DNA from: Bolinopsis microptera
Lineage: Eukaryota; Ctenophora; Tentaculata; Lobata; Bolinopsidae
DNA length: 64,000 nt
Direction of reading: 5' to 3'
Assembly: GCF_026151205.1 (NCBI RefSeq)
Contig: NC_087075.1
Coordinates: 8,235,303 to 8,299,302, forward strand
Shown: positions 1 through 64,000 of the stretch, piece after piece
How positions within the stretch are numbered: the first letter of the stretch is position 1
Layout of the letters: each line of letters starts with the position of its first letter
Notes under the pieces: model-generated
Database searches by the model: none
Told to the model about the DNA's origin: nothing
The model's input: the letters and a program-made list of their open reading frames with translations, nothing else
Translations under genes and position numbers: made by a program

Positions 1-1033
1 CAACACTCAATAGACATCCTTTGGTTTACAATTTACATTAAAATTGTGTTCAGAATAATCTTATTCAATGATCATGAAGAAAGAAAGAAAGAATTCCTCT
101 GGGGAAACAAACTAAGATCGAACAGAGGGAATGGTTTAGAAAACCCGACAAGACTTTACGAAGAAGAAACAGCTAAAACTATGTAATATTATTACTAGTC
201 CGAAGGAAACCTGGGCAGTATGCAAGAAGCCTGACCTAGTCCGCGGACCACCGCCGGACCAGTCTGCGGACCGAAACCTGTCGAAAATATTATGCTTGTT
301 GGATGATGTATATTATATATATATATATATATTATATAACTTGTTTTATTCTATTCCACTTATTTTATTTACGGGATCATTCTTCCTGTCAGTGATGTAA
401 ATATATTGACAGCATCTCAATGTTTCTACCGTTTTAACAATTGAATTTTTTTTTCTTTAAATATTTGTTTCCGGGAAGATAAAACATATGGTCTAGGATC
501 TGTATATTAAGAAAATCAATGAAATTAATAGAACATGATAAAAGCATTAAAAGAAGTAAAAAGATTGCGGCACAAGTTTGTTTTTGCTGACAATATGTTG
601 AAAGCAAAGTTACTACGTAAATTTAGAGTCTTTTATATTCTCATCTTAGAAACACAATGACCCAAAACAAAACATTAAAACTCTGAAGAAGTATCTCATT
701 TCTGATCATGTGCGAGCTCTAAGAACTGTAAGAATGAGACAAATATTGCTTTATATCTGGAGATCTCGAGCTCAGGATTTTAACTTGTTCTTTCGCCACT
801 GGAGGGGTCTTGATCTCTTCTGTAGAATGAATTACTAGGTCTGACAGATGTCCCTGAAGGAAATTTAACTGTTTCAAGCTTGTTCGTCACTCTTCTGTGA
901 TAACTAAACTATTGACATTAATTGTAATGAGTTGACAAAACATTATTTATCATTACTAATTCATTAATTATGCTTAATTAATAATTATTACACATCTGCT
1001 ATTACGCATAAATGTATTATTCCACAAATTTTC
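1..1033. other. Intergenic, no gene seen
   Basis: No open frame with recognisable protein content lies here. There is an AT dinucleotide tract at about 308-338 and otherwise AT-rich sequence. This is the downstream flank of the GPCR gene, which is read on the minus strand. Confidence 0.6.
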
Positions 1034-2011
1034 TTACTTCTTACCTCGAAATATCCTAGTAGAGACATGATGAGTAACGCTATCTACAACAGTTGAACGC
1101 CCATTTAGCTGAAACCACAAGAACTCTCTAAAGCTCAGAACCGTCAGACAGTAAATGTAAAAGTTGCTGATGGTATTAAAAGAGAGGCACACCCCTGATA
1201 ATCTCAAGAAGTCTGTGTGGAAGAAACCTTGGCGGTCAGGGTAATTTGACTCTGCTATACGGTATATAGCATAAGGTAGGATTGATATACAGTACATGAT
1301 AGCCGTGAACACTGCGGTCATCATTCCCTGCCACCGCTGGGTCCCTCCACATTTCTTGGAATGTTTTCTGGATTTTATGAGGTGGAAAAGCAGTACGACA
1401 GTAACTAATATTACTATGAGATTAGGAATTACCATGAAGGTGAAAAATTGGATGGGTTTTAGTAACTCCCATCGCTTGGACGAGAAATGATAACTGCACA
1501 CACTAGTTCTACAGTCAAACCGGACATCTTTACTGTCCACAATAAGGAATATCGCAGGAACAGCCAGAGACAGAATCCAGAGGAACGCACAGCAAAAATT
1601 AGCTTTTCCTCTGGAGAGAGCACTACTGCGTAGAGGACGCTTCACTATGATGAGCTTACTAGATGTGAGAGCACAGATAAAGAGAAGACCTGCCAGACTG
1701 AAATAGTAGGTCCCATACGCGGTGAAGAAACACAGAGCATCACCCAGCATCCATCCATCCGCTACCATCGCTATAAACTTAGGGAGCACGTAGACGATCG
1801 AAACCATGAGGTCACTCACAGCTATGTGATGGATAACAGATGTTATAAAAGGATGCAGTTTGAGAGCTCTGTACTTGACACTGGCTACCAGGATGATAGT
1901 GTCCCCGATGAAGGAGGAGAGGAGCACGAAGAGGTAGTAGCTAGCCAGGGCGTATCTTTTAGAAGTTTCTATACCAAACTGGGATTTGTCGGAGTATTCT
2001 GATGGAGACAT
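1034..2011 (-). CDS. Class A (rhodopsin-like) GPCR, intronless
   Basis: A single uninterrupted frame encodes 325 residues with seven hydrophobic segments. TM1 lies at about 22-46 (with GD where the family has GN), TM2 at about 58-80, and TM3 follows a Cys-containing loop at about 93. Extracellular loop 2 carries Cys residues that could pair with that TM3 Cys. TM6 contains an ILPY motif in place of the usual CWxP, and TM7 ends NFYIY in place of NPxxY, followed by SFRE and a helix-8-like stretch. The DRY box at the end of TM3 reads SKL. The length and topology are normal for a small peptide or amine receptor without a long N-terminus, so it should act in the plasma membrane. The ligand cannot be told from sequence. 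Intronless GPCRs of this type are common in cnidarians (general knowledge). The first ATG is used because the frame is hydrophilic before TM1. A CACGTG E-box lies about 20-25 bases upstream of the ATG. Confidence 0.85.
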   Translation of the reverse strand: MSPSEYSDKSQFGIETSKRYALASYYLFVLLSSFIGDTIILVASVKYRALKLHPFITSVIHHIAVSDLMVSIVYVLPKFIAMVADGWMLGDALCFFTAYGTYYFSLAGLLFICALTSSKLIIVKRPLRSSALSRGKANFCCAFLWILSLAVPAIFLIVDSKDVRFDCRTSVCSYHFSSKRWELLKPIQFFTFMVIPNLIVILVTVVLLFHLIKSRKHSKKCGGTQRWQGMMTAVFTAIMYCISILPYAIYRIAESNYPDRQGFFHTDFLRLSGVCLSFNTISNFYIYCLTVLSFREFLWFQLNGRSTVVDSVTHHVSTRIFRGKK

Positions 2012-2379
2012 TGTTTGGGGTGGAATTTCGTGGTCACGTGACTTCCTGGTTAGTAGGGTTTTTAGAACTTTTTGGAATCAACTTTATTAAATTATTAATA
2101 TGCAAAATCTCACCGGAGTTTCATTCAGCGATAGATGTAGACGAAATCTAAATTTTAAACTGTTTCAATGTACTAAAACTATCCGTCTTGACTGAGAGAT
2201 GAAGGCAATTTTTTAGTTTATTTTAAAGATTAAAACGATCAAAAAACCCCGTGATGCCTCCAGTTAGGGCATCCAGAAACAAATTGAGAGAGAAAGCCAA
2301 CTCTAGAAAAATAAAAACCTTTTCGATATAAATAAGTAAATAGGAAACGATCAAAAGCATACAAATTCTGGAAATAATC

Positions 2380-2585
2380 GTGAAGAATAAAATGGTTTGC
2401 AGTAAAAAAGAAATTGTTAATTTATAACAAAATGGTTGAAAATTGAATAAGGAATAAATAGATCACAAAATTAATTTTCTGAATATCTCGATGATATTAT
2501 AATGTGGTTTGTGAACTTACTGCATTTCGCACATTGCGCAATGACAACAACTACCATAGTGGTTAACTTTATAGGCAACTTGATT
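2380..2585. repeat. 206-bp direct repeat, copy 1
   Basis: This stretch recurs almost unchanged at 3344-3549, in the same orientation. The two copies flank the palindrome at 2586-3343. They differ by a few bases only, for example around 2471-2480. Confidence 0.9.
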
Positions 2586-3343
2586 TTAGGGGGCCGGGGG
2601 GGGTCTTCATCAAAATTATCTCAAAATTGATTTTATGGTCGTTTCTGATAGAGGGGAGAGATAACTATCAGCTGCTTTTGGTCCCATGGAAAAGTATTGT
2701 TCCTAGCCGAAATTATCGCTGGTCAAAGGTCAGCGCTCATGTGCAATTGTATTGCGCGAGCGATTTTCAATCGCGCGTTCTGAAATTAATCGAGTCTAAA
2801 AAGCTATCTTCTCCTACATTTTTTGAGCAATCACCCTGAAACTTTCAGGATATGTTCTAGGGATCATTTAGAAGAGAAGTATCGAGCCGAATTTTGAGAT
2901 AGCTCAGATAGGCCTCAGAAAATTTTTAATTCGATTTTGAAATCTTGGACCTCATTTTTTGACGATTTTTCCAGGTCCAAGATTTTCAAAATCGAATAAA
3001 AAATGTTCTAAGGCCTATCTCAAAATTCGGATCGATTCTTCTCTTCTAAATGATCCCTAGAACATATCCTGAAAGTTTCAAGGTGATTGCTCAAACAATG
3101 TAGGAGAAGATAGATTTTTAGACTCGATTTTCAGGACGCGTGATAGAAAATCGCTCGCACAATACAATTACACATGAGCGCTGACCTTTGACCAGCGATA
3201 ATTTCGGCTAGGAACAATAATTTTCCATGGGACTAAAAGCAGCTGATAGATATTACTCCCCTCTATCAGAAACAATTATAAAATCAATTTTGAGAGAATT
3301 TTCATGAAGACCCCCCCCCCCCCCCCCCCCCCCCCCGGCCCCC
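2586..3343. repeat. 758-bp near-perfect palindrome with G/C homopolymer ends
   Basis: The left arm, about 2589-2955, is the reverse complement of about 2970-3343. The short spacer is near 2960. The outer ends are G-rich on the left (from 2589) and a C tract of about 26 bases plus GGCCCCC on the right (3311-3343). No convincing coding sequence is present; the 70-codon frame at 2627 simply lies in one arm. It could be a foldback-type non-autonomous element. Its flanking 206-bp direct duplication is far longer than any transposon target duplication. Confidence 0.85.
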
Positions 3344-3549
3344 GTGAAGAATAAAATGGTTTGCAGTAAAAAAGAAATTGTTAATTTATAACAAAATGGT
3401 TGGAAATTGAATAAGGAATAAATAGATCACAAAATTATGTTTCTGAATATCTCGATGATATTATAATGTGGTTTGTGAACTTACTGCATTTCGCACATTG
3501 CGCAATCACAACAACTACCATAGTGGTTAACTTTATAAGCAACTTGATT
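3344..3549. repeat. 206-bp direct repeat, copy 2
   Basis: This is the second copy of the sequence at 2380-2585, beginning directly after the C-rich end of the palindrome. Homology stops after the shared AACTTGATT. Confidence 0.9.
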
Positions 3550-4437
3550 AAATGTATTCTTAATGCATTATACTTAGCCTTTGATCTTTTGATTTAAAAA
3601 GAAAACCTATTTTAACTTTTGTGGCGTTCGAGCAGCAGTACTCAGCAACCTATAAGTAACAGCTTGGATAGTGGATTTTTGGCGGTTGTATTACAGTATT
3701 ACGATACTGTGATGAAAGTGATCAGAATTCCATTAATAAAATGTTTTGTTTTGCTGCCTAGATTTCAGTCGAGTTACACTGTAACTCGAACGCAAGATCG
3801 AACGAAGAAAAGCGTGGTACAAAAAGTACTGAGTACATTATATTCGTCACGTAGGTAGGATTTCGACCATTTTAGACCCCTTCCTCTATAATATAAATAG
3901 CTGCTCTCTTCGCACAAAGCTACTAAAGTGTTGAAATAATATTAACGTAAACTTTTCCAACCCCCTTCTATGCTGGCTTACGTTATATATGGGAAAGACT
4001 GCAAAGAAAAGGCCAAGTGCTTCTCGCTTCGTATTATATAGCAGAATTGAATGGCCGTGTTTAAAAGCGGCGGCTTAAAACCAAAATATGGGCGGCACTG
4101 CAATGCTGTTGCGTCGTCTGAACAATCTAACTATGTAACACAAATTCTGTATGTTCAAATAAAACGAACAATCATGTTGAAAATTTAAACATGATTGTTT
4201 GGATGGATGGAATCGTTTATGGATGGATGGAATCGTTTATGGTTGCCAAAAGAGTTCTAAAATGTATTTAAATTTTGAATATTTATATCATAATTTTGTT
4301 TAATAGAGCTATGAACTTGTATAAGTCATTTGACAGTCTGAGTGGAATCGTTTATCTTCCAGCGCAAATCTTGGCATAAATCAAGTAGTTTAACGTAAAA
4401 TCATATTCAACATCTCCGAAATCCATTTTAAATACAA
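3550..4437. other. Intergenic, no gene seen
   Basis: No recognisable coding sequence. The 79-codon frame at 3619 has no domain-like features. A short doubled motif (GGATGGATGGAATCGTTTAT) is seen at about 4200-4240. Confidence 0.5.
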
Positions 4438-4687
4438 CTGGAAGTTAAGACTGAAAGTTAAGACTGGAAGTTAAGACTGGAAGTTAAGACTGGAAGTTAA
4501 GACTGGAAGTTAAGACTGGAAGTTAAGACTGGAAGTTAAGACTGGAAGTTAAGACTGGAAGTTAAGACTGGAAGTTAAGACTGGAAGTTAAGACTGGAAG
4601 TTAAGACTGGAAGTTAAGACTGGAAGTTAAGACTGGAAGTTAAGACTGGAAGTTAAGACTGGAAGTTAAAACTGGAAGATAAGACTG
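4438..4687. repeat. 13-bp minisatellite (about 19 copies)
   Basis: The unit ACTGGAAGTTAAG is repeated head to tail about 19 times with very few substitutions. Near-perfect copies suggest recent expansion. Confidence 0.95.
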
Positions 4688-7534
4688 GAAATGTGGAACT
4701 AGCTACATCAACTGAAACACAAGATTGAAGCTTCGTGGTGTCCAAGGAAATTAATGCTATCTTATCCATTGATTAATTGCGTGAACGTATGTTACTACGT
4801 ATGTTGTTGGTCAATATCAAACTTAACGAATGCTACTGGTACTGATACCGTATCACTGTTTGATATTTGGTCACTATCACCTAGATAGAATTGAACTCTA
4901 AAGCCTGGGATGGGAAATATAGCGGCCTTTCATAGACCAACAATAGCAGCTACAATTCTTGTTGCAATTTAATTAATATACGAAATAAACGTCTACATTA
5001 ATAATCGAGGGATTGCCGAACGATTTAATGAGTAATGACATCAATACATACTACATAGTTATGAGGCTTATTTAATGACATCTGGAATCCTTCAGCTGAT
5101 CAGTTAAGATAAGTTAAGATCAGTTTAAACTACTTCCGCGGGCGCCGGGCAATCACTTAATCACGTTCTGTCTAAGATTTTCTTTTAAAAATGTTAGCTT
5201 GCTGAGAAGATCCTGACCCGTCCTAATAATATCTAATTCTATGAATTTGTGGGAAACCGGGGGATTAAGTAACAGCACTAAGTAGCTTAGAAAGCTTATA
5301 CAGGGTGTTCACTGTTCACGATACAGTTTCTAACATCCGTAAATTTATTTATAAAGAAGCGATCAGCTATATTATTTCTTTGATTAATTGTTTTCTATCT
5401 GATAGCTGAGATCCACTGCAGAATGGCTCTAATTCCGGAGGCAATCACTTTACATGAACACATCTGCTGCATCAAGTGCAGTGTTATTTATCAGGAAGAA
5501 GCATGTGAATCAAGAGCTTGAGCCCAATCTAAATAAACTGGATTATGTCTGAGAGGTAATCTGGCCCGCACACAGACAGTGCCCAATATTTCATACACCA
5601 GGATAAGCTTATGCAGTGCATGATAGGAAACTGAGTCGCTAATCTCCTTGAGGACACTCTGCCAGGAAGCCATACAAGGACAAAACAACCCGCACAGCTC
5701 ACAATCACCCATAACCTTTATCACGAAAAACTCAGCGAAGCAATTTAGTCTGCCGACATCGGTACAATGTCTTGTTCTCACGAACAAAGGCTTCTGTGTT
5801 TAAGGCCTCTGCTCAAGATGTTGCCATTGTCCTATTGCCCTGAAATTGGTCAATGTTCATTGTGTTCCCAATACCATAATCAAGTAACGATCCTAACCAT
5901 GTACACATGCAACACGTTAAACTGCAAGCAGAAAATAAATTGAATAACAACCATCATGATAAAAGATCATGGCTCATATTGACTACATCAAGCTCATAGC
6001 AATCTGTCAAAATATCTCTTGCAAAAATTATTGTGATTTAAAATCAGGAATCTTAATCTTATCATCTAAATTATAAGGATTGCCGGCCTTTTGTACGATG
6101 AGTCTGGACTGGAGTAGACATTATATTTACATTGGCATTATCATACGAAGATACTAGAATTATGGTGATAAAGGAAGGTATGGAACGAAACAGGAACATT
6201 CGCTCCGTCAAGAGATTAAGATGCGGCAAAAATGTATGTCGCAACAAGAGGTACACATGAACTAGAGAAGTTGCACCAACACAATTGAGAAGTAACATAT
6301 GAGTTCCATGAGACGTTACCTTACAGTTACTGCTGGGGGTAATCGCTTCGATTGCTTAATATTGGCAATAGGCTATAAATGGCTCATTCTATACTTAAAC
6401 AGCAGCCTCCATGCCAATGGAGCTAGCTATGTATAATATGGGTTGGAGAACGAAAAAAAATGGTGAGGAATCATTTGAATACTTAGTGTCTAATGGTTTA
6501 TTTAAACTTTTAAAACCAGAATTTCCACATTTCATTACGACATGAACACCTTGTCAAGGAATTTAAAATTAAGTAGCAGCAAACTGTCACTTGGTAAGCT
6601 CTACAAGCTGCTGTCTACCATACTCAAAGACAGGGTTTGAACAGATGTGCAAAATATTGCATTTGAGAAAGTGCCAAGAAAATAAGAAGAAGAAATGTTT
6701 ATGTCATCCGATCGATTTGGATATGCAACTCAATAAAAGACCTGTGAAAGACAATACTAAGACGACTAATCCCTCAGTCGTCAGCTGATATCACAAAGGA
6801 ATGATCGAGAAGATGAGCGAGGCAGCTTCGTAACCCACTCCAGGCTTGTACCGACTGTTCCATAGTGTAGAGGAATTTAGAGAATGGTGTCAGGTACCGA
6901 GCTATTTAAGAATATGGCGTTTCAGCGAAATAAAACTTCAAACTTAAATCGTATCAAATAACTCTCATAAAATTTTGTTGCCAAAAATCAAATTTTTCAA
7001 CAAAGAAAAAGGTTGTCACTCAGCACAACATGCAACTGAGTACGAGACAGCAAAGTCGAAGAGTTTATATCCCAGAGAACTCAAAGGGGAAGAGCAACTC
7101 AAAAAGGTAACTATTGGTCCCCAGAGAAGTTGGCCGGTCCCGGTAGTTGACTCTATTAGACCACAACTTTTTCCTTTGAAGTACCCCCCAACCAAGGAGT
7201 GCCATCATCATATTATAGTCACGTGATTATAGTCACGTAAGAGAGAAGGTGCATTTGAAGTGGGAGCGGTTGGGAAATAACCCTTGAGTATTTGTGCCCC
7301 GGACAGCTTTTGATCGACAGTGCAAGTGGTGAGCATTGAGCAAAACTATCTCTATGTCGGATGCTACGATTTTATGCGTCTGTGAGACCGGTCCTCGATT
7401 AGATTAAACTTAAAGCTGGACTAACGTATATTATTATGCAAGAGAATAAAGCTCAGAATCTTAGTAGCATAGAGATCATCATCAGCATCCAAACGTTCTT
7501 CCACTTTCAGCAGTGAAGTGCTTTAAATACTGAC
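4688..7534. other. Long intergenic stretch, no supported gene
   Basis: Several short open frames exist, the longest being 98 codons on the minus strand at 5491-5787. None shows a domain, splice-consistent neighbours or a signal peptide, so I do not call them. The 5491-5787 frame is Cys-rich in its middle and could be a lineage-specific exon; nothing supports that. Confidence 0.45.
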
Positions 7535-8150
7535 TTACGTCTGCGCAATATACCAAAATCAAATATTTATATATTTGTGATATCTTACTATATATAAAGC
7601 GAGACGATATATATATATTTATCTGTGCCATTTTACTGACACCACGGCATCAACTTTAAAGCGAATTTCCGCAAAAACCGTAAAAGATATACATCTGAAA
7701 CTTTTTTGACTGGGTCAAATGCTTTAATGGCCTCCAATTCAGCATGAAAAAATAAAAAATTGGCCAAGAATTAGTGATTTTAGAGCCCAAAATTTGGACC
7801 CCCAAGTGGTGTCAAAAACGCGAATTAAATAGGTAATAATTATTTTGGTCTCTTGAGTCTTGACACCGTTTAGAGTTATATCATATATTATACGGGTTCC
7901 TGCTAGTTAATATAATGGTCAGCTAGCGCTGGCTAGCGCTGACCAGCGCCAGCGCAATGTATCAAAATAAAATATTTGCAATATTATTAATGGACAGCTA
8001 TTATAAATCAATAGCTAGCGCTGGTATGGTTAGTGCTGACTAGCGAAATATACCCAATTCCAAAATCAAATATATATGTATATTTACGATATTATTATTA
8101 ATCGTCAGCTGACGCTAGCCAGCGCAATATATTTGCGATATCACATGTAC
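7535..8150. repeat. Degenerate repeats around CTAGCGCTGG / CAGCGCAATAT motifs
   Basis: About three to four diverged units each contain GCGCAATATA-like and TATCAAAATMAAATAT-like blocks, a run of short A/T words and GTCAGCT. The sequence between 7600 and 7900 is less clearly repeated. This looks like an old tandem or nested repeat. Confidence 0.55.
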
Positions 8151-8155
8151 TGTCA

Positions 8156-8260
8156 GCTTAACGGGTGATACTCGTAAAATTGAAATTATTTGTTTCAAAT
8201 CCTTAATTCCAGCTCTGTGTGCGTCTTGGTACTGGTACTGGTAGGTTATAAACCTACAAT
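8156..8260 (+). repeat. Fragment of dispersed repeat starting CTTAACGGGTGATAC
   Basis: The block CTTAACGGGTGATACTCGTA, followed by a TTGTTTCAAAT block and ending in GGTTATAAACCTACAA, recurs at about 30338-30437 and partly at 37676-37793. The same initial word marks the inner ends of the foldback arms near 39145-39174 and 42543. Confidence 0.6.
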
Positions 8261-9460
8261 CATCAGCTAGTTGTCGCCATCCAGCGCTAGTTGTCGCGTT
8301 TTGACTATCGCAAAAGAACCGGGAGAGGTTTTAAAGTTTTAAATACTGTGGAACTAGAAGTGATTTTTTCGATAACAAATTAACGGAATTAAGCTTAAGT
8401 ACAAAATCTGGAACTAGAAGTGCGTTTTGTCAATCATTGATCAACGGAATTTAACTTAAGTACAAAACAATTATTTGACAGGATGTCATTTTTCGTCAGC
8501 AAATTAATGACTAGTTTCCTGCTATTTTGATCTGTCTGGAAAGAAAATCATGTCTCATTTGGCTGGTATGGCTCGATTTTAGCATTATTAATTATTAAAT
8601 ATTATTATTATGTCACATGATTAAAATGTGATCCGCGAAACTCTACTGATGATGAATCATTAATTGCGAGCCACTAATTTACATATTACAGTGGTTTTCA
8701 TATTTCGTTATGAAACATTTTCTTTCAAGAAATTTATCATTTACAATTTACGAAGAAATGTTCCAGTATCTATGTAAATTTCTAATCATTAGAACAACTA
8801 CTCTAAAAGTCTAAAGGAATATCTCGACACAAAAACGTATATTAAGGCCAGAGCGAGGGGAAGGTAAAAATGAGAGCTGATGGAGACGAAAAAAACCGGA
8901 CCGAAATCTGACCTTTTGTTTTTGAGATATCGCGCGCCAAATATTGAGGTTTACCTGTAATTTGTCCTCAATATTAAGTAATGTTAACCCGAACTATTAT
9001 TAAGCAACCCAAGTAAGCAGTATCACCACAATCTCCGCTTGTTTTATAACACAACGCTGAACCAAAACATTAAACGGGTCTGATTAATAACTTTAAACGG
9101 TCCTGACTAATAACTTTGAAGTTAGATTATATTGTAGAATTAATAACTTTAAACGGTCCTGACTAATAACTTTGAAGTTAGATTATATTTTAAAAGAACG
9201 TGTAAATGTAATACTTAAACTTTAAGGTTCACCTTAAAAGGTATTATTGTTGTAATCTATACTGCTTATCGGTTATACAGACGGTTTTTAACAGCCTCGG
9301 AATTTCAGTTAAAAGCAATATAATTCGAAATTAAGTGGCCAGATTTTACGGACGTAGTTTAGAAAAGGAGAAGCTGTTGAAGAAATCTTCAAAAATGCGC
9401 AAAATAACTTACTACGAGTTATTACAATATAATATTATGGACTATGGAGATTGGAGGTAT
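8261..9460. other. Intergenic, no gene seen
   Basis: No coding sequence is recognised. Short tandem duplications are present at about 8345-8465 and 9080-9190 (a roughly 50-60 bp unit containing TAATAACTTTAAACGG). Confidence 0.5.
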
Positions 9461-10028
9461 ATTAGCGACAAGAGAAACGCCATTGATGGACGTGAGGACA
9501 GACGACAGTGAGAACTCTTCAAACTACATTAAATTAATTCCTTCTGTAACGTATAAGTAAAAACCAATTTAGAAATATTTTCTTGTGTTTCAACAGAATA
9601 TCTATCAAATTTTGTATATAGAAATTCACCCAAACTCGCACATATCATAAGTCGTATACCCATATTACTATCTGGGAAGTTTGAAGAAAATTGTACAGTA
9701 GAATCTTGAGCTACTCGACTTTTGTCAAATATTATTTCACGGAATGAATGGAATGGAAAGTGCAACTAAAAAAGCCATGGATCGGGGGAAAATACAGTCC
9801 ATATAAATTGCACCAAAAATACTGCTGTTTTATAATATGACAAATACTCAAATATGATCTATTAATAAATCTGGCAGAATTATGCAACAAAATTATGCAA
9901 CAAACCATGCTGTCTTTATAGAATCAGACCTCGTACAGATTCATGCCGCCACTCTCAGAATGCTATTATATTATATCTATAATTGTACCATTATCCCCCG
10001 ATATTAAATAGCGTTTCTCTTGTCGCTA
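9461..10028. repeat. Repeat unit A with GCGACAAGAGAAACGC ends
   Basis: It starts with TTAGCGACAAGAGAAACGCC and ends with the reverse complement at 10011-10028. Internal blocks such as AATACAGTCCATATAAAT and a CACCAAAAATACTGCTGTTTT block recur in the adjacent unit at 10029-11305, so the two are tandem relatives. Confidence 0.7.
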
Positions 10029-11305
10029 AATACAGTCCATATAAATGTCACCAAAAATACTGCTGTTTTTATCATCCCGTTCCAAAAATTATGCACCAAA
10101 TTATGCCAAAAAAACTGATTTTTGACAAATTTTAACTTTTTTTTGTGACAGATGTTTTTGAAAGTGCCCAAAATATCCTTGACCAGTACCTGTACCCGAT
10201 CTGTTGACAAAAGGAATGTTAATATAATCATATGATGATATTATGCAACAAACCATCATATCTCGGCTGAGTGGAAAGTGGACAAAAGCCATACAGACTA
10301 CAGAGTACAGAGTACAGATGGAGCTGAATTTGGGCACGAACAATATCCAGGATACCTTTGTCCAGGGATAATACTTGCCAAATTAAACGGAAGTAATAAA
10401 GAAATAACGTTTAGCAGAACAGTGAACAAGTCATATCATTATAGAACCCCGCACAAAGTCATGGCTCTCAGAGTGCTATAATATACAGGGTGGGCCAAAA
10501 GTCAGTGTGCAAACGTTGGCCTTAATAGCTCAGTCACTGAGTGCCCAATTGAAATACTTCCTTCTGGTATGACTTAGTACCACCACTGGTTCGAGGAATT
10601 TGTCAACTCGAAAAATATTCGCGTTCATTTTTTTCAAATGGAGGTTCATTTTCACATTTTTTTGATAGTTTGGATAATCGGATCAAGCTAAATGTTATTG
10701 AATTGTGTTTGGCCATTCGAATTACGTTTGCCCTGAAAGAATGAGAGTTCTAGCTTCTCAGATGACCGAGATATGAAGCATAACAAGCTTGTTCATTACG
10801 TGTGATTAGGTGATTGGTTTACCTAATCACGTGATAAGGTGACCCCGTTAACTACCCCGTTAAACATTATGGGAATTGTTAAGGGTGCCCAATTAAGGTG
10901 TCGTGTCACGGTGTCACATAATCACCCAGTCAATTTGTTAACGAGATACACAAAATGCTTGTTAACTTCGTCATTTCTAATCCGTTTTGCCTCATTTTTT
11001 CAGATCATATGCAACATTTGATAATCTACCGTCTCTAAAAAAATTAGGCGTTCAGGATTTTCAGAGAAAACAATATAGGTGTTTTAATATTGAATGGGCG
11101 TGGTCTAAAATATTCGAATTTTCAAATTTTGACGACGGAATCCTCGAACCAGTAAGTACAGTATGCCATCTGCAAAGCAACAGCTCTCAAATATAAAACT
11201 CAGCGGAGGTATAAGACCCAACGTTTGCACACTGACTTTTGGCCCACCCTGTATATATTGTACCATTATCAGCCGATATTAAATAGCGTTTCTCTTGTCG
11301 CTAAC
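10029..11305. repeat. Repeat unit B, interrupted by a mariner-type element
   Basis: It shares its first block, the CAACAAACCATC block, the CTCTCAGAGTGCTAT block and the terminal GCGTTTCTCTTGTCGCTA with unit A. The inserted element at 10486-11251 splits what would otherwise be a unit of roughly 500 bp. Confidence 0.7.
10486..11251. mobile_element. Mariner-type non-autonomous element (TA target site)
   Basis: Inverted termini of about 34 bp, identical on both sides, start CAGGGTGGGCCAAAAGTCAG. TA dinucleotides flank both ends (10484-10485 and 11252-11253). The length is 766 bp and no transposase frame is present; the small frames inside (10839, 10987) have no DDE-type motif. The CAGGG start and TA duplication place it with Tc1/mariner-like elements (family knowledge). 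The identical termini suggest moderate to young age. Confidence 0.85.
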
Positions 11306-11451
11306 ATATTTAAACTTATTTAAATCGAAAATAGAACATATTAAGCTATAGAGGTATCTAGCGTATTTTCAACAATTTCTACAGTTACCATAGAATACAA
11401 CCATATTATATAATACTATTTGTAGGGCTTTGTTACCACAAAAACAAGGGT

Positions 11452-11458
11452 TTTATTA
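11452..11458 (-). terminator. Candidate poly(A) signal of the 16-exon matrix gene
   Basis: On the minus strand AATAAA occurs about 105-110 bases after the stop codon at 11564-11566. This spacing is ordinary for a short 3' UTR. Confidence 0.45.
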
Positions 11459-11563
11459 TCACTTTATCATGGTAATGAGAACCAGTGACTGTAGAGTGTA
11501 GAGCTATGGATGTTACCACAGTAGGGTTCTCCTACCATAATTATTAGCATATTTCTAACCACC

Positions 11564-14158
11564 CTATAATGGATGTAATGTACCTGTACAAGCAGGCAAC
11601 ACATGTAATGTACCTGTACAAGCAGGCAACACATGTAATGTACCTGTACAAGCAGGCAACACATCAACAAAGCAGTCAGGATCAGAGCTCCCGTTATCAC
11701 ACGTGTCACACTTATCACCCACATCGTTTGAATTCTTGTCATACTGATCCACGTTCTTCTTAGCTGGATGAGAGATAACATAAATGAGGAAATAATTATA
11801 TAGATAATAGGGATTTAGCTTTATATAATATTAGTGGACAGGGAGGAAGATTTGAAGTAGGTGGTTAATTGCAACAATTACAGGAGCCGAAAAGGTGTAG
11901 TTTTTTGTGATCTCAACCACTGATTTGTTATTCTAACGGTTATTTCACTTTCCAACTAAAAATGCACTATACTACACGGATTGTAAAACTCACTAGGACA
12001 GTTATCACAGTCGTTTAACCAGCCATCATTATCCGTATCTGCTTTGTTTCCCTTATCAGATGCTATGTCAGGATCGTACGGGCACCAGTCCTTCTCGTTT
12101 ATACTCAGATCCTCATCTATATCACTGTCACACTCGTCTCCCAGACCGTCATTGTCTAGATCTTCCTGGGGGTTGTCATGGTGATGACTCATGTCACATG
12201 TTATGACTCATGTCACGTGTTTTATTTATTGATTTCACATGTACATTCGTCTGCTTCATTTTTTTAGAAATCTTTTAAAATCTCGTTAATCAGCATAATT
12301 ATTGATTATGTTCGCTCAATTTAATATTTTAGTATTCTATTTCAACCCATCATCCTCTTAAACTTCTCATTTTATCTTCTAAATTTGTTGAAAAAATCCA
12401 AAAAACCACCCAAACCTGGACCCAGATATTTCCTCTACATGATAAAGTGGTGCTAGGCTGGTAACCTTATAACCCACTCACTGTAGAAACACAGCATGAA
12501 ATACACATCACAATCCTCTGTAAACCTTCAGGAAAACTTTAAGAGGATCGCTCAGTTCTTACATGCTCAATTGTTATGACATTACAAACAATGGGAATTG
12601 ATTAATGAAATGAGGATCAGAGAAATTGATCGGGTTATCAGTTTAGAGTGCCTCGTGGATTGTCAAGATCCTGTCACGTGTTGCCATGGTCCTGTCACGT
12701 GGTTTGAGGTGCTAACGAGATAGAACATGTCCTCTAACTGGTGTTATGATATTACTAGTCCCGCTAAATAAAACAATGATAACTGTAATTTCTGTGTTAT
12801 TAATTATTATATCATGTAGGCATTATTATAACGCATTCGATTACGATTACCTCTCTAAATTTATCCTCCTAAAATTGTATATAATATAGATATGACAGAT
12901 GTTAGTGCCCTATATTATCAGTGTTTTTAGAGGATATCGACTTGGAGATCAGACTTTTCTAATCATTTATGCATGAGAAAAAATAAGGAACTAATTGAAG
13001 TCGGCCTTTTAGGATAATATTTGAGCCATTTTACGTGCACCTCAATTATTTCAATTCTCATTTCTTAACGCTTGATCAGGTCAATATTATAATTTCCCGG
13101 TACCAATTTCAATTCAAAAGATCCCAAAAGACGAATCTAGAAATCATCTCAATAGTTTCAACAGTTCTCTAGAATCTGAAGTCAATTTCAATCTATCTGA
13201 ATTTGTCGTTACACGTCCCTGTCGCATGATTTCGTAGATCATAACTTTCTGTCATCTTTTCATGTGTGTAATACCCCACAACTGTTCGATTCATTTTAAC
13301 CACTTCACAAGTCTTGAAGCCCCAAGACATGGCCACAACATCTGACTTGAAAATGTGATATGTCTTGATAAGGTTAGGCAATAATCATTAGTATGGTAGC
13401 CATGGTAACAGAAATGTTGAGCTGAAAATCGGGGTTTAGTTACAAGAAAACGTAATTTATGCGTCACTAATAAAGTATAGAAGAATTCAGAACACTGAGG
13501 CTTGTAGCCAGGTGAGGATAATTACCTCTTGGATTGACTTGGCGAAGTAAGATCAACATTGATCAACTCAGATCATTTCAACCTAAGATTGGTCAGCCAA
13601 GAAAAATTATTCCAACGTATTATTGTAAGAGTCACGTTTTGTGGATCTGCCAAACTTTCCTTTTTTCGGTTGAGCAGAAAAAGACAGCAGGTCAGCATTA
13701 TTTTCGTTTGGAAAATAATGGAAAAATCCAAAGATTGAGATGCTTCTGGAAACGCATGAAGCGCAACTGATTAATCATGCAGTACATGTAGTAGAAGCTT
13801 TAAGCTAGTTATACTTAAAGATAACAATTCCATTCCTATTGCATGAATTTAAATCGCTACCTCATCCCCCTCCGTTAGAAAAGTACTTGCTACCCCTCAA
13901 CGTAACCAACTACTAAGACATTTCCTTGTGTTAGAAGGAATTAAATGGTAATTTTTAGAGTTTACACTTTAACATTTCCTTGTGTTTGAGGAAGTACCTG
14001 ATCAGTGTTAGGATAATAAGCACAATTGTCTGCAATACAAGTAGGTCCCTGACAGTTCTGACTGTTATCCGGGTAACCATCCCCGTCTGTGTCAATACCG
14101 CATGCGGTACCGTTACCAGCGTATAGTATGTTGCACTCGCAAACAAACCCAGCCGGAC
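11564..14158 (-). CDS. Exons 14-16 of matrix gene: thrombospondin type 3 repeats and C-terminus
   Basis: Exons 14158-13998, 12165-11994 and 11763-11564. CGIDTDGDGYPDNSQNC, NTDQEDLDNDGLGDECDSD and KADTDNDGWLNDCDNCP are classical Ca2+-binding TSP3 repeats. Genuine thrombospondins follow these with a lectin-like C-terminal domain, which is absent here. Exon 16 instead runs through a 30-bp tandem repeat coding a 10-residue unit (CTGTLHVLPA) three times, then stops. A possible donor (ACAG then GTACAT) sits at the start of this repeat, so splicing onward cannot be excluded, but no downstream exon was found before 2 kb. Confidence 0.75.
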
Positions 14159-17100
14159 CTGAGGAATAGTCATACAGTCACGTGTTTGATGACGTCACAT
14201 GGTATTTGGTGACGTCACGTGATGTTTGGTGACGTCACGTGATGTTTGAGGACTTCGCAGTAATAAGGGCTAAGGCGAATGGAAATAGGCCCAACAAATC
14301 GAAAGTCCGGGCAGTAAATAGAGGCACATAGGTCACGTGGTGTTTTGGTGACGTCACGTGGTGTTTGTACACTAACCTGTGACAGTACACTTAGCATTAG
14401 TGTCGCACGTGTTCTGTCCTGATTCACAGTAGTCACCTGACTTACAAGGGATAGTACCGTTACCAACGTACTGACCAAAACAGTATCCGCAGCTGAAAAG
14501 GATTAGTGACGTCACGTGGTATCATGGTGACGTCATATTCACCACAAAGAGTTAAGTATTTAAATACCACATATTTTTCTAAATACCAGTCTGGTATTCT
14601 AATACCAAATCCCCCTCTCATATAATATGTCATATATATCGGTTAAGGATGTTAACTCAGCAGACTAATAGTTGAGACTATCCAGACTAATAGTTGAGAC
14701 TATCCAGACTAATAGTTGAGACTATCCAGACTAATAGTTGAGACTATCCAGACTAATAGTTGAGACTATCCAGACTAATAGTTGAGACTATCCAGTAGGG
14801 TATCTCAGCCAGTCTTGACTTCTTACTTTAATTTAACGGTTGTGGGAATGGGTGGGAATATGAGTGATTTGTACAATGTAGAACTATACTATTGGACTAC
14901 GAATTTTGTTCCCACCTTTGTAGAACTCGCTAACCAGCTGATGATAAAATTACTGAAATTTCGGTAAGTTTATCATTAAATTTGGAAAAATTCAGCGCCT
15001 CCAACATTTGGTTAGTAAAGATTACCCAGAGGAATAAATTGAAACTTGTATTATTAATATTACCGTGGTTTAGATTATCTTTACAGACAAATAAATGTAA
15101 ACTAACAGCAGCTACAGGTAACTAACAGCAGCTACAGGTAACTAACAGCAGCTACAGGTAACTAACAGCAGCTACAGGTAACTAACAGCAGCTACAGGTA
15201 ACTAACAGCAGCTACAGGTAACTAACAGCAGCTACAGGTAACTAACAGCAGCTACAGGTAACTAACAGCAGCTACAGGTAACTAACAGCAGCTACAGGTA
15301 AGTCGTGACTTACTAGTGGTAACCAGGCTGGTTGATACACTCCGAGTTAATATCACAGTTACCGTTATCAGTGGCACATTCGTCAATATCTGAACAGTAG
15401 TGTCACGTGTCAGATACACAGCTTTCTTCATATTATCAGTTTCAATATATTTCACAATGATTTGTAATAACAAATCATTTGACAAGGATAAATCGAAGAT
15501 TCAAAGAACCTATTACCCATACATAAGATAGAAAACACTGAACACATTTGTTAATTTTTAAGGTTTTTACAATCATCACCAGCGTAATTCACAAAATATC
15601 TCCCTGTAAATCTAAAGGCATTTTTCGCATTCTAAGATAACACTGTATCTGCTGTGTAAAATTTAACACTAACTAACCAGTACAATGTTGTTTATCATCT
15701 GGTTCCCCTATGCCTTGGGGAGCATTGCCAGTGTAGCCAGTAGGACAGGAGTCACACTTGAAACCTGGAACCTTGGATAGTTATCATAGCAGCAAAGTAG
15801 TTGAAGTGACCATCGTAACACACTTGCACTAGTTACCATGGCAACAGAGTGGTTACAATAGCAATATAGTGGTTACTATAGCAACACAGTAGTTAATATA
15901 GAACCGATAAGATGGTTACCATAGCAAAAAATCAATTTTCCCAAAGTCTCAAAACCTTAAAAAAGTTAATGATAACGTCACGTGATAGCAAGATGAGTGA
16001 TGACGTCACGTGTTAGCCTGATACTCACAGTATTAGTACAAGTAACATTGAGTTCCGCAAAACAGGGTGAGAACCTCTCACACTCGTCTATATCCACACA
16101 GCCCCCCTCACTGTCCTCAAATCCAGCTGGACAAGAGAGACATTTGTACTTGTTATCAGGCAGGTTTACACACTGGACACCTGTAGGAGTGGTATTGTAA
16201 GGTTACCATGGCAACACGTTAGTTAGTTAGTTACCATGGTAACACGTTAGTTAGTTACCATGGCAACATATTAGTTAGTTACCTTGGCAACACATTAGTT
16301 AGTTACCATGGTAACACGTTAGTTAGTTACCATGGTAACACGTTAGTTAAGTAGTTAGTTACCATGGTAACACGTTAGTTAGTTACCATGGCAACATATT
16401 AGTTAGTTACCATGGTAACACGTTAGTTAGTTAGTTACCATGGTAACATATTAGTTAGTTACCATGGTAACACGTTAGTTAGTTACCATGGTAACACGTT
16501 AGTTAGTTACCATGGTAACACGTTTTTTTTTTTTTTTATCTAGACACTTATTTTACTTCGGTGTATTCCAACAGCCACAATGTTACACAAGTGCAACCAG
16601 CCAATTACAGGAAGCCGAAGGATCTTTTTGGCCAGTGACGGTTAAGGTAGTGTGTACCATACTTTCTTCGTCCGAGACTTTGCTGCAATGTGCAGCTCCT
16701 CATTTAACCCTCACACCCGATTTCTCGAGTATTCGGCTGAGTAGACCGGGGGGCTGCATAGACCACTCATGATCCTTAGCTGAACGTCGACGACGCTCAC
16801 CCCACGACCAGGCAGTCAGTGGGTTTCGAACTCGCAACCTAACGATTGTAAGACAGGCGTTCTAACCAACTGCGCTACCTGGCCGTTAAAAACACGTTAG
16901 TTAGTTACCATGGTAACTAACTAATGTGATGGTAACTAACTAACTAACGTGTTGCCAACACAATATTTAGTTACCATGGCAACACCTTAGTTAGTTAGTA
17001 ACCATGGCAACACCTTAGTTAGTTAGTTACCATGGTAACATATTAGTTAGTTACCATGGTAACACGTTAGTTAGTTACCATGGTAACACGTTAGTTAGTT

Positions 17101-19832
17101 ACCATGGTAACACGTTAGTTAGTTAGTTATCATGGCAACACGTTAGTTAGTTAGTTACCATGGTAGCACATTAGTTGGTTGGTTAGTATAGCAACACTGT
17201 TAACTAACCAGGCGAACAAGGTCTTTCCTCCGCAAGACATGGACACTCCACATCATCGCTACAACTCCTACACATCTCACACCCTCCTGACACCTGATAA
17301 TACGATAATTAGTTAATTAATTAATTAGTTAGATAATTAGATTAATCTAACAACTGATAAGATTTCTCTAAAAAATTTGATTAATTAATTTAACAACAAC
17401 AAGTACAATAAATTGAGTAACAAGCCAATGTAACACGGCGACAGGTCACGTGATAGAAATACCTCATTCTCAGGGCAGTAGTCACACGATTCCTTAGCGT
17501 GAGTAGATTCCATTCCTCCTTCACAACAAGAACAGTTCGCTGAACCTACAATATCATGCTGATTATGATAGTATGAATTTAGATATATCTAAATAAATTC
17601 ATTAAGATTTTATAGATGTTCCAAAATACTAATACAAGAAACCTGGAGCTGCCCAAGTATTCAAAGAAACTAAGATTGTGTAATAATGTGTATTTATATC
17701 ATGTTGGCGCTCCGGATTTGGAAAAAGCAAAAACACAGCTATAAGCCTCACAAAGAATGAAACTCTAACAAAACAATAACCTCTATCTAGCGCAAACTCT
17801 AAGCTCAGCACACTAACCTCTATCTAGCGCAAACTCTAAGCTCAGCACACTAACCTCTATCTAGCGCAAACTCTAAGCTCAGCACACTAACCTCTATCTA
17901 GCGCAAACTCTAAGCTCAGCACACTAACCTCTATCTAGCGCAAACTCTAAGCTCAGCACACTAACCTCTATCTAGCGCAAACTCTAAGCTCAGCACACTA
18001 ACCTCTATCTAGCGCAAACTCTAAGCTCAGCACACTAACCTCTATCTAGCGCAAACTCTAAGCTCAGCACACTAACCTCTATCTAGCGCAAACTCTAAGC
18101 TCAGCACACTAACCTCTATCTAGCGCAAACTCTAAGCTCAGCACACTAACCTCTATCTAGCGCAAACTCTAAGCTCAGCACACTAACCTCTATCTAGCGC
18201 AAACTCTAAGCTCAGCACACTAACCTCTATCTAGCGCAAACTCTAAGCTCAGCACACTAACCTCTATCTAGCGCAAACTCTCCAGGAGGACAAAAGGAGC
18301 AGCGACTAGACCCAGCGTTGCTAAACTGTCCTGACGGACACTTGTCAGTAACACCCGCCCTACAGAGGTACCCTGGCTCACATCTGGGGAGAGTCACGTG
18401 ATTTTAGTTAGCTTGTTGTGACTTATATTGGAAATCTAGACACGTGAATCGTGATTTCAAAAAGATAGTTATGGAAGTTTTGGCATAAGTCTCAAACTAA
18501 CGGACTTTTGGTAATGAGTTAGCATTACATAATGAATTAATCATTTTCATTGAAATAAAATTGTAATTTCACGTCACTCTACGCAGTCTACGGTATATTC
18601 AAATATTTAATTCGAATTTACATTAAATTTCTTTAAACATAACAGAACAATAATAATTAAGAACAATATTTAAGTTGTGACACTACTACTCACAGTTTCA
18701 TCTCCTGACTACAATCCTCACCATCTCCCTCAGTACACAAGTTGATGTAGTGGGTCCCTACCTCCTCCCCCTCTTCTCTCTCCAGCTGCTCTACTGGTGT
18801 CCCAACTCCCTCCTTACATTCCCAACCTGGCTTACAAGGCGAGCAGGTCGACTGAAGAGGGGAGGCGGTTCAGGGGTTTGTAAGTAAGATACTGTTAAAT
18901 CGGCAAATTGGTACAATACTGACCGGCTATTATTCGGCTATTAGCCGGCTGTTTCGGTAATTAATTACGGCCCCGTTAAATCTTATAAGACGTTGAATCT
19001 GATAAGGTAGGTGAAGGGGAGGGGTGAGTTCTTTACTATAACAAGTAAAATAGTGCTGGTTCAATCAAGACATTACCTGTCCCCCGAATGATATCTCGAA
19101 CTTGCTCTTGTTCTCACAATCCTCCTCCTCTCGGGGAAGACCCAAATCTTCAAACATCTTCTTATCTAGATCTTCGTTGGGGTAATTTTGACTGAAGAGA
19201 TATTATTATTTTTAAATGTGATGTTATTGTAATTCTGATAGGGTTATCTAGTTTTATTATATCTGGAAAGTTGAAGTCTCTATTGATTTGCTGTAGCTCT
19301 GAAAGCCAATAAAAATATACACATGCTGCATGAAACATCAACATATGCTGCTCCACTCACATACCACTCACATACCACTCACATACCACTCACATACCAC
19401 TCACATACCACTCACATACCACTCACATACCACTCACATACCACTCACATACCACTCACATACCACTCACATACCACTCACATGCCACTCCAATTACGTA
19501 CCTGCACGTGGTACACTGGACCCTAGATCCGTATCCAGGACAACGGTACCCTAGTGTGCACGTGTCACAATACCCTAGGAACGAGGAGGATACCATCCAA
19601 CCAGGAGCTTTCACCTGAAACAAAAATATCAGCTAAATTGTAAATATGTAATTGGGAAATAAGTTGTATTTGGACACAATATTTGGGAAATGTTTGTAAG
19701 AATTCAAATACTCAAATAGTCAAATAGTATCCGTTGAAGTATTTGTAACAGGATAATTATTTTCGAGATATCTCCCACTGTACCCTGATTGAGGATTAGG
19801 ACAAATAACAAATTTCATGAGGCCACCCCCCG

Positions 19833-19864
<32 letters not shown>

Positions 19865-22800
19865 GCGCGGTCCCCCTCTTAACTTACGTTAAAGAGTCCA
19901 GTATCAAGTCCTGCAATGAACTGCATGTCTTGAATACAAGAAGCGCTGATAGTGAAGAGGTAGTAATGTTTAGTTCCCAGTCTGACCGGTTCTCCTTTAT
20001 CCACTGCATACACCGTTATCACGTACTCCACCTGTAGAAGGAGTTGGTGTTAAAAAAAACTGTGTTGGTGACTATGATAATGAATGATAATTCCTATACC
20101 CGAGAAAAGCATTTTTCCTTTGTCGCAAGTTATACGGAATTACAGAAATATTCATCGGAAACATAATGATAATGGCTTGCATTGACCTTTGGTAATAAGT
20201 GACTACTATAGTGACTACTATTATAGTGACTACTAAAGTGCTATGTAACCTCCAGTGGTTCAGTCAAGACAGTGAAGCTGAAGGGTGAACTTACCATGAA
20301 TTTCTCGTAAGTGAAGTAGTCGTCAACAGTTCGGTACTTCTCATATTCCATCTCGTTCAGGTTCAGTACTTCGTACCCTCCTGTTAAATAGAACGAATCA
20401 ACTTTCTGGTGTTTTAACCTATTGTTTGTTGGAGGAACTTAATCTTGATTTAATAAGTTAATGTAAAATTGATGTTTTAACAAAAGGCAAAAGTCATATA
20501 TATCAAACTGTGGTTCAGCTAAGTTGTTACTAAAGTTAATGAAAATCTTAACAAATTATCAAGAGAAGACACATACCAATGTAGTACTGGACAGCTTTAT
20601 TAGGACCATTGTCAGCATCAGTCACATTTAACAGTGTGCCCCGCAGATCTAAACACAACTCAGTTCTATCAATAAGAGTCTCTGCATCGTCTTTAAAATC
20701 AGGGCAGTTGTCATTTGCATCTTCCACATTTATCCTGATCCTGATTGGAGTTACAAAGTCACGTGTGTCCTCCCCTTCAAACTCATAGTGCACCTCCAAG
20801 TACAGGTGTACAAACTTCTCTTCAATACTCTCGTAGTCTATAGCATTCTTCAGTATAACAAGAGCTGTGGGAGTCTCAATGGTTGAGGAATGTGCAGGAG
20901 TGACAACAGGGACAGTGACCACTGCCTCACTACAATTGTAGAACTCAGGGACACCAGATCCAGGGTCCTGGTTAGCAGGGTGAGGGTCCGGGTCTTGTTT
21001 CCAAACAAACTCACTGTCGTGTACCTCAAAGTTATCGTTATCAGACCCTGTGCTGACTATGTCGACTTCGTATGTTTGCAGTCCGAGGACGGTTGTGAAG
21101 TCGAGAGTGTCAATCTTTCCTGATCGTATTTTCCTTTCTGACATAGTAAATGCAGCGTAGTTACTTGACTCAATAACTTGAAATTGGGAGAGTCTCAAGA
21201 ATAGCTGGGATGAAAGGGAGCGTCTCTGAGTTGTGAAGATGTCAACATACATCTCATCAGAAAGAGTGAACATTCCCGCCTCAACATCAGTCTCTTCGAC
21301 ACCCAAATTACAGCGTCCCACCTGGGTCTCATCCCTGACCTTGTCAATAAACCCGTATTTTGCTACAAACTTGTTTGCACCACGCTTAAAAGAGATCTCT
21401 CCGCAAGGAAGATCGGACTTGTCCTCCTCTTCAGCCAACACCTCCAAAACAAGTGTACCGTTCATGAACACCCATACATCATCAGGACCTCCTATACTCA
21501 ACACCTCGTCACCTGTCAGCAACACGGCTAGTCTCAGTCGGGCGGTGAAATACATGTTGTGCCGCTTGAAGTTAGCGGTAGTGTCAGTGGGTGGGTTTAC
21601 TAACTCATCTACTGGCCACCACTGCCGCGCGAACATGCAGTCAGAGTTAGCTCCAAACCCTGGGCAGCTTTGAAGGTGAAATTCCTCCTGGAGGATGTCT
21701 TTGATGTTTGAATTTGGAGTGAACCACTGGGTGATGGTGTCAGCAGCGCTAAATTTATCGGTCATGTAAAGATATGGGCCAATACTGGGGGAATCAAACA
21801 TTTTGGGGTTCCGGTATATCTTGTCATATCCCATATTTTGGAAGTCTTCAAAATCGTTTGTCAGATCGAAGTATGTGGCCTGAAATGTGGTGGTCTGTTT
21901 GGGTTGAGGTATTTTTTCTGTCTTCTTCAGTTCCTCTTGGTATCCGACCCTCCATGCTCCAACAGACGAATACTTGCCAGCTGCACCAGGTATTTCTATC
22001 TTCACCGCGCAGAATATGAAATCAGCCGTTGAAAAGTCTATATCCTCACTGTGACTAAACTCTTTGTCACAACTATCAGTCTTCGCCAGTTCCACGTTGA
22101 AGGGACTGGTAGTCAGGAATATGTTCCCTGTATTACTATTGATCCCCTGCTGCTTACACTCCATTATAACGGTAGCCTGGTTAATACACCCACTAGATGC
22201 TCTATCTTCACAACAGTAAACTGTCTCAGCTTTGTTCCAAACGGCTGTTTCTGGGAATTTCCAGTGCATTGTAAGAGTTTCCTGGGTGGGAAGCTGGTCT
22301 TCAAATGTTCGTGATACCCTGACCAGGCTGGTAGAGTAGACTTCACACTGGAGCTTCTTCTTCACGCTATTAGGAGAGGTGTCGCTCAGTGTCAACTGCA
22401 GCTCGTTTCCGTTATCCACATGGGTGTACGTACATTTTTTGGGTCCTTTGAATTTGATTGTTGTTCCTTGTATGGCATTGATATTTGTTATGACCTGCAT
22501 GAGATTGCAGGTGCACTCACTGACCCCATAAACAAGCACGTCTTTAGCATTCTTTTTCACGTTCTCATACAAGGTTCCGTCGATGAAAGCACCTTGACTA
22601 TCGTCCGCAACAACTGTACCCTTATCACTTCCTGCAAGTTTCTGGATCCCAACAGTATGAAAAGCTTTGTTGTCAGCCACGTTGAGAACATCGAGATTAG
22701 CTGTGTTGACAAGATTGTCTGGTATTTGTGGTAGACGGTTTTTGTTCAGCCACAATTCCTTCAATTTACTCGCAAACGTGTCCATAGCACCTGCCTCGAT

Positions 22801-25545
22801 CTTTACTATTAAGTTATCATTGAGCTGGAGATTTTTAATGGAAGTGGCTTTTCGGAACGCATCAGTAACTACATGCGTGATAAGGTTGTTTCTAAAGTTG
22901 AATTTTCCTTGGCAATTCGGCAACGAATCTGTGTCAATAAAGTCTATTTCGTTGTTATCTATGTTGAAGTTCTCACAGCTTTTAATCTCCTCAAACGCTC
23001 CTAAGGGTAGTTTCCTGATTTTGTTTTCGTTGAATTGGATATATTGGATGTATTCCGCATTAACAGCTCTCTTTGCAACATACTTAAGAGGTCCATTATT
23101 GAATTGAAGAGTCCAGTGTAAGTAGATTTCATTGAATGAGTGGGTCTCAATAAGTTCTATCTTTCCGTCATTAAGTAAGATATAATCAAGTTTGACGTTG
23201 TTGAAGGTGTTAGATCGCAATGTGTAAAGGGTAGTTATCTTCTCAAGATGAAGCCCCGCATGGTTTGTCAAACCTTTACCCTTTGTCTCTGAGGTAATAT
23301 CAGTAAAACTGTACGGTTCTAAGTTAGATACTGGATTGTTTATGAGCATAACCCCAAAAATATCATTACTTTTCCCAGTGTAGGACAAGTTTAAGTTTTG
23401 AAAAGCATATTTCTCTACATCTGAAATGTGATTTTCTTCAAAGTCTGCTTTCTGAAATTTGCTGTGATCTTTAAACATCCCTGTCCGGATTACTTCAAAT
23501 TTGTTTTTGACAAATTCGGCATAGAACTCCTCAGTTTGGGAAGAAAACGATCCATCTTGAGGCCAATCGTGAAGGTCATTTTCTTTCATGCGGACTTCTT
23601 TCATACTTTTAGATGCAAAGGTTCCAAATTCCACAAATGCAAGTGAGTTCCTTTCCATATTCAAAATTTCTATCTGATCACATACCGTGCTAAATGCACC
23701 ATTATCAATCCAATTGATATTGTTGTCAGAGAGATAGATGTCTTTCAATTTAGGACTGTTCTTAAAAGCATTTAATGGTATGTAGCTGATCCTGTTATTT
23801 CGAAAATCAATGTTATATAAGTCAGGCATGTTGTTGAACTGGTTTTCATCGACAAAATCAAACTCATTGTTGGATAAATCTATGAGAGTAAGACTTCTAG
23901 GAAGGGCATCATCCTCTATGGCTAGTATCTTATTGTTCTCAAGGTAAAGCTTGTTTGTCATGTCAAGATTTAGTAGAGTTCCTTTTTTGAGATAAGTCAG
24001 CAAATTCTTGTTCATTCGCAGTATATTCAAAGATTTGACCTTGAAAAGAGCCTTTGGAACTTCCAAGAGAAAGTTATCATTCAAGTACAATGTTTGCAAC
24101 CTCATGTCAACAAATGCTTCATCTTCAATGGTGTGCAGTCGATTTTTGGAGAGTTCAAGAAAGGAAGCTGTTGTCTTTAAACAATCCAATACTCCATTTG
24201 GAATGACTGTAAGTAAATTGCTACTGAAATCAAGACTGTCAAGCTTTACCATCTGGCTAAAGCTGACAGATAACGGGTAAACATCTTTAAATCGGAACTC
24301 TAAAATGCTTGTTACATCATTCAAGGCATTTTCAGTTAATTCCGAAAGTGATGTTATTACGTTATTCTTCATCCAAAGCTTTTCAACTTTCGAAAAATTT
24401 GCATAAATGAAGGAAGCATGAGGAAAGCTCCTAAGACAGTTTGAGGACATATCAATGTACTTCACTGTAGCAATGTTGTTGAAAGCTCTGTAATCGATGT
24501 TTTCAAGCTTGCTATTACCCAAAATATCTAGAACTTTTAAAACCGCCAGATCCTTGAAAGCATTCCCTTGTATGGTATGTAGATAAGGATTTTCTGACAC
24601 AGTAACATAAGCAAGCTTCTTGCCACTACTGATTGAAAAAGGTTCCAACTCTGTCAAGTTGTTGTACCCAAGCTCTAGAAACCTCAAGGTCTCACATTCA
24701 CCCATCCACTCAGGTTCAATCTGATTAATTTTGTTATCAGTAAGGTTTAAATGAACCAGTTCATTCATCTCTTTGAATGGCAAGGCAGGCAAAAGCTTTA
24801 TTTCATTGCGTTCCAGTCCAATGTACTGAATCGTTTTTCTGATCGAGAAGACTGCTCGAGGGATGTGTCCTAGACTATTTTTTCCAAGGGTAAGCCTGAC
24901 AAGTTTATCCAAACCTTCGAAAGCATTATCTGCAATGAATGAAATATCATTGCATGCAAGGTTCAGTCTTTCTAGGTTTGGCATGTGAACAAAAGAAAGG
25001 CCGCTGACGCGGTTGACGTTGTTATTAAAAATTGCCATCTGTGTCAGTTTATGTAAAGGAGTGGAGACGTTCAATGCAGATGTTATCCCTGTACTGACAA
25101 CAACGATCTCCTTAAGATTGGGGAACTTCTCAAATAATTCTGGTTGAATCTGTTCAAGCTTTGGGGCATTAACGATATGAAGTGTGGTGGTTTTGGTCAC
25201 AGGATTAGGGATGGTTGAGGTGTCGATTTCGATAACACCATTCCCTGTTATAACAACTTTAACTCCTGGTGACTTGAATGATGCAACACTTCCAATGATT
25301 TCGCAGCCAACGCATTTCTTATCGAATTCTTGTTTGAAGTATTCGCACTCTCCTTTTTTCTCCACAAAGCAAGAGAAAAGATTCAAGGTAACATCAGAGA
25401 GATGCGCTATTTCGTCAGTATCCCAAAACAAATTGTACTTTGGATCAAACTTATTTTTAATGACATCTTTCATAGGAGCAAACTTTGCATTTGTTTTGAC
25501 CACTAAAATGGAACACATTGTAATCATCAGGGAAGTAGTTGCCAT
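11564..25545 (-). CDS. Secreted LRR / fibro-slime / cadherin / EGF / TSP3 matrix protein, 16 exons
   Basis: Joining minus-strand exons 25545-20577, 20380-20295, 20031-19888, 19614-19502, 19191-19077, 18851-18694, 18383-18262, 17545-17463, 17293-17209, 16180-16029, 15771-15678, 15389-15314, 14492-14377, 14158-13998, 12165-11994 and 11763-11564 gives 6,846 nt. That is exactly 2,282 codons including the stop, and all junctions are GT-AG and in phase. Order: signal peptide (1-20), Cys-containing N-cap, roughly 30 LRRs (about 115-955), Cys-rich linker, fibro-slime domain (about 1220-1400, with GGPDDVWVFMNG), cadherin repeats (DANDN near 1607), GCC2/GCC3-like Cys modules, EGF modules and TSP type 3 repeats. 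No transmembrane segment is seen, so it is probably extracellular matrix or a secreted adhesion protein. LRRs and fibro-slime bind ligand or glycan, and cadherin and TSP3 bind Ca2+ (family knowledge). The combined architecture is unfamiliar to me. The last exon is the least certain. Confidence 0.85.
11570..11665. repeat. 30-bp tandem repeat (3 copies) in terminal exon
   Basis: Three copies of a 30-bp unit containing GTACCTGTACAAGCAGGCAA lie in this stretch. Read on the minus strand it is in frame and codes a 10-residue repeat at the C-terminus of the matrix protein. Each unit also contains ACAG followed by GTACAT, a weak donor. Confidence 0.9.
12166..13997 (-). other. Intron 14 of matrix gene
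   Basis: The flanking exons join in phase 0 inside a TSP3 repeat (NTDQ to EDLDND), so no exon is required here. Several CACGTG motifs occur (12210-12225, 12674-12700). The minus-strand frame at 13193-13381 has no splice-consistent role. Confidence 0.6.
14165..14535. repeat. Cluster of TGACGTCACGTG motifs
   Basis: TGACGTCACGTG or close variants occur about six times, spaced irregularly (14188-14370 and 14505-14535), on both sides of exon 13. Each combines a CRE-like TGACGTCA with an E-box CACGTG. It may be a decayed minisatellite rather than a regulatory element. Confidence 0.7.
14377..16180 (-). CDS. Exons 10-13 of matrix gene: EGF / EGF-Ca modules
   Basis: Exons 16180-16029, 15771-15678, 15389-15314 and 14492-14377. 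Two Ca-binding EGF openings are seen: VDIDECERFSPC and DIDECATDNGNC. SCPAGFEDSEGGC and CDSCPTGYTGNAPQG resemble the EGF region of thrombospondins. For exon 11 the acceptor CCAAG, giving VPGFKCDSC, is chosen because it keeps phase 0; the nearer CCAG would break the frame. Exon 12 lacks some Cys residues of a full EGF and is completed by exon 13 (CGYCFGQYVGNG). Confidence 0.8.
14661..14794. repeat. 22-bp minisatellite (6 copies), intron 12
   Basis: The unit begins CAGACTAATAGTTGAGACTA and is repeated six times without visible change. Confidence 0.95.
15101..15300. repeat. 20-bp minisatellite (10 copies), beside donor of exon 12
   Basis: The unit ACTAACAGCAGCTACAGGTA is repeated ten times with no visible change. 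It ends 13 bases from the exon 12 donor (GTAAGT at 15313 downward), so it occupies the first 200 bases of the intron. Confidence 0.95.
15790..17190. repeat. Palindromic GTTACCATGGTAAC minisatellite, intron 9
   Basis: Units of about 24 bp with core GTTACCATGGTAAC or GTTACCATGGCAAC plus TTAGTTAG spacers fill 16200-16522 and 16897-17190. More degenerate units lie at 15830-15930. A SINE interrupts the array at 16523-16887. The core fits the X-box consensus bound by RFX factors (GTNRCC-RGYAAC type, family knowledge). Confidence 0.9.
16523..16887 (-). mobile_element. tRNA-derived SINE (about 365 bp)
   Basis: Read on the minus strand it starts with a tRNA-like head (about 16887-16815). The A box is TAGCGCAGTTGG and the B box GAGTTCGAAACC. 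The anticodon loop CTTACAA would read as tRNA-Val(TAC). A body of about 280 bp follows and ends in a run of 12-15 A (T on the plus strand, 16523-16537). The copy of AACACG at each side (16517-16522 and 16891-16896) is a plausible target duplication. It is inserted in the palindromic minisatellite. Confidence 0.8.
17209..19614 (-). CDS. Exons 4-9 of matrix gene: Cys-rich GCC2/GCC3 (ephrin-receptor-like) modules
   Basis: Exons 19614-19502, 19191-19077, 18851-18694, 18383-18262, 17545-17463 and 17293-17209. Motifs include GYCDTCTLGYRCPGYG, STCSPCKPGWEC, CPSGQFSNAGSSRC, SFCPPGEF and CDYCPENE. The CPxGxFSNxGSSxCxxCPPG pattern is that of GCC2/GCC3 or ephrin-receptor-like domains (family knowledge). 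Exon 5 contains an acidic DLGLPREEEDCENKS insert. Exon 6 has an acidic EREEGEEVG stretch. The donor of exon 7 lies in a 37-bp tandem array and that of exon 4 directly beside an 11-bp array. Confidence 0.8.
17779..18283. repeat. 37-bp minisatellite (about 13.6 copies) carrying the exon 7 donor
   Basis: A 37-bp unit including CTCTATCTAGCGCAAACTCT is repeated without visible change. On the minus strand each unit contains GATAGAG followed by GTTAGTG, the exact end and 5' splice site of exon 7. The array begins inside the last 22 bases of that exon and continues through the intron. Confidence 0.95.
19352..19490. repeat. 11-bp minisatellite (about 12 copies) beside donor of exon 4
   Basis: The unit ACCACTCACAT is repeated about 12 times and ends 11 bases from the donor of exon 4 (19501 downward). 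The Thr/His-rich frames across it are repeat artefacts. Confidence 0.95.
19825..19860. repeat. Poly-C tract
   Basis: About 33 bases of almost pure C lie shortly downstream of the exon 3 donor (minus strand). The length is unreliable in any assembly. Confidence 0.8.
19888..20380 (-). CDS. Exons 2-3 of matrix gene: second cadherin repeat
   Basis: Exon 2 (20380-20295) begins GGYEVLNLNEM once joined to exon 1 and ends YEKFM. Exon 3 (20031-19888) gives VEYVITVYAVDKGEPVRLG. This is the A-x-D-x-G-x-P strand pattern of cadherin repeats, with the preceding DADNG in exon 1. Donors are GTAAGT for both exons; acceptors end AACAG and TACAG. Only two cadherin-type repeats are visible. Confidence 0.85.
20577..25545 (-). 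CDS. Exon 1 of matrix gene: signal peptide, LRR array, fibro-slime, first cadherin repeat
   Basis: One 4,969-nt exon holds 1,656 of about 2,281 residues. The start gives a good secretion signal with hydrophobic MITMCSILVV followed by KTNA. LRRs follow the 24-residue LxxLxLxxNxI pattern almost without a break, including a region with extra Phe and Tyr at about 680-780. After the LRRs there is a Cys-rich block (CTCNLMQV, YCCEDRA, CINQ). The fibro-slime domain has the hallmark DDVWVFMNG near residue 1356. The cadherin segment ends RINVEDANDNCPDF. The donor is ATTG followed by GTATGT (20576 downward), so the last few residues of the open frame (MCLLLIIC) are intron, not protein. Such a large exon in an otherwise finely split gene suggests that the LRR part was acquired or retained as a unit. 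Confidence 0.9.
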
Positions 25546-26690
25546 GTTGAAGCTGCTAGAATGAATAGTCAGCTAATTTACATCCTGTAATTGGACCCAG
25601 TTAAAGTTTTTAGAATAAAAAGCATCCACGACAGAAAATTAACAATATATAAGATTTCTGTGCAAAACATTCAACGGGTCTAGCCTAGACCGTTTAAGCC
25701 GATGTTGGAAGGACAATTAGTCGTTGTTCGGTTGTGAAAACAATAACAACCAGATAGCTAACTTATAGTAGTCATATTCCTATTCTATCAAACAGCAACA
25801 TAGGATATGCCATAGAAACGCAACTTATTGAATTTTGTAAATAACTCTCATACAATTTAACCACACGACTTGAAACTTCGTCGTGGGCTTCCGGCTATGG
25901 GAAGTGTCAAAAACTTCAGGGCAAACTTTCACCAGGAACCTGTTCACTGTTAATTTACACCATTTGTTTGTTGTTGATCTGCCAGTGTAGGCACTAATTG
26001 GATTTCTTAAAGGGCTAATAAAATAAAGCTGTTTCTGGACACCTTTCGCCGTTTACATTCGATCACACTAACTCGCCTGTCCGGCCCAAATTTTAAAACA
26101 ATATTGTGGAAACAGCCCCAACACCTAAGGGTTATGTAGTATGAAACATGGAAGCTGCAAAACTGCAAAAATCCAAGTCAAGTGCAAAATGATGATTTTA
26201 AGGCAAGCATTGTAGCGCGATGCACCACTGGGCAAAGGATTGACATCGTCAATCAAAGCTAAAGGTGAGCAAAATAATATGTCTCATTTCAATAAATTGA
26301 ATGAATCGTTTTATAAATTGAGTGTCTCGTTTTATAAATTGAGTGCATTAAAACATACATTTTCATTAAATTCTTTATTTCATTTCAAATTGAATAATAT
26401 ATTAAAACTTAAATATTTTATATATGATTTGATTTCTTATTTCATGCACTACTGCATATCACATATGCCCGGCCTAAGCCGCGCTTCAAACGATTTCGAA
26501 AGGTTGACATGGTCAATCAATCATTATCTACATAGTATACATGTACACTATAGCGTATTTAGTATTTCAAGTTTGACATCGCTCCCACTAAATCGCTCGC
26601 CCAAATTTAAAGAAAATTCATGTGAGAAGGCCCTGAAGGTATAAAAGTAATTTTGTTTGCTGTATCGTTCCAGAGACGATATGTTTATAA
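25546..26690. other. 5' flank of matrix gene and intergenic
   Basis: No gene is recognised. The segment from about 26200 (GCATTGTAGCGCGATGCACC, then GATTGACATCGTCAATCA) has a diverged copy near 30634-30740, so at least part is dispersed repeat. A clear TATA box for the matrix gene is not evident. Confidence 0.5.
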
Positions 26691-26699
26691 GTGTGGGTG

Positions 26700-29085
26700 T
26701 TTTACCATAAGTATATTGAGGTGTAGTAAAGTGATTTTCACATCCACCCTTGACAAGCACTGTAAATTAGAAGTACCGAAAACGACCAAAAGAACACCAA
26801 AGCTCAATCCTTGGATTACAGATGGAATCATCCTCTCAATCGACATGAGCTTTGTAAAGAATGGTCAGATACAGTAACAAATAAAGATCCATCTGGCAAT
26901 GTCCTTCTTTATAAGATATTTAGTGACTATCGTAGGATGCTTAAGGGTATCATAAAGGCAGCCAAACGCTCCTATTACTGTAACGAAATCTATAAAAACA
27001 TTGAAAGCAGTAAGAAAACTTGGCAGATAATAAATGAGCTTAGGGGCAAAAGAAAGAAAACAACCAAACCACCTTTTATCATCAATAATGAAAGAATCTT
27101 GAACCGGAGAGCAATTGCCAATGGTTTTAATTCCTGGTTCGTATCAATTGCTCCCAAGCTCAATGAAACTATCACAACTGACTTGTCTTCTGGTATTCCA
27201 ATTCTCCCCATGAAAACATTCCATGACTTCCTTAGCCCTAGTAACTCTCGATCTATTATGTTAGAGGACAGCACTCCTGAGGAGGTTCTAAGAATAATCA
27301 AAGAATTCGAGAATGGAAAGGCCAGTGATATTCCCATAACCGTTATTAAAACTTCGTCCCACGTTATTGCACCAATTATCAGCAGATACTTAAACAAACT
27401 TATGTCAAATGGTATATTCCCTGATATACTTAAGACTGGCAGAATCACACCCGTATTCAAAAAAGGTAATCCAGAAGAAATAGAAAACTACCGTCCTATA
27501 TCCACCTTGTCCATATTTGGCAAAATATTTGAGAAAATCATATATTCTAGGATTTATTCGTTTGTCAGCTCTCAGGGAATAATATCTAAGACTCAGTTTG
27601 GTTTCAGGCAATCGCACTCAACCTCCCATGCAGTAAACTACTCTGTTGACCTCATATCTAAGCACATCAAATTGAAGCACCATGTGTTAGGCATATTCAT
27701 CGACCTCAGCAAAGCTTTCGATACTATAGATCACTCAACATTACTTACCAAACTAGAAAGGTATGGCATCCGTGGCGTGGCAAACGATCTGATCAAGAGC
27801 TACCTAACTAATCGATTCCAGTACACTGATGTTGTAGGAGAAAAGTCCGACCTACTTCCAATAAAATTTGGGGTTCCCCAGGGGTCAATTCTCGGACCCC
27901 TTTTATTCCTACTTTACATAAATGATATCTCTAATAGCTCTAGCTTGGGATCGTTTGTCACCTTTGCGGATGACACCAACATATTTGTTGTTGGTAAAAC
28001 TGCACAAGAAGCATATGAACGCAGCAACGCCCTTCTTTCAAACCTTCAAACATACATGCGGGCTAACAAGCTTCACATAAACATGTCAAAATGCTGCTAC
28101 ATTCACTTTAGACCTAAGTCACGTACTGAAGCAAACGTTGAAGAAGAATTCATAATGAATATAGACAACTACCCCATCAAAAGAGTAACGTCAGCTAGAT
28201 TTTTAGGAGTCGTCATTGACGAAAATCTAACATGGGAAGAACATATAATAGCCCTAAAACGAAAGCTTAACCATGCCACCTCAACTCTGTGTCGTCTACG
28301 CTGCTCCCTCCCAGAATTTCTCCACAGACAGTTATACTACACTCTTTTTGAATCCCATCTGTCGTACTGCATATCAGCATGGGGTGGGGCAGCTAAAAAT
28401 CGTATAAGCTCAATATTCACTGCACAGAAGTACTGTCTGAGGGTCTTGTTTGGTGATAGAGCAGCCTACCTGGATAAATTCAAAACGTGTGTTCGAACCA
28501 GACCATTTACTGACCAGAAACTTGATAGTAAATTTTATAAAAAGGAGCACACTAAACCTCTGTTTAAAAACAACGAGATACTCACTGTACAAAATCTTTA
28601 TACTTACCATAGCTACATAGAATTATTCAAGATCATGAAGTTTTCTACTCCTATGTCTATGTACGAAGAGTATTCTCTTTCTTCCAGGAAACCAATGCTT
28701 ATTATCAATAAACCGGATCCCCCAGACAACCATAACACGAGGTCAACGAAAATATGGAATATAATAACCCCTAACCTTAAAATCTTTGATTGTTCTGTTA
28801 GTATTTCTTGCCTGAAATCCAAACTGAAATCTTCACTACTTTCCAACCAGCATTGTCATGCCGTGTATGACTGGACAAATAAAGACTTTGATATATGTAA
28901 CCTTAAATTTTCGTAGGCTCCTGCAGGGATTCCACCTGACCTCCAAAATTTCATGACCAAATCGACTTACTCTGCCAGCGTATTCCTCTGTCAAGTTAAA
29001 TGTGATGTGTGAGTGAGTAAGTGTAGTGTAAAGATATCCTATTTTTGTATCCAATTTGAATTCTAATAAAGACCCTAAGCATTAT
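26700..29085 (+). mobile_element. 5'-truncated non-LTR retrotransposon (LINE), jockey/CR1-like group
   Basis: It contains a nearly complete reverse transcriptase frame and a 3' region ending near AATTCTAATAAAGACCCTAA. The N-terminal endonuclease is missing. Recognisable protein homology begins at about 26730 (KRTPKLNPWITDG, the usual linker before RT). The clade cannot be fixed by eye; the RT looks like the jockey/CR1/Rex side of LINEs. No clear target duplication was found. Confidence 0.85.
26811..28916 (+). CDS. LINE reverse transcriptase (ORF2 fragment)
   Basis: A 701-codon frame has the RT motifs in order: ENYRPISTLSIFGKIFEK (block 2, about residue 228), QFGFRQSHST (262), GIFIDLSKAFDTIDH (about 295, catalytic Asp), GVPQGSILGPLLFLLYIND (about 355), FADDTNIF (catalytic DD, about 386), and a C-terminal thumb with LHINMSKC and FLGVVIDENLTW. 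A Cys/His-containing tail region follows. Upstream, NPWITDGI lies in the neighbouring frame (26653-26877), so one frameshift at about 26840-26860 separates the linker from this frame. The catalytic core itself is uninterrupted, suggesting a fairly young insertion. Confidence 0.9.
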   Translation: MDYRWNHPLNRHELCKEWSDTVTNKDPSGNVLLYKIFSDYRRMLKGIIKAAKRSYYCNEIYKNIESSKKTWQIINELRGKRKKTTKPPFIINNERILNRRAIANGFNSWFVSIAPKLNETITTDLSSGIPILPMKTFHDFLSPSNSRSIMLEDSTPEEVLRIIKEFENGKASDIPITVIKTSSHVIAPIISRYLNKLMSNGIFPDILKTGRITPVFKKGNPEEIENYRPISTLSIFGKIFEKIIYSRIYSFVSSQGIISKTQFGFRQSHSTSHAVNYSVDLISKHIKLKHHVLGIFIDLSKAFDTIDHSTLLTKLERYGIRGVANDLIKSYLTNRFQYTDVVGEKSDLLPIKFGVPQGSILGPLLFLLYINDISNSSSLGSFVTFADDTNIFVVGKTAQEAYERSNALLSNLQTYMRANKLHINMSKCCYIHFRPKSRTEANVEEEFIMNIDNYPIKRVTSARFLGVVIDENLTWEEHIIALKRKLNHATSTLCRLRCSLPEFLHRQLYYTLFESHLSYCISAWGGAAKNRISSIFTAQKYCLRVLFGDRAAYLDKFKTCVRTRPFTDQKLDSKFYKKEHTKPLFKNNEILTVQNLYTYHSYIELFKIMKFSTPMSMYEEYSLSSRKPMLIINKPDPPDNHNTRSTKIWNIITPNLKIFDCSVSISCLKSKLKSSLLSNQHCHAVYDWTNKDFDICNLKFS

Positions 29086-29955
29086 GATCAAATTTTTAGT
29101 ACAATAGTTATATCAGGGTTGACATCTATGATTAATATTATAACCCAATATTCATTTCTTTTTCTCCCTTAAATTTAAACCCCTCTTAGACATTTAGCCA
29201 TGATTTAGTATTGAACACCCAAAATACTTACCGTCCTTAATAATTGTAAAGACCATTTGTTACAAAATAGCTGCTAGAATAATGCATGCCAAATATTCCC
29301 TCTTACACCCACAAATTATAATGCCTTCCTATCAACGCCTCTAATTTGGTCACTAATCAACCAGACTAGCGTTCTGGTGTGTACAAAAGCTACCAGCCAG
29401 TACATTCCTTGCCCCGCTAGTTGATTGTCAAAAAATCATACAGCTCAGAACAAACGGCCATTTACCACTAAGAGCATTATATGTTTTCATTTGTTTAAAT
29501 TTTATGCTGTAAAATGTGCTAAAACTTTGATTATTTGTTTAATTGAAATTGATTATTTGTTTAATTGATATTTGACTATTATGTTTATTTGACAACAAAC
29601 ACCTTTAATTTAGATATTGGCGTAATAACAAGGGAACAAGTTTTTCTATTTGAGCTGTTTAGTTCACAGAAAAGCAGATATGGACAATGGACTGCTTTAA
29701 ATTTATATTTTGGAAAAAGTTTGTTTCAGTAACCATTGAGAACCAGTGGTCTTTTGTCATTTGTAATTGCATCTTCAATGCAACCTCAGTTTCGTTTTAA
29801 AACGTCAAGTGACTGGTGAAGTCAAATATTTTGTTCTTTGAACATTTATTCTAGTATTTTGAAGTGTAGAAATTGTTAAGATCTTTAATTTTATACTAAA
29901 TTATTGATGTTTTATAACGTTTTAGCGCGGGGTATAATTTGTTTATTTTATGTGC
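29086..29955. other. Intergenic, no gene seen
   Basis: AT-rich and without a recognisable frame or strong repeat apart from a short doubled GATTATTTGTTTAATTGA at about 29528-29570. Confidence 0.5.
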
Positions 29956-30150
29956 ACGATATATAAACTAGCTTGGATTTTTAAAATTGTTGTACAATTT
30001 TTTCTAGAGAGTGTGAGCTTTCTCACAATAACAAATTTATCATACCTTTTTTGAATAATTACTTAATTTCGCCTATGTGCCATATTTGATGATGCGCGGC
30101 TTTTGGAACTTCAGTAAGTGTAAAAGTCGCATAATTTGACGAAATTTGTT
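29956..30150 (+). repeat. Dispersed repeat, copy 1
   Basis: About 190 bp around TTTCGCCTATGTGCCATATT and GCGCGGCTTTTGGA recur at 31140-31325 in the same orientation with roughly 75-80% visual identity. Confidence 0.75.
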
Positions 30151-30337
30151 GATTTTTGATACTTCTTAATGCTCGTGCTTCATTTCCTTGATTTACATCT
30201 TGATGAAAATTTCTAAGCACATTCTTTAAAGAATATTTTAAATGGCTCCAAAAAATTTAGGAAAAAATTGAAAAAAACTGCCGTAAAATAACAAATATTA
30301 AGAACTTTTTAATTTTTAGCAATTTCTCATGAAGTTA

Positions 30338-30750
30338 ACTAACGGGTAATACTTGTAAAATATTTGTTTCAAATATTAGGACCGTCGACGAGTCCAATTA
30401 AACTTGGCGCGCGTTTTGGTAAGTTATAAACCTACAAACAAAATACTGCGAAATATCTCGTTGAAAAAGCATAAAACATTAAAGCGCAGCATTTGAATTT
30501 TGCGCCTCATAGTGCACTTCCTAGTTATATACAGGCCAATAATATAATTTATATATCGTTGCGTACCAAAACGTGAGCCGGGCGGAGTTGAAACAAATAT
30601 TTTAATTTCATGAGTATCATTGATTATGATCATGCATTGTAGCGCGATGCACTACTGGGTCGCGCGCGCATCAAATAATGCTTCTCGCAACCACGTATGC
30701 AGATCGGCGAGATGCGAAGGATTGACATCGTGAATCAAAATCATGCATGA
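30338..30750. repeat. Repeat-rich segment with CTAACGGGTAATAC start and GCATTGTAGCGCGATGCA block
   Basis: 30338-30437 matches 8156-8260 and 37676-37793. 30540-30620 holds an inverted counterpart (ACCAAAACGTGAGCC to GAGTATCATT), suggesting the ends of one element at about 30340-30625. 30634-30740 resembles 26200-26260. Confidence 0.6.
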
Positions 30751-31139
30751 CCCATGACCCCGGCCGTTTGCGTTAATCTTTTCACTTTTGCTATAATCTT
30801 TTCACTTTTGCGTTTTATTTATTTTCTTGACTGTTGACGGATGATAATCGTCAGCTAAATTTCTTTGAAGTAGCGCGCGCAGCTTTCTTTTCGAAATATT
30901 ACATATTAGCCCCAAGCCCGCTAGGTAAATGCTACGAAGTAGCGCGCGCTGGGTAAGTCCATTAACAATGGACAAGCGTTTCCACATTCTACCTGTGCAA
31001 GATCAAGATCAAGCTCGATAACAGCGCCGCGTATGCATAAAGATTAACGTGCAAGTTACTGGTTACAATTTAAATTAAACCGACTGGTTTTATGTTTTAC
31101 GTTGCCTCATGGCCTCATTTTAGGGGGTGCACCATAAAA

Positions 31140-31325
31140 ATAAACTTGCTCGGATTTTAAAAATTTTTGTACCATTGTTTTCTAGAGACTGTGAGAATTT
31201 TCACAATACCAAATTTGTCATACCTTTTTGGAAAAATCAGTGAGTTTCGCCTAGGTGCCATATTTGATGGTGCGCGGCTTTTGGAGCAAAATAAGCTGTA
31301 AAAGTTGCGTAATTTTACCAAATTT
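31140..31325 (+). repeat. Dispersed repeat, copy 2
   Basis: This is a diverged second copy of 29956-30150. The lineups break at about AATTTTACCAAATTT. Sequence beyond (to about 31700) holds no gene. Confidence 0.75.
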
Positions 31326-32051
31326 GACCATATTCGTTGGTTTTTGTCGTATTATTTGGATATATCTTCAGTTCCTTGAATGAGATCATTCTGAAAATTG
31401 GCGATGACCTTCCAATAGGGCTTTCACAACTGTCCGAAAAATTTGGTGGATATCGGAGTTGATATAGTGATCAAAATGGGGCAAAATACGCTGCTTTTAG
31501 CTGTAACATAATGTCTGATGGTTGGATATGCTTTAAACTTTTCGGACACTTTCCTTGTAAGTCTATGAGTAAGCTTACCAATTTTTGTTGCAATTGGAGG
31601 TCGGGAAAGATACTTAATATCTATTTGTTTGAAGAAAATTGTGCTGGCCGAAATTAGCGCTAAAAAACCATCCTACAGTCGGCACGCGCGGCTCACTGTC
31701 GATGGTGCACTACCTACTCATTTTGTAGGCACTTGCTAGCTTATAAGTATTGCTCGCTTCTCCCACAGATATAGAAGGGGGTTTGATGATGAGTAATGAA
31801 GCAATGAACAAATGATGGTCGGTCTAGGGTGTTCTTTAAAAGAGATAGGTAAAACTAAAGAATGGAATATGGGACGAAAGGGGATAGTTCACACATTTTG
31901 CCACGTGATAAGGTTTCTAATCTTCATAACATATCTCTTTGTACTTTTTTTTTCTCTGTGTAACTTCGGCCAATGTTGGTGAAAGTGATGTGGTATTGCC
32001 ATTGGGTCCTTAAAACTAAAAGTTAAATAGCTAAAAATTAGGCCTTCGAGA

Positions 32052-32201
32052 TCGTTCACATATTACGTAATCAGCCGAGGGAGGGGTTTTCCAAATAATA
32101 ATACGCTAGTGTAATTTTGACACAATAGCTATGTGTAAAACTGTTTACGGAGGGGGGGGGTTACAAATTTTCCAAAAATTGATTACGTAATATGTGAACG
32201 A
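32052..32201. mobile_element. Small inverted-repeat element (MITE-like)
   Basis: The ends TCGTTCACATATTACGTAATC and its reverse complement (32181-32201) bound 150 bp. Inside, GAGGGAGGGGTTTTCCAA is opposed by a roughly inverted GGAAAATTTGTAACCCCCCC-like copy. Termini of the TTCA-TTACGTAA type are common in animal MITEs (general knowledge). No coding capacity. Confidence 0.65.
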
Positions 32202-32290
32202 CCCCTTATATTACAAGCATTGCATAAAGTGATTTCAAGTGTTAATGTTCAATGTTATGGGTTTTGTTTATTTTTTAATCAGAAATTTAG

Positions 32291-32357
32291 AATTATCATG
32301 ATAATTCTCAGTGAAAAATGTATATATAAATTTTTCACTGAGAATTATCATGATAAT
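32291..32357. repeat. Perfect hairpin around TTATCATGATAA
   Basis: An arm of about 26 bases (ATTATCATGATAATTCTCAG and onward) is repeated inverted around a short AT spacer. Each arm itself holds a smaller palindrome. Confidence 0.8.
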
Positions 32358-32836
32358 ATATATAATTATACTGTGTTCAAATAATATCGTCCATTTATCC
32401 AACAGGATGTTAAACTAAGAATTAGATCTCCATACTTATAAATTATAATTTTGGCACTGTGTAGCAACCTGCAACAGTTGCGACAACTAATGGAGCTGTC
32501 TCCAAAGGTTGCTGCTACTGTGTACCCACTTCCTATATTCCTAGTAACTTCATACCACGGGCACGATAAGATTTCTGAACTTGAGGCGAATCCTCGCCTA
32601 ATCGTAAAAATATTAATGATAAATTACCAATTTCTAGACTGCTAGCTTTATGAGGGTTTTCGTACCACCCCGTTACAATTACATTATCTAGCGTTAAAAA
32701 TAAACCTTAGCGGTTCGAGGTAGGTTCATATTAAAACAAATCAGCTCTGCTCTCGAAAGTTCCAACTTTTGTGTGACACCTCCGCATACTCTGACTAGAT
32801 AATATTAGCTTCAATTCCCGATCGCAAACCGCAGTT

Positions 32837-34963
32837 ATGTTCCTCTTGTTGATCGTCGTAATCGTCTTTCCTGCTGCTGCCTCTGATGATAAGCAGTACA
32901 CTGCTCTTCACTTTGGTACCTCCAGTAATGATTATATTAGATTTAATTTTAATATGGCCCCGTTTCAAGACTCCTTCTCCATCTGTACTTGGATGAAACG
33001 TGTAGACACCACTGCTTCTCACCCAGCAGTGTTTCAGTACTATGCAAGTAGCTTTGAGATCCGGATAACTTCTAATGGCATTTACAACCAAGTAGTAGCA
33101 GATACAGATTTGAACGGTAAGCAGAGTGCGTTCACAACACCTGTTGGGAGCTGGTTTAACTACTGTATTACTTGGTCACTCGCCTCGAGGAGCAGCAAGC
33201 TGTATCTGGATGGCAATTTGATAGGCACAGGTACAACAGACTCTGGAAGAACACTGAACATGGGAGGATTTCTGTTCTTCAATAGGCATTCTTATACTAC
33301 AAGTTCTAGTTCCATATTCGGAGGCCAGCTCTATCAGTTTAACATATTCACTGAGGCACTCAGCTCGGCCGATGTAAAGAAAATAGCAGAAGGTGGGCTG
33401 TGTATGGACCTTAAAGAATTCTCTGGAACTAGGGCTTTGCGATGGGAACACATTCTGTCCCAATCGAGGAGCGGATCTGTGAGCGAGTTTATGATAGGAT
33501 CTGTGAGCGAGTTTATGATGTGTGAGTGGAAGAAGGAACTAGAAACTCAGTTGAGAGCGTCAGAAGAGAAGTTGACAAATGTGACTGGTCTACTTAGCGG
33601 GACTGAGGAGAAACTGAATACCACTATTGAAGAGCTAGGAGCTGTGAGAGGTGAACTGAACTCTACTGAGGAGAAGCTAGACGTAGTCACCAGGGACCTC
33701 AACAAAACAGATGCTGCAATGGAGTCTGTAATGGGGCAACTGAATTCCACCCAGGAGGAGTTAGGGACAGTCAAAGGTAAACTTGAAAGAACGGAGCGCG
33801 AGCTGGAAACAAATTCAGCTCATCACAACAAGACAGGCGAGGAGCTAGACACCTGCTCAACTTCCCTAACAAGCACAATGACCCAGCTGGAGACCGCCAG
33901 GACATTCAAGAATATCACCAGGTGGGATATCCTATACACCACTCCCTACTACAACAAGGTGCTGACGGAGGAACTGTTCCAGCAACTGTCTTCCAGTTGG
34001 GGAATTTTGGGTAAGCGTAAACTTACTTTATTTTTATCAGTGATTACATCGACCCCTGAACATGTGTATGACAATTAAATGTGCATTCTTATTTACTTTT
34101 GATATCGGAGTAAACTGTAAAATGTATAACTTGCTTTATAATTGGACGTAATTTGACCAGACATTGCCGTTGCAGCAGACTTTGATGTTCTGTAAACGGA
34201 AAACTTTATTTGAACGGAGAGGTTCAGATATAAATGCTAAGGCTTCTAGCGTCCGTTCAGATAAAGTCCAATAAAGTGTAATGACTAAAATTTCAAAGCA
34301 TGATGACTAATATTATAAGACTTCATGTTCAGACTTCAAATTTTCAGACTTCAAATTTTCAGACTTCAAATTTTCAGGGAAGTTTGTAGGTGTGAATATA
34401 ACTGATGGTGTTGTCGACCACTTCCGCCAGTACCATCAAGAACCAGTTTGTGACGCCTTCGAGCAAATCTCATACCAAATGCTTAGTAAGTTATACTTAT
34501 CTGAAACTGGAAAATGGCCATTTGGGCTGATACCAGCATCCAGGGGTATTTGCTTATTACTTTATTAATTACAAATTGACAAAACCTTCTTTACTAACTT
34601 AATATATAATTAAACAATACAGTTGCCGTTTGTCCTCACTTGGTTAAATTAATATTACGCAAGACCATATTGATATATGATATAATAATATCGAAAGTTA
34701 ATTCGATAATTCTCAAGGGTTCCTTAATATTTCCCTTTAATTTGTATAGACCAAATCAGCATGTTGATTTAAATATATCAATGTACATTGTACGTGCGAA
34801 GTTGACTTTTAGTTTTAACGGCCCAAAAATTACAATAACTTTTTTCCTAGGACAGTTTGTAGGAGTTGAATGGACTACGGGGATAGCCGATCACTTTCGA
34901 GACACTCACTTGGTGAGTCGTGAAGACTCGCCATGTGAGACTGAGAGCGATACGGAGAGCTAA
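32837..34963 (+). CDS. Secreted LamG/pentraxin-like protein with glycosylated coiled coil, 3 exons
   Basis: Exons 32837-34010, 34378-34485 and 34851-34963 join in phase (1,395 nt, 464 residues). A signal peptide (1-16, LLLIVVIVFPAAA) leads into a concanavalin A-like LamG/pentraxin fold (about 20-190). Its landmarks are FSICTWMKR, WFNYCITWS, LYLDG and GGQLYQFNIF, the usual pattern of this family. Residues 205-224 include an in-frame duplication (GSVSEFMI/GSVSEFMM). A coiled coil follows (about 230-350) with repeated LNSTEEKL-like units, most bearing N-glycosylation sequons. The C-terminus has two related short exons, GKFVGVNITDGVVDHFR and RQFVGVEWTTGIADHFR. It is probably an oligomeric secreted lectin-like protein. 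The large open frame continues past the donor (TTGG then GTAAGC), but its last 22 or so residues (from KRKLTLFL) are intron. A poly(A) signal AATAAA lies near 35044. Confidence 0.85.
34324..34377 (+). repeat. 15-bp tandem repeat carrying the exon 2 acceptor (3 copies)
   Basis: Three copies of ACTTCAAATTTTCAG end directly at the 3' splice site of exon 2 of the LamG gene. Each unit ends TTTTCAG, so there are up to four consecutive usable AG acceptors at 15-base spacing. Confidence 0.9.
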
Positions 34964-35039
34964 CTTACCAAGCGTTACACGGACACTTGACTGCAACAAT
35001 AGTGAACAGCTGTAGTCCTATTAGTATTACTATATATTA

Positions 35040-35080
35040 ATATATAATAAAGTATATATATATATATATATATAATACTA
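35040..35080. repeat. TA dinucleotide tract and poly(A) signal of LamG gene
   Basis: AATAAA (about 35044) is followed by a run of TA/AT dinucleotides. It lies about 80 bases past the stop codon at 34961-34963. Confidence 0.5.
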
Positions 35081-35252
35081 TATATTACTATGTATTAGGA
35101 CTCCTTGTCAATGAGCAATGGACTTTTTGTTCATATGGGCTGATCTTTTTGGCTTTACGGCGTGATTTATATATCCGAAAAATCACACTCCTCAAATTGC
35201 GCGCATTCAGCCATCAGCATTGCAATAACGTTTTTTAAATTCATTACTAATA

Positions 35253-36331
35253 GATGTGGATACTGGCGGGGAGGTGATCATTGTTTGTTTACATTAATAG
35301 TGAGCACATGTTAAGCAGGCTGAGGAGGTGATCATTGTTTGTTTACATTTTAGATCGAGCATAACAATGCGAACAAAGGGTCAAATACAAATAAGAAAGG
35401 TAAACGTACGATATAATGTCCCTCTGCTCACTCTTCCTGTTGTGATTGGACGGATTAGCGTCACGTGACAGAACACCTCTATTACAATTTGAATTGGTCG
35501 GGATCGCGGAGCACATCAGGGCTGCCCGTCGTCCGAATAAATATAATTCAGTTGTTATTATGATTGTTATATACCTTTATTGTGTTTCTTTTGACTTTTG
35601 CTATATCGTGCTCTGCTCTGAAAATTGTGATAGAACCTGTTCGAGTTGTTAATGAGACAATCTCCTTGTTCTTTCGTTTCAGAATCAACTTGTTCTTTGT
35701 TTGAGTAACACAACAATTTTGAGGAAAAAGGAAGCGTTATTGGGCTGTAAAACCAACTTAAATCGATTTCTCGTGCAACGTTGTACAGGTGAGGAACAGT
35801 CACCAAAATGAGTTGCTTACCTGCTGTGTTTTGTCGTACTCTGCTCTTCGCTCAAGTTCGATCAGTTAAGGTGAGGATTGCCTCGATCTTTCGGTTTCAG
35901 CCCTAGGTCAAGAGCTGTAGAACCGAAGGATCAAAATATATGTTGCTTGTTGCTCGCATTCTAAACTATAAAACATCAATTTTGAGGGATAAGGAAGTGT
36001 TTATAGGTTCTGAAACCTAGCTAAATCGATTTTTCGTGCAATTTTAGGTTAGAAACGGTCATCAAAATGAGTTAATGAGAAGGTCGATTTCTTGGTTATT
36101 TTTGAGCTTTCGTTCAGAAAATAATTCGGGGCCCTCAAAGGGGGGTAACAAGAAGGCGTTACAAGTGTTACAAACCTTCTATAATACAAAATATGTATCA
36201 CCTCATCAGCCTGCTTAACATGTGCTCGACCTAAAATGTAAACAAACAATGATCACCTCCTCAGCCTGCTTAACATGTGCTCACTATTAATGTAAACAAA
36301 CAACGATCACCTCCCCGCCAGTATCCACATC
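35253..36331. mobile_element. 1.08-kb non-autonomous inverted-repeat element, TA-flanked
   Basis: The left end GATGTGGATACTGGCGGGGA and about 110 further bases are repeated inverted at 36190-36331. TA flanks each end (35251-35252, 36332-36333). Each terminal region holds the word GATCATTGTTTGTTTACAT twice, so the arms contain a small tandem duplication. The inner part has two diverged direct copies (about 35690-35815 and 35959-36074). There is no transposase. TA target duplication suggests Tc1/mariner or a related superfamily. Confidence 0.75.
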
Positions 36332-36333
36332 TA

Positions 36334-37360
36334 TACAATAAGTATTTAGAATTAGATGTGGTGCAGATTGTAAGAGTTCATTTTAAAATGTAAAATAAAT
36401 TTGAGATTGGCACTGATCTGGATCTTATTCTTAGCAATCAGCATTCTCTGGATCACTGCATTCAGGCACCCTGGACCAACCCACTACATGAGCCACAGCT
36501 TTCAATTAATTCATATTCAACCCTCACGTCAAATTATCCTCACCAAATAATTTATTGGTAGAACTGATTCCTAAAACCATTTGAGAATATACAGTTACAC
36601 TGTATACTGCAGGCTGGGCCAGAACTAACTAACTATAGCTATATGACATAATTTTGACAAGCTAAACAAACCTTTGGTTTACAGTAAAGAAAGGTCACAT
36701 AGTGAAGTTGAATCTGGCCCACCAATTGATAATGATATAGATTTCTGGAGTGCTAATATTGCTAAGAAAGAGGGTTTGCATTTGTGCCAGCGATTAAAAT
36801 ACCTTATCGGCCTCTTCTGGGGTTGTATCAGTATGGTTTAACACCAGATCTTTCGTCCAAACAATTTAAATTTCATTTTATCTAAAAACGGATTGATCGC
36901 GATGCACATGCTATTGTTCATGTTGAGTAATATAATTAACTTTAAAGATGAAGCAGCAGAATCGGCCGGCCGATAAGGTAATATATATTACCGGTATATC
37001 GTATACTGACACTGTGTAATTTATTTACCTAGGCCTAACTTATAGCGGGTTTGATTGGAAATTTCAAAAAGATATTTAATTTTCAGTATTATATTTGACT
37101 TTTCCAAGAGCACCTATCTTAAAAGCATTTCTTTTCATATGTTCAAATATGTATATTACTAATACTATTAGCTTGAGGACATGAATTCGATGATCTTGAA
37201 GCTTTATTTTATACTCTTTTGAAGTAAAGTTAATTTTATTAATTAATAGGGATATCTTTGTTTCACTTAGTAATAGCTGCAGGTCAGTAGACCAATATTC
37301 AAATACTCATTAATTAAAATTAAAATCTTCATGAGAAGATCCTTTTTGTATTGGTGCTGT
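36334..37360. other. Intergenic, no gene seen
   Basis: AT-rich; no frame of note and no strong repeat. Confidence 0.5.
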
Positions 37361-37364
37361 GAAG

Positions 37365-37675
37365 TCAATCCCGGTCAAAATATTTAATCCCGGGATTTGG
37401 GAATCCCGACCAAAACGAATCCCGGGATTCCCGAAAATTGGGATTCCCAAAACACAAAAGCAAATGGTGCTCCAGCTCATCTTTAGGTCCCATTTTGTGT
37501 AATACTAATAAAGTCATAAAGTCAACTTTGCAACTACAAGTACAAACTATAACACAAATATTTAAAATTCCTGAAAATCGGGAATTGAGAAAATTTCCCG
37601 GTCGGGAATTCCCGACTGAAAATCTTCAGGAAATCCCGTGATTCGGGAATCCGGTGTTGGCAGTTGAGATTGACT
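37365..37675. repeat. Element with repeated GGGATTCCCG / GGGAATTCCCG words
   Basis: GAAGTCAATCCCGG at the left and its inverted counterpart (GAGATTGACTTC, 37665-37676) bound about 310 bp. At least seven palindromic CCCGGGATTCCCG-, GGGAATTCCCG- or ATCCCGTGATTCGGGAT-type words lie inside. It is probably a MITE; the words resemble kappaB sites. Confidence 0.6.
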
Positions 37676-37979
37676 TCACTAACTCGTACAATATTTGTTT
37701 CAAGTACAAAATATTGACCGTCGTGTGGCAACGTGACGATCAGTCCCGTCCAACTCCAACTCGGCGCACGTTTTGGTCTGTTATAAACCTACAAGGTTTG
37801 AATTGCATCCATCATTCACAAATTAGGGCCATTTATAGATCTACAATGTATTTAAGTAAGTCACGTGATAGTGGAGTGATTATTTATCATCCTACCAAAC
37901 TAAAAAACGCTACTGTCTTATAATTATTTAATTTCTTCGTGAAAAGTACAATTGTGTAAGTAACCTTTGTTGGGCACTA

Positions 37980-38390
37980 TCCGTCGCGGAGTCGAGTCCG
38001 CGGCGGAGCCGCCGGACTCCGAGCGGACTCCGAGCGGACTCCGGCGGTGCTCCGCCAAAATATATTTACAGTGGACTCGAGTACATTTTGGCGGACTCCG
38101 AGCGGAGCCGAGCGGACTCCGAGCGGACTTTAAAGTCCGCCGCGGACTCCGAGCGGCTCCGCGGCGGCTCGGCGGAGTGTCCGCCGCGGACTAAGCCACT
38201 AGGCGGACTCCGGTCCGCCGCGGACTCCGGCGGAGTGCTTGGCGGACTCCGCCGGACCTCTCCGCCAGACTTGAATCCGGCGGAGTCCGGCGGAGCTCGG
38301 ACTCCGCTCGGACTCCGCTCGGAGTCCGCCGGACTCCAACAGAGTCCACTGACTTCCGACCTCCGACTTCCGACTTCCGACCCTCGGCTA
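37980..38390. repeat. GC-rich subterminal array, left arm
   Basis: Dozens of overlapping GCGGACTCCG / CGGAGTCCGC words, some with AGCGGACTCC spacing of about 11. Long frames on both strands across it arise from stop-poor GC sequence and are not genes. Confidence 0.85.
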
Positions 38391-41300
38391 AATTTGTCAC
38401 GTGACATACAACATAGCATTTTGCAATATTGTGGCCAGGCCCAGATGAAAAGGTCGCTAGTGATAAACCTTAACCATTACCCTCACAATGTCAATAGTGT
38501 ACAACTCTAGTCCTAACTTTGACCCTATAATGTATAAACGTTGACCCTAACCCTCCACCAAACCGTCAGCAGCGAAATATCAATATCATTGACTGGTCAC
38601 GTGACCAAAACAATTTTTGTAATATTATCTCATATAGGGAAGCGTTTTTAGTTTTACCCTACACGTTGCATGTGGCGTCATTCGGCCGGATCCCAGCAAG
38701 CAAAAATACGTCGACCATCACAGGACGACGCCAGCCAGCACTCTCTACGCTCTTCGAACTCCGATCGTCCTGTGACGAAGTAAGGACGAAGCCTGAGGTC
38801 CTCAGGTAACATCGACCACCGATTGAAAATTCAAAGATTTTTTGACATAAAGGTCAAATGTAAAACTAAAATCTTGATGTTGATTGATTGACGACGTCAA
38901 TTTTTGAGCACAGCGCGAGCGCATGCGGAAAAGGACCGCGTAGCTAGTCAAGATGTTAATAAATATTTGGCTTGTGGCGCGATGTGTTGCTCTAACTATA
39001 GCCCTCTCGCTTGCAGTAGCGCGCGACCGCCGGAGGCGGAAATGACCTGGTTAGCTAGGTAAACGCGATGTGCCTTGTAGGATGAAATCCTACTACTACT
39101 AGCTGACGCCATTCGCAGCTGTGCTGCTCGCTGTACGTCAGCGATCGAAATTTATACGCGTATCCCCCGTTAAGATGTGCGTGTGTGATATAAACGGATT
39201 CTAAATGAGAATGGGGAAATCCTCACTACTTCTGTATCTTTGGTTAAATTACACTGTAAAAGTATCATCCTGGGATCTCAATCCATCAACAATAATAACA
39301 CCTGGACTTACCACAACTTTCACATCGCCCCTCACTCAGTCACAGACCAAACCATTTCATCACTCACTCACCAAATTGCCGACCCAATATCTATTGAAGT
39401 GGCAAAAATTTTGTAGACAAATGATATTTCGATATTATTGCTGCAGCAGATACAAATACCAACATTATTATATTCCCAAACGTTTGAACCTTTAAATTAA
39501 CTAGGAAAGTCAATCCCCAACTTGACTTTTACTGTTTTAAACAGATATGATGATATCACAATGCTGGCAAGCATTACCGTCGCCCTTATATTCACAATAC
39601 TATTTACCCCCTATACTAGTATATCCCCTTTATTGTTTTCCAGGCATTAAGACTCATCGAAAGTAGTTCAGCAGGCATATTTAAGTTTAAAACATTCTAA
39701 TTCAATGTTAAAGATGACAGGAATAAGAAATAGTTATGTGGAGGTTTTTAAGAAATTTGCGCAAAATACGCGCCAGCATGTTATACGAAATTAGGTAAAA
39801 AACCCAAAATCGCCATATTCAGGTGCCTTAAAAACCATGTTAAAATTGAGTTAGAGATATGAAACTTTGCAGGGCGTCTAGACCTTGTCCAAATCGACTG
39901 TAAAAAAAATTTCATGTTTCAGGAGTATCGGGAAGTGGGTTTTCTGGAACCCCTGTTTTACAACAGATTGTCGTGAAGATATATATATATATATATGTAT
40001 GTATAGACGCTTTTTGCAGTCAATTGTAGCCTACATTTAAGTGTCCGTAGATTCGAAAGTATAAATGATACAGTCATCTCGAACCACAGGTTTTGAAGAT
40101 AATCGTTTAAGCTTTAGTTTACATTGTATTGAAAAATAATTTAACTTCATCATCATCACTTGATGACGTCATCAAGTTAAGTGTTTTTAAAACTTGACTT
40201 TTGACAAAGTAACAACTTTTCAAATCGATTTTACACTATTAAGAAGTAATTTTATTCAAAATCTGAGGAAATTTTTATCTTAGATAATTGTTCAAGCATT
40301 CCGAAAATCTACCGGAATAGTTTCCTACCTTGCTCCTTCATAAAGATATTTGCTATTGAAGTTAGTGCTTTTTTGAAGAATAATTTTATAAAAACACAAA
40401 AGTTGTGAATTAGTATTCTCTGGTGTTGGGCCATCCCTTGGGTTGTGGAGCTCAATTTTGCTTCTTAAAGGTGTAAATTGTGTTATAGGCTAGTTTTAAA
40501 GTTAACAAGAATTTCGCCGCGGTTACACCACGCACGATTAATTTTCCCTGCTTAAACCGTTAATATTTGCAACGCAATATTTTCATCGTAATTTGTCATT
40601 GCGCGCGTGCAGGATTGCATGTTTGATGTTATCGAATATTTAGACGCCGCGCACAAATTTTGGGCTAATTTAATTTGAACGGCATCGTTTGACAATTGAA
40701 ATTCGCGTTGGATACTGCAATTAACTAACACATGCTGAACGTCACGCGCAGCATAACAGACGCTTCCTATACACTTAATTATAGGGGAGTGGTCTATATT
40801 GCGAAGGAGCAGACTTTTGTCGTCACCGCAGGTCCATCGGGATAGCTCATATATCCAAACCCGATTACTTATTCCCTACGATCTTTTTGCCTTCGGCAAG
40901 AGCAGGGAAAAAAATCGAAAAGTTGCACACGTGGGGACACGCCCAAACTGATTTAAAATAGCTAAAATCACTAAAAATTTTGATTTTCACGATTTTTATC
41001 AACTTTGGAGTCCCGTTGTGATCCAAGTTCTTTTTGAAATCTTCTGAAACTTTGCATGCTTATCAAACCATATATTAAATACCACTATGCAAAAATTTAC
41101 GGTGATTCAATATTGTATGCGCACGCAACGTCCGCTCAAAGTTTGCACGTGCGAAAGGTGAGAATTTTGCTCATTCGTGATTTCGAATATATTCTGCTTT
41201 CCACGATATTTAAATGGCATTATATATGAATTTAATGCAAACTTGAATGAGTAAAAAGTGCCATATTCAGTCGGTTATCGACAGATATACCTAACTAAAC

Positions 41301-41410
41301 ACAAGGAAACGTTTTCAAAGGCAGAATTTCGAAATCGTCGAAATTACCTCCTTGTTAATGAAGTTTCGACTGTGTAAATTATCCTGACATTATAATCAAA
41401 AAGAGATGAT

Positions 41411-41739
41411 ATTTGACCAAAACCCATAATCATGGGTAGAGTGTACCGCTGCCAGTGTCTCTCTTTTCCAAACAAAAGGAAATGATATTAATTTAAGGAA
41501 CCGTCCGCTAATGCAAATTGATACCGAGAATGAAATCGGTCGCTCGATTTTTCCATTCGATCACGGCTTACGAATTGTAATAAAGCTTATTGATTTGAAA
41601 AAGCGAGCGACCGATTTCATTCTCGGTATCAATTTGCATTAGCGGACGGTTCCTTAAATTAATATCATTTCCTTTTGTTTGGAAAAGAGAGACACTGGCA
41701 GCGGTACACTCTACCCATGATTATGGGTTTTGGTCAAAT
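41411..41739. repeat. 329-bp near-perfect palindrome inside foldback core
   Basis: The arm beginning ATTTGACCAAAACCCATAAT is repeated inverted, ending at 41739, around a 40-50 base centre near 41560-41590. It is probably a nested MITE. The right flank continues TAACTTAACTTATT, but no certain target duplication is visible. Confidence 0.8.
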
Positions 41740-42112
41740 TAACTTAACTTATTATTATTATTTTTTTTTGTTTACATACTCCTTCTTAGTGTGGTGACTT
41801 GGGGTCCATAAATATAACAATACAAGCTGATAAACCAAAAAGAACAACTGGGGTAGGTAGGTAGCCCTGGTGGGTGCGTAAACTTTACGGTCTGCTCTCT
41901 CCAAGATCAGCCTGCTTCTCCATTTTACCGTGAAGCCTAATTTCTAGTTTTTATAAAATATACAATGCAAGTGCAGGTTTACCAATCTTAATCTACTTAA
42001 CAACTCAATAGCCCAAGTCACCATACCCGTAGTATATTCCATAGTAATAGAAGAGCTTTAAAGTTTTTCAAATTGTTGCTATAATTGATTTAAATAAAAA
42101 TTTGTTGTTTTC

Positions 42113-42541
42113 TTGCCACTCGACGCGCCACACAATTTATTTCGTTGCTCGTCGCACGTCGACGAACAACGCGACGAAGCTCGTTGCGACGTGCCGCGCA
42201 ATGAGCTGCCAGGCTAGGACATCGTCCTGGTCCAACAAATTTTGGCGAGCGATTTTCTCCAAAAATTTAATGAGGGCGCCGACTTCCACTCTAGCTAGGT
42301 TTCTTTTTACCCAGCGCGCGTTCTTTAATGGGATATGAGGTAAAATTAGGTAAAAAGAATCCACTGACTTGGCCAGAGTGCTTTCATAAAACTCTATTAC
42401 TAGCTTGGCGTTGTAGGATTATATAATTTAATTTCGGATCGAGTGAAGCGAGTGATACACATTACTTTCATTAAACGAGCTTCGTTGTTCGTCGACGTGC
42501 GACGAGCAACGAGAAAAATTGCGTGGCGCGTCGGGTGGCAC
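42113..42541. repeat. Second nested inverted-repeat element
   Basis: GCCACTCGACGCGCCAC at the left and its inverted copy ending at about 42541 (with GCGTGGCGCGTCGG) bound 429 bp. Both arms contain CGTTGCTCGTCGCACGTCGA. The right end abuts the inner end of the right foldback arm, at CTTAACGGGTGATAC. Confidence 0.75.
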
Positions 42542-43369
42542 ATCTTAACGGGTGATACGCGTATAAATTTCGATCGCTGACGTACAGCGAACATCACAGC
42601 TGCGAGTGGCGTCAGCTAGTAGGATTTCATCCTACAATGCAAGGCACATCGCGTTCATCTTATAGCTAACCAGGTGCTTTCGCGCCGCTGCGGGCGCGCT
42701 TGTTCCACAAGTCATTTCCGGCGGTCGCACGCTACTGCAAGCGAGAGGGCTATACTTAGAGCAACACATCGCGCCACAAGCCAAATATTTATCAACATCT
42801 TGACTAGCTACCCGGTCCTTTTCCGCATGCGCTCGCGCTGTGCTCAAAAATTGACGTCGTCAATCAATCAACATCAAAATTTTAGTTTTACATTTGACCT
42901 TTATGTCAAAAAATCTTTGAATTTTCAATCGGTGGTCGATGTTACCTGAGGACCTCAGGCTTCGTCCTTACTTCGTCACAGGACGATCGGAGCTCGAAGA
43001 GCGTAGAGAGTGCTGGCTGGCGTCGTCCTGTGATGGTCGACGTATTTTTGCTTGCTGGGATCCCGGGATCCGGCCGAATGACGCCACATGCAACGTGTAG
43101 GGTAAAACTAAAAACGCTTCCCTACAATTATATGAGATAATATTACAAAAATTGTTTTGGTCACGTGACCAGTCAATGACATTGATATTTCGCTGCGGAC
43201 GGTTTGGTGGAGGGTTAGGGTGAACGTTTATACATTATAGGGTCAAAGTTAGGACTAGAGCTGTACACTATTGACATTGTGAGGGTAATGGTTAAGGTTT
43301 ATCACTAGCGACCTTTTCATCTGACCACAATATTGCAAAATGCTATGTTGTATGTCACGTGACAAATTT

Positions 43370-43769
43370 AGCCGAGGGTCGGAAGTCGGAGGTCGGAAGT
43401 CAGTGGACTCTGTCGGAGTCCGGCGGACTCCGAGCGGAGTCCGCCGAGCTGGCGGACTCCGCCGGACTCCGCCGGATTCAAGTCTGGCGGAGAGGTCCGG
43501 CGAAGTCCACCAAGCACTCCGCCGGAGTCCGCGGCGGACTGGAGTCCGCCTAGTGGCTTAGTCCGCGGCGGACACTCCGCCGAGCCGCCGCGGAGCCGCT
43601 CGGAGTCCGCGGCGGACTTTAAAGTCCGCTCGGAGTCCGCTCGGCTCCGCTCGGAGTCCGCCAAAATGTACTCGAGTCCACTGTAAATACATTTTGGCGG
43701 AGCACCGCCGGAGTCCGCTCGGAGTCCGGCGGCTCCGCCGCGGACTCGACTCCGCGACGGATAGTGCCC
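43370..43769. repeat. GC-rich subterminal array, right arm
   Basis: This is the inverted counterpart of 37980-38390, with the same GCGGACTCCG words. Differences are small and scattered. Confidence 0.85.
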
Positions 43770-43775
43770 TTTGTT

Positions 43776-45490
43776 GAGGTCATGCATCTCTCAAAAGTGA
43801 TCTTTAATGATTTTTGACATTTCCCAAGATTCCATTTACCTGTACCTCAGCCTCAGGCTTTTCTGTTTATAACAAAATTCGGCGGAATGACACGCTGAGC
43901 GTCTCCCAATAATATTTCATACGTATCAAATTGGATGTTATTGGAAATAAAATAGCCGATAGTATCCCGGCACTAGCAGGGGACAGGATTTCGTTTCATA
44001 AAGTTTTTTTTAATAAGTTTAGATTTAGATACTGCCACTGGGGCCTTATGAGGTGAACGTACAAAGCGACAGCAACTAACCAATCAAAATAAATATGATT
44101 CACATCCAGTATTCAAATCTATAAATAGATTTGAATACTGGAGAGTGGAGGTGAATCATATTTTTATATTTAAGAAAAAGGCCAAAGAACCGATTTTTCT
44201 TCCTAAAATAGAAACACAGTGGTAAGTTTCTGTCTGTTCCCGTCCCGCACGGGCTCCGATATCACTATTAATAAGAATGTCGACAATTCTAGGGTGCTGG
44301 CATCACAGTTCCTGTCTAGTGGGAGACAAGAAATACAAAGTGATCCAATAGACGAACAAACAAAAATTACAATACAATCATAATAATTATTTGAAGAATT
44401 TTCACCATTTTGTAATCATATATTCTTAACGATATTACTAAAAATTTGAGAAATTAAGAACTTTAAAAGATGCTATTTGAAGCGTTACCATTACAGTAAA
44501 TTTCTCTATTATAGATTGCATAATGCATATTGACCCCTAAACTTATAAAACACTCGAAATTATAACAAAGATGAAATGCACTTCATTTTCATGAACCAGG
44601 TCAGAACAGGACTGGTAAAAAGGGTTTTAACTTTTAAATAGTGGCAAATAGTGGCAAATAGTGGCAAATAGTGGCAAATAGTGGCAATGATATCCGTAAC
44701 AAGGGTCAGGGATTGATAAACAACTAAAAGGATGACTCAGTTGCCTTCACGTTATTTAAATTAAAATTCTCCCTTTATAGTTCTATTTGTTTAACTAAAT
44801 TCCAAAAGTCTAGTTGAACCACTGCGATTTTACCAGTCCTATTTTGTCCTATGTGACTCATCACATTATCTAAAAAAGTAAAACAGCATATCATATCTTT
44901 GTACTATGATCATCTAAAAATAGAAGCATTCATTCAAATGCCTATCAAATATCAATATCATTCAAGCTATAGCTATCAATTTTCCCTAGCAAAAATTTGA
45001 ATTACTCAAATATTGATTGTTCACAGAGTTAAGACCTCAAGACCTGACAGGACATTCTTTCATCTTTCTTTTCTGAGCTTCTTCTGTTAATACTATCGAA
45101 TAGATACCCTGCCTTGTTTCTCTGAAATATTAATCTTTTAATAATCAAAAACAGATGATCTGCGTAAGCTGAACTTTTTTGTTGTCAAAAGTAGTTCGCA
45201 AGTCAGAAGTGTTGTGCTCTCGAAGATTAGAGCTCAAGTCACCCATCCTGACAAGCTCTTTTAAAATTCTGTATAATTACAAAATATTATGACAGCATTA
45301 TGACCATTACTTAATTTTTAAAGATTTTTAAAAGATTTCCCCCATACATGCCCGAATAAGAATGATAATTATCCTTTCTTCTAGTCTACCACTTGCGCCC
45401 ACAATTACCACTTTTAAATGTTTTGTTTACAACTTTGTCCCATCAGTCATGAGTATTATTAGGTTATCTACAGTTTGTTAGGTGGATACG
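43776..45490. other. Intergenic between foldback element and DMRT gene
   Basis: No gene is recognised. There is a hairpin at 44092-44163 (arms around CCAGTATTCAAATC) and five copies of a 10-bp unit AAATAGTGGC at 44636-44686. Confidence 0.5.
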
Positions 45491-45491
45491 A

Positions 45492-45499
45492 TTTTTATT
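45492..45499 (-). terminator. Candidate poly(A) signal of DMRT gene
   Basis: On the minus strand GAATAAAAATC lies about 85 bases past the proposed stop codon (45579-45581). Confidence 0.4.
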
Positions 45500-45578
45500 C
45501 TCCACTGTTAATCCTTCAATAACAAATTAATTGATAAAATAATTGATTAATTAAGTAATGTACTCACCACTAGGGCAG

Positions 45579-48500
45579 CTAAATGTTCTTGTGGGTGTTG
45601 TTGAGGCCAGAATCTTCAGGCTGACTAATCTGCTGCAGCAGCTGTCTGAAAGAGCTTTAAATTTATTAATTCATCGATTGTTTTCTCGCTAATTACGAAT
45701 AACCAGAATCTTTTCAGAATCTTTCCTGTAGCATAGGACTCGATTTATCTGAATGCTAGGCTCTTGCTGCCACATAATTTACATCATATGGCGACTTAAG
45801 GTCGAACGTATAAAGTCACTGTGTCCACTCTATGACGTCAATAAACGTCATGATTATGTCAACTTTTCCTCACGTTTACCTGTGCATCATTAGTTCGGGG
45901 TTGGAGTCTGAGCGAAGGAGTGCGTTCACTTGGTAGGAGGCTGAGGGGTGAGCTGCACGACCCGTGCTGGTGGCTACCTGTAACTACATTCATCAACTTT
46001 AGTTCAAGTTCTACAGTTTTTGTAGATAAGATTAATACACCATTATTAATCATTAGCTTATGTTCACAACTTTGCTTTAAATAAGCAAATTTCCCTACAA
46101 CAATGTTACAATGTTTTTACAAGAAATTCGGTTATTCAATCAGGTCAAATATTAGTTGCATAAATCCATTATAATGGATTTATGCAACTAATATTTGTAT
46201 ACCGTGGACTCAAACGGAAATTTATCAAATTAGTGCCCGTTTATTGGAGATCCATTCCGGAAAATCTGGTTCATTCAGAACGCTTGAGCGACATTCAAAA
46301 TCAATTTCCAATTACCAGCAAGGCAGGGGATGGCATTTAGTTTCATACAATCGAAAAATTTGTAAATTGCTTCTTGGATAATCGAATCACTGCCAATTTC
46401 CACTTTAATATCTGGACACTGTAAGATGTAAATCAGTAAATTATCCCCTAATTACAAACGAGTCTTATCATCAGTAACGGAGGGATCAGAGAGATGACGC
46501 TTATCAGATACCACAAAAACGACTACCTTACAAAATGTATCTACACGCGACGGTACAAACTGATATTTTGAAAATATCCATAAATTTTCGTTTAATAACA
46601 ACATATTAACGATCACCATAACATTGTGATGGATTTGCAGATTTTATTTTTTAGCTTTAACGAAATTGTTGTAGTTAAAGTTAAACGCTAAAGACAATTT
46701 ACAGATTTATATTATAAAGTAAAGTAAACCTTGTAGGCTGGATCGAAAAGCCGTTTTCTTTCCTCCAGAGAAGCATGGGTATGGGCTGCTGGTTGCGGAA
46801 ACGGCGTCATGCCTGAAAAATAAGGTGTCATTGTTCAAGGTTCAGCGACTATAAAATATAGTGAGTTTTGGAAGGGACATTTCAGAGATAGAGCCGCGTG
46901 ATAGCTGGATGGAATTCTGATGTAGGCTGTAAAGGTTGGCATCTGCAGGTGCAATTTTGCTTTGAGGACATGGCCTTTGCTATAAAGTCGGTGGAGATGA
47001 GAGGAATTTAACGTAATAACATTCCAAAGCTCTTCAATTCTGGGAAACTTTTGAGATGAAGCATTCTTGAGTTTGAAGTATTTATATATTTTAGGATGGC
47101 GAAGTCTTGAGGCACAATAACAGATCACGATTAGAATGATGGGACCATATAATTACTGATGTTGGAAATTTTGTGGTAGCAATTAGCTAGCAATAAATAA
47201 ACGGATCAAGACCCAAATTCTCACACTTTTGACCTCCGTCCTAACTAAATTAAATCCCGTCAAAACACATAATTTTACGCTAGTCTTGTCTACATTTTTA
47301 ACTTTTAAAACTTTCAGAATACTCAAATTCTTTCTTGTAATAAGGCGTGAACAATTTTAAAAGAACTTTAAAACTGCACACAATGAGCGTGATGTTATGG
47401 TTGCATTTTCTCCAAAACCTGTCAGATACCGAAATCATTAAATTTATCATATTTTATGCAAAAAATTTCATCTCTAAGTTTTTAGTAATGGCAGTAATTT
47501 CTCACCCGTGGAAATGAATTTTATGCGAATTACAGATGCATCAGGTATACTGTCTGGCTCCAAAATTCAGATTACCGTAAAAATTTCTCTGAGGACTAGA
47601 TAATCAGGAATATTCGGGGGAGTATCATGGTTTCAACCGGGCCGGTTGAAATAATTTATTCAAGGCAGCTGCACGACCGCCGGCTCATTATTTTACTTGT
47701 ATACATGTTTAACAGGAGGATAGGTCTGATTTCACAGTGAATGGTTAAGGCTCAGATTTACATCTTTACATGGTCCAGGGGTCACAGGTGAGAAATTGGA
47801 GTTCCGAGTGTGTGTTTAGGTCGATAAAAGGGTGAAGTGGTCCGATCTGGGCCGGCTCATGGGCTCTTACCCCAGTAGAGGTAATGAAGTTGGGAAAAAT
47901 TATCCGATAAAAATGTTACCACTTATCGAATATTTAAGTGACGTAATATATGCAGTGAACCAAGACCGGGAATATAATAAGCGGTGTTGCAACAAAAAGA
48001 AGACTTAAGGATACGTCATTCAAATTGAAGAATTTGTGACTGTTTCTTTAAGAGAAAACAGATATCAATCACAAAAATCTTAATCAAACCTTTGGAATGC
48101 GCACCGGAAAAATGCATACCAGGGTAGATATTGTATCTGGGATCCACTGTTTGCCTCAAGCAATCGTATCCCCACGTGGCACGGGCATCTTGTTGCAGGT
48201 AACCGTATCCAGCGTGTACCGCCGACAGGGCATCTGTCGTGGGCGGCGACGTTCTCAGTCTCTTAACTGAAAATTGAAAATTAGTTAGAAAAATAGCAGC
48301 AAATTCATTTTTAATCGGGAAAAGTCTTAATGAAATTGGGGATTAGAGCTGGACCCAAAAAATATAGTTACAGGTTAATAATAATAACTGTACCGGTACG
48401 CAATTTATGTTACTCGCATAAATTTCGTACAGTAATTAAACCCGCTTTTCTGATTTACAAGAGGGTTACCTTGTAACCCTCTCCCTTTTGTAAATCTAAA

Positions 48501-48951
48501 AAGGTAATCTTATAGGGTTAGATCAGAAGTTTCTTCAATGGCTCAACCACACTTAATGATGAGGGTTGATTATCATCACCTTATAGATCATATACTGGAA
48601 GTGGACGAGATTTGTTTTCGACATGATTACACTTGATGGAAAATTGATGAGACTAAATTAAATTTCAAACCGTTTCAAAATGTATTGTCAAAGTGGTTTC
48701 TTAGGAACTGCAGGTCATTTTTCTATTACGTTATTGAGTAATAAAGCTTGAATATTTCTGTGTGAATTTCGTTTTCAGTGGGAAGTGATATTTGGTGCTA
48801 GTTTGTGTTAAACATTTCTGCTTCACTTTCCACCCATATTCAAGTATGCAGTATGCAGCCTCATCGTTTACAACTGAGATTAAAGGCCAATGACCCCAGT
48901 AGGTTTAAACTCAGTTTAAAAGTTTAAACACAGACCCAAACACAAAATGAA

Positions 48952-48991
<40 letters not shown>

Positions 48992-51900
48992 TTTTAAGCA
49001 GTCATCAAATTCCTTAATTCCCATATGGCAAATGATGAGGAAACATAAATCCATCAGATTCCTCAAATCAGAGTGATCAAATAAAACTAAAAGGGTGCTT
49101 TTCCGTGGCCTTCCAGAGAATTTCATGATGTAACTTGTCTACAATAGCCAGCGAATAAGGACTCAGCACATACGGTCGATCGCCCAATGTGTCAACAAAT
49201 TGTAACTGTACTCTACTCAACCAAATCTGGGATAATTTTAAAACTCGCAGTACAGACATTTACCATGCTTTTACCAGCCAGTGATAAGCCTCGATACATA
49301 TAAAAAATTTTAAAACAACCGGAATAATATATTAGCGCACTTGTGCTTCATCATTTCAACAGGTTCTGTTTGTTATTGACTAGAAACACAGAAAGTTGGT
49401 CTTCATGCACTCACCACTCCAAACCCTAGAACGCATTAACAGATGATAATAATGTTTAAAACTCCTGTTTCTATCTAGCTGGAATTGTCAAGCCTTGAAG
49501 CCTGTGTAGCAAATCATAAGGGCGGTATAAGTCTACGTGACAGACGTTTTCTTGTGCCGCGCAGCTCAGCCGGCAGATAAGGGTTGTTTAACATCGCAGT
49601 CATGCTTCATTAAGAGCAAATATATAACCTTCCCGCTCAAGTGACAGATAAAGTCGGAGATTACACCGTCTGTCAAAATTAAGCTTGTCTGTTTTTTGTC
49701 TAAAAGTATCAATACAATGCAGGAAAGAGACAGTTAAAGAGTTTATAGTACTTAATGTGAGGTCGGAAGGACTTCGTGGTAATCCCTACAATTCGGGATA
49801 AAAACTGGAATTCAAAAATAGAACCGATGTGTCTCAAGCGGGCAGTGAAATAATTCAACGTCAAATTAGTGTCATGGTGAAAAGATTCCCGCGTCACTTA
49901 GACCATCAAGCGATCAGAAATCGGAAATCAAATCATCCTGTTTAGGATATTTTCTCGTGTTTTTCAGGAAATATTTTATGTTTACCTGGTCGCTCATAAC
50001 TGGTGGTATCGGGGGTCTGAGGCTCGTCAAATGTATCGTGGTATTCTGGTTTAATAGCGCTGGAGCACATGACTGGAGTAGTGCTTGAACAGCTGCTGTC
50101 CGCCTTCGGGAGAGAAATGTTAGTTTTCAGCAGAGCAATATTGGTGTTTCAATCAAAAAGTTGTTCAATAACACTGTAGACTTTGTATGAAATATATCGT
50201 CATTGAATTCAATTAATAAATCCGACCTCATGGTTGAACCAATATTGATAGCTCCACCAGAATATCATCTGTTTAACTATTAAATGTTAACGGAAGAATT
50301 CCAGAAACCCAACCCCGTCAAATTATAATTAATCTTGGTCAAAATGTCTCATCACGTGGCCATATTGTCGCATGAAAGGCAATTGTCTGGCCTATCAAAA
50401 TTTGAGAAGTTGCTGTAAAAAGCTGTGAGGTGGCAAGCTAAGCATTTTGTTAAGCACAAGCTTCTTACACAAGTTTATAACCAGTGTTCGTGTAAACAAA
50501 TATTTTATCTGCTTGTTTCGAAAATTCTGGACAAAATCGAATCTAAAATTTTTAATGCATCGGATACACTTATATCTCACATGCCGGTCCTATACAGGAG
50601 TATTAAAACTTTTGTGTCTGCATTTTGAAGTGTAGACAAAGTTTAATAATCTTGCAAAACAGAGGAAGAGGATATTCTAAATAAATAAATAGTCGAGTTT
50701 AAAACTTAAGCCCTACAAATTTTAAAACTCCCACGTAAGTAAGCTAAACAGTTAAAAAGTTGGAAAGTAGGAAGGTCTCTGACGGCAATTGCAAGCCAGC
50801 CGCAATTTAACTTATAACAAGGCGTTGATTATTATCCGCGGTTTAAAACATGACCATCTGGTTGCACATGCGGACAGGAGTTATTTTATTCGGTGCTGCA
50901 AAGTTGCGGAACCGGATCCTTAAATGTTGATTTCGTAAGATATCAGCACCCCTTGACTACACATCTTACACCGCAGCATGAAATCTCGTTATCAAGAAGT
51001 ATTTGACACCCATTTAACTGCCAACCTAGCAGCTGCTTCACTGATATAAGACTGTGCTAGTGCAACCAAAATCAGTCCTCTCAAACGGCCAGACTACTGA
51101 TAAAAATGACATGTGCAATGTTCTGTTCATCACAATACCTCTTGTCATACTAGACCCTGATGAAATGCTGCAATTCACCTACCAAACTACAGCTATAAGC
51201 ATCTTATCGAGCTGGCTCTGGAACTCACCATCAGATTATTTGATTGCTGCCGTTTTAATGCCGAAAGTTTCCGCTCGTTTGCCATTGTCTGAGCCATGCT
51301 TTTGTTACGCATCTGGGTTGCTGAGCAGAGGTCACACAAACAGTGTTCGTAAGGACATGACCCTTTGTGACCGATTCGGTAGTTTGTCTGAAATAAGATG
51401 ACCCATTGTGACCAAACTGTCAAGCTTTGGTGAAAGTACATGGAGTGGAAGTCATACTCCGGCTGATACATGTTGCTCATCACTGATGCTGTTTTGCCAG
51501 GAATAAGGTTCACTTTCACTTTTTTGGAAGAAGTTCTGGCTACACAATCACTAAACTCCGTTGCTGATTAAAATACGGTCGTCTGAGAATATCACCAAAT
51601 GCTCCAGGTACAAGAGCTTTATTTGAACCCTCCCGAGGGATAATGATTCGGTGCTTCGCTCGTTTACATTTACCACATAATTTTTTGGAGACTCTTGCTA
51701 TTTACTCGTTTTTAGCCGAATCCTAACAAAGCAAAATATGTGGCATATGTAAAATAAGTGACCAGCGCAGTACCACACACATACCGCGCTAGTGCCGCAA
51801 ATATAGCGCAATACCGCAAGGGTGTCACATATATTCTAGAGGCTGTGAACTTGTTCACGAGGTCCTCAATGTTTGTTTAGGACGCTTCGTTCATTCACAC

Positions 51901-54900
51901 TGCAATTCTAGGGACTTCGAACCGAGAGGTTTTCAGATTCTTGTCTGCCAGTGCCATGAGTCACATGATTAAGGGCAAAATCACAGGACACGGCTATAAG
52001 TCTCACTTGCTGATCTATACCCTCTCCGAAATTACCAAGTTTTTGCCATCACCAGCTAATTAGCACCCATATAATTGCCAGCAATTATACTATGGGAATC
52101 TCAAATTTGGCATGGCTGAAGTATCAATGACAGCTGTTATACCCCTGAGGTACGCTGCAGTCAACAATTACAGTGGTACAACTCATTAGCAGTGCGACTC
52201 ATTAGTCCAACTTGGTTCTTAGAATAGCCCACATCTGCCTTCGATCGAGATGCAACTTGAGTAACCGAGTGGTAAATAATGCAAGCTCGAAAACTTTCCA
52301 TTAGGGTGCATTAGCTTATGCTTCGTCGGATTCAAACCGCAGGAATATTTTTCAACAACCTTACCTAATACACCCAAACATCAACGAAACAACTTATAAT
52401 TGTCACATCCAGATATTATCATATTCATAACTTATTCATAACTTATTCATAACTTATTCATAACTTATTCATAACTTATTCATAACTTATTCATAACTTA
52501 TTCATATCATATTGACTCACTTCAGCAAATCCTGGCATGTGTTTCGGGATGGTAGACTTCCGTTCATTTGACATACACTTAGCCATGCTATCGTTGCGCA
52601 TTTTGATGGCGTGACATTGGGGGCATTTGCAGCTGAGGTACTCACAGTTTTGAGAGTGACCTTTCCTATACACAATCTGAAATAGTTTAACACGTGCTTA
52701 AGGTGAATAAAAACACGTGCTCCAATACGGTTATACATATCAGGAACGTGCTTTCACTGTACGATTGAAAATCAATATGCACGAGTGAGATATGATTGTG
52801 TGTGCTTGTTTGCACTTTTAATAAGAGCTATTATAATTTGGGATAATTATGCTTGATGTGCACAGCTGCTATAGAATTCAGATAGATTTGCTGAAATAAG
52901 AAAATGCACAGAGCGTTGTGGGTTATGTTTGGTGATAAAATGTATGAATTTAATAAAACATCGTATTGAATATTTGTAACTGGGCGCAGACAGCTAGCAT
53001 TTGTTCCGCCCAGCATACGTTTAAAAACTCATCCATTAAAACTTCATACAAGATCCAAACCTCATTACATGACAAATTTAAAATAACCTTTAAAAGGTTA
53101 GGTCTATTTAAAACTTTTTAAAACCACCAACCTTTCCGTGGTTTTTACATCTCGCGCACGTAGGCTTGCTTTTCACCGTCGGTTTGGGAGCTTTCTGTGC
53201 GTCTTTAGTGAGCATCGCGGGTATGTGGGATATTGTGACTTTGTCTACTGCAAAACAGGGAGATTTAGAAAAGATTTAGAGGATGTTATGAGGGAACAAA
53301 GGGAAAATCTTAGAAAAATTGAAGGGCATAAGGTTCAATTAAAGAGTCTATGGATTGGAGTAAATTACTGATAAAAATGTGGCTAAGAGCATTAGAGCAT
53401 ATCGAGGTTGTTTAAGTTTTAAGATTTTATATTTAAGAAATACAATATTTAAAATCAAAGAACTGCAATGAACTGTTAAAAAGGAAAACACTCGCTTGTC
53501 TGTCAAATTTTAAACGATTTTAAAGAAAGACGTTGGAATGCCACAAAATACGTGACGTTACTTTCCCTGTATTCTGTAACATGATGAATCACAATTCCGA
53601 TTCAAATACTTTAGTGTACAAGTGTATAAACAGTTCGACATATTGACTTATTGTCTTGAATACGTGGATTGAAGAGAGAAAACAATGAGTTGCACTTGTT
53701 GAGGGTTGAATCCATATTACTCGTTAACACTTAACTTAGGGATACTCAAATTTCCCGCATGTCGGCACACACAAAAACAGTCTTGATATGGCCGCCATTG
53801 CGGTACACCGTACACGAATCTTAATCCTTGCCATCGATCTTTTACGAAACGTAAGAAATTATAAGTTCAGTAAATAGGAGGTAAAAGATTACCCAGACGG
53901 AAACTGACCTATATCCATCTTCACATTTACTGTGCGGAATGAAAGCAAACACCAGCAAGCGAAGAAAAAAGAATCCCGTCTCCAGGTCACCGTAATGCGT
54001 TTACCAGAGCAGAAAATTTTATGCTCATACATAATTTCAGCATATTTTAGACCAATGAGGGAAGAGGTTGAGGAGAGGCCGACCAATTGGCGATCTCTGC
54101 TCAGGCATGCTGAGCCTCCTTCCTGACGTTCGTGAATCATACTGTAATTTTCCCTGCTCGTCAAATCCCCTTCTCCCGATATGAACTATTGATATGTGGA
54201 TCTCAGTCGGCAGCACGGCAGCTGCTTCATGTCAACTTCATGTACAGCATATTATTCTGGGACAATTTCTTGGGAAACATAATGTGTTTTAGGAACAAGT
54301 CATACTTGCAAAATGGCAAAAAGTTGTTGACTTGTTGGTCGGGTAATAACTTTGCGGAGTGGAAATGACGCTGGTGTGTCTAGACAGGGGACTGTTTCAC
54401 CCGGACCGTCATCTTAATCGTGCATTTGTGCCGTTTAATTATCCAGTTCTGACACCCCGGACAGGATTTAACGATGGTGTCACGGTTTGTTCATGGATTG
54501 CCAACTAGACATGTTAGGCGGTGAGCCTCGTACAGGTTCAGGAGAGTGAGCACCATTATTTCCCTGTTGAAGATGTGCTGCGAATGTATTGAGGAAAACA
54601 TAACGTATGATGCGGACTTTTTACAGTGTACCCATTGGAGATTCGCACGCGTGTGGTAGGACCGGACGTTGGGATCAGCCGATGATTGAAACGAAAATTA
54701 GTAAGACCAAACCCTAAGACAATTAACTTTTTCACTTCGATTTTGACTGCTGGGCACCAACTGATACCATGCGAGAAGTCTTGAAGTGTCCAAGATTTTG
54801 ACGCTCTTATTTGTACCGAAAGTGACTAATGTTGCTCCTTAGGTTCCAGAGTTATAGGATTGTTTGCCAACTGTTGCAACCTGTACTTCATAAATGGGCA

Positions 54901-57900
54901 ATTTGTCCACTGCTAATGCTATGCATATTCTACAGAAGATTTCCAACTAATTTTCATCACTCTCCGGATATTCCCCGTCAATAAAATAACGTGGTACACA
55001 CGTGACCACGTTAACCTGGTGTTGATTGGACTTGTAGGATCTCCGAAACCTTACCCAATGCATTTTGAATGAATTTTAAAACTGTTTCAAACGCAGACGG
55101 TCGGTCCGAGTTGACACTATGTGTTCCATTTAGTGGAGATCGGTAAAGTGGTTGATGATTCAGAATGGTAACTTTATAAAGGAGCACTTTGGTCATTCCC
55201 TCATACCCGGGGATAACTGACAATTGTTGATGGATCGAAACCCTTGCGGTGACTGGTAGATGATAAACGTCGTTATCAAAGCTCTCGTGTAATAATTGAC
55301 AGTTCACGGTTACTTGCGCCCGTCTTAGGTAGGGACGGCTATCAAAAATGTCACCAAATAAATATATTACACATGACTGATTTCAGAATCCTGGTATTTT
55401 CACAGTACGTAGGCATATGTGCAGCTGTGGGATGGAAAGTTATACTCAGGAGGAACTACTGAGAAGGATTAACTTTGGTCTGCGAAAAGGAAACTTGTGG
55501 TTTTCTTACGGTTCCAGGGCTAATTTGAAGACTGGTGATATCTGATAGTCTGTTTTCCGGACTTTTGGAATTTTTCAACAGTTTCACGCCAGTTATAGGT
55601 ATGTGATCTAATGTAATGGTTCTTGGGTCATGCAATTTACATCGTGTAGGCTTCAGCTTGGCAAGACCAATGTCCCTGGCGATGACATTTTGCTGTGATG
55701 GAACCCGACAGAAACTTGGTTATTTGGAACAAAATTCCAAATGATATTTAATGCAATTTGAAAACAGTTACTGTAATATATACCGTAAAATCATAGTCAA
55801 AGAATCATTTTGATAAATATGAGTTCAGTCTTCATTAGAGGATGATGCAAGACTCACTTAATACCGGGTACTCGGAGTTCACCCCACACCGTTTGAAGTG
55901 GACGTGAAATGTGCGGAAACTTAGGGAGAGTCGATATTTAAATGTTTGGTTGACTATGAGAAATAATGTTTTAAAGGAGTCCCCTGCATGTCAGATGTGG
56001 TATGAGAAATACACCTTGGCTTCACTAGGTTGGTGCTGATGTTTTTAAAGTAGGTTAAATCGCACAGAAATCTAATCATCTTTTTGTTGTTACTGATAGT
56101 TTGCTTTAAATTTAGTATCAAGAGCACCAGATCACTGCCCGTATAAATGATCTTATAGGTAAATATAAAGACCTCGAGTATTTATCAAAAGTTCAGCAAA
56201 CGACACGAATTTTAACCTTGATTCCCACAAAAGTTAAACTAATTGTTTTACGGAGTTACAATGATAGTTTAACTCTGGATTAAAATTGGTATGATAACAG
56301 GACGTGACGCCCAGACCCAACACTTACTCTAACAGTAACTCTAGCCCTAACCCTAACTGTAGCCCTAACCCTAACCCTAACTGTAGCCCTAACCCTAACC
56401 CTAACTGTAGCCCTAACCCTAACCCTAACTCTAACTCTAACTCTAGCCCTAACCATAACCCTAACTGTAGCCCTAACCCTAACCCTAACTGTAGCCCTAA
56501 CCCTAACCCTAACTGTAGCCCTAACCATAACCCTAACTGTAGCCGTAACCCTAACCCTAAGTCTAACTCTAACTCTATACTAGCCCTAACCTTAACTCTA
56601 ACTGTAGCCGTGACCTTAACCATAACCCTAACAGTAACCCTCATCCTAACTCTAACCCTAACTCAGTTATAACTGGGACCCTAACTCTAACCGTAACTCC
56701 AACCCTAAGTTCCTTACCATAACCCTTATCCTGACCTTACTCTAATTAAAAATCTAATCGTTTACGGATTACAGAGGGAGTAAATAATCGATTTTCCGAT
56801 ATTTTTACCAAGAATCCTGAATGTAACCAATTTTTGACCTGAAGGTGTCACAGATCGAATTAACAGTGAAATAAATCACGCTTAAAAAACATTTTTGGAT
56901 ATATTTGAACTAATAATCTGGCCGGATATTGTATTTAACTGAGTATGTAACGGGGAAATACCTCAAAAGTAAAGATTTTCATTTATAAATACTTCGGCAC
57001 GGGCGAGGTCTCGTTACGAACGCATGAAGTCTACTTGCCTACTCCTTATTATTGACGATAATCTCTGTATCTTGGCAGAAATGAGAATAAATTAAATCAG
57101 TTGAATTATTATCCCATTTACAATTAGATTATATCCTTAGATCGCTATGAGATCCTATTCAACTTGCGGATTGACATTAAAAACATTAACTTTGATATAG
57201 TATTTTGACAGTTCAACGATATAAGGTTTGCTAACAATGACGTAAATATTGTCGATATTTTTTTAAAGATTATTATAAAATACAACTCAAATTTCAACGA
57301 ATTTTGATTTCTTCGAATACAATTTTAACCGACAGGATAAAAGCACGTATTAGTTACCAAAGAAACAATATACGGCCGTTTTTACGACCTGATCATTCGC
57401 CATTTCCAATAACTTTCCACCAGCCGTTGTCAGAAATTACATCAGGTGGTAAACTTTATGTCGACCTTATATTACGTCGTCGTAGAACTTAAATGTCGAT
57501 AGTCCGATTTCTCAAATATTCATTAACAGAGCGTTTTGATCGACATTATAATTAGAAAATATTGAGCTACAAAACACACGTGAAGAGGCTCGGAAACAAT
57601 TTATGCTACCTTTAAAAGGTTTCAAATTATATATTACATAATGATGTAGGAAGAATCGTAATTCAGTGAGTTTCAGGAATATTCTACAAAGCGGAAGTAA
57701 CTTGAAACACGTCTACCCGGACTTCGGGATACGTCTACCCAATCCCGGTTAACCACAACAATAATTACAGGTTATGAATTGAAGAAACTTAATGAAATTT
57801 TGAAAAAATTAGACCGGGCATAATTTGGTTTCTATTCTGTTTAATTTTGGCGGCCTTTTCCCTGATACATCATAGGTACATGCACGTTGAAGACTATCTG

Positions 57901-59567
57901 GATTCTGGACAATTGTTTAGCAAATGGCGGTGTCTTGCTCTACTATTAATCCTAATACATATAAAGACATGGTATAAACTATAACAGAATCGCAATAGCC
58001 TTTTTCTGCCCTGCTTGTCGTTATCTAAATTTGCGGGAGGAACGAAAGTGGGAGGAAATTTTTTTCATAAGATTTATATATGATGTGGTTGTACTAAAGT
58101 TTTATTTTCAATAAAGCTCTCGTCGATCCAAAATGTGTCAAACAAATTTTTTTGCTGCTCCTCGACCAAACGTTTTATTGGCTTTTTAAACTTGAATCGT
58201 TTTCATTAATCAGGTCGGAAATTTAACGAACTTTTATTGAAATTGCCGACCTGACGAACGGAGACGACTTTATTGTTCACAAACAGGTGGGCGCCTGCTT
58301 ACCTATCGAGGTCTGGCAGTATTTCGTCACTTGATACAACAAATTTCAAACTATCAAGATAAACATGATTTCACCGTGGACGCTAAGAGAATGATATCAT
58401 TCAATTTCAGGGGACCTGCTTTTTTAATTTGTCTCAGCTCAAATTGAATAAAATTGATGTTTGTAAGTAAGCAATTAATTTTGGTTCGGGTCGTGCAAAA
58501 TCATGAATTGTACATGTTAAAGGGCCTGCTTGCTTATTTTCAGTTTGAATCCCTTGAAAAGTCGTTTATGGGATAAAACATTGATTAAATTCACATAATA
58601 GCTACCACTGATCGTGGATTGGCTGAATATATAGTATATACCTATAAATTGTGATCAAGTAGTGAAAATAAGCAAGTCGTGCTATTTTAACGGACCGATT
58701 TCAGCTGGAATGACCATACAGCGGCCCACATTTTACTGATTAAAGTTTACCTGATTCCAGGTGGAACAGCCCGAATCAAGAATACAGCCGGCAGATCAAC
58801 CTAAATGAGTAGATTTTTGTGGTTCTCCATTTATAAAACAAATTTGTCAACTTATTCGGTACCATCGCATTTTGCAGAGTAGCCATTTTTCGAATTAGGA
58901 TATGTTCGAAAAAACAAATCCGGAAAGATGGCAGAAAAATTCTAAATTTAGCAGAATATTTGAATAAATCAAAATGTACTCGAGCAAATAAAACTCCGGT
59001 CGTTTTTATCAGCAGTCAACTTACAGTCGATAAGATAATCCCATTAGCTAACAAATTTAAGACTTTGAATTAAGGATTACTTCCACATATACAGTACGCC
59101 ATTACTCGTTAATTTATAACTAATACTAATGTCTAATCTATACCATAAGATAAGTGCAGATTGTTATCATTTGGAGTGCAGTCTCTGAATTAACCAACAA
59201 TATAATCAATAAAGTGGCTCATTGTAAAGAATTGGTTGATTTATAGTAAGCACTAGAAACTTAAACTCAAATATCAACTATTAAAGTTTATTGATGCACG
59301 TATAGTCTTCATTACTGTAACCAACTTAGTTGAATAACTTGTTTTGAAGCAACAGATACCCCTTTGTATTGTAAGCCCTTATTGTACGACAATGTATTAA
59401 AATGCGTATTACTTATATAATGCCTTCACATTAAAATCAAAACTTTAAACAGCTTTAAATGCAGTAGAATATGTAAAGTTGTATAAGAGTTTTAAATTAT
59501 TTTAAAATTGCTCACCGGATGGAATTTGATGGATGTTGATGCTGTCTGTCCCTTCTAACCCTGTCAT
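45579..59567 (-). CDS. DM-domain (doublesex/mab-3 related) transcription factor, about 10 exons
   Basis: Exons 59567-59516, 53247-53132, then 52676-52521 (3a) or 51387-51229 (3b), 50103-49986, 48266-48090, 46812-46730, 46418-46316, 45977-45880 and 45641-45579 join in phase. The product is 321 (3a) or 322 (3b) residues. The first exon gives MTGLEGTDSINIHQIPS. Exon 2 gives TVKSKPTCARCKNHGK, the first half of the DM zinc module. Exon 3a or 3b supplies the second half, with His and four Cys plus the recognition tail. The remainder is Ser/Pro-rich and of low complexity with no DMA domain. DM proteins bind DNA in the nucleus and direct sexual or neural differentiation in animals (family knowledge). 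Exon 5 has a second in-frame donor 30 bases earlier (TACCCTG then GTATGC). The last exon is uncertain. The 6.2-kb first intron is the longest. Confidence 0.85.
46146..46197. repeat. 52-bp perfect palindrome in a DMRT intron
   Basis: Both halves of 26 bases (containing TTAGTTGCATAAATCC) are exact reverse complements with no spacer. It sits between the exons at 46316 and 45977. Confidence 0.9.
47130..48089 (-). other. DMRT intron, no feature seen
   Basis: No exon, repeat array or element is recognised between the exons at 46812 and 48090 other than short AT-rich words. Confidence 0.5.
48954..48990. repeat. GA dinucleotide microsatellite
   Basis: About 17 copies of GA lie in the DMRT intron between the exons at 48266 and 49986. 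Confidence 0.95.
51229..51387 (-). CDS. DMRT exon 3b: second half of DM domain, version b
   Basis: 53 codons, phase 0 at both ends: TNYRIGHKGSC, CLCDLC and MRNKSMAQTMANERKLSALKRQQ. Acceptor TTATTTCAG, donor GTGAGT. It has the same zinc ligand spacing as 3a but a different recognition tail that ends in the RQQ found in most DM proteins. Plus-strand frames over it are shadows. Confidence 0.85.
52430..52508. repeat. 11-bp minisatellite (7 copies) beside exon 3a donor
   Basis: The unit TTCATAACTTA is repeated seven times, ending about 12 bases from the donor of exon 3a, inside the intron between 3a and 3b. Confidence 0.95.
52521..52676 (-). CDS. DMRT exon 3a: second half of DM domain, version a
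   Basis: 52 codons, phase 0 at both ends: IVYRKGHSQNC, CKCPQC and MRNDSMAKCMSNERK. Acceptor TATTTCAG, donor GTGAGT. It carries the remaining zinc ligands (H, C, C, C, C) and the basic recognition helix. An 11-bp minisatellite starts 15 bases beyond its donor. Confidence 0.85.
53132..53247 (-). CDS. DMRT exon 2: first half of DM domain
   Basis: It codes VDKVTISHIPAMLTKD after joining exon 1, then KSKPTCARCKNHGK. The CxxC and NHG ligands of the intertwined zinc module are present. The donor is GGAAAG then GTTGGT, phase 0. Chosen this way, the spacing from NHG to KGH is five residues, as in known DM domains (NHG-xxxxx-KGH). Confidence 0.9.
53270..56330 (-). other. DMRT intron 1, proximal part
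   Basis: No gene is recognised. Short frames on both strands (53138, 53889, 55011) show no domains. The first lies opposite exon 2 and is a shadow. Confidence 0.5.
56336..56690. repeat. Interstitial telomere-like array
   Basis: Blocks of CCCTAA, mostly two or three in a row, are separated by CTGTAG or CTCTAA, giving a higher-order unit of 18-24 bp over about 350 bases. CCCTAA is the animal telomere repeat (TTAGGG) on this strand. The long frames on both strands are artefacts of hexamer periodicity. Confidence 0.9.
56700..59500 (-). other. DMRT intron 1, distal part
   Basis: No coding sequence is recognised. AT-rich with scattered short direct repeats. Confidence 0.5.
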
Positions 59568-59599
59568 GGAGCAGAAAATTAACAGAATTGTAAAACATC

Positions 59600-60020
59600 C
59601 ACTAAATTACTTCAGCTACCATATATCTTGCGGTACAAAGTTATCGGTCGTATATAATTTCGAATATATTAGTATTAATATAATTTTACAAATCGCAACA
59701 AGCTGACAAGGGCAGATTTTAAAACCGAAACGTCCACAACAAGCGAGCAAAATGATATCGGCGGATTTAATCTTGAGCCGTAGCGCTCGTGTCGCGTGAC
59801 GTCACGTGACACTCACGTGACAGTCCACCTGACACGGTCACGTTACTTAGTAACAGCGCTCACGTGCTCAAAACGCAGTCCACGTGGTTGATGACAGGTT
59901 TATGTCTTTTGTCGGGAACTGTGGAGTTTGTATCGAGATCTTGGTTCCCTTCCCGACACCCAGTTTAGGGATCCTCACCCCTCGTCAAGTCTTGGTCACG
60001 TGATCAACCAGCCGTCACGG
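59600..60020 (-). promoter_or_regulatory. Candidate DMRT promoter region, E-box/CRE rich
   Basis: Immediately upstream of the first coding exon there are at least six CACGTG motifs and one TGACGTCA (59797-60025), plus a GTTACTTAGTAAC palindrome at about 59845. CACGTG and TGACGTCA recur all over this window, so their density is only weak evidence. No TATA box is clear. Confidence 0.35.
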
Positions 60021-60029
60021 TCACGTGTT

Positions 60030-63000
60030 ATTTTCGAAAATGAAATCTCTCTTAACTCAATTGACTCGCTGTTAACCAATGGAGGACGACCTTGTTTTCG
60101 GAGAACGATTGCTTGCTTGCTGCCTCCTTGACAAACTAACATGCACGTGACTGCCTCTATTAAAACTGCAATTGATACGAACAATTGCACGGTGGTAACC
60201 ACTATTATCGGAGAAAAAGGAAGGTATTTTTAAAAATGAGCTCCTTACGATCAGCAGCTGTACTTTATATACTTTACACGTTGACACTAGTGTAGGTGAG
60301 ATAATATTGCTCCTCAAGATAAAGAAACTCCGATAAAAGCGAGCGTTGTCTTTTAACACAGCTCTGGTTTTTCAGAGCGACAAAAGTATTTAAATATCGA
60401 GGCAGACAGGATCTCATGGCAGAAACAAAGAAATTAGAGAAGAAATATAAAGCGACATTAAATAGGAAAAGACCGAATGGTTTTCATTGAATTTGTTGTT
60501 AATATATTGAGTTTATTTATAGCTGCCGGGGTAGGATGTGTAGATTATGGAGGAGGCGGATTTTAAAGACGACTACTTTACTTCGAATGCAACAAAGCTA
60601 TCGTTAAAAGCTATACTTTTTTAATCGTTTTGTTGGATATATCATTATCAATGGGTCAGATCATCAGTATAAAACACCTGTTTTTAAACAACAATAAAAC
60701 ATTATTAGGATTTAAGGAATATTAAAGTAGTCTACTATTACTTATACTAATTAAATCGATTTTGGGAGGTAATTTGTTTAGGCTATTCAAAATCATAAAT
60801 CTCACTTTGCGACAAAGGGAAGAAAATACCAATAAAGCAGATAAGCAGAAAGCATCGTCAAAAGCGAAAACAAGGTAAACCAATTACAGTGAAACTGAAC
60901 ATTTTATCTTTTATCCACATGCTAGCTTATCAGTCTCCCTTTAGACGGACCATATAGATTACTGATTAGTAGATTTGTTGGTACTTAGAATTATCCGTTT
61001 ACACAGTTTTAAATTTGTCCATGTTTTAACATAAACTTGTAGTTGTAACAATAACATAACTTGTAGCTGTGAATGCTGATAGATTACTATGAGAAGTTTT
61101 TATGTTTACACTCTCAATTTATTTCACAATTTATCTACGAAGGTGGAACAAATTGAAAAGAAAGTTTGGGAGTTTCTTTTTTAGCGTTCACGATCATATA
61201 ATGATAATTATGTCCGTTGACGCAATGCCCGTCCAACAATTACAAACGTCTGATAAGGTAGTTAATTTTATTTTAAATTGCAACCTTTCCGAAGTTAAAT
61301 CGGTCTGGATTATAAGTTAATATCTAACCATGTGTGCGTATTAGGGCGAAGTAAGGAAACTTTTAAAAATCCAGTTACAATTTATTTTATCAGAAATAAG
61401 CGGATAAGTTGTTTTAAAAAACGGTTAAATGAGGCTAACCTTAAACTTATCATTGTTGTATTGATTATAGAAACATAATGAAAATACCGAATGGCAATCT
61501 GTAAAGCTAAACTTAAATATCGACATTATTTGGTATTGAAACATTTCAAAATATCGCCAAATGACGTAACTTGTATCAAATTCCTGGAAATCGATCACCG
61601 TGTTTGCAAATCTGTATACCCATATTTAAGTTTAGGTTTATAACAGGTTTTGTTTCTACACACAAAAGTTAGGATTTAAGATTGTTTAGCAGGTCAAAAA
61701 ACTATAGCCCTCCGTGCGTACAGCGTAGGCAAGGTAATTGGGAAACAAAATTACCTGACACGGAATTGAAGACGGCAGTACGAGTAAATCAAAAGTGACA
61801 CAAATTGAATTAAGTTGCATCAATTTAAGGGTACAGAAAATAGAGGTTGGCACTTGGCAGCAAATCGAAGAAATATAAATAGAGGAGGCACGGCTAAGTG
61901 ACAAACACCGGAAGAAAATGCCATTCTAAATCAATGATATTGATGCACGGTAGATTGACACAAAAATGGTAGATGTGGAAACCTTCATACTCGAAAATAG
62001 TTCTCATGTATCTAATATAATAATAAATAATTGCCAATCATGAAAATTCTAAATTGCTCTCATCCAAGAGTTTTTCTCCCTCTCCGTTCAGAAAAATGCT
62101 GCAAGCAAGCAGCTGGGATGTCCTAAAAACTCATTAAAAATTCTGCGTGGTTTCTTACTAAAGAATTTCCTAATTCTAAGAATCTGTTAGTCACCATGAG
62201 AGAGTACCAACAGTAAAGTACGAGCAGCTGCCAGTATATACAACACCACAGCTCGGTAAAATGGTGACCAAAACAGGGTATTGTTGCACAAACACTGGCC
62301 GAAATCTGAAACGTTGAATATCCAAACACTCGAGAATAGTTATATATATTATGTTTCACAGACTGCACTGAGGCTACTGTATTAGTGAGGTCATAGTTCC
62401 GAAAGTTACAAACAAATCCATGTTTAATAAAGAAACGGTGCGAGTTCATCAATAATGATGCATTATACCTCAAACTTCTAATGCAACAGGATCATTAGTC
62501 AGCAAATAGCAGTAAGGACATTTGTAAAGATTATAACGATAAATCACGCCGTGATCACGTACGCTGTCACGCTGCAGCGTGACATGTCCATGATCAAAGA
62601 CGGCAAAAATCGAATTTCTGCGGAAGTAAAGTCCGTACGTAAATTTCACAAGCAAAACACTCGCAGAAATTAGTGACGGTATCAGGTTTATGAAAAGATT
62701 CGGGTAAGTTGTGACTGATCTTATAACCCGAAAAAAGTTTTGACATCAGACTGGCGCAGCAGAGGTCTCAGATTCTTTACTTATAGTTATTGGTACAATT
62801 GTTGTGAATGCTATCCATGGATCATTCTCATAAAAACATAATAAGCGTGGTAGCGTAATGTTCCAGATATCATCACCTTCAGGGGCTCATATTTTTTGTT
62901 AAATTTTCGTACATTTATTGAACTATTACATCAAAGTTTTTAAAATCGTATCAAACTGTCCAAAACCCTCTTGGCGACTCCAGATTTCACTTAGTTCGAC

Positions 63001-64000
63001 AACCTCATTAACCTTGTGCATGGTAACGACCGACAACTATGAGATATTTAATCAAGGCTGAAAACTGGGAAAGCTAATGATTTCGGCCAGACGTCCCCTC
63101 CATTTCCTTCTTTTTCTCCAATATTGTAGATATGAGATAGGGCCCCCGCAATGGGAATTCATCGTGATTGCGGAAAATTATACCGCTTAATGCGGGTATT
63201 CGAGTGCAGATAGTTGGTTTACTTATTTGCTACTCAAAATATCTTGTTGGTGTGTATTCTAGTCGTTCATTTTCTCCCGTGGATATTTGAACATTTCCTT
63301 TGGAGATCCTGAAACCCCCCCCCCTCATTAAACCCCCGCCCCCGCCCCCCCCCCCCCCCCCCCCCCCATTAAACCCCCGGCGACCTGCCTCGACTAAGTA
63401 GAAGCTGATTAAAGCACCTACCTCGCCCCATCGCCATCAGGGCAGAATGCGCTTAACCGCAATGGAAAGATAATTGGCCTGCTCATTGTAAATTTCATTT
63501 GGATGTCGCCCAAAAGGCAAAATAAGAGACTGAGCACACTTTTCTGCGGGTATCTAAGTTACGGACCTGGAAATATCCTGAAAATTAGATTTATAAAATA
63601 GGAAAGCTTGTAAATCCTGTAAATCCTGTAAAAGCTTATAAATTTATGGCCGGATTATGAAAACATTAAAATACTGACAATCTTCTAATTATTTCAGATC
63701 AAATTCTGGTGTTCTGGCTACATACAGATATTCTGACTAAATTTCAAGAGCAGATTTTTAATTCAATCTCATCTTATTTAGCCACGGCCGCACCAAAATA
63801 TGATCACTAACTTCAGAAATAGGTTTGAGTTTGAAATAGTTTGAAACACATATTATCTTTGCTTCCTGCCGAGACAATTAGACACTACCTGCAATGAGCT
63901 CAACATCGAATTAACCTTGTGGAAAATGTAGGTAGTTGAATGGTTAAAGTGATACTTCAGCAACTGTCACTTCAAGACCAGTGCAATTTTTGAGGAGAGA
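60030..64000. other. Intergenic, no supported gene
   Basis: Several frames of 60-116 codons exist (for example 62123-62473 minus and 59996-60202 minus) without domains or splice-consistent neighbours. C-rich tracts occur at 63312-63378, where a block CATTAAACCCCCG is doubled. Confidence 0.45.

What the first reader, a model, noticed from the sequence alone, without database searches (positions are those of the whole stretch)
51229..53247. Two alternative exons for the second half of one DM DNA-binding domain
Exon 2 ends NHGK at phase 0. Both downstream exons start at phase 0 with an acceptor and end at phase 0 with GTGAGT. Each rebuilds a complete zinc module with the normal NHG-xxxxx-GH spacing. 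The recognition tails differ (DSMAKCMSNERK versus KSMAQTMANERKLSALKRQQ). One gene could thus encode two DNA-binding specificities by mutually exclusive splicing. I know of no DMRT described this way, but could not search. Inclusion of both exons in tandem would also stay in frame and would give a domain with an extra half-module.
Basis: partly seen in the sequence, partly recalled or inferred. Interest (0 to 1): 0.85.

Follow-up and report, generated by a model that had tools for sequence, protein, structure and literature searches.

The report
Comb-jelly Dmrt gene with swappable half-domain
A gene, very probably from a comb jelly, for a DM-type transcription factor carries two alternative versions of the second half of its DNA-binding domain, an arrangement already reported with transcripts in the comb jelly Mnemiopsis, so it is a real but not a new phenomenon.

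Summary
On the minus strand, one exon carries the first half of a DM domain (three zinc ligands). Two tandem downstream exons, 156 and 159 nt and both phase 0, each supply the other five ligands at correct spacing. Both hit Pfam DM above its cut-off, and the four joinings tested into a candidate next exon stay open. Assembly size, two contig lengths and window GC fit the published figures of the ctenophore Bolinopsis microptera.

The claim of novelty does not hold. Mnemiopsis leidyi MlDmrtB has the same anatomy (PMC4971632, 2016): shared first half in exon 2, alternative second halves in exons 3 and 4. RACE products and assembled transcripts there held one or the other; none with both was found. 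The window is most likely the Bolinopsis counterpart, though no Mnemiopsis sequence was available to align.

The two exons are anciently diverged duplicates (21 of 39 residues shared, silent sites saturated). They group with one paralogous gene against other DM genes. Both keep the DMRT1 R111 and R123 positions; only the downstream exon keeps a backbone-contacting lysine, so 'two specificities' could equally be one strong and one weak binder. Exclusion is untested in this species; reading frame does not enforce it.

The parts
53132..53247 (-). Exon 2: shared first half of the DM domain (zinc ligands of CARC and the H of NHG), ends NHGK at phase 0, donor AAG|GTTGGT; an in-frame ATG starts at 53215 (true start unknown)
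   Evidence: Pfam DM positions 2-13, E 0.002, 18.4 bits, below the cut-off of 27 as a fragment would be
52521..52676 (-).
   Evidence: Pfam DM 34.7 bits for window 52518-52676
51229..51387 (-).
   Evidence: Pfam DM 35.3 bits for window 51226-51390
49986..50103 (-). Candidate common next exon, 118 nt, phase 0 in, phase 1 out, ADSSCSSTTPVMCSSAIKPEYHDTFDEPQTPDTTSYERP; acceptor is the less usual AAG
   Evidence: codon score of a sub-stretch 50072-49986, sequence read by eye, open joins; tentative, no transcript
52422..52506 (.). Perfect 11-bp tandem repeat (7.7 copies) beginning about 15 nt past the end of exon 3; its RNA is self-complementary
   Evidence: fold of 52380-52560 has z-score -3.75; function unknown

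Best explanation
This is very probably a ctenophore Dmrt gene, the Bolinopsis microptera counterpart of Mnemiopsis MlDmrtB. An old tandem duplication of the exon encoding the second half of the DM domain produced a mutually exclusive exon pair. Exon 2 supplies C, C and H; exon 3 or exon 4 supplies H, C, C, C and C plus the recognition helix. Splicing one or the other yields two complete DM proteins that share their N-terminal half and, by inference, the downstream region. Shown here: anatomy, phase, ligand spacing, homology and antiquity of the pair. Shown in Mnemiopsis by others: the two transcript forms, with no form holding both found. Inferred: the same use in this species, and different DNA binding by the two proteins. 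The exon 4 form keeps the backbone lysine and should bind like an ordinary DM protein with a divergent helix. The exon 3 form, with serine there, should bind more weakly or differently.
For: DM hits for both exons above the Pfam cut-off. Acceptors of exons 2, 3 and 4 score in the top 2.4, 2.1 and 3.2% of local AGs, donors in the top 4.2, 0.8 and 0.1% of local GTs (the matrix was typed from recalled general consensus, not trained on this species). Same exon order and split as MlDmrtB, with transcripts. Assembly of 264.65 Mb with C1 26.21 Mb and C11 20.83 Mb, against B. microptera 265 Mb, largest chromosome 26.2 Mb, N50 20.8 Mb, GC 38.5% in Table 1 of PMC11797021; window GC 38.2%, nine other loci (89.6 kb) 39.9%. 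Exons 3 and 4 share 21 of 39 residues; identity at codon positions 1, 2, 3 is 23, 25, 16 of 39. Their synonymous distance is undefined (saturated) by NG86 while both frames stay open and keep the ligands. Exons 3, 4 and the C11 paralogue form one side of a 100/99 branch.
Against: No transcript or splice-junction data for this species could be examined. No Mnemiopsis sequence was held, so orthology rests on anatomy, not alignment. The ten-exon structure was not reconstructed. Exon 3 sits on a long branch (2.25), so it may be less constrained. The exon 2 donor is the weakest of the three. The species is inferred from assembly statistics alone: I did not compute N50 or whole-genome GC, no marker gene was tested, and the scaffold number differs (232 here, 346 in the table).
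Confidence: 0.87

Rival explanations
1. Exon 3 is a decaying duplicate (pseudo-exon), rarely or never spliced in this species; exon 4 is the working half.
For: Long branch for exon 3, loss of the backbone lysine (GHS instead of GHK).
Against: The five zinc ligands, the R111- and R123-equivalent residues, an open frame and good splice sites are kept despite saturated silent divergence. Mnemiopsis makes transcripts with its exon 3.
Confidence: 0.06
2. Both exons are included together, giving a DM domain followed by an extra half-module, as in the reported exon duplication of Solea dmrt1.
For: 2-3-4-next is in frame without stops. Solea senegalensis dmrt1 cDNA is reported as I-II-III-II'-III'-IV-V with part of the DM domain repeated (PMC7605655, passages).
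Against: No transcript with both exons was found for MlDmrtB by RACE or in assembled transcripts.
Confidence: 0.05
3. Both exons are used in alternation, but the isoforms do not differ in specificity: the choice alters dimer partners or affinity instead. (A rival on function only; compatible with the best explanation's anatomy and splicing.)
For: Vertebrate DMRT proteins selected similar sites despite recognition-helix differences, and some heterodimerise (PMC1931443, passages, some from the abstract). R111 and R123 equivalents are kept in both exons.
Against: The exons differ at 18 of 39 positions, including opposite charge at the R113 position, and DMRT1 R111G alters binding (PMC9713387, passages).
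Confidence: 0.35

Closest known systems
MlDmrtB of Mnemiopsis leidyi (ML0273; PMC4971632, 2016)
   Same: First half of the DM domain in exon 2; alternative second halves in exons 3 and 4; two complete but different DM domains; the authors already propose divergent target motifs.
   Different: Another species; here no transcripts seen, exon count not established, no sequence alignment possible with these tools. Mnemiopsis isoforms also differ in 3' UTR, not testable here.
dmrt1 of Solea senegalensis with intragenic duplication of exons II-III (PMC7605655, passages)
   Same: Duplication, within one gene, of an exon carrying part of the DM domain.
   Different: A fish gene; the reported cDNA carries both copies in series.
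Doublesex sex-specific splicing in insects
   Same: A DM-family gene diversified by alternative splicing.
   Different: From my own knowledge, not a call: dsx splicing changes the C-terminal part, not the DM domain.
fruitless alternative zinc-finger exons in Drosophila (PMC3852243, search listing and start of abstract only)
   Same: Isoforms of one transcription factor differ in their DNA-binding zinc fingers.
   Different: Carboxy-terminal zinc-finger domains of another family, not half of a DM domain.

Membership tests
DM domain (PF00751) | Profile match above the curated cut-off | tested here: met
   34.7 and 35.3 bits for the stretches with the two second-half exons, cut-off 27
DM domain (PF00751) | Eight zinc ligands in C-x2-C-x2-H ... 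H-x3-C-x4-C-x-C-x2-C order and spacing | tested here: met
   Exon 2 joined to either exon gives NHG-5-xGH and all eight; ligand assignment recalled from the DSX structure and agreeing with the C2H2C4 positions listed in PMC7605655
DM domain (PF00751) | Sequence-specific DNA binding | not testable with these tools
   No assay; R111 and R123 equivalents kept in both, DSX K60 equivalent kept only in exon 4
Ctenophore DmrtB with alternative DM halves (MlDmrtB) | First half in one shared exon, two tandem homologous second-half exons | tested here: met
Ctenophore DmrtB with alternative DM halves (MlDmrtB) | Sequence orthology to MlDmrtB | not testable with these tools
   No Mnemiopsis genome or protein was available; look-ups in supplementary files are capped at 0
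Ctenophore DmrtB with alternative DM halves (MlDmrtB) | Ten-exon gene | tested here: inconclusive
   Exons 2, 3, 4 and one candidate next exon located; other candidates weak
Ctenophore DmrtB with alternative DM halves (MlDmrtB) | Window comes from a ctenophore | tested here: inconclusive
   Assembly size and two contig lengths fit B. microptera closely, scaffold number does not; strong but indirect, no marker gene tested
Mutually exclusive exons | Homologous exons of equal phase | tested here: met
   21 of 39 residues identical, both phase 0 to 0, 156 and 159 nt
Mutually exclusive exons | Transcripts contain one or the other, not both | not testable with these tools
   Published for Mnemiopsis only

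The most novel reading that the evidence does not exclude
The half-domain switch is an ancient ctenophore device that pairs an ordinary DM binder (exon 4 form, lysine kept) with a lysine-less form (exon 3) that has altered specificity or acts mainly as a heterodimer partner, so one splice choice retunes a whole Dmrt target set in the tissue that expresses it (comb rows in Mnemiopsis). The duplication could be as old as the split from the C11 paralogue.
Probability: 0.25. Interest if true: 0.6.

Novelty: new member of a known kind. Interest (0 to 1): 0.35.

Why it matters
If the window is Bolinopsis, the alternative half-domain arrangement is found in a second comb-jelly genus, which makes it more likely to be maintained and functional than a quirk of one species. 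It gives a compact test of whether exon choice can rewire the binding of a DM transcription factor. The idea itself was already in print for Mnemiopsis.

Tried and rejected
Species guess of a nematode: SL1 RNA (RF00198) gave no match, but the control rang nowhere, so this shows nothing by itself; the assembly statistics then pointed to Bolinopsis. DMA domain: no match to PF03474 in the genome; the control rang nowhere, so absence is not shown. Comparison of 618 minus-strand reading-frame pieces of window 30001-64000 with 367 of the C11 locus (40 best rows printed): besides the DM exons, matches below 1e-4 lay only at window 41.4-41.7 kb, in several frames and so probably a shared repeat; the C11 paralogue did not help to find the other exons. 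Upstream exon 1: no convincing candidate. Splicing by RNA pairing: an inverted repeat joins the exon 3 donor to intron 2 (52511-52531 with 52885-52905), but perfect 11-base complements number 4 here against a mean of 3.8 in 50 resamples, so chance level. Exclusion by frame: rejected, since the four joinings tried stay open. Exclusion by too short a spacing: judged unlikely from coordinates, since 1133 bases separate exons 3 and 4. Extra copies: genome searches with each exon's protein each gave three matches, the two exons and the C11 locus (the tool scores only its best candidates); DNA of the exon 4 region gave one.

Full report
What is there. The gene runs on the minus strand. Exon 2 (53247-53132) ends PTCARCKNHGK at phase 0. 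The upstream alternative, exon 3 (52676-52521, 156 nt), and the downstream alternative, exon 4 (51387-51229, 159 nt), both begin after an ATTTCAG acceptor and end at GTGAGT. Stretches holding each exon score 34.7 and 35.3 bits against Pfam DM, cut-off 27; exon 2 alone matches positions 2-13 at 18.4 bits, as a fragment might. The second-half motif occurs twice in the window and twice in total in 100 first-order resamples of it. I infer a common next exon at 50103-49986, entering at phase 0; its acceptor is AAG and it lacks transcript support. The four joinings tried, 2-3-next, 2-4-next, 2-3-4-next and 2-next, stay open.

Where it comes from. The window lies in a 264,652,675-base assembly of 232 contigs in which C1 is 26,206,493 bases and C11 20,825,282. 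Table 1 of PMC11797021 (passages read) gives Bolinopsis microptera 265 Mb, largest chromosome 26.2 Mb, N50 20.8 Mb, GC 38.5%, 346 scaffolds. The window's GC is 38.2% and that of nine other loci, 89.6 kb, 39.9%. Size and these lengths fit; the scaffold number does not; I did not compute N50, the largest contig or GC of the whole genome, and tested no marker gene. I take the species to be Bolinopsis microptera with high but not complete confidence.

What is already known. PMC4971632 (section 13 in full, passages of the rest; [quoted passage not shown] The authors propose that the isoforms bind divergent motifs; expression was in the comb rows, and probes made from the two isoforms gave no distinction. 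The anatomy here is the same. Literature searches: 'MlDmrtB' gave only this paper; 'Bolinopsis' with 'Dmrt' gave 0 papers; 'ctenophore' with 'DM domain' and 'Dmrt' gave 7; 'ctenophore' with 'alternative splicing' and 'mutually exclusive exons' gave 1, on myosin; two wider searches for alternative DM exons gave 5 and 8. I opened only some of these. Solea dmrt1 (passages) is another within-gene duplication of part of a DM domain, with both copies in the reported cDNA.

Relation of the two exons. They share 21 of 39 residues, with 23, 25 and 16 of 39 identities at codon positions 1, 2 and 3. Over 35 codons they share 19 residues, dN is 0.48 and the NG86 synonymous distance is undefined, that is, saturated. 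Exon 4 and the C11 gene share 21 of 35 (dN 0.34, dS undefined); exon 3 and C11 share 18 of 35 (dN 0.53, dS 2.2). In a tree of nine second halves, exons 3, 4 and C11 form one side of a 100/99 branch against C1 (two loci), C2, C3, DMRT1 and DSX; it is the only well-supported branch of six, order within the three is unresolved, and exon 3 has a long end branch of 2.25. So the duplication is old, and keeping the ligands and an open frame over that time argues that both have been used; the long branch is the main point against. The seven Pfam DM matches in the genome are six loci, this gene counting twice; no other locus had a second match. By my reading, five of the six have an intron in or beside the NHG...GH linker (for C2 judged from the acceptor only, as no first half was found in the 9,951 bases upstream).

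What the difference could do. R123 of DMRT1 can be placed from the mutagenesis primer in PMC1931443 and R111 from the repair template in PMC9713387 (passages). Both arginines are kept in both exons. Between them the exons differ at the positions of R113 (Asp in exon 3, Lys in exon 4), A117 (Lys, Gln), Q118 (Cys, Thr) and A120 (Ser, Ala). PMC1931443 says DSX K60, proposed to bridge to the DNA backbone, is alanine in DMRT6, which selected no sites; DMRT6 also differs at six of 14 helix positions, so the lysine alone is not shown to be the cause. By the R91/R123 offset, K60 is the lysine after GH: exon 4 keeps it, exon 3 has serine. The exon 3 form may therefore bind weakly or differently. The same paper says DMRT proteins with different helices chose similar sites and that some heterodimerise, so different specificity is a hypothesis, not a result.

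How the choice might be made. Frame does not enforce it, and the 1133 bases between the exons make steric exclusion unlikely. Complementary segments that could pair are at chance number. Simple splice-site scores, with a matrix typed from recalled general consensus, put the exon 2 donor lowest (4.2% of local GTs as good), then exon 3 (0.8%), then exon 4 (0.1%). An 11-bp perfect tandem repeat begins about 15 nt past exon 3 and folds on itself. None of this explains exclusion; regulation by splicing factors is the default inference.

Verdict.

Noticed in passing
window 52422-52506: Perfect 11-bp tandem repeat, 7.7 copies, just past the exon 3 donor; the stretch 52380-52560 folds with z -3.75 against shuffles. 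Perhaps length-variable.
   Followed up: partly
window 56329-56708: Degenerate array of TAACCC-like (telomere-type) units, about 380 bases inside the chromosome.
   Followed up: no
window 20548-25545: Uninterrupted 1665-aa minus-strand frame of leucine-rich repeats.
   Followed up: no
window 26811-28916: 701-aa frame with a reverse transcriptase domain, probably a retroelement.
   Followed up: no
window 1034-2011: Rhodopsin-family receptor-like frame, 325 aa, in one piece.
   Followed up: no
window 32837-34078: 413-aa frame with a laminin-G-like (concanavalin A-like) domain.
   Followed up: no
L003 / L011 (C2:8.93 Mb): DM second half with open frame but no first-half motif found in the 9,951 bases upstream; long intron, divergent first half or a broken gene.
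   Followed up: no
L016 (C11:12.213 Mb): Closest paralogue of the window gene in this genome, with a single second half found (RNDAMAKTMANER) and an intron in the linker at phase 2.
   Followed up: partly
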